Virus record (IMG/VR): IMGVR_UViG_3300021602_000023
Coordinates: 1 to 26,314 of that record
Length of the DNA stretch: 26,314 nucleotides
Source of the DNA: a virus
Direction: 5' to 3' (one strand)
The notes below the pieces were generated by a model. It saw only the letters and a list, made by a program, of their open reading frames with translations. It made no database searches and was not told the origin of the DNA. The position numbers and the translations under genes are program-made. Of the stretch, positions 1-26,314 are shown one piece after another; position 1 is the first letter of the stretch; every line of letters starts with the position of its first letter.

Positions 1-1091
1 TTCCAATGCCACTAGCACCTGAGTAACCTGATGTTCCAATGCCACTTGCACCTGAGTAACCTGATGTGCTTGCACCTGATACACCTGAGTAACCTGATGT
101 GCTTGCACCTGATACACCTGAGTAGCCTGATAGACCAAGCCCCGACACACCAGAGTAACCTGATGTCCCAACACCAGATGTTCCCGACCAACCTGAATAT
201 CCACTGGCACTTGCTGCACCTGGCATACCTGATGTTCCCGAAAAGCCAGAGATACCACCACCAGATACAACTGATGCATGTCCAGTAACTGCTGTGGTAA
301 ATGTCAACGTAGTTGTATTCGTACTAGTGAATGTAACCGTTGGGAAGTCATATCTACCGGCATAACTATTACCAGTTGCATCAACGACTTCAACATTGAC
401 ATATTGCACACCGAGATTGTGTGGAATAGTCCATGTAGTTGACGGTGATGATTGCGTGTAAGTAAATGCGCCTCCTGCTGAACCGGGGGAACCACTGGTA
501 CCTGACCAACCCGAGTAGCCCGATGTACTGGCACCTGATACACCCGAGTAGCCTGATGATCCAATGCCGCTTGCGCCTGAGTAGCCCGATATTCCAAATC
601 CCGACAAACCTGAATAGCCTGATGTTCCGACGCCACTTGCACCTGAGTAACCTGATGTGCTTGCACCTGATACACCTGAGTAACCTGATGTGCTTGCACC
701 TGATACACCTGAGTAGCCCGATAGACCAAGTCCCGATACACCTGAGTAGCCCGATGTTCCTACGCCACTCGTTCCAGAGAATCCAGAATATCCACTGGCA
801 CTTGCGGCACCTGGCATACCTGATGTTCCGGAGAAACCGGATGCGCCGCCACCAGATGCTACTGAGGCGAACCCAGCAACTGCGCTTGTAAATACTAACG
901 TGACGTTATTTGAGTCGACAAACGTAACTGTCGGGAAGTCATATCTTCCTGCAAAACTATTACCCGTGGCATCAATAACTTCAACATTGACATACTGCAC
1001 ACCAAGGTTGTGCGGAATGTTCCACGTAGTAGCAGGCGCAGCCTGTGTATAAGTAAATGCTCCACCGGCTGAACCAGTTGCACCTGATATA
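1..1091 (-). repeat. 591-bp direct duplication inside the collagen-like fibre gene
   Basis: Bases 1-500 align with 592-1091 at a constant offset of 591 bp (197 codons). The unit contains one run of SGxSG triplets plus one complete beta-rich domain. Checkpoints: 31 with 622, 250 with 841 and 466 with 1057. The copies are close but have diverged, mostly at third positions and within the triplets. The unit keeps the reading frame, so it lengthens the fibre by one whole module. Confidence 0.8.
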
Positions 1092-1903
1092 CCAGATGCG
1101 CCCGAGTAACCTGAAATTCCAACGCCGCTGAATCCTGAGTAGCCTGATGTTCCGACGCCGCTGGCACCCGAATAGCCTGATGTGCTTGCTCCGGAGATAC
1201 CCGAGTAACCTGATATTCCTATACCACTGATACCTGAGTAGCCCGATGTACTGGCACCCGATACACCTGAGTAGCCCGACGATCCAATACCCGAGAAACC
1301 TGAGTATCCAGACAGACCTAATCCGGATGTCCCTGACGTTCCTGACCAACCTGATGTACCCGAGTCACCTTGTGTACCTGAGAATCCTGATCTACCAGAA
1401 TATCCGCTGATACCACCCTGTGGTCCCACCCAGTATCCAGATGTGTTTATAACTTCAATTCCACCTACCCATAGATTACCGAGAGTACCAACAGATGTAA
1501 TATTTGGCTGACTACTAGCGGCAAAAGTCAACGTACCCGTGAGGTTCGCCAGACCATTACCAACTGATGCAAAACTATTTGAAAATACGTTATTGGGGTT
1601 TATGTCAATGACTAGCTTTTGAACTGAGTTTGTGATTGTTGTGTCAGTGTTGCCATTGGCATCTCGTCCTATGCTCAACGAAGATGTATGAACTCTGACG
1701 CAGGCTATATTTGCCGATATCAGTACATTACCAGAAGGCGGATTGACTTGTACCCCGGCACCGGCGGTAATAGTTGTGATGGCCCCGGTTGATGTGTTAT
1801 ATAACTCTGTGAAGTTATTTTGCGCCTTCTGAAACGCTGAACGAATTGCATCTGCATCGGGATCATTGGGGAACGCACCGAAATCTATGTTCTGCTGACT
1901 CAT
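1..1903 (-). CDS. Collagen-like tail fibre protein (3' end beyond window)
   Basis: The frame is open from an ATG at 1903 (MSQQNIDFGAFPNDPDADAIR) to the left edge, so at least 634 residues are visible and the C-terminus is missing. Residues 1-60 look like the short helical N-terminal segment (FPNDPDADAIRSAFQKAQNNFTELY) seen at the start of T4-like phage fibre proteins. From about residue 160 the chain is mostly Gly-X-Ser/Tyr triplets of the SGYSG and SGASG type, interrupted by two copies of a beta-rich domain (about residues 275-355 and 472-550) carrying the motif WxIPHNLGVQYVNVEV and DATGNSxAGRYDFPTVTF. Collagen-like shafts with such inserts are typical of trimeric phage fibres that contact the host surface. 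The start is supported by an AAGGTAA ribosome site and a late box at 1929-1936. Several antisense Leu/His/Gln-rich open frames across this stretch are shadows of the repeats. Confidence 0.88.
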   Translation of the reverse strand, partial: MSQQNIDFGAFPNDPDADAIRSAFQKAQNNFTELYNTSTGAITTITAGAGVQVNPPSGNVLISANIACVRVHTSSLSIGRDANGNTDTTITNSVQKLVIDINPNNVFSNSFASVGNGLANLTGTLTFAASSQPNITSVGTLGNLWVGGIEVINTSGYWVGPQGGISGYSGRSGFSGTQGDSGTSGWSGTSGTSGLGLSGYSGFSGIGSSGYSGVSGASTSGYSGISGIGISGYSGISGASTSGYSGASGVGTSGYSGFSGVGISGYSGASGISGATGSAGGAFTYTQAAPATTWNIPHNLGVQYVNVEVIDATGNSFAGRYDFPTVTFVDSNNVTLVFTSAVAGFASVASGGGASGFSGTSGMPGAASASGYSGFSGTSGVGTSGYSGVSGLGLSGYSGVSGASTSGYSGVSGASTSGYSGASGVGTSGYSGLSGFGISGYSGASGIGSSGYSGVSGASTSGYSGWSGTSGSPGSAGGAFTYTQSSPSTTWTIPHNLGVQYVNVEVVDATGNSYAGRYDFPTVTFTSTNTTTLTFTTAVTGHASVVSGGGISGFSGTSGMPGAASASGYSGWSGTSGVGTSGYSGVSGLGLSGYSGVSGASTSGYSGVSGASTSGYSGASGIGTSGYSGASGIG

Positions 1904-1928
1904 CGGTTACCTTATATTGTTCATTAAG

Positions 1929-1936
1929 TATTTATC
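1929..1936 (-). promoter_or_regulatory. Late promoter box GATAAATA for the collagen-like fibre
   Basis: Reverse complement reads GATAAATACTTAATG. It lies 25 nt before the ATG at 1903, leaving room for a short leader with an AAGG ribosome site. It matches the octamer found at other structural genes here and differs from the T4 late consensus TATAAATA only at its first base. Confidence 0.7.
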
Positions 1937-1959
1937 GCACGGAATAAAACCTCGTAGGT

Positions 1960-1987
1960 AAAAAAATAGCCCGGCGAACCGGGCTAT
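1960..1987 (-). terminator. Rho-independent terminator after the 1026-residue protein gene
   Basis: On the minus strand a 9-bp stem (ATAGCCCGG / CCGGGCTAT) closes a TTCG loop and is followed by seven T residues. It lies 17 nt after the stop codon at 2005 and before the late box of the fibre gene, so it separates the two transcription units. Confidence 0.88.
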
Positions 1988-2004
1988 CTTCTAAACGCAG
2001 CTTC

Positions 2005-5000
2005 TTATAGTCCGCTTAATTTTACCCAATCTTTTAAAAGATCAGTTGATTCTTTCATCGGCGTAGATGCGACTGTAACAGGGCTACCCACTGATTGAGT
2101 GCGCTTTCTGCCATTTAAGCCACCAGTAATGACGTTCTGCATGAAGTCAATGTCAGATTCAAAAGTTTCATCCTCTAAATTGCCACCTGCATCATTGGCC
2201 CATTCAGTGACTTCTTCTTTTTCTTCCTCTTCTTCGCCTTCTTCTTCGGCTGGTTCCTCTGCCTCTTCGCCTTCTTCTTCGGCTGGTTCCTCTGCCTCTT
2301 CTTCACCGGTGTCAGCGACGGGTTCGGTCTCTCCTTCACCTGCTTCACTCCATGCATCATGGACTTTTTCTAGTTTTTCAGTGGCTTGCGCTACTTCTTC
2401 TTCAGAGGATCCTTCAGCTTCGGGTGCTCCGAAGGTCGGAGTATTTTCGGCAGCCATTGCTTCAGCCTGATCAGGAGTTTCTGTTTCGTCAGTTACTTGC
2501 TGACCATGCTCTTGGCAAGAGCCAGATTCACATGCTTGACATCCGCCTTCATCAACTTCAACTTCTGCTGTGCCAGGTTGTCCACCTTGACCGGTCATCT
2601 TGCGAATGAGGCCGAGCATATCATCGTGATCGTCAACCACTTCAATGTCCGCTTCAGGATTATTCTGAGACTGGATGGACATCTGCGGAGAACCTTCTGG
2701 ATCTGCTTGTGTATCACCGGCAAACATACCGAGACCAGCAGACTTGACGATTGCTAACAGATGTTGTGCATCTTCGTCAGTTGCCGAGATTGTAACTGAG
2801 TCAGGGCCATCACCGAGTCCGGTGTTAGCAGTGACGTTCATACCTTCACTCAATAGAGAGTCAAGTTCTTTTTCCCAGCCTTCAAATTGAACGTTTGCAA
2901 CCGGGGCAGCATCCCATGGGCTCGCTGTGGCAAGTCTATCACCTGCTGCTTTGAGATTAGGACCGTGTGACAGGCTATCGTTAGCATTAACTTGATCCAA
3001 CGTCAGCGGAAAACGACTTTCTCCGCCCTTACCTTGCATCTGTCGCATATATGCAGGCACATCAACTGGATGTGGCTCATTTAGAGACTCATCTACTGGG
3101 ACATCATGCTCCTGAACATCGCGGTCAAAGCGTTGCATTACCCATTCAAATGGATCTCCATCACGTGCCTTCATTGTTCCGTACGGCATTTCGCCCATGT
3201 CGCAATAGTAATCATACAGCGCATCATACAGATCCTGATCTAATTCTTCTCCGGCAACAAAGTTCTTGACTTCGTGCTTGAACTTGCTGATGATGTGCTT
3301 CATCGTGTCGTGAGATTCGCGGATGATACTCTCTTTGATCTTGCTCACTGGCTTCTTCGGATCCTGTTTTGTGTCCTTAGTCATATCAGCCTTGCTCTTT
3401 CCATATTTCTTTTTGAACTCTGCATCAGGCAAACTGTCTTTCTTGTTCCCCAAGTCCATAGATAGGTCCTTCATTCTGCCTTCCGCCACACCTTGACCTA
3501 GTAGATGTCTGCTAATAATTCGTTGTGCTTGTCTAGGCAACTCACTAAATTCCACTGGCTTCATAGCTTTTGACACATATTGTTGTATTTGTGGATCGGT
3601 GCCTTTGGTGTTTTTCCAATATGTTTGTGTTCTTATAGGGCCGCTAATTCCCGAAGTAAGTGCAAGAACACCAGAGTTTGGTGTCCAGGCATAATAACCT
3701 TGACGATTACCATACACTGTCACACCCTGTTCAGAGCCTTCGTCAATAGTAGGATCAGCTTCCCATGATAAACGATCAACCGCTTTGTTGATTCCTTGAC
3801 CGCGCCTTACGTTCTTTGCGGCTGATTGTCTATATTCAGGAGAATGCCTGAGTGATTTGAGTCTGCCTGTTATATACGGACCTTTTTCTTCTGGAGAGGC
3901 ATCGCTATATCCAATATCATAAGCATCGCTACCAGCATTTCTAGTCCTGGAATCACTTGCCTTCTTCACATAAGAGGCAAGAGTTTTCGGAGAGAGTTCG
4001 TTGAGTTGACCTTCTTTGACTGGCTTCTTCTTAGCGTCCTTCACAGCCTTCTTGAACGGCTCTTTCTTGTTACCGTCTTTATCTTTATCAAGGAAGTCTG
4101 GCTTTGCTTTCTTACCCTCTGCCATTCGACTGTTGCCTTGCGTTGCCGCCCAACGATCTGAGCCGGCGTCTTGTTTGTTTTTACGGGCTGTAGCAGCTAA
4201 ATCATTAGCTCCTTGCCCTTTACCACGACTAGCTGCCCACATGTCATCATCAGCATCACGGCTTGCTTTACGACTTTGGCGAACAATATCTTCCGGTGAT
4301 TCACCAGCTTCTGCCATTTGCCCGACAGCAGGTTTTTGCTTGTGTGCATCACCGTACACTGAACCTACTACGCCGTCCCATTCACCGACTGCCTTACCAC
4401 GTGAGTCATGTCCTTCGTCAATATCACGATCACCCACAAACTCTACGGCACCTGCTTTGCGGCATGCCACTTTCCATTTGTAGTATCCATGATACTCAGT
4501 TTCACCCATATGATTCTTCTCAACTTCTTTTAATTGACCGGGTTTAGATGGATCAGCCACATTTACAGAACCAGAAGCCACCGCTTGAGTTGCCTGTTGA
4601 TTCGTAGTTTGTGCCACAGTTTGACCCTGGGCATTCTTAAAAGATGCGCCGCCAGCAGGGAGTGGGCCTTGAGTTAACGTAGAGGCTTCATTCAATGATG
4701 CTTCTGCGTGTTCAATCCAGTCCTTCAATGAGTGCTTTGTTGTTTTCTTCTTGTCCCACGGCTTCAGTTTGACATCCTTCTTAGCACCGAAACCGGACCA
4801 ATCTGGCTTATCTTTTGCTGCCTTGTTTTCTGGTTTCACTGGACGACCGCGACCACGCTTCTCAGCAGGCTCAACTGCTTTCTTGGCTTTCTTCTTCTTG
4901 CCATAGTCATCAGTCTTTTCATCATCTTCGTCACCTTGGAAAGCAGTGCCGTATTTACCTTTGTGCTTTGATCCTTTTTCGTCGGAAGTAACAGTGCCAC

Positions 5001-5085
5001 CCTTGTGAGTAGTCTTTTCTTCTTTTGCTTCAACGATAGGTTGCGAAAGCGCAGTTAGTTTGTTCATCATGTCTAAAATGTTCAT
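2005..5085 (-). CDS. Large modular, highly charged phage protein, likely virion or scaffold associated
   Basis: A 1026-residue protein of unknown function. The N-terminal 130 residues are Lys/Asp-rich. Next comes a Trp-containing pair of related segments (DDDMWAASRGKGQG and GSDRWAATQGNSRMAEG). Then come KAKPDFLDKDKDGNKKEPFKK, LNELSPKTLASYVKKAS, VAEGRMKDLSMDLGNKK with AEFKKKYGKSKADM, and a Cys/His cluster CQACESGSCQEH (CxxC-x4-CxxH) that could bind a metal. A strongly acidic Glu run precedes the conserved-looking C-terminus ending in LLKDWVKLSGL. Several of these pieces resemble modules I recall from proteins of environmental T4-like phages, joined by short AEG linkers. No enzyme motif or membrane segment is visible. 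The start has an AAGGAAAT ribosome site; the gene lies 8 nt after its upstream neighbour and ends at a strong terminator. A scaffold or ejected head protein is possible but unproven. Confidence 0.8.
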   Translation of the reverse strand: MNILDMMNKLTALSQPIVEAKEEKTTHKGGTVTSDEKGSKHKGKYGTAFQGDEDDEKTDDYGKKKKAKKAVEPAEKRGRGRPVKPENKAAKDKPDWSGFGAKKDVKLKPWDKKKTTKHSLKDWIEHAEASLNEASTLTQGPLPAGGASFKNAQGQTVAQTTNQQATQAVASGSVNVADPSKPGQLKEVEKNHMGETEYHGYYKWKVACRKAGAVEFVGDRDIDEGHDSRGKAVGEWDGVVGSVYGDAHKQKPAVGQMAEAGESPEDIVRQSRKASRDADDDMWAASRGKGQGANDLAATARKNKQDAGSDRWAATQGNSRMAEGKKAKPDFLDKDKDGNKKEPFKKAVKDAKKKPVKEGQLNELSPKTLASYVKKASDSRTRNAGSDAYDIGYSDASPEEKGPYITGRLKSLRHSPEYRQSAAKNVRRGQGINKAVDRLSWEADPTIDEGSEQGVTVYGNRQGYYAWTPNSGVLALTSGISGPIRTQTYWKNTKGTDPQIQQYVSKAMKPVEFSELPRQAQRIISRHLLGQGVAEGRMKDLSMDLGNKKDSLPDAEFKKKYGKSKADMTKDTKQDPKKPVSKIKESIIRESHDTMKHIISKFKHEVKNFVAGEELDQDLYDALYDYYCDMGEMPYGTMKARDGDPFEWVMQRFDRDVQEHDVPVDESLNEPHPVDVPAYMRQMQGKGGESRFPLTLDQVNANDSLSHGPNLKAAGDRLATASPWDAAPVANVQFEGWEKELDSLLSEGMNVTANTGLGDGPDSVTISATDEDAQHLLAIVKSAGLGMFAGDTQADPEGSPQMSIQSQNNPEADIEVVDDHDDMLGLIRKMTGQGGQPGTAEVEVDEGGCQACESGSCQEHGQQVTDETETPDQAEAMAAENTPTFGAPEAEGSSEEEVAQATEKLEKVHDAWSEAGEGETEPVADTGEEEAEEPAEEEGEEAEEPAEEEGEEEEEKEEVTEWANDAGGNLEDETFESDIDFMQNVITGGLNGRKRTQSVGSPVTVASTPMKESTDLLKDWVKLSGL
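2234..2299 (-). repeat. 33-bp tandem repeat, two copies, coding EEAEEPAEEEG
   Basis: Two adjacent 33-bp copies (2234-2266 and 2267-2299) encode 11-residue acidic units in the Glu-rich region of the 1026-residue protein. The copies are essentially identical at DNA level, which suggests recent slippage or recombination. Confidence 0.8.
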
Positions 5086-5093
5086 ATATTTCC

Positions 5094-5708
5094 TTATTTG
5101 GATGCGCCTGTCGCAGGCCTTGCTGGTTGTGTGTGCTTACTCATCGGGCTATTGATGCCCGCTTTGTCCATTACAGGTTGCTTGAATGGATCAAAAGCAT
5201 CTGGCGTCTTTTTACCTGCATATGGAATGTCAATCTTTGATCCTTCAGATTGTTTCTTGATGGAACTAAGATATGAATCTCCGTATTCTTTAGAAGCCTC
5301 TTTGCCGTTGTCTTCCAACTCAGCATGATTCAGCAATGGATTGTGATCTGCTTGATTTGCATATCCCTCTGCCTCAGAGTTGATGCTGTCATCAAAGTCA
5401 GAAGTGACTACTCGGACCAGATTAATATTGTGACCGAGTAACATGGCAATCTGTTGGATCATCGGCTCAGTTGCAGGATACCTGAACTCGGCTTTGATGA
5501 TTGTCACGGGTTGATTTGTAACTCCTGGGAAACCATACGGATCCTTTTGAATCGGGGTGGTAGTTGGATCACCAATGGAGATTGGATCGAACTTATTCAG
5601 ATTGTATCTGAACATTTCAATGAAGTTCTTATCGACATCTCCGGCGATCTTGATCGTATAATTATACGACCTGACGCTTTCCACGATGTATTGTTTTAGG
5701 CTGATCAT
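5094..5708 (-). CDS. Conserved T4-like phage protein of unknown function (head/virion associated?)
   Basis: A 204-residue protein beginning MISLKQYIVESVRSYNYTIKIAGDV. The N-terminal half (IKIAGDVDKNFIEMFRYNL, PTTTPIQKDPYGFPGV, AEFRYPATEPMIQQIAM) has the look of a small alpha/beta domain that I recall in hypothetical proteins near head genes of environmental T4-like phages. The C-terminal half is polar and probably flexible, ending in Pro/Ala/Lys-rich sequence. An in-frame ATG exists 36 nt upstream (5744), but the late box at 5728-5735 lies between the two, and the start at 5708 has an AGGAAC ribosome site, so 5708 is chosen. It is followed after 8 nt by the 1026-residue gene, so the two are probably co-transcribed from this box. 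Confidence 0.82.
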   Translation of the reverse strand: MISLKQYIVESVRSYNYTIKIAGDVDKNFIEMFRYNLNKFDPISIGDPTTTPIQKDPYGFPGVTNQPVTIIKAEFRYPATEPMIQQIAMLLGHNINLVRVVTSDFDDSINSEAEGYANQADHNPLLNHAELEDNGKEASKEYGDSYLSSIKKQSEGSKIDIPYAGKKTPDAFDPFKQPVMDKAGINSPMSKHTQPARPATGASK

Positions 5709-5727
5709 GTTTGTTCCTATATATAAG

Positions 5728-5735
5728 TATTTATC
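5728..5735 (-). promoter_or_regulatory. Late promoter box GATAAATA for the 204-residue gene
   Basis: Reverse complement reads AGTGATAAATACTTATATATAGGAAC. The box sits 19 nt before the ATG at 5708 and a few nucleotides upstream of the end of the gp16-like gene (stop at 5737). This position decides the start codon of the downstream gene. Confidence 0.7.
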
Positions 5736-5736
5736 A

Positions 5737-6210
5737 CTATTCATTATTTTTGGCAGACAGAATCTTCAAAAGTTCATTACGATCCAGAGTTTTTCCGTCT
5801 CCTAGTGGTGTTGATTCAATCTCTTCAACCTTGCTGGAAACCTTTTGGTCAAGTGCTGCCTTCTTCAGTTGAAGTTCAATCATCTTGAGTTTTTTGTTCA
5901 GTTTTGCTGTTTTAGCAGTGATGGCATGCCCTAAAAAGGTTCCTGCTGAGTTGAAAATCTCAGCGGAGAATCGTGCTTCAACTTGAAGTCCGAGGTCCAT
6001 GAGGTCTTTATATGAGTTCTTGGCCAGGTCAGCTAACTCATCCATATCGCTATCAGCAGCCTCTAACCCACGGACCGCAGGTAGAGCGGATTCAATTTTT
6101 TCCAGATTTGAAAGAGCGTCAATGGTGACCAAAGTAGCAACATCAGGAACTACTTCTGATTCTACTGGGGATGATGGAAGGGAGAACAGTTCTTCTAATT
6201 TTTTAGACAT
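5737..6210 (-). CDS. gp16: Small terminase subunit, gp16-like
   Basis: A 157-residue protein (T4 gp16 is 164). It has an acidic, flexible N-terminus (MSKKLEELFSLPSSPVE) and a long helical middle (DMDELADLAKNSYKDLMDLG, EIFNSAGTFLGHAITAKTAKLNKKLKMIELQLKKA). The tail ends near LGDGKTLDRNELLKILSAK. The helical core with its SAGTFLGHAITAK segment fits the coiled-coil oligomerisation region of T4-type small terminases, which form a ring regulating the large packaging ATPase. No large terminase (gp17) is adjacent here, unlike in T4. The ATG lies only 4 nt after a late box, and the gene follows the gp4-like gene with an 8-nt gap. The assignment rests on pattern and context, not on a catalytic motif. 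Confidence 0.65.
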   Translation of the reverse strand: MSKKLEELFSLPSSPVESEVVPDVATLVTIDALSNLEKIESALPAVRGLEAADSDMDELADLAKNSYKDLMDLGLQVEARFSAEIFNSAGTFLGHAITAKTAKLNKKLKMIELQLKKAALDQKVSSKVEEIESTPLGDGKTLDRNELLKILSAKNNE

Positions 6211-6214
6211 ACCC

Positions 6215-6222
6215 TATTTATC
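6215..6222 (-). promoter_or_regulatory. Late promoter box GATAAATA 4 nt before the gp16-like ATG
   Basis: Reverse complement reads CCGATAAATAGGGTATG. The TAA stop of the gp4-like gene (6218-6220) lies inside the octamer. With T4 spacing, transcription would begin at or next to the A of the ATG. Confidence 0.65.
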
Positions 6223-6661
6223 GGTTTGGACGGCCGTTGGCAAAAATGTCCTGCTCGTTTACAATGCGAAAGGTGAAGCCATTTCGTTTACAATATGCCT
6301 GACAGGCTTGCCATTTAGCAGTATTGATGATGACTTGTTGTTGATCACCTTTATTTCTGGCTTCAGTCATGATAGTCTGAGACCTCGGTTTCACCTCAAT
6401 GATTTCGGCATGTTGTTTATTCTTGTTATCCACATATACACAGAAGAAATCAGGAATGTAGTTGGAGATTTTACCAGTGAATGGATGACGATACGGAACC
6501 GATATTGATTCGCTGGCCCAGTGTAGGATGTGATCATTGTTGTCAAAGAAGGTCATCATGGCCATCTCCCAACTTGATCTATACTTCGGCGTTCCCTTGC
6601 CTATGTATTTTTCAGGGTTCTTGGGAGTGAATAAGCCCTGAGCATACTTACCTCTTTGCAT
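6218..6661 (-). CDS. gp4: Head completion protein, gp4-like nuclease fold
   Basis: A 147-residue protein close in length to T4 gp4 (also called gp50). The segment YRSSWEMAMMTFFDNNDHILHWASESISVPYRHPFTGK followed by YIPDFFCVY and HAEIIEVKP matches the head-completion family. The pattern E...PDF...EVKP is that of a TnsA/PD-(D/E)XK-type nuclease core. KWQACQAYCKRNGFTFRIV near the C-terminus is also typical. In T4 this protein is added to the filled head before tail joining. The ATG begins 1 nt after the upstream TGA (TGATATG), which suggests translational coupling. (The quoted segment is split across the motif boundaries and was read directly from the frame.). Confidence 0.85.
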   Translation of the reverse strand: MQRGKYAQGLFTPKNPEKYIGKGTPKYRSSWEMAMMTFFDNNDHILHWASESISVPYRHPFTGKISNYIPDFFCVYVDNKNKQHAEIIEVKPRSQTIMTEARNKGDQQQVIINTAKWQACQAYCKRNGFTFRIVNEQDIFANGRPNR

Positions 6662-6662
6662 A

Positions 6663-7022
6663 TCAAAGGACGATGTTACGCGACACTGGTTGATTAGGTT
6701 GAGGGATTACACCTACCCCGTATAGAGATGTCTTTGACTTGAAACTATTGAGGTAATACGCCAGAATCTGATTCATCTGTAGTTTAGTAATGCCCTTGAT
6801 GTACCCTAGTAGTTCCAAAACATTGATGCCAGTTTCTTGAGAGATTCTGAATAACATGGCGGTGAAGTTACCTGCGATACTCTTGCTCGGTATAATCGAG
6901 GTGAAGTATCCATTGACAATATCAAATTCATTGCCATTTACAATGGAATTCCATGCATAGAACGAATCAAATATTTTGATCGTCTGGACGATGGTGTTAC
7001 GGGAGTCTACTATTTTTGCCAT
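6663..7022 (-). CDS. Small conserved phage protein, probably virion associated
   Basis: A 119-residue protein beginning MAKIVDSRNTIVQTIKIFDS. The motifs FDSFYAWNSIVNGNEFDIVNGYF and TAMLFRISQETGINVLELL suggest a compact, mainly helical fold. I recall similar small proteins in environmental T4-like phages between tail and head-completion genes, but I cannot name a T4 counterpart. It does not resemble gp53, which sits beside gene 4 in T4. It begins 2 nt after the stop of the tube-like gene and ends 1 nt before the gp4-like ATG, so it is translated within the same operon. Confidence 0.75.
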   Translation of the reverse strand: MAKIVDSRNTIVQTIKIFDSFYAWNSIVNGNEFDIVNGYFTSIIPSKSIAGNFTAMLFRISQETGINVLELLGYIKGITKLQMNQILAYYLNSFKSKTSLYGVGVIPQPNQPVSRNIVL

Positions 7023-7024
7023 GA

Positions 7025-8161
7025 TTATGTAATGGTGATGACTGGTGCCGGAGTCGTAACAACATTAGCAGGTGTCTTGCCAGCAACGCCAGGGAAACTC
7101 GGGAAAGTGCTCAAGAGGTTTCTATTCATATCTACTTTTCCAGCCTGGACAACTAATGCTTGTGTGGCAAGCGCGGTTCCTTCGCCTATGATTGCTTGTT
7201 TCAGATTCATAGATGATGCTGTCTTTATCGTAGTTCCGAGAGTTTTCAGAGTGTTCAAGGAGAATGTTCCGTTCTGTAAATCGTTTAGCACACCAAGGCC
7301 ACCATCAACTAATCCATTTGGACCAAGAATAGAATTCTGGGACCCAGGTATTGATATCGGACTTTTTGTGCGGTCGTAATTGGCAACATTACCAAATCCG
7401 GTTACGATTGCATCAGGGGATTGTCCGGCTATGGCACCATCATAATATTTAACTGTTTCGTAATCAATGGTCATTTTATTTTCCATGACACCACCAGCGT
7501 CAGCATACGAATACGTGTCGTGACCGAAGCGAGTAATGATCGGATTGATTAGAGTATATGCAGAAAAGTTGTGCCTGTTCATACCGAAGATTGTGATGTT
7601 CTTGAAGAACGGCGGCTTTGTAGCTCCTACTGAAAGGGCCGATGGTTCTCCCGAGAAGCCCCAATCATCATATCCTGTTATTGACGGTTGATACTGAGTC
7701 CGCTCGTTGTATGTAGTTCCTGGTAGTAGTTGACTTGAAGATGCCCCGCCCATTCCACCTTGGATATGCGTGGCATCTTTATAGTAATAGGTATAGTAGT
7801 TATACCACAGCTTACGAATCATGTCACCATTATCATCATGGAAGTCAATGTCAATAGGATCGTATTTGATCTTTGTCTGAACAATTCGCTTACGGTTATA
7901 CTGGTTCATTTCATGAGTGGCAAAAGTATAACTCGGTAACTTGATTGATTTTACTAATAGTCCCCAAGTGGGATTGGGGCAATTAGGTAGAGCCTCCGTG
8001 TTTACATCAAAGTAAACATGGAAGAGAAATTTATGTTTAGGCGCGTTCTTATAATTGTCCGCCCTAAACGTCTTTGAAGCGTGGGTGTAATCCCGTAGGT
8101 AATCGCTGCCGAAGAAAGCTCCGACAGCGTCCTGTAAAAGATTAGGTGGTAGTAATGACAT
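7025..8161 (-). CDS. Tail-tube-like baseplate protein, gp54-like candidate
   Basis: A 378-residue protein. The first 300 residues look like an enlarged tail-tube fold: KHKFLFHVYFDVN, LLVKSIKLPSYTFATHEMNQYN, TKIKYDPIDIDFHDD, then FKNITIFGMNRHNFSAYTLINP and NKMTIDYETVKYYDG, the strand that closes the tube domain. The C-terminal 80 residues are Gly/Ala/Thr-rich and low in complexity. In T4, gp54 is a tube paralogue that starts tube polymerisation on the baseplate, and a copy next to gp19 here fits that role. Other tube-like adaptors are possible. The start codon lies in an 8-bp hairpin (8159-8177) whose loop holds part of the AGGAG ribosome site. Another odd point is its position directly after the tube gene, since in T4 gene 54 lies in a separate baseplate cluster. 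Confidence 0.7.
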   Translation of the reverse strand: MSLLPPNLLQDAVGAFFGSDYLRDYTHASKTFRADNYKNAPKHKFLFHVYFDVNTEALPNCPNPTWGLLVKSIKLPSYTFATHEMNQYNRKRIVQTKIKYDPIDIDFHDDNGDMIRKLWYNYYTYYYKDATHIQGGMGGASSSQLLPGTTYNERTQYQPSITGYDDWGFSGEPSALSVGATKPPFFKNITIFGMNRHNFSAYTLINPIITRFGHDTYSYADAGGVMENKMTIDYETVKYYDGAIAGQSPDAIVTGFGNVANYDRTKSPISIPGSQNSILGPNGLVDGGLGVLNDLQNGTFSLNTLKTLGTTIKTASSMNLKQAIIGEGTALATQALVVQAGKVDMNRNLLSTFPSFPGVAGKTPANVVTTPAPVITIT

Positions 8162-8177
8162 ACACTCCTAGTGTATG
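8159..8177 (-). promoter_or_regulatory. RNA hairpin enclosing the ribosome site and start codon of the tube-like gene
   Basis: The mRNA reads CAUACACU AGG AGUGUAUG, a perfect 8-bp stem with a 3-nt loop. The AUG of the gene is inside the 3' arm and the AGGAG ribosome site spans the loop and 3' arm. It lies just after the gp19 stop (8181). Confidence 0.7.
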
Positions 8178-8180
8178 ATA

Positions 8181-8816
8181 TTAACCTGCGTTTGACCCGA
8201 TACCAGTAGAAGATGTTCCACCAAATGCCCGTCCAACTGCTGCGCCAACTCCGCCTGTTAATGGAGACTGGACTGCATTATCAAACTTGATAGTTAGAGC
8301 AATCTTAACTGCTTCATTTGTGGCATACGCAAGTTGATCATAGTTAGCTGTTTTAATCCAGCAGCCATACAATTCCCATGTTTCTAACACAGATGGAGCA
8401 TTACCGCCGTTACCACCATCTAGGATTTCAATGTTCGTTTGGAACTTGTAATCCTGCCCAGTTGCTGCGCTTGCTTGTTCAACAAAGTCCATTTGTTTCT
8501 GAAGTTGTTGACCAATTGATTTTGACACGCCACCTTGAGCATCATCTCTGATGTTCACTGTTAGGTCAGCCCAGGTATGTTTTCCTGCAAGATACAACGT
8601 TGAGTTATACACAGGAACAGTAATTTCTTGAAAAGTGACATTAGGTCTGTTGCAGTCAATAACCTGTTTCGTAAGCTCCAGAGCAGAACCTAAGCCAAAG
8701 TTTAAAAAGTTAACTCTGAACCTGAATTGAAGTTTGGGCATCAACAGGCCCTGATTTCCGCCTGCATTGTCAGATGCTACGGTCATGTTAAACAATGATT
8801 GTGAGGCTGTTGCCAT
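8181..8816 (-). CDS. gp19: Tail tube protein gp19
   Basis: A 211-residue protein, somewhat longer than T4 gp19 (163). KLQFRFRVNFLNFGLGSALELTKQVIDCNRPN and FQEITVPVYNSTLYLAGKHTWADLTVNIRDD form the tube-protein beta sandwich. The late segments NIEILDGGNGG, ETWELYGCWIKTANYDQLAYATNEAVKIALTIKFDNA match the closing strands of the family. The protein stacks as hexamers inside the sheath to form the tube used for DNA passage. It lies directly downstream of the sheath gene, as in T4 (18-19), and has its own late box and an AGGAG ribosome site. The last 30 residues are Gly/Ser-rich and probably disordered or surface exposed. Confidence 0.9.
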   Translation of the reverse strand: MATASQSLFNMTVASDNAGGNQGLLMPKLQFRFRVNFLNFGLGSALELTKQVIDCNRPNVTFQEITVPVYNSTLYLAGKHTWADLTVNIRDDAQGGVSKSIGQQLQKQMDFVEQASAATGQDYKFQTNIEILDGGNGGNAPSVLETWELYGCWIKTANYDQLAYATNEAVKIALTIKFDNAVQSPLTGGVGAAVGRAFGGTSSTGIGSNAG

Positions 8817-8835
8817 GTAATTCTCCTATTAATAT

Positions 8836-8843
8836 TATTTATC
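8836..8843 (-). promoter_or_regulatory. Late promoter box GATAAATA for tail tube
   Basis: Reverse complement reads AAAGATAAATAATATTAATAGGAG, 19 nt before the gp19 ATG. It gives the tube gene a promoter of its own besides read-through from the sheath gene, which fits the high tube demand. Confidence 0.7.
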
Positions 8844-8847
8844 TTTT

Positions 8848-8871
8848 ATGGAGACTCCGAAGAGTCTCCAT
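8848..8871 (-). terminator. UUCG-loop hairpin after the sheath gene (partial terminator or mRNA 3' stabiliser)
   Basis: In the minus-strand RNA a perfect 10-bp stem (AUGGAGACUC / GAGUCUCCAU) is closed by the very stable C(UUCG)G loop. It starts 6 nt after the gp18 stop. It is followed by AAAAG, not by a U run, so it is not a classical terminator; protection of the 3' end or processing is as likely. Confidence 0.65.
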
Positions 8872-8876
8872 ATTTC

Positions 8877-11800
8877 TTACGCTTTTAATTCACCTGTGTT
8901 CATAATACGAACCGGGATATAGATGAATTCTGCAGCCTTCACGGGCTCTACTGCAACATCAATCCACAACTCATTACGATCTATTCTAGCAGGGGTGTTA
9001 TTTGAATCATCACACACCACAAGATAGTCATACAGACCACGCTTAGCCACTAAATCAACCATAAGTGTTTGAACAACACCGGCGATTTGTTGTCTGGTCA
9101 GCGCATCATTCGGTTCAAACACAAACGGACGAGCCGCTAATGTTAACTGACGACGAATGTATGCAACTAAACGAGCAACATTGACGCGATCCATTGCACT
9201 TGATGAGTTATAGCTGGACTTGTTACCGTAGTTCAACAGTCCAACTCCAGTGAAGAACACCATTGGGTTGATGAAGTTTGTGTACAGTACATCACGAATA
9301 CCAACGCGAGTCTTGATAGTCTGGAATTCACCAGTTTGACCATTCAGATAGCCGATGTTTGTGGCATTTTCAATGTTACCACGACGAGTACCAGCTGGTG
9401 CCAACCACGGATAAGCAATGTTATCATTACGCAGTAATGTTCTTAGCATCATGTGTGACGATGGTACTGCAACTAGATTACCGGACAGGTCATTTGTGAT
9501 ACCACTTGGATAGAACAAACCAAGATATGTGTTACGTGTAACACATCCATCTTCGCCAGTTGACGTTGCACCAGCAGCATTGGTTGCCCATGCTTGAATC
9601 TGAGTGGCATCGTCAGCAAGACGCATTGGTGTGTCACCGATGATGAACGCAGTCTCACCGCGGTCAGCATTTAGCACGACCATAGTTGGCTGTAACTCTG
9701 GGTAGTTTGGAGCAGCGATCAGATTGAACGCATTGTCCTCATCACGAATATCAGTGTTAGTTGCCACAACAGCATTTAGTGCCTGAACGACCATGGCACG
9801 TTGAGCCTTACGTCCCATATATGGCGAACCGTTTGACTGGTTACCACTGACTGTTACCCATGCATCTTTCTGCGCCGGTAACGAATCACCAGGGAAGTTC
9901 GTATTGCTGAAGTAGTTCGTTCTGAACTGTTTCACATTGTAACCTGAGCGACGAGTATTCCATAACAGCATACCTGTTGGGTATAGAGTTGGCTCCGGTG
10001 CATCAAGATCAGTATAATTGCTGTCCAATAGAGTTGCAATTGATACCATTGGATCATCAGTTGGGCTGATTGAACCTGATGTTGCCCAACGTGCATCTGC
10101 GAACAGAACACCGGTTGAACCCACTTGATCAGTATTATCTAACAGCACCCATTGGGCAACTGTGTCAACCAACTGCCAGCGAGAGATTACTGGATAAACT
10201 TCCAGATCACTTGTGTCAATCCATAGATCACCGTATACTAATGCTGTGCCACCATTTTGTAGTGTTGGGGCTGAAGCAGCAATAATCGGACCTGCGGGAT
10301 CAGTTGCATTTGCGCCGGTCATTGGGAACCCAGATGAACTGAAGTTAGTTGTTCCGTATCCTACCCATGCACCACCCTTTTGAACCATGATGTCAACTTG
10401 ATCAGTGACACTATAGAACCAGTTTGAGTTATTTGCCGGGGCAGCAACGAGTTGACCTTCATTTGCAGTATATGTGAACTCTCTCCAGTTTGACAACTGG
10501 GTCATGTAAATGTCAGGAGCATCACCACTAAAGTAAGTTAACACTGAAGGTACACCTACTCCACTGAGAGCCGTAACTACTAGTTGTAGATCATTTGCTG
10601 GAGAGGCGGCACCTAGAGCAGTTCCGAGAACCTTAACCTTATCACCAACTACATATCCCGCTGGGCTACCAGTACCACCTATATTAAATCCAATAAACCC
10701 GGATGCATTATAATCTACGCTTGCAGTTAATCCAGTGCCAATACCACTAACAGCGGATGTAGTAGCATCTACCACAGATACAGTTGACAACTGACCATAT
10801 TTACATCCTGAGGTGGTACCCGCAACAAATCCTGCGGCCGCAATGAAGCCATTCGATGTTCCAGTATTTACAAATCCACTAGTTACAGCATCGTCCATTT
10901 CTATGATTCCACCGGCAGTGTGAGTTATCTGTAACTTACCGTCAGTTGTAACACTGGCTGAGGTATACGGAATGTTTGCGCTCTGCCAAGCAGTGACGAA
11001 GTTTGTTGCCGCTGCTGGTGCAGTTGAAATGCCAACTGTCACTTGGTACGGGCCCGAAAGTGAATTACTACTAGGAGTTGATACATATACATTCATGTAA
11101 CCAGCTGATGCGAAAGCAGGGATTGTGTCACCGGTGATCACTGTAGGACCAGTTGCAAATCTTTCCCATAGATAAACCGGAGCACGAACTGTTTGAGCAT
11201 CATACGAATACTGGCCATATATTGTTCCTGCTGGAATTGCCTTTCCGCCAGTTGAATCAAGCGCATTTGTCGCCAACCAATCTGACGTTGCCAGAGAAAC
11301 ATTTTTGTTAACCCATGCTGCAACAGTAGAATTATAGACAGATACCACGGGATTTAATCCAATGCCAGCGGCACCAACCTTAATCCAGACTGAACCAGTT
11401 GGTCTCGGAGTTGTCTGTCCGATTTGCCACAGCGGCATTTGAGCCGAAGTGCCATACGACATATAAGGTCTATTATAGACACCAGCAGTTACACCAATGT
11501 CTGCCAGAACTGTTCCTGACCCTACAGTAATTGTAATGAAATTACTTGTGGTGTATAGGCACAACTTGCTATCCACAACAGCGGCTGAAAGGTCAGTCCA
11601 ATCTAAGGCGTTGATTAGTCCTGCGATGCCGGAATTATCCGTGGCCACGGCAGTGATAAGTGCCTGTGGTACAGTCGGAACTACGTTGTATGCACCAAGA
11701 GAAATAGTAAATGTTCCTGATGTAGAAACTGGGTTGTTAGTACCCTGCAATGTAGGTACTGACATTTTCCAATCAGGAGAACCAACTTGAACCCATGTAT

Positions 11801-12425
11801 TACTCGGTGTCTTGTGGAAGTATTCAGGACTGGATATTGGTGTACCTGTAAGTTGAATGGCATTCACGGCATAATCACCGATATTACCTAAACTTGCGTT
11901 TGGTACTCCGGCAGTCAGATCGGCTGAATCAGTAATGACGATCGGTAACTGATTTGCGAATGATCCTGTAGTGGCATTAAACTCATAGATGCCCCACGTA
12001 GTTGTAGTGGTATCAAGCCAAGCGGCTCCGTTGTCTGGCGCGCCAGTTGGGCGACCAGTTTTACCAACTAAACTTGCCAGATCAATATCGGCACGAAGTA
12101 CATAAACGCGATTAGAAATACCCAATGCTGAGTATGCAGCCAATAGGCCATACTCATTGAGTTCGTATCCTTGAATAGGTGTTCCGTTAGTGGTGTTGTA
12201 GAAGAATGGTGATCCATAAAGATTAACCAAATCTCTCTGACTAGTCACTTGATACAACTTGCCGGCATTCGCTGCGGTAGTTGCTGCTGCAACTGCCGCA
12301 CCCGAAGCGTCAGCCTTATTCTGTGCTGTTGCCAACACCACAAGCGGTACTGAACCCTGTGCTGCCGGAAGATATTGACTTTGGTCGCTAATAACGACTT
12401 CTACGCCTGGTGATGTTAATGCCAT
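8877..12425 (-). CDS. gp18: Contractile tail sheath protein gp18, enlarged
   Basis: A 1182-residue protein against 659 in T4. The N-terminus MALTSPGVEVVISDQSQYLP is the sheath start (SPGVEV). The C-terminal 200 residues carry the sheath core: SSAMDRVNVARLVAYIRRQL, ARPFVFEPNDALTRQQI, LVAKRGLYDYLVVCDDSNN, and ELWIDVAVEPVKAAEFIYIPVRI. Between about residues 130 and 800 are several Gly/Thr/Ser-rich beta segments with W and VGDKVKV-like patches, which look like extra surface domains inserted in the sheath. The core resumes with LYPTGMLLWNTRRSGYNVK. The protein surrounds the tube and contracts on infection. A late box, a short leader hairpin at 12453-12465 and an AAAGGAAA ribosome site precede the ATG. 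The identity is secure; the function of the inserts is unknown. Confidence 0.93.
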   Translation of the reverse strand: MALTSPGVEVVISDQSQYLPAAQGSVPLVVLATAQNKADASGAAVAAATTAANAGKLYQVTSQRDLVNLYGSPFFYNTTNGTPIQGYELNEYGLLAAYSALGISNRVYVLRADIDLASLVGKTGRPTGAPDNGAAWLDTTTTTWGIYEFNATTGSFANQLPIVITDSADLTAGVPNASLGNIGDYAVNAIQLTGTPISSPEYFHKTPSNTWVQVGSPDWKMSVPTLQGTNNPVSTSGTFTISLGAYNVVPTVPQALITAVATDNSGIAGLINALDWTDLSAAVVDSKLCLYTTSNFITITVGSGTVLADIGVTAGVYNRPYMSYGTSAQMPLWQIGQTTPRPTGSVWIKVGAAGIGLNPVVSVYNSTVAAWVNKNVSLATSDWLATNALDSTGGKAIPAGTIYGQYSYDAQTVRAPVYLWERFATGPTVITGDTIPAFASAGYMNVYVSTPSSNSLSGPYQVTVGISTAPAAATNFVTAWQSANIPYTSASVTTDGKLQITHTAGGIIEMDDAVTSGFVNTGTSNGFIAAAGFVAGTTSGCKYGQLSTVSVVDATTSAVSGIGTGLTASVDYNASGFIGFNIGGTGSPAGYVVGDKVKVLGTALGAASPANDLQLVVTALSGVGVPSVLTYFSGDAPDIYMTQLSNWREFTYTANEGQLVAAPANNSNWFYSVTDQVDIMVQKGGAWVGYGTTNFSSSGFPMTGANATDPAGPIIAASAPTLQNGGTALVYGDLWIDTSDLEVYPVISRWQLVDTVAQWVLLDNTDQVGSTGVLFADARWATSGSISPTDDPMVSIATLLDSNYTDLDAPEPTLYPTGMLLWNTRRSGYNVKQFRTNYFSNTNFPGDSLPAQKDAWVTVSGNQSNGSPYMGRKAQRAMVVQALNAVVATNTDIRDEDNAFNLIAAPNYPELQPTMVVLNADRGETAFIIGDTPMRLADDATQIQAWATNAAGATSTGEDGCVTRNTYLGLFYPSGITNDLSGNLVAVPSSHMMLRTLLRNDNIAYPWLAPAGTRRGNIENATNIGYLNGQTGEFQTIKTRVGIRDVLYTNFINPMVFFTGVGLLNYGNKSSYNSSSAMDRVNVARLVAYIRRQLTLAARPFVFEPNDALTRQQIAGVVQTLMVDLVAKRGLYDYLVVCDDSNNTPARIDRNELWIDVAVEPVKAAEFIYIPVRIMNTGELKA

Positions 12426-12478
12426 TTTATTTTTCCTTTAAGTAATATTATGAGGGTTACACCCTAAATGCATATAGA

Positions 12479-12486
12479 TATTTATC
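12479..12486 (-). promoter_or_regulatory. Late promoter box GATAAATA for sheath gp18
   Basis: Reverse complement reads AATGATAAATATCTATATG, 53 nt before the gp18 ATG. It lies back to back with a plus-strand box at 12542-12549, making a divergent late promoter region. Confidence 0.7.
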
Positions 12487-12524
12487 ATTTTGTCAAAAAA
12501 AGTGTCTGTAATAACAAAAATGGT

Positions 12525-12537
12525 ACCTTCCGAAGGT
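12525..12537. other. Short inverted repeat between divergent late promoters
   Basis: ACCTT-CCG-AAGGT is a perfect 5-bp inverted repeat located between the minus-strand box at 12479 and the plus-strand box at 12542. It could be a weak hairpin or a protein site, or chance. Confidence 0.3.
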
Positions 12538-12541
12538 TTCT

Positions 12542-12549
12542 GATAAATA
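12542..12549 (+). promoter_or_regulatory. Late promoter box GATAAATA, 4 nt before ATG of the zinc/HNH-like gene
   Basis: Reads CTGATAAATATTGAATGAG. Only four bases separate the octamer from the ATG at 12554, leaving no room for a ribosome site. Confidence 0.65.
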
Positions 12550-12553
12550 TTGA

Positions 12554-12907
12554 ATGAGACCTATCTGTCAGCAGTGTAACAAGAACTTTCGTGCAGTGAA
12601 TTACCATACTGCCGATGTTATTCACTACCGAAGTAGGTGCGATGAGTGCAACAGGAAGAATGCCAAGTTGGGGCCGCGCAGGCCGCAGTGGCAGCAGAGC
12701 AAGTACAGAAAGAAGGTGGTGTGTGATCTATGTGGCTTTCATGCCATTTATCCAAGCCAACTTCTAGTTTATCACACTGATGGGAATCTGGAGAATATCG
12801 AACTGTCAAACCTGAGAACAATTTGTCTGTGCTGTGTCGAGGTTGTCAAGCGCAAGGAAGTTAATTGGAAGAGAGGAGACTTGGTTCCTGATAACAATCA
12901 CCGGTGA
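12554..12907 (+). CDS. Small zinc-binding HNH-like protein
   Basis: A 117-residue protein with three Cys pairs: CQQC near residue 5, CDEC near 33 and CDLC near 56, followed by a C-terminal CLCC. Around residues 68-95, QLLVYHTDGNLENIELSNLRTIC has the look of an HNH beta-beta-alpha metal finger (H, N and NL spacing). This MRPICQ family is one I recall as common in T4-like phages of aquatic bacteria, usually called hypothetical or HNH endonuclease. Whether it cuts DNA is not shown. The ATG has no ribosome site and follows a late box by 4 nt. It is on the plus strand while both flanking conserved genes are on the minus strand. Its TGA stop (12905-12907) overlaps the next late box. Confidence 0.8.
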   Translation: MRPICQQCNKNFRAVNYHTADVIHYRSRCDECNRKNAKLGPRRPQWQQSKYRKKVVCDLCGFHAIYPSQLLVYHTDGNLENIELSNLRTICLCCVEVVKRKEVNWKRGDLVPDNNHR

Positions 12908-12913
12908 TAAATA
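12906..12913 (+). promoter_or_regulatory. Late promoter box GATAAATA for the HNH homing-type nuclease
   Basis: Reads GGTGATAAATACACTGAG and overlaps the stop codon of the preceding gene. The ATG used is 72 nt further on, with GGAG 6 nt before it. The leader contains a TGAGGG / CCCTCA pair that could fold. Confidence 0.65.
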
Positions 12914-12984
12914 CACTGAGGGTGAACAAGTTCGCTACTTTTCCCGGCCAGTACTGGGATAGCCCTCAACTTACTGGAGTAAAA

Positions 12985-13650
12985 ATGTCAACATATAGAA
13001 AAATTTGGACAGATGCCTATGGTCCTATCCCTAAGGATGATGCCGGTAGGTCGTATGAAATCCACCACTTAGACAAAAATCATTCAAATAACGAGTTAGC
13101 AAATCTGAAATTGGTCTCCATTCAGGAGCACTACGCCATTCATTTCTCGCAGGGAGATTGGGGTGCGTGTCAACGCATCGCTCAACGAATGGATATTTCG
13201 TCCGAGGTCAAAGGCAACCTTGCTGCCAACCTACAGAATGAGCGCGTACGGAATGGTACACACCCTTGGTTAGGCGGTGAAATGCAGCGTGCGGTATGCC
13301 GGCGGCAAGTAGAAAATGGTACTCATGCCTGGCAAAGGAGCAAACACCAAAAAGACCTTGCCATCAGTCGGCGTAACGAAGGAACACTACCGGGCCAAAT
13401 AGCGTCAAAAAACGGCACCCATAACTTTATTGGTGGTGAGGTTCAGCGACAATCTAATCAACGACGAATATCAAACGGCACTCACCATTTGTTGGGGGCA
13501 TCTCAAAATCTCGCAAGAATTGCCGCTGGGACACATCCTTCTCAAATCAAAAAACAATGCCCACACTGTGGTTTAGTATGTGCCGTTGGTAACTATACTA
13601 AGTATCACGGGAATAAATGTAGGCGCCGTGGCGATCTGATAGTTGATTGA
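12985..13650 (+). CDS. HNH endonuclease, free-standing homing type
   Basis: A 221-residue protein starting MSTYRKIWTDAYGPIP with GGAG 6 nt upstream. An in-frame GTG at 12904 is less likely because it overlaps the late box. The HNH core is YEIHHLDKNHSNNELANLKLVSIQEHYAIH (about residues 28-60): His-His, Asn and a final His as the metal and catalytic ligands. The middle has about five repeats built on NGTH (NGTHPWLGGE, NGTHAW, NGTHNFIGGE, NGTHHLLGA, AGTHPSQ), like the modular DNA-binding repeats of homing nucleases. The C-terminus has CPHCGLVCAVGNYTKYHGNKC, a CxxC...HxxxC finger. Such genes spread by cutting relatives that lack them. Its last 53 bases overlap the 3' end of the kinase gene on the other strand. 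(The core quoted was read in two parts.). Confidence 0.85.
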   Translation: MSTYRKIWTDAYGPIPKDDAGRSYEIHHLDKNHSNNELANLKLVSIQEHYAIHFSQGDWGACQRIAQRMDISSEVKGNLAANLQNERVRNGTHPWLGGEMQRAVCRRQVENGTHAWQRSKHQKDLAISRRNEGTLPGQIASKNGTHNFIGGEVQRQSNQRRISNGTHHLLGASQNLARIAAGTHPSQIKKQCPHCGLVCAVGNYTKYHGNKCRRRGDLIVD

Positions 13651-14281
13651 GGATTGCGTCTACACTTGAGTAGAGTGTTTCCAGAGTATCATCATTGGTC
13701 AGATGGTAATCGTATTTCAAACCGACACTGCTATATTCACTGGCATGAACCTTGTGCTTATCAAGCACCGCTTTACCAATGGCCCATCCGCAGTTTCCGT
13801 CAGGACCTTTGTTGTAATCTGAAGCTGCTTTATACCATTCGGGTTCCGGACCGCGGTGAACTCTGATAGTTGTTCCATTGACGCTCTTGATACACTTTAG
13901 TTCGTTCTTGAATCTGGAGTCAGTGATGACAATATCATCATTGGTTGTTCGTAGTTGATTCTCAATACTAGCAACCCAGATATCATTATGAAAATGAGTT
14001 CGGCATACTTCAGTTCCCCATTGTTGTAGAACCCATCGAGGTGTCAGTTGCTTGATTTTTAAACGCTTTGCCCACCATGTGTCAACTTGATCACGCCAGG
14101 CTCGACTTTCCGGTGTGAGTCCGTCGAGCATTTCACGGTCCCAACTAAAGACTGAGGCCACTGCGTCTTTTAGTGATGAGGCAAAGCTCATTTTTTTGAA
14201 ATTGTGTTTGGTGATGAGATAGTCGGCGACTGAATCCTTACCGGACCCGATGAATCCCGACACTGAGATTATTTTGTGCAT
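13598..14281 (-). CDS. Deoxynucleoside monophosphate kinase (T4 gene 1 family)
   Basis: A 227-residue P-loop kinase (T4 gp1 is 241). The Walker A loop is SGFIGSGKDSVADYL at residues 8-22. ASSLKDAVASVFSWDREML is the lid/base-binding region, and VLQQWGTEVCRTHFHNDIWV is the segment with the conserved Q-W-G-T and Arg. DIVITDSRFKNEL is the Walker B-like strand with Asp-Ser-Arg. The enzyme would phosphorylate dNMPs, including modified ones if the phage makes them, to supply DNA synthesis. The gene has its own sigma70-like promoter and an AGGAG ribosome site. The last 16 residues (ending IYSRDT) are encoded in bases that also encode the end of the HNH gene on the plus strand, so the tail may have been altered by that insertion. 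Confidence 0.85.
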   Translation of the reverse strand: MHKIISVSGFIGSGKDSVADYLITKHNFKKMSFASSLKDAVASVFSWDREMLDGLTPESRAWRDQVDTWWAKRLKIKQLTPRWVLQQWGTEVCRTHFHNDIWVASIENQLRTTNDDIVITDSRFKNELKCIKSVNGTTIRVHRGPEPEWYKAASDYNKGPDGNCGWAIGKAVLDKHKVHASEYSSVGLKYDYHLTNDDTLETLYSSVDAILNQLSDRHGAYIYSRDT

Positions 14282-14300
14282 GATACTCCTGTGAACATTG

Positions 14301-14329
14301 ATTATACAATATTACTCAGCGAAAAGCAA
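14301..14329 (-). promoter_or_regulatory. Sigma70-type early promoter for the dNMP kinase
   Basis: Minus strand: TTGCTT (14324-14329), 17-bp spacer, TATAAT (14301-14306). The ATG is 20 nt downstream of the -10, with AGGAG between. Confidence 0.75.
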
Positions 14330-14337
14330 GTATTATC

Positions 14338-15102
14338 TTAACCAATTACCCAGGTCAGTGGCTGTGAATAGTCAACAAAGCGTTTCAGGTCTTCTAGCAG
14401 ATCCAACTTCATCTTCTCGCCTTCGGCTTTCATCGCGGCGCCATTGAGTGAAGTACCACCGCCAGGTCCTGCGATCATGGCGAACTTTTCACGGGCTTGT
14501 CCTATCATAACCTTGAGTTCGGCAAGTGTCCAATCCATGATCCAAACACCTGATCCGTGGTCTTTCAGCAGGACTTCTTCTGGTTTCAGAACGTCGGCCC
14601 AGATGAGAATCTTCTCACCGGTTGCCTTAGGGTCACGCACAATACGCATCACCTTAGTCACAGGATTGAATGTGTATATGACATAGCCACCGAACATTCT
14701 TGCTGCCAGTTCAACATATCCTGCATAGAAATCATACGTGGCCAGACCACCAGCGGCGTTGTAGTTCAGCAGATAAGTGTTTAGAATGGCGCTGCTGAAC
14801 GGATCAAACGAGGATGATGCCGGTCCTGTATCAAGCCCAACGGTGCGTCTGAACAATGATCGGATGTTGATGAACTGCTCCGGAAGGGTGTATGTATCCA
14901 CATCTTTTTCTGTGGTGAACAGGGTGTAAGTTTCTTCTGTGGAGTTTTGAGCCCGTTGCCTATACACTCTTATGGCATATTGATATGCTGCTTCGTAGTG
15001 AGTAGGGTCAAGTTCAATGTCAACGATGCCTGAACCCAACCTGTAGCCCAGGTTGGAAAACATCTCTTGTTTTAGTTCGTCTAATGTAAGTCCTGAGGCC
15101 AT
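14338..15102 (-). CDS. gp13: Neck protein, gp13-like
   Basis: A 254-residue protein starting MASGLTLDELKQEMFSNLGY. LDPTHYEAAYQYAIRVYRQRAQNS and EETYTLFTTEKDVDTYTLPEQFINIRSLFRR are the conserved N-terminal helices and strands. YFNPVTKVM-type sequence (VIYTFNPVTKVMRIVRDPK) and ILIWADVLKPEEVLLKDHGSGVWIMDWTLAELK form the second half. I recall this pattern in gp13 neck proteins of environmental T4-like phages; T4 gp13 is 309 residues. Neck proteins close the filled head and join it to the tail. It is the only late gene in the block from 13.6 to 18.3 kb and has a late box at 15121. The other neck/tail completion genes (18.4-22.2 kb) are on the opposite strand, separated from it by early genes. Confidence 0.68.
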   Translation of the reverse strand: MASGLTLDELKQEMFSNLGYRLGSGIVDIELDPTHYEAAYQYAIRVYRQRAQNSTEETYTLFTTEKDVDTYTLPEQFINIRSLFRRTVGLDTGPASSSFDPFSSAILNTYLLNYNAAGGLATYDFYAGYVELAARMFGGYVIYTFNPVTKVMRIVRDPKATGEKILIWADVLKPEEVLLKDHGSGVWIMDWTLAELKVMIGQAREKFAMIAGPGGGTSLNGAAMKAEGEKMKLDLLEDLKRFVDYSQPLTWVIG

Positions 15103-15111
15103 AGTGTTTCC

Positions 15112-15130
15112 CTGATAATCTATTTATCAG
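15112..15130 (-). promoter_or_regulatory. Late promoter box GATAAATA for gp13, within an inverted repeat
   Basis: The box is 15121-15128 on the minus strand, 18 nt before the gp13 ATG. It is part of the inverted repeat CTGATAA-TCTAT-TTATCAG (15112-15130), a 7-bp arm on each side. The repeat may be chance or may form a hairpin at the mRNA 5' end. Confidence 0.65.
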
Positions 15131-15144
15131 AGAAGGAGCCATGG

Positions 15145-15333
15145 CTAATGTTGTTGAAGTAGGGCCCAGGTGAGCCATTGTCGGAAGGCGCCATATACTT
15201 TTTCGGCTTCATGTTCGCTTCCGATAGAAACACCACGGACAACAAACCGATCTTTCTCAATCCGCAGCATTTCAGAGGCGCCCATCTTGAAAGTTATTGC
15301 ACCCATTAGTTTATCTGTGGTGTCCGTTCCCAT
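15145..15333 (-). CDS. Small conserved phage protein, unknown function
   Basis: A 62-residue protein (MGTDTTDKLMGAITFKMGAS...). The C-terminal part EMLRIEKDRFVVRG with EAEKVYGAFRQWLTWALL is a pattern I recall from small hypothetical proteins of many phages. No catalytic motif is visible. Its ATG shares the A of the preceding TAA stop (TAATG, 15331-15335), so it is translationally coupled to the MazG-like gene. Confidence 0.75.
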   Translation of the reverse strand: MGTDTTDKLMGAITFKMGASEMLRIEKDRFVVRGVSIGSEHEAEKVYGAFRQWLTWALLQQH

Positions 15334-15737
15334 TAGATATCACCTTCTTTGCGGTTCTCGCTGGCATCAATTGAAAAGACACCGCCAGGGTATCGCGGCA
15401 TCAGTTTTTCCATGTTCCGAACGATCACTTCCTCTTGTGACACGCCCAGGGCACGACAAGTGTTTGTCCAATACCAGATTACATCGCCCAGTTCCTTGAC
15501 AAGGTGGTCGTGAACCTCTTGGGTCAATTCCTTACCGTGAAACACAACCTTCTTGATAATCTCCGAAAACTCCCCTGCTTCACCGCACATGCCCATGGCA
15601 CCGGTCAGTAGCAGCGGCACATTTACATCAGAGTTGACAGCAACCCGATGAACGGAGTTGATAAAAGAGGGAAGGTCATTGCTTGCCGGGCTTGTTATGG
15701 CCTCGACAAATTCAGCATACTTATTCAGATCAATCAT
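15333..15737 (-). CDS. MazG-like nucleotide pyrophosphohydrolase
   Basis: A 134-residue protein from the ATG at 15737, which has AGGAA 5-6 nt upstream. A longer frame reaches 15902 but runs into the upstream gene and its promoter, so it is not used. The all-alpha MazG signature is GAMGMCGEAGEFSEIIKKVVF (EAGE-x2-E, metal binding) followed by LVKELGDVIWYWTN (the ExxD pair). NMEKLMPRYPGGVFS near the end is typical of phage MazG-like proteins. The family hydrolyses NTPs or dNTPs to monophosphates; phage versions are thought to affect nucleotide pools or ppGpp signalling. With the kinase and Nudix genes it forms a nucleotide-metabolism set. Confidence 0.88.
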   Translation of the reverse strand: MIDLNKYAEFVEAITSPASNDLPSFINSVHRVAVNSDVNVPLLLTGAMGMCGEAGEFSEIIKKVVFHGKELTQEVHDHLVKELGDVIWYWTNTCRALGVSQEEVIVRNMEKLMPRYPGGVFSIDASENRKEGDI

Positions 15738-15754
15738 GTTATTCCTAAAATGAT

Positions 15755-15783
15755 ATTCTACACTATTCAGGAAGAGAACACAA
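15755..15783 (-). promoter_or_regulatory. Sigma70-like promoter for the MazG-like gene
   Basis: Minus strand: TTGTGT (15778-15783), 17-bp spacer, TAGAAT (15755-15760), 17 nt before the ATG. Weaker match than the others, but spacer and position agree. Confidence 0.6.
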
Positions 15784-15794
15784 GAAAATAGGCG

Positions 15795-15825
15795 AAGGAA
15801 TAGGGGCCGAAGCCCCCATTTCCTT
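15795..15825 (-). terminator. UUCG-loop hairpin after the 402-residue gene
   Basis: In the minus-strand RNA GGGGC-UUCG-GCCCC (15803-15816) forms a 5-bp GC stem with a C(UUCG)G loop. It is extended with one mismatch and one bulge by AGGAAAU / AUUCCU. It begins directly after the TAA at 15826 and lies just upstream of the MazG promoter. A pure U run is lacking (UAUUCCUUCG follows). Confidence 0.65.
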
Positions 15826-17034
15826 TTACCAAGCCTTGACGATAATCGTGCGCTCGTTGCTACGGCCCTTCGGTGTGATACCAACTGACTTGATTGATTC
15901 AAAGAACTTACGACCAGCGGGTTTGCTGCCCATAATTTCTTTCAGTTGTTCAGCCGGCTTACGCAGAGTTTTCGTCTGGCTCTTCACTGAGTCAAAGCCA
16001 AGAATCGTTGTTCCCCGGACAGTTAGTGTCTTGGAGTAATCGTCAGCAACCAAATAGGTCAACTTACGCAACTGGGTATCGTACAGATACGCCTCAGAGC
16101 ATCCGTGCAGTTTCACCGGAGACACACTGATCAGATCCACCTTTGTCGCCGGATCCTTAAACGCCTTCAGAAACTTCATCTTGGAAACTTGCTTCTCCAC
16201 CGGAATCGCTTTACGGGCACGGGGAGCCTTCGCTGCCTTCTTGACGCTGATGTAACTATTCAGATCACTCAGCACCAATTCAATGAACTTGATGGTGTTC
16301 TTGATTTGTTGTTTGGAGTAGTGAGCATACGCCTGAATCATTTGGGCGTCCTTAGTCACCAGAACTTCCTTCATTTCGTTCAGTTTCTTTGTCCAGACTT
16401 CGGTGATCATGCTGATATGATGCGGCAGCACATTCTTCTTGGAGACTTCATCCATTGGACGCAGTGAATGTTTCGTGGGCTGTCCGGATTCAATATATGC
16501 GTCAAAGAGACCTTCCAGTTCACCTGCGGCTTCACGCGCCTTTTCGCGCATCGTTTCTTGGATGTTGGTCTTTGCTGTGGCAACCTGATCCGGGGACTTC
16601 GTTGTTTTGCCGAATTGACTGGCACTACGGACTTCGGGCTTGTGAATCGTTTGAAGCAACCTGGTGATTTCATTCTCCAGTGTCAGCATTTCATGTTCAG
16701 TCAGATCAAGGCCGCGCAGCACCATGCGAGACAGCCATGCAAAAGTGGGCAGACGGAATTCGGCATCGTCAACTTTACGCATGACCTTGCCATCGGCAAC
16801 GCGATCATGGAAGTCAAGATAAGTTGCCAGCATATCACGGGCATCTTTCTTGGTGTAGAAGCGGTGATACCAGTTCAGTGAACGGGCAATGGCAGAGCCA
16901 CGATTTTCGGGCATAGGTTGTTCCGCAAATAGCGGTTCGTCGCCCATATATTTTTGATCGGCGTCACGCGGGTTTAGCGCCTTGACTTGTGAATGATCTT
17001 CTGTCTTTTTGATTTTGATTTTACGAGTTGCCAT
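15826..17034 (-). CDS. Conserved phage protein of unknown function, 402 residues
   Basis: I do not recognise this gene. It is basic at the N-terminus (MATRKIKIKKTEDHSQVK). RSLNWYHRFYTKKDARDMLATYL suggests a helical region near residue 50. A long helical middle (residues 100-270) has Lys/Glu-rich patterns, including RKAIPVEKQVSKMKFLKAF. The C-terminal third (VSPVKLHGCSEAYLYDTQLRK, LTYLVADDYSKTLTVRGTTILGFD) looks beta-rich and ends ERTIIVKAW. There is no membrane segment or clear catalytic motif. It has a sigma70 promoter of its own and an AGGAAAC ribosome site, so it is probably expressed early and is not a virion protein. The gene is followed by a UUCG hairpin. Confidence 0.82.
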   Translation of the reverse strand: MATRKIKIKKTEDHSQVKALNPRDADQKYMGDEPLFAEQPMPENRGSAIARSLNWYHRFYTKKDARDMLATYLDFHDRVADGKVMRKVDDAEFRLPTFAWLSRMVLRGLDLTEHEMLTLENEITRLLQTIHKPEVRSASQFGKTTKSPDQVATAKTNIQETMREKAREAAGELEGLFDAYIESGQPTKHSLRPMDEVSKKNVLPHHISMITEVWTKKLNEMKEVLVTKDAQMIQAYAHYSKQQIKNTIKFIELVLSDLNSYISVKKAAKAPRARKAIPVEKQVSKMKFLKAFKDPATKVDLISVSPVKLHGCSEAYLYDTQLRKLTYLVADDYSKTLTVRGTTILGFDSVKSQTKTLRKPAEQLKEIMGSKPAGRKFFESIKSVGITPKGRSNERTIIVKAW

Positions 17035-17051
17035 GAGTTTCCTTATGTGTC

Positions 17052-17080
17052 AGTATAACACTATTTAGATTGATTGTCAA
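17052..17080 (-). promoter_or_regulatory. Sigma70 promoter for the 402-residue gene, overlapping the upstream stop codon
   Basis: Minus strand: TTGACA (17075-17080), 17-bp spacer, TATACT (17052-17057). The TGA stop of the 132-residue gene (17077-17079) is the TGA of TTGACA. Confidence 0.85.
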
Positions 17081-17475
17081 AGAGGTAGGACAGATCCGTT
17101 TTCATGCTCCAATGAATTGAGCAGTTCCGATCTTGTGTTGTTGAAATAAGTGTAGGGGAGACCGTTGAGGAAGCAGAAATAATCCCAGTCGCCGTCAGCG
17201 CGTGAGCCTTCCATGAGCCAGCGCAGGGCCATTTCGCGGGACTTCGCGCCATTGAGTTTGCAACGGGTGACTTGAATCTCAAATACCTCGATGGCGTGAG
17301 CTTCATCCTCTTTTTCAGCGACAGACGAGGCTTCCATCGCGCTGATCAGCGAGTCCCACTCGGCTTGTTTTTCCACCGGGTTCATTGAACCCCAATCTGC
17401 CCACCAGTTCTGACTCGGGCGGAACCCGAAAGCGTCTTTGTGCAGATCAGAAACAATGTTTTCGTCGTATGTCAT
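17077..17475 (-). CDS. Small conserved phage protein, early, unknown function
   Basis: A 132-residue protein beginning MTYDENIVSDLHKDAFGFRP. FRPSQNWWADWGSMNPVEKQAEWDSL is a family pattern I recall from many phage early regions. An acidic helical middle and a C-terminal motif (EMALRWLMEG, DYFCFLNGLPYTYF) follow. Function unknown. The start has no purine-rich ribosome site; instead its 5' leader (CAACTCGCAAAACG...ACAAAATG) is nearly identical to that of the 49-residue gene. It has its own consensus promoter, and its stop codon forms part of the promoter of the next gene. Confidence 0.82.
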   Translation of the reverse strand: MTYDENIVSDLHKDAFGFRPSQNWWADWGSMNPVEKQAEWDSLISAMEASSVAEKEDEAHAIEVFEIQVTRCKLNGAKSREMALRWLMEGSRADGDWDYFCFLNGLPYTYFNNTRSELLNSLEHENGSVLPL

Positions 17476-17497
17476 TTTGTGTCGTTTTGCGAGTTGA
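17476..17497 (-). repeat. Leader repeat before the 132-residue gene (copy 1)
   Basis: The minus-strand leader TCAACTCGCAAAACG followed by ACACAAAATG recurs before the 49-residue gene (17686-17707) with two differences. It lies between -10 and ATG and replaces a normal ribosome site. Confidence 0.6.
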
Positions 17498-17502
17498 TAG
17501 AA

Positions 17503-17533
17503 GTATTATAGCAGATTTGGGTATTATTGTCAA
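17503..17533 (-). promoter_or_regulatory. Consensus sigma70 promoter for the 132-residue gene
   Basis: Minus strand: TTGACA (17528-17533), 17-bp spacer, TATAAT (17505-17510), a perfect match. The 31 bp 17503-17533 are identical to 18033-18063, so the promoter is a duplicated cassette. The TAG of the upstream 49-residue gene ends 2 nt before it. Confidence 0.9.
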
Positions 17534-17535
17534 GC

Positions 17536-17685
17536 CTAATAATCTTCGGGGTGACCTTGATCAGGACCCTGATAGTGTGGGTTTGGTTCCCACGAATCGT
17601 AGTCAGTCAGGAGCCATTGCTGATCCGGACGCTCTGCACCCACGATCCAGGCCCATTCGCGGAGTGCTTGTTGCATGTAAGACAT
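17536..17685 (-). CDS. 49-residue early phage protein
   Basis: Read from ATG at 17685 to TAG at 17536: MSYMQQALREWAWIVGAERP then DQQWLLTDYDSWEPNPHYQG then PDQGHPEDY. Trp, Tyr and Pro content and the AWIVGxERPxQxWLL...PHYxGP...HPEDY pattern recall a tiny conserved phage protein family of unknown function. It sits between its own perfect promoter and the next promoter. It shares a near-identical leader with the 132-residue gene. Function unknown; coding status is supported by the promoter, leader and family-like sequence. Confidence 0.75.
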   Translation of the reverse strand: MSYMQQALREWAWIVGAERPDQQWLLTDYDSWEPNPHYQGPDQGHPEDY

Positions 17686-17707
17686 TTTGTTCCGTTTTGC
17701 GAGTTGA
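17686..17707 (-). repeat. Leader repeat before the 49-residue gene (copy 2)
   Basis: TCAACTCGCAAAACG followed by GAACAAAATG on the minus strand, matching the leader at 17476-17497. Confidence 0.6.
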
Positions 17708-17712
17708 ACTGT

Positions 17713-17741
17713 ATTATATACCCAAACTGATTTATTGTCAA
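17713..17741 (-). promoter_or_regulatory. Consensus sigma70 promoter for the 49-residue gene, with overlapping inverted repeat
   Basis: Minus strand: TTGACA (17736-17741), 17-bp spacer, TATAAT (17713-17718). The stop TGA of the 91-residue gene (17738-17740) lies within TTGACA. A perfect 10-bp inverted repeat TACCCAAACT / AGTTTGGGTA (17719-17728 and 17741-17750) spans the spacer and -35. Confidence 0.88.
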
Positions 17742-17750
17742 GTTTGGGTA
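17719..17750. promoter_or_regulatory. Possible operator: 10-bp inverted repeat over a sigma70 promoter
   Basis: TACCCAAACT, 12 bp, AGTTTGGGTA. One arm abuts the -10, the other overlaps the -35. Related ACCCAAA or ACCCGAG sequence occurs in the spacers of the promoters at 17503, 18033 and 18292. A repressor or anti-repressor site, or a hairpin ending the upstream mRNA, are both possible. Confidence 0.4.
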
Positions 17751-18013
17751 CGGGTTGTCAGAAAGTAGCCCGAGTGCCAAATCTGTCCGATTGGGCCACC
17801 GAGATTCGTTTCTTTGGTGTTCAGGCGTTCGCGGGACTTGTGTGCGTAGATGCTGACACCGCCGCACTTGTCGTACCAACGCAACAGAGTACGGCAGATG
17901 TAGCCGATATCTTCACGCTCGGCACACGCCATTTCAGAGTGTACGCGCCCATCTTCAATCAGTCGGGCATGCCAACGATTCTTGATTCGGGTGACTTTGA
18001 TTTCGGGTTCCAT
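17738..18013 (-). CDS. Small conserved phage protein, early, 91 residues
   Basis: The N-terminus MEPEIKVTRIKNRWHARLIE then HSEMACAEREDIGYICRTLLRWYDKCGGVS forms a compact alpha/beta pattern that I recall from phage hypothetical proteins. The tail (ERLNTKETNLGGPIGQIWHSGY) is Gly-rich. Function unknown. A perfect sigma70 promoter precedes it, with GAAAGAAC as a weak ribosome site. Its stop TGA is embedded in the -35 of the next promoter. Confidence 0.82.
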   Translation of the reverse strand: MEPEIKVTRIKNRWHARLIEDGRVHSEMACAEREDIGYICRTLLRWYDKCGGVSIYAHKSRERLNTKETNLGGPIGQIWHSGYFLTTRTQT

Positions 18014-18032
18014 GATGTTCTTTCAGTAACCC

Positions 18033-18063
18033 GTATTATAGCAGATTTGGGTATTATTGTCAA
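18033..18063 (-). promoter_or_regulatory. Consensus sigma70 promoter for the 91-residue gene
   Basis: Minus strand: TTGACA (18058-18063), 17-bp spacer, TATAAT (18035-18040). It is identical over 31 bp to 17503-17533. The TGA stop of the 68-residue gene (18060-18062) is part of TTGACA. Confidence 0.9.
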
Positions 18064-18266
18064 CCTACACGACCTCTGTATTCTGCTTTGACGTACCAGT
18101 CGGGGACATAGTCCAGGTTGTTGTGTTCGTTGTTGTAGTCAGTCGCACGTTTACGGGCTTCCGCTTCGTTGTCGTAGTGTTCAGTGCTCCAGGGCTTCTG
18201 ACCCCAACCACGTTCATATTCAGTGAACTCCACTGCGTATGCTGTTTGAATTGTGACTCTTGACAT
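18060..18266 (-). CDS. Small phage protein, early, 68 residues
   Basis: MSRVTIQTAYAVEFTEYERG then WSTEHYDNEAEARKRATDYNNEHNNLDYVPDWYVKAEYRG. The start at 18266 has AGGAAAG five to six nt upstream; a GTG at 18287 is not needed. The sequence is acidic/aromatic with a beta-alpha-beta look and no known motif. It is the first gene of the minus-strand early series and has a sigma70 promoter at 18292-18320. The stop lies in the next promoter. Confidence 0.75.
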   Translation of the reverse strand: MSRVTIQTAYAVEFTEYERGWGQKPWSTEHYDNEAEARKRATDYNNEHNNLDYVPDWYVKAEYRGRVG

Positions 18267-18291
18267 TTTGCTTTCCTTTCTTCTCACTTTC

Positions 18292-18320
18292 AGTATAGCT
18301 TATCTCGGGTTTGTTGTCAA
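18292..18320 (-). promoter_or_regulatory. Sigma70 promoter for the 68-residue gene
   Basis: Minus strand: TTGACA (18315-18320), 17-bp spacer, TATACT (18292-18297). It is 2 nt away from the plus-strand late box at 18323, so early and late transcription diverge from one point. Confidence 0.88.
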
Positions 18321-18322
18321 GT

Positions 18323-18330
18323 GATAAATA
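18323..18330 (+). promoter_or_regulatory. Late promoter box GATAAATA for the neck/tail genes
   Basis: Reads AAGTGATAAATACTCTATG, with exactly 4 nt before the ATG at 18335. It is the only obvious promoter for the plus-strand structural protein at 18433. Confidence 0.7.
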
Positions 18331-18334
18331 CTCT

Positions 18335-18445
18335 ATGTTTAGTGACACCAAATATACCAAGTGGATAGGAAAAAACCAACGAGTTTTCAAAAAGGAATGG
18401 GTAATTCTGTATGATTACGAAGGAGAACTAAAATTCCACGCCTAA
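18335..18445 (+). CDS. Possible 36-residue leader peptide upstream of the neck/tail protein
   Basis: ATG at 18335 to TAA at 18443-18445: MFSDTKYTKWIGKNQRVFKK then EWVILYDYEGELKFHA. It begins 4 nt after a late box and its last codons contain the AGGAG ribosome site and the first codons of the next gene in another frame. I do not recognise it. It may be a real small protein, a leader that couples translation, or the 5' part of a frameshifted product. Confidence 0.4.
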   Translation: MFSDTKYTKWIGKNQRVFKKEWVILYDYEGELKFHA

Positions 18446-20121
18446 GCCTTTACACACCGGAGAAGTCAAATAACTACCGGTACATTGATCGTACCATTGC
18501 TGAGATGCTCCAGGCTGGCGCCACGGATCTGTACATTCACAAGTATCTCGGACCAACAAATCAGGGCCCATCGGTTGATGCTACCCAACCACAGTACGAT
18601 TCACTGGATCCTACTCATATCCAGGATCTGCTGTTTATGGAGAACCGAGACCGAACATACGAACCGGATATCATCAGGCTGCGTGGTCACTACAACGTAC
18701 AGAATCTGGACTTCGACCTAAGTCAGTTCGGTCTGTTCCTGAATAACGACATTCTGTTCATCACTGTTCACTACAACACCATGATTGACCTTGTTGGCCG
18801 TAAATTGATGGTAGGTGATGTGCTTGAGTTACCGCATTTGCTTGACTACAATCCACTGAATGACAAGATACCAACATCGCTTAGGCGCTTCTATCAGGTC
18901 ACTGATGGCAACTATGCCAGCGAAGGTTTCTCTCCGACTTGGTTCCCGCATCTATGGCGTATCAAGTGTGAACCGCTTGTTGACTCACAAGAGTTCTCAC
19001 AGATTCTCTCTGCGCCAATCAATCAGGATAACTATCTCGGACTATGGGATGCCACAAAAACATACCCAGCGGGATACTCAATTACATTCGGTGATAAGAC
19101 TTATATCTCCAAGCAAGATGTTCCAATAGGAATCATGCCACCGGATCCTTTGTATTGGGAACTTGATCCTAATCAGAATCTCAAAGATATCCTGGCGACA
19201 TACAACAAGAACATCGCCATCAATGATGCTGTTCTGGCAGAGGCGAAGAGGTTGTTACCGAAAGCAGGATACGACACCACTAAGTTATACATTGTTCCGA
19301 CATACGGGGCAGACTCAAACAAACTGAATCAACCTGCACCACCTATTGACATCGTTGTTACTGCGGGGGGCGGACCACCGGCAGTAGGAACTGTGGTGAT
19401 GATGCGCTCACCTGAATTCAAGACAGCAAGTCCTGCTATTCGCATCTCCAAGCAGGCAATCCAAAGTATATGGGACATGACAGCGGACATGTCAAATGAA
19501 CCGCTGGCAGAATTCCTTCAGATGAGTTTGCAATCAATTGAGTTGCCACCGACAAGAATAGGATCTGGGTCAGGACCGATAAGCGGTGAGTCCGTTCTAT
19601 CAGTTCAATCAATGGGCGCTGTCACGGGACCTTATGGAACTGCTGATAACACGTATGCCACTGCTGATCAGAACCCAGAAGCGGTGGGATTCACGGGAAC
19701 AATAACTCCGGTGATGGACTATCGCGCAGATTGTGATCCGAGATTCCAATACATTGCTCGTAGCAGTCCGCGATCATTCGGATACACCACTGGTTACCTT
19801 GCAGGTGATGGCACTGCACCAAACGGTTTCCCAACTGGCGCCGGTATTACTTTCCCGACGAATCCACAGATCGGTGACTACTTTCTCCGTATTGATTACT
19901 TCCCGCAGTTACTATATCGCTGGGACGGACAACTGTGGATTAGAATATCCTCGAATGTCAGAACCGACACTGGTATGACGACAGCAGACAAGTCGCAAAC
20001 ATCAAGTTTCATCAACAACGACAATCAAACATTGATGACGGATGGCACTCTGGTGCCGCAGAAGCAACCATTGTCTTCAATACTACAACTTGCACCGGAT
20101 CCACTTCCGCCGGTGCCTTAA
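18433..20121 (+). CDS. T4-like neck/tail structural protein with no ATG start
   Basis: The frame is open from 18415, and clear family sequence (IPRLSLYTPEKSNYRYIDRT) begins at 18433, well before the first ATG at 18505. An AUU at 18433 lies 7 nt after AGGAG and is taken as the start, giving 562 residues. Key segments are IQDLLFMENRDRTYEPDIIRLRG, FDLSQFGLFLNNDILFI, VGRKLMVGDVLELPHL and SPTWFPHLWRIKCEPLVDSQEF in the N-terminal 170 residues. The C-terminus has YLAGDGTAPNGFPTGAGITF and DYFLRIDYFPQLLYRWDGQLWIRI. I recall this as a conserved virion protein of environmental T4-like phages. The middle resembles T4 gp14 (neck) in layout, and the next structural gene is gp15-like, so a neck role is likely but not proven. 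The stop TAA shares TTAA with the convergent nuclease gene. Confidence 0.8.
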   Translation: MPRLSLYTPEKSNNYRYIDRTIAEMLQAGATDLYIHKYLGPTNQGPSVDATQPQYDSLDPTHIQDLLFMENRDRTYEPDIIRLRGHYNVQNLDFDLSQFGLFLNNDILFITVHYNTMIDLVGRKLMVGDVLELPHLLDYNPLNDKIPTSLRRFYQVTDGNYASEGFSPTWFPHLWRIKCEPLVDSQEFSQILSAPINQDNYLGLWDATKTYPAGYSITFGDKTYISKQDVPIGIMPPDPLYWELDPNQNLKDILATYNKNIAINDAVLAEAKRLLPKAGYDTTKLYIVPTYGADSNKLNQPAPPIDIVVTAGGGPPAVGTVVMMRSPEFKTASPAIRISKQAIQSIWDMTADMSNEPLAEFLQMSLQSIELPPTRIGSGSGPISGESVLSVQSMGAVTGPYGTADNTYATADQNPEAVGFTGTITPVMDYRADCDPRFQYIARSSPRSFGYTTGYLAGDGTAPNGFPTGAGITFPTNPQIGDYFLRIDYFPQLLYRWDGQLWIRISSNVRTDTGMTTADKSQTSSFINNDNQTLMTDGTLVPQKQPLSSILQLAPDPLPPVP

Positions 20122-20738
20122 GGTTTCTGTTTACAGTTTTTGAAGTGCCAACGAGGCATTGTTTGTGCCCCGCCTGTTTTCCCACAATGCGGGCATTCTA
20201 CTATTTCCTGTCTGACACCAATTCGCGCCAGCGCACTAATCTTAGCCGATGCTTTTAGTTTAGGTGAGCCAGGGATACCTTTATTTTTATTTGGTTTAGT
20301 TCTTGGTTTAGGTGTTTTATACTTTAGCCCTATTTTCTTTTCTAAATATTCAGGTGATCGTTTAATACCGGTTTGCCTCATGCTCTTATGAGCATTTTCT
20401 TCGGGTGTATGTTTTCTACCTGTTTGAGCCATGGCTATTTTCTTGCGGCCTTCAGGACCAGCGTCCCCTCCGTCCCCCATCTCTGGTTTGAGATTTGCCC
20501 ACTCATCGCTCTCAACAATATTCCACAACTTACTATAGTATTCGCCCCATTCTCTAATCTCCTCTGGGGTAGTACACTCTTTTAATATCTCAGTATCGTA
20601 ATCAAATCCATGTTTTTTGAGATGGTGCGACCAATATTTTCCTGATCCTGGATATAGATGTGGATCTGACGCGGCAGTTTTGCCCAAATATTTTAACCCG
20701 GTAGTTCTGTGGGTTTTCTTATAAAGATAAATAATCAT
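20118..20738 (-). CDS. GIY-YIG homing endonuclease, free standing
   Basis: A 206-residue protein. The N-terminal GIY-YIG core is IYLYKKTHRTTGLKYLGKT (YLY...YLG in place of GIY...YIG) with GSGKYWSHHLKKHG and the catalytic-type Glu in EIREWGEYY. The middle has NUMOD3-like GRKHTPEENAHKSMRQTGIKR. The C-terminus has CPHCGKTGGAQTMPRWHFKNC, a CxxC...HxxxC finger like the one in the HNH protein at 12985. It is inserted on the minus strand between two plus-strand structural genes, as free-standing homing nucleases of T4-like phages often are. GGAG 7-8 nt before the ATG serves as ribosome site, and a TATAAATA late box is at 20797. Confidence 0.9.
   Translation of the reverse strand: MIIYLYKKTHRTTGLKYLGKTAASDPHLYPGSGKYWSHHLKKHGFDYDTEILKECTTPEEIREWGEYYSKLWNIVESDEWANLKPEMGDGGDAGPEGRKKIAMAQTGRKHTPEENAHKSMRQTGIKRSPEYLEKKIGLKYKTPKPRTKPNKNKGIPGSPKLKASAKISALARIGVRQEIVECPHCGKTGGAQTMPRWHFKNCKQKP
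20726..20733 (+). promoter_or_regulatory. Late promoter box GATAAATA for gp15-like gene
   Basis: Reads AAAGATAAATAATCATAC, 34 nt before the ATG at 20768. It lies inside the first codons of the GIY-YIG gene on the opposite strand. Confidence 0.65.
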
Positions 20739-20767
20739 ACTGATACTCCGTTAAAGTGTTAGAGTAG

Positions 20768-22189
20768 ATGGGCCTGCAAGCCGCGATCTACACTACTATT
20801 TATACATTGGGGCACAAAATTTCTGAATTCTTCTATGATAACCAAATACGCAGATTTCTAATCCAGTTTGCAAAGATTTTTTCCAATTGGCATGTGACCA
20901 AGGGCAAAGATCCAGCGGGTAATGAAATTATCGTCCGAGTTCCTGTGATGTATGGTGACTCCAGCAGGCAGGCATCAACTATCGTTGCTAACAACAGTGC
21001 CAGCAATCTTCCGAGTGCTCCTCTTATTACCTTTTACATCAGCGGACTTGAATATGACCAGAAGCGAACGCAGGATCCTACATTCGTTGACCGCATCAAT
21101 GTTCGTCAACGCTCATACAATACAGAAACCCAATCATATGAGCAGGTTCAAGGTCAGGCATTCTCCATTGAACGATTGATGCCAGTTCCGTATACTCTGC
21201 GTGTCACTGTTGACATGTGGACCACGAACTATAATCAGAAGTTACAGATCATTGAGCAACTCGGTGCCCTATTCAATCCTGCATTAGAAATACAATCTAC
21301 TGACAACTTCATTGACTGGACCTCTCTGAGTGTGGTATTTCAAGACGGGCTAACTTTCTCCTCACGTACTATACCGCAAGGCACTGGTAACCCAATTGAT
21401 GTGATGTCGTGGAAGTTCTATATGCCTATCTGGATTAGCACCGCATCCAAGCTGAGGAAATTCGGCGTCATTGAGAAGATCATTGCGTCAATTTTCAAGG
21501 GAAATGCCCTTACTGATATTCAGGATGATGATCTGTTGCTCGGCACACGACAGAAGATTACTCCATACGGCTACAAATTGTTATTACTCGGCAACTCTCT
21601 ACAGATTCTTCCGGCGGACTCAGCACTATATCCTAATAATCAGGATCTTGACTTGCCGGCACCCCCGAACACTGATGTCTATTGGACTAGTGTGCTGAAC
21701 GTATACGGCACCTTGCGCCCTGGTATATCTCAAATCTGGATTCAGAATCCGTATATGACCACAGAGATTGTCGGTACCATCGTCATTGATCCAACTGATG
21801 ATCGTCTGCTAATTTACAACATTGACCTTGATACTCTGCCGCAGAACACCATGTTGCCAGTTGATAGTGTGGTAAATCCGTTATTAACAGGCCCTAATGC
21901 CGGACTACCGGGTCCAGTAAATGGTCGTCGGTATCTCATCGTGGAAAACATCGGCAATCCTGGTGACTCCACTGTTGCATGGGGAACATTAGTTGCCAAT
22001 GCCAATGACATCATTGAATATGATTCTACGGCTGGTGAATGGTTTGTCAGCTTCAACAGTATTACCGCGACCGCCGTTCAATATGTCACTAACCTCACAA
22101 CCAATGTCCAGTACAGGTTCACCCAAGATATGTGGATGAAGTCTTGGGAAGGTTGGATTGAGCAAGGTGATTACTCCATAGTAATTTAG
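20768..22189 (+). CDS. gp15: Tail sheath stabiliser / completion protein, gp15-like
   Basis: A 473-residue protein against 272 in T4 gp15. The N-terminal 200 residues follow the T4 pattern: FFYDNQIRRFLIQFAKIFSNW (T4: FYNSSFRRYATLMGDLFSN), then IIVRVPVMYGDSSRQ, SAPLITFYISGLEYD, RLMPVPYTLRVTVDMWTTN and QIIEQLGALFNPALEIQ. This is the tail terminator fold that caps the tube and holds the last sheath ring. The remaining 250 residues (after KFYMPIWISTASKLRKFGVIE) are an extension, with DDRLLIYNIDLDTLPQN and GRRYLIVENIG as beta-rich parts. The weak ribosome site (TAGAGTAG) and the late box at 20726 precede the ATG. Confidence 0.75.
   Translation: MGLQAAIYTTIYTLGHKISEFFYDNQIRRFLIQFAKIFSNWHVTKGKDPAGNEIIVRVPVMYGDSSRQASTIVANNSASNLPSAPLITFYISGLEYDQKRTQDPTFVDRINVRQRSYNTETQSYEQVQGQAFSIERLMPVPYTLRVTVDMWTTNYNQKLQIIEQLGALFNPALEIQSTDNFIDWTSLSVVFQDGLTFSSRTIPQGTGNPIDVMSWKFYMPIWISTASKLRKFGVIEKIIASIFKGNALTDIQDDDLLLGTRQKITPYGYKLLLLGNSLQILPADSALYPNNQDLDLPAPPNTDVYWTSVLNVYGTLRPGISQIWIQNPYMTTEIVGTIVIDPTDDRLLIYNIDLDTLPQNTMLPVDSVVNPLLTGPNAGLPGPVNGRRYLIVENIGNPGDSTVAWGTLVANANDIIEYDSTAGEWFVSFNSITATAVQYVTNLTTNVQYRFTQDMWMKSWEGWIEQGDYSIVI
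20797..20804 (-). promoter_or_regulatory. Late promoter box TATAAATA (exact T4 consensus) for the GIY-YIG gene
   Basis: Reverse complement reads AATGTATAAATAGTAGTG. It lies within the gp15-like coding region on the other strand, 58 nt before the GIY-YIG ATG (20738). It is the only box here with the canonical T4 first base. Confidence 0.55.
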
Positions 22190-22215
22190 AGAGAGTCCTC
22201 AGTCATGCTAAGTAG

Positions 22216-22635
22216 ATGATGAGTGTTGCCGCAGGTATATTTTTCTACGCATCAAAAACAAAACGATATTTGTATCTGTTGCGTTCCACTCCTAAAAACT
22301 CCAGCAATTGGGGTGTCCCTGGTGGTAAAGTAGAAAAGGATGAAACACTACTAGAGGGTGTCACCAGAGAATGCCAAGAGGAAATTGGCTTCTTTCCTAT
22401 AGATGCTAAACTTATACCTATTCAGAAGTTTACCAATCACGCATTTGTCTATCATACCTTCTTCTGCGAGATTGAGAATGAGTTCACACCAATTCTAAAC
22501 CATGAGCATTGCGGATATGCATGGGTAGGGGATAATCAATATCCCAAACCATTGCATCCCGGATTGTTCAACACCGTAAATTTTGATGTTGTGATTGACA
22601 AGTTGAAAGTGTTAACAACAAAAAAAGGGCCCTAA
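22216..22635 (+). CDS. Nudix hydrolase
   Basis: A 139-residue protein with a complete Nudix box, GGKVEKDETLLEGVTRECQEEIGF (G-x5-E-x7-REUxEExGU), at about residues 34-57. SNWGVPGGKV before it and HTFFCEIENEF with HEHCGYAWVG after it match small NTP-cleaving Nudix enzymes. It would hydrolyse a nucleoside-diphosphate-linked substrate, perhaps an oxidised dNTP, a nucleotide sugar, NAD or an RNA cap; the exact substrate is not readable. No strong ribosome site is seen before ATGATG, so expression may depend on read-through from gp15-like, 26 nt upstream. The C-terminus TTKKGP is encoded by the left arm of a terminator. Confidence 0.92.
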   Translation: MMSVAAGIFFYASKTKRYLYLLRSTPKNSSNWGVPGGKVEKDETLLEGVTRECQEEIGFFPIDAKLIPIQKFTNHAFVYHTFFCEIENEFTPILNHEHCGYAWVGDNQYPKPLHPGLFNTVNFDVVIDKLKVLTTKKGP

Positions 22636-22650
22636 GGTTCCTTTTTTGTT
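22617..22650. terminator. Bidirectional rho-independent terminator between convergent genes
   Basis: AACAAAAAAAGG pairs with CCTTTTTTGTT (one extra A), an 11-bp stem with an 11-nt loop. Each strand ends in a U run. The two stop codons (22632-22634 minus, 22633-22635 plus) both lie in the loop. Confidence 0.8.
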
Positions 22651-23078
22651 GAAGCATTAATGTGACTTGTTACTGTTCTTTCCAGAACATCTACTCTTGT
22701 CTTTAACTGAACATCTGAAATTAGTTCAGCTTGGATTGCCTTCGTAAGATCAGCCATTTCATTTCGTTGCGTAAAGAAAGCTCCTGTTGCCATTACTTGA
22801 GCAATACCTATGACCCAGGCCACGACCTTCCAGGCGCCGCGACCTTGATTAACAAGTCGTTCATCTTCTAATACATGAGTATCAAAGTCATCAAGAAGAT
22901 GTTCAAGTTTGACGCTTATCTCCCTGACTGTTGCGGTGTTAGCCTCAAGAGCCAGGTTGATACTGTTCAGAACAATCAGAAAGGCGCGTTGCTTCGGATC
23001 ATTTTCATTCGCTATCATCAGCGAAATGTCTGTTACCGAATCTGTTTTGCGTCGAGTTGTTTCCATATCATAGACCAT
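22632..23078 (-). CDS. Small coiled-coil protein with one membrane segment
   Basis: A 148-residue protein. Residues 1-80 are mostly helical (SLMIANENDPKQRAFLIVLNSINL, VREISVKLEHLLDDFDTHVL). A hydrophobic stretch AWKVVAWVIGIAQVMATGAFF follows at about residues 84-104, then a C-terminal coiled coil (LTKAIQAELISDVQLKTRVDVLERTV). The helix-TM-helix pattern recalls XhlA-like or other small phage membrane proteins linked to lysis or to membrane attachment. No lysozyme or spanin is next to it, so the role stays open. Its ATG overlaps the preceding stop (TAATG, 23076-23080), showing coupling to the virion protein upstream. The C-terminus TKKEP is encoded by the terminator arm. Confidence 0.72.
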   Translation of the reverse strand: MVYDMETTRRKTDSVTDISLMIANENDPKQRAFLIVLNSINLALEANTATVREISVKLEHLLDDFDTHVLEDERLVNQGRGAWKVVAWVIGIAQVMATGAFFTQRNEMADLTKAIQAELISDVQLKTRVDVLERTVTSHINASTKKEP

Positions 23079-24166
23079 TAAGCGTTCTGAATCTGAACAA
23101 TCGGCGTTGCGTCAACTGCCGAGGCAAATGACCACTGGACTGATGTGTTATTAGCATACAGGCTACCAGAATTCTGAACAAGCGTTGCCAGATTCATTGT
23201 GAGTTTTGTCACGAAGTAAGTGCCACCACCTTGATCAAACGCAGTGATTGTCATTTCACCAACTGCTGCAGGAGTATGACTCTGCAATACAGCGCGATCA
23301 TCAACACCAACTACGCTGTCTGAAGTCAGAACCTTGTAGTACGTTGAACCTTCTTGCTTCACAATGTCAGCAATCTTGTTGCTGCCGCCAGTGAAAGCAT
23401 ACGCAACGATTGCGTTTGCTCCGCCAGTTGTCAATACTGCCACGCCAGTTGCGTTACCTGCAGACACAGTGACTACTGGAACTGAAGCGTAACCAGACCC
23501 TGCAAGCACGATTGCTGCACTGACAACTTTGTATGTCAGATTGAACAGAGGATTACCTGCGCCTGAACCGACGATTGTTACGTCAACTGGCAGCACAGTG
23601 TAGTCGCCTGCAGTTAACAGAGTACAGGTGTTTGCACCCATCGTGATATTGACAGTCAGAGCGTCATCACCTGTGCCACCAACCTTGACAGTTGCAGCGC
23701 CGGTCAATGTAACTGGATTTACAGTGTAAGAACCCGGTGTGTATGTGGAAAAGCCTGTCACCACACCCAGAGCAGCGATAACAGTTGCCGTGCCAAGAGT
23801 GCCGGTGCCGCCTTGAATTGTCACCACATCGCCAGTAGTGTAGCCGGTGCCGTGAGCAGCACCCAGAGTAACTGTGGCCAGAGAAGTTGTATCTACTCTG
23901 ATTGTGCCTTGGGTTCCTGTTCCACCAGTAAGTGTCAGAACCTGAAGCGGAGTGATTGCTGTTCCTGAGGTGAAGTTAGTGATACCAACAACACCCATGT
24001 GAACTAATGTCGTTGCAGTGACGCCGAGCGGTAGCGTCGGAGCAGCGACGAGAAAAGTTGGTTTAGCAATGTAAGCATTGTTAACACCACCGATTGTGAT
24101 ACTGGCAATGCTTTCGCCGTTGACAGTTTCAGATCCGAAATATGTTTTTTTAAGAGGGCGTCCCAT
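23078..24166 (-). CDS. Gly/Thr-rich virion protein
   Basis: A 362-residue protein from ATG at 24166 (MGRPLKKTYFGSETVNG), which has AAGGA seven nt before it; the longer frame from 24220 has no site of its own. The middle consists of repeated beta-rich units (GTGYTTGDVVTIQGGTGTLGTATV, GSGYASVPVVTVSAGNATGVAVL) of the type found in phage tail appendages. The end (YYKVLTSDSVVGVDDRAVLQSHTP, TYFVTKLTMNLATLVQNSGS) resembles an MGRPLKK family I recall in environmental T4-like phages. Probably a head or tail surface protein. It has a late box at 24248 and an 81-nt leader with a TCTGC / GCAGA hairpin. Confidence 0.78.
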   Translation of the reverse strand: MGRPLKKTYFGSETVNGESIASITIGGVNNAYIAKPTFLVAAPTLPLGVTATTLVHMGVVGITNFTSGTAITPLQVLTLTGGTGTQGTIRVDTTSLATVTLGAAHGTGYTTGDVVTIQGGTGTLGTATVIAALGVVTGFSTYTPGSYTVNPVTLTGAATVKVGGTGDDALTVNITMGANTCTLLTAGDYTVLPVDVTIVGSGAGNPLFNLTYKVVSAAIVLAGSGYASVPVVTVSAGNATGVAVLTTGGANAIVAYAFTGGSNKIADIVKQEGSTYYKVLTSDSVVGVDDRAVLQSHTPAAVGEMTITAFDQGGGTYFVTKLTMNLATLVQNSGSLYANNTSVQWSFASAVDATPIVQIQNA

Positions 24167-24247
24167 TTTGTTTTCCTTTATGTAATTTGGAGTTCTAGTC
24201 CTACGCTGATGGTACAGCATAAATCTGCGAAATGCAGACGTATATTC

Positions 24248-24255
24248 TATTTATC
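24248..24255 (-). promoter_or_regulatory. Late promoter box GATAAATA for the Gly/Thr-rich virion protein
   Basis: Reverse complement reads TTAGATAAATAGAATATAC, 81 nt before the ATG at 24166 and just after the stop of the 94-residue gene (24267). Confidence 0.65.
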
Positions 24256-24266
24256 TAAAAGTTGGA

Positions 24267-24551
24267 TTAGATGCCTGTTGAGGCATGTGGCATGCCTAAT
24301 TCAGTGACACTGAACGGTGCTGCTGCGCCGTTGGCAATGATGTACGCAATGTAATTGCCCTGTCCAACTAAGATGCTGCGCTCAACGGTATCAGCCGGGA
24401 TAATTTCGCATGCGGTTGTGTTGGCCGTCACTGCGGAGTTGCCGATGTTAAACGCAATGGCGCATGTTGTCGTGGCAATTCGGACTTTATCAGTGGCAAT
24501 TGGACCGAAGTTTGCTGTTCCGGCGCCTGGGGTTTTAATATATGATGACAT
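24267..24551 (-). CDS. Small virion-type protein, 94 residues
   Basis: MSSYIKTPGAGTANFGPIAT, Ala/Thr/Ile-rich, predicted to be mainly beta. VRIATTTCAIAFNIGNSAV and LVGQGNYIAYIIANGAA look like a compact capsid- or tail-decoration fold. I recall small proteins of this type beside tail fibres in environmental T4-like phages, without a known role. It is preceded by AAGGAATAAC and lies 12 nt after the fibre gene, in the same transcript. Confidence 0.72.
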   Translation of the reverse strand: MSSYIKTPGAGTANFGPIATDKVRIATTTCAIAFNIGNSAVTANTTACEIIPADTVERSILVGQGNYIAYIIANGAAAPFSVTELGMPHASTGI

Positions 24552-24563
24552 GTTATTCCTTTA

Positions 24564-26314
24564 TTATAGACGGCCCACAGCACATTCAATGATGCCGCTA
24601 ACTCCGTTGAAATCCTCTAATGACTTTCCAATCACTGTTCCCATTAAGGGTGATGCGCTATGTCTGGCAAATCCATCTCCACCTGCTATTAGCATATCGC
24701 CCTTATAGATTGTTCCTCGCACCTTACACGGAGCACGACCCTGTAGAGCAAGGGTCGCCACAAATACCCCAGGGCAAAGTGAATTCATCACATAAGCGGG
24801 GTTAGTTGATACAACACCTGCTACTTTGTTTGTGGCATCTGAAGCCATAGTGACTTCCTTGGTGCCACCAAACATCAGCACTGTGCCCGGTTCGTATTCT
24901 TTATCGGCCTCATAACATTCAGCCAAGTCAGCGTAAGTTGCGTTAAGCAAGGAACCTACACCTAATGTCCAGTTACCAGTTAAAGTTCCTGCAGTGGCAG
25001 TTGCACCCGAGGTGATTGTGGTAGTAGTCACTGATCCACCGGTAGTTACGGTCGTCGTTGATCCTGCGGTCACTGCGTATGTTGCATTTGCGACTGTACC
25101 ACTGACGTTCGCACCCGCCACAGCATTTGCTGTTGCTGCATAGGTTACTTGTCCGGAAACATTTGCGCCCGCTACTGCATTTGCTGTTGCGGCATAGGTT
25201 ACTTGTCCACTGACGTTCGCACCCGCCACAGCATTAGCTGTTGCTGCATAGGTTACTTGTCCGGAAACATTTGCGCCCGCTACTGCATTTGCTGTTGCGG
25301 CATAGGTTACTTGTCCACTGACGTTCGCACCCGCCACAGCATTAGCTGTTGCTGCATAGGTTACTTGTCCGGAAACATTAGCACCCTGAATATTGGATAA
25401 GTTGTTACCACTGCCAATGAAGAAGTTAGCTAATGCAGCGTTGCCTAGATTTGCATTGCCTCCGGTGATGTTTCCGGAGACTGTTAGATATCCTGCAACA
25501 TTTGCTCCTGTGCTAGTCACAACTATGATATTGGCATTACCATTTACAGATAGGTTTATGTTCCCTGACGCAGCAGGCATATTAATGTTGCTGGTGCCAT
25601 TTGCATGTGAGCCCATTAAATTTGACCCAGTGACATTACCGATGGCATGAACGATACCACCGGTGATAATGTTTCCGCCGGTTATATTTCCTGTGGCCCC
25701 GACCGTTCCCGCGGTTGATAGATTGCCTGCAGTGAGTGTTCCGACTAACGTTGCCGAAGAGCGATCACCGGCGTTTAACGAAAAGTTAGCAGAGCCGTTT
25801 AGAATACCACTATCATTAAACTGAATGGTGTTGTTAGACCCGCCAGCTGTTCCTACTCCGCTTCCACCAACTGACGAAACGGTTTTGCCAGTTACTGGGA
25901 CATATGTGGTATACCCTGACGTATCTACTGATAACGTGCAGCCTGAATCAGAGTATAACCCAAACGTATTTCCGGTTAGAACTTTGGCATAATACACGTT
26001 GCCATTGAGTTCCACCATACCAAGAACATCAGTAATGGTCACTGATGATTTATCAGGAAGATTGTGATTGCCAAGCGTTGTCACCACACCCGGGTTTGCT
26101 TTAGTTACATTGGTGATGTTTGAAACTAACACCCCCTTGCTTGTCCAAGACAGAGTTCCGAGACCGTCAGTTTCCAGAACGTACCCAATGGATCCGCCTG
26201 CAATTTTCACATCATTTACGCTGCCAAGATCAATTGTACCTCCGGCTATTCCGCCTTTGTTAACCCATTGAGTTCCATCAAATCCCAGGATCTGCCCATC
26301 AAGTGCGGTTGTCG
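24564..26314 (-). CDS. Tail fibre / appendage protein with tandem repeats (5' end beyond window)
   Basis: The frame stays open to the right edge, so the GTG at 26210 is internal and at least 583 residues are visible. The start is missing. LDGQILGFDGTQWVNKGG near the edge is a fibre-type repeat. A Gly/Asn/Thr-rich shaft (NITGGN, NVTGSN) leads to five 18-residue repeats GANVSGQVTYAATANAVA (about 25098-25390). The C-terminal 130 residues, YADLAECYEADKEYEPGTVL then FGG, VAGVVSTNPAYVMNS, ALQGRAPCKVRGTIYKGDML, GTVIGKSLED and IIECAVGRL, form a conserved fibre tip domain. It resembles the Peptidase_G2/IMC self-cleaving chaperone domain in layout, which I could not confirm. Likely a trimeric host-recognition appendage. 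Confidence 0.85.
   Translation of the reverse strand, partial: TTALDGQILGFDGTQWVNKGGIAGGTIDLGSVNDVKIAGGSIGYVLETDGLGTLSWTSKGVLVSNITNVTKANPGVVTTLGNHNLPDKSSVTITDVLGMVELNGNVYYAKVLTGNTFGLYSDSGCTLSVDTSGYTTYVPVTGKTVSSVGGSGVGTAGGSNNTIQFNDSGILNGSANFSLNAGDRSSATLVGTLTAGNLSTAGTVGATGNITGGNIITGGIVHAIGNVTGSNLMGSHANGTSNINMPAASGNINLSVNGNANIIVVTSTGANVAGYLTVSGNITGGNANLGNAALANFFIGSGNNLSNIQGANVSGQVTYAATANAVAGANVSGQVTYAATANAVAGANVSGQVTYAATANAVAGANVSGQVTYAATANAVAGANVSGQVTYAATANAVAGANVSGTVANATYAVTAGSTTTVTTGGSVTTTTITSGATATAGTLTGNWTLGVGSLLNATYADLAECYEADKEYEPGTVLMFGGTKEVTMASDATNKVAGVVSTNPAYVMNSLCPGVFVATLALQGRAPCKVRGTIYKGDMLIAGGDGFARHSASPLMGTVIGKSLEDFNGVSGIIECAVGRL
25098..25390 (-). repeat. 54-bp tandem repeats in alternating types (108-bp higher-order unit)
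   Basis: Units start at 25139, 25193, 25247, 25301 and 25355, with period 54 bp (18 codons). Two types alternate: A (GGAAACATTTGCGCCCGCTA) and B (CACTGACGTTCGCACCCGCC). They encode the same residues, so the array grew by copying 108-bp A+B pairs. Confidence 0.88.

Follow-up and report, generated by a model that had tools for sequence, protein, structure and literature searches.

The small genes lying between two conserved genes of this phage most likely form a cassette island, in which members come and go through recombination of one promoter with a similar one inside the block TTGACAwTAAAT, and the -35 box serves as a shared stop codon. Each cassette would comprise one small accessory gene preceded by a short leader and a strong promoter of the sigma-70 type, the cassettes standing head to tail between the two conserved phage genes. 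Crossover is proposed to fall in the nearly invariant TTGACAwTAAAT, which takes in the -35 box and the beginning of the spacer, so that recombination between like promoters would swap everything downstream of the -35 box. Because the crossover would lie in this block, genes ending ahead of it, or at its TGA, would keep a proper end whichever cassette comes next, and joining at the first promoter box can let almost any gene adjoin any other.

Sequences and definitions

The window, meaning the whole stretch of 26,314 bases that was analysed, is an entire virus record and a piece of a large myovirus, the tail sheath of which is closest to those of PA5oct-like phages, Atu_ph07 and other jumbo phages. 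Its relatives are metagenomic contigs or fragments, several of them sharing samples, which were deduplicated by sequence, and ORFs were called mechanically in all contigs. An upstream ORF was taken as promoter-proximal when its end lay within -80 to +150 of a promoter (n = 113); the main counts of such ends come from 11 related phage contigs, excluding G012 and G013, which had entered only via a shared 17-mer. Window-clade gene families are named by the length of the window member (68, 91, 49 and 132).

An interlocked array of promoters and genes

An array of promoter-gene cassettes fitted end to end had been described in the initial annotation, and this order is confirmed on the minus strand between anchor genes A and B, where it runs from the late box of A through promoter, 68-aa gene, promoter, 91-aa gene, promoter, 49-aa gene, promoter, 132-aa gene and promoter to gene B (Table 1). 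The coordinates all check for the three stops which that annotation identified as the TGA of TTGACA (17077-17079, 17738-17740 and 18060-18062) and for the TAG at 17536-17538, which stops 2 nt short of TTGACA; the TTGACA and 17-bp spacer that it gave for each promoter hold for all five minus-strand promoters, over 1.3 kb. The exact promoter motif occurs three times in the window against 0.02 expected by chance, and P1 and P3 are identical across all 29 bp. The promoter of the 68-aa gene has no same-strand gene upstream and adjoins a divergent late-type promoter. An extended -10 (TG) is seen in P1 and P3, and family-wide in 147 of 248 promoters; it is consistent with strong host-polymerase promoters. 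The promoters of the array probably act early via host RNA polymerase, the timing being suggested by the type of promoter.

Table 1. Features of the island and its two anchor genes, from the outer edge inwards, with gene A last
Feature	Position	Strand	Remark
Late-type promoter box GATAAATA of divergent structural gene	18323..18330	+	Outer island edge
Promoter of 68-aa gene	18292..18320	-	TTGACA-17-TATACT
68-aa gene, phrog_14410	18060..18266	-	TGA within next TTGACA
Promoter P3 of 91-aa gene	18035..18063	-	TTGACA-17-TATAAT
91-aa gene, phrog_12201	17738..18013	-	TGA within next TTGACA
Promoter P2 of 49-aa gene	17713..17741	-	TATAAT
49-aa gene, phrog_36991	17536..17685	-	TAG 2 nt ahead of TTGACA
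Promoter P1 of 132-aa gene	17505..17533	-	TATAAT
132-aa gene, phrog_21968	17077..17475	-	TGA within next TTGACA
Promoter PB of conserved 402-aa gene	17052..17080	-	TATACT; inner island edge
Conserved anchor gene B, 402 aa, phrog_11903	15826..17034	-	
Conserved anchor gene A, virion structural protein, phrog_11591	18505..20121	+	Frame open upstream to ~18430

Each of the four small genes has a match in a PHROG family annotated as of unknown function, and for this reason they are not regarded as spurious ORFs; a Pfam search of the four gave no match. The closest isolate homologues are found in rhizobial phages for the 132-aa gene, in Aeromonas, Erwinia and Cronobacter phages for the 91-aa gene, in Brevundimonas and Erythrobacter phages for the 49-aa gene, and in Salmonella and Escherichia phages of ~110 kb (probably T5-like) together with Synechococcus and Caulobacter phages for the 68-aa gene. 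That the nearest homologues lie in four different phage groups argues for separate origins of the cassette genes.

The structural genes of the window have T4-like late boxes, GATAAATA, and at several genes those at 18323, 12486, 6222, 1936 and elsewhere are followed by an ATG 4-6 nt on, a gap that would leave late messages nearly leaderless. Gene A of the window is without the ATG of its counterpart in the related contig L004 (...ATAACTATGCCCCGTCTAAGT), the aligned codon being ATT (AAGGAGAACTAAAATTCCACGC), and a further ~100 bases stand upstream of it, in which an ORF of 36 codons starts 4 nt past a late box (18323-18445 and 18430-18510, plus strand).

Gene content in related phages

In the majority of ~150 relatives A and B are only ~150-200 bp apart, against 0.5-2.1 kb in the window clade, where the interval holds one to five small genes that are singly present or absent, their order fixed. 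By family, the content is 68-91-49-132 in the window, 91-132-89 in L004 and L005, 91-132-x-89 in L007, 224-68-91-132 in L029, 68-83-132-x in L028, 62-132-x in L025, and 132 plus one or two others in L024; the 49-aa cassette is thus missing from L004, L005 and L007. Other relatives have a single gene of 220-250 aa in the interval, its end often being the TGA of the promoter of gene B. The 89-aa gene of L004 is without a promoter of its own and makes one swap in relatives of a gene lacking one. Gain or loss of single genes, anticipated in the initial annotation, is supported by relatives of 90-96% identity that are without single cassettes or have others, and what the relatives show is not the fixed gene set with unrelated junctions that was named there as contrary evidence.

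Some other genes of the window also differ between relatives. An HNH-like (12904-13650, plus strand) and a GIY-YIG-like (20118-20738, minus strand) homing endonuclease gene are present in the window and missing at those places from L005 / L004, and L004 has a different endonuclease-like gene between window positions 14348 and 14350.

Elsewhere in these phages, junctions of the same type recur many times per genome, as the annotation had proposed to look for. Exact promoter copies number 16 in a contig of 44.6 kb, 18 in one of 103 kb and 17 in one of 264 kb, while the pattern read backwards, used as a control in related contigs, gives 0-1 copies. A TTTGGG motif is present in the spacer of 41 of 248 promoters and may be an operator. 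Derivation of the promoter family from known phages was considered and rejected: Atu_ph07, phiM12 and T4 are essentially without TTGACA-17-TANNAT, and PA5oct has 10 such sites, one with an ORF ending at +3.

Stop codons in the -35 box exceed chance

Among the 113 promoter-proximal ORFs, 40 have the TGA of TTGACA as their stop, 12 end at -2 and 7 at -3. The frame of the TGA is used by 40 of the 53 ORFs that enter a promoter, where one third would be expected (p about 4e-10). In a larger set of 181 promoters, comprising the related contigs and the two unrelated ones (G012 and G013), the longest upstream ORF ends at the TGA in 52 cases; for TTGACA hexamers not followed by a -10 box the figure is 27 of 673 (Fisher p about 1e-19, with an odds ratio of 9.6). 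That these are spurious ORFs running into the box by chance has next to no probability: the invariant TGA stops any ORF in its frame, as the 27 of 673 null illustrates, but the four window genes belong to PHROG families, and the excess persists among protein-conserved ORFs, of which 34 of 111 end at this TGA. At least one member ends there in 23 of 60 protein-conserved families, and it is the majority end in 19 of the 60 (next commonest offset, 5). Within the 68/62-aa family some members end at +3 and others at -2, with an identical GTAGG before TTGACA, which indicates that the end of the gene was reset at one place. In G013 (L222 and L223), 10 of 21 promoter-proximal ORFs end at +3, the TGA of TTGACA, and these ends are perhaps convergent.

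The main rival to promoter recombination is plain genome compaction, in which tight packing makes the TGA of TTGACA a handy stop and genes turn over for unrelated reasons. Phage genomes are compact, and several genes end at -2 or -3, directly ahead of the box; compaction, however, does not predict avoidance of the other two frames, and G012, an unrelated phage whose 25 promoters are equally strong, has no ORF end at +3, so that we hold it to be unlikely. Under recombination between promoters, repeated shuffling would filter for gene ends at -3, -2 or the TGA, and shuffling has probably selected the TGA register.

A regulatory purpose, whereby upstream translation ends at the -35 box and so spares the promoter from ribosomes or transcripts, would fit the rarity with which conserved ORFs end inside the promoter past +3 (offsets 8, 10 and 19). 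Against this, some protein-supported ORFs are assigned ends at +41 to +134, so that some promoters tolerate readthrough if the assignments are right, and the recombinant promoters described below are left unexplained; we give this reading a low probability.

Breakpoints at the promoters

The clearest recombinant is the promoter that stands in L004 after the 91-aa gene and ahead of the 132-aa gene; it equals window P2 at all informative sites from -40 to -2 and window P1 at all informative sites from +10 to +60. Being P2-like on the left and P1-like on the right, it must have switched inside CTTGACAATAA, between -1 and +9. The exact block common to the window and L004 recombinant promoters is only 11 bp, which is short for homologous recombination. 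The 132-aa protein of the window has a C-terminus unlike that in L004.

Further changes of partner occur around the same box. Genes of the 49-aa and 68-aa families, at 88-100% identity, are found beside other genes with the joins at or near TTGACA: the 68-aa gene is joined variously to the 91-aa, the 83-aa or another gene (in L272 its protein is 100% identical and the downstream gene differs), the 62-aa gene to the 132-aa or 91-aa gene, and the 49-aa gene to the 132-aa gene or, in L285, to another gene. The flank on the A side is likewise joined to differing first genes, and in both L004 and L272 the first cassette adjoins the late box. When promoter pairs with a like left flank and an unrelated right gene are pooled, similarity extends to ~+13 and then falls to the background of unrelated pairs; the 25 left-only pairs collapse to about eight junction classes, in each of which one left flank is joined at TTGACA to differing right genes. 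A further 453 pairs homologous on the right only were too divergent, with indels in the leader, for breakpoints to be placed. The leader itself is a second, rarer seam, since in L285 the gene preceding the 49-aa gene ends TGATCAACTCGCAAAACGG within it, with no promoter between.

The change-over points thus lie at the -35 box, in agreement with the earlier proposal of recombination between like promoters, and compaction does not predict that unrelated neighbours change over inside TTGACAATAA. We infer the process itself from sequence, and promoter recombination, rather than another microhomology process, would be the one at work.

The block TTGACAwTAAAT, in which positions +7 to +11 are at 75-89% identity, coincides with the change-over interval of the recombinant promoters, and sigma-70 promoters in general need no conserved spacer. 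A stronger reading, which we consider improbable, is that the block is a dedicated seam, held nearly unchanged in many of the genome's promoters beyond the needs of sigma-70, acting both as crossover site and as universal stop donor for gene capture free of an integrase.

Hairpins and terminators

The array might instead consist of true promoter early stem-loops (PeSLs), i.e. composite promoter-terminators in which a hairpin ends the upstream transcript. An inverted repeat with perfect 9-bp arms does span the -35 box of P2 (17741-17749 and 17720-17728, minus strand; ACCCAAACT/AGTTTGGGT), its left arm deriving from the end of the upstream gene, and complementarity of at least 7 bp at promoters is in modest excess (13 versus ~4 expected). 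The folding energies of the promoters, on the other hand, do not differ from those with swapped flanks (p = 0.16), which speaks against a general hairpin, no intrinsic terminator was found at the junctions between cassettes, and the recombinant promoter of L004 is kept without a hairpin. A hairpin or terminator as a general feature of these promoters was accordingly rejected, and it is highly improbable that they are true PeSLs.

Comparison with known systems

The PeSL of T4-type phages is nonetheless the closest known counterpart of the array. Arbiol et al. 2010 and Comeau et al. 2014 are said to have described PeSLs as mobile cassettes with a sigma-70 promoter through which genes are shuffled. 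The window resembles them in that a strong sigma-70-type promoter is repeated among the small accessory genes that make up a plastic region, and, as far as sequence evidence goes, in gain and loss through recombination between copies, but not in a stem-loop or terminator combined with the promoter. Because of this last difference the array is not classed as PeSL, though it would work alike. Packaged minicircles, formed through exchange between neighbouring copies, are a further feature of PeSLs. PeSLs of RB49 and phi1 are cited in a passage of PMC4503421. RB49 has 44 PeSL-type promoter sites at up to one mismatch, many with a spacer hairpin, and the upstream stop falls at -8/-9 in 9 of 22 cases, with one at +3, its TAA lying in ...TAAAAAAGTTG TTGACA. 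In both systems the border of a mobile promoter contains a stop codon, yet the parts differ, as the stop lies typically at -8/-9 in RB49 and inside the -35 box here.

The morons of lambdoid phages are single genes with their own promoter and terminator, inserted between conserved genes. Single genes with their own promoter between conserved genes are found here too, whereas no terminator of their own was found and the window cassettes form arrays interlocked via the promoter. Lambdoid phages also have boundary or linker sequences, short conserved sequences at module borders that permit exchange; the border here is similar in that respect but is a consensus promoter, present in many copies per genome. 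Integron arrays, in contrast, hold promoterless cassettes, and every cassette of the window comes with a promoter. T4-type phages are stated to undergo 'semilegitimate' recombination at their conserved regulatory signals (PMC4177764), in which promoters and translation starts act as short homologies for gene acquisition, as proposed here; the difference is that the crossover is now placed to 11 bp, with a stop codon in the shared box.

In the literature searched, no account was found of a seam formed by a stop codon within the -35 box. Turnover of phage accessory genes is usually described with vague borders, while the present seam can be narrowed to some ten bases, is repeated many times in a genome and accounts for where genes end. 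It offers a simple sequence rule for locating the borders of cassettes in uncultured phages, as well as a system that could be used to measure how little homology natural gene exchange requires, and in comparison with the known kind the seam is unusually clean.
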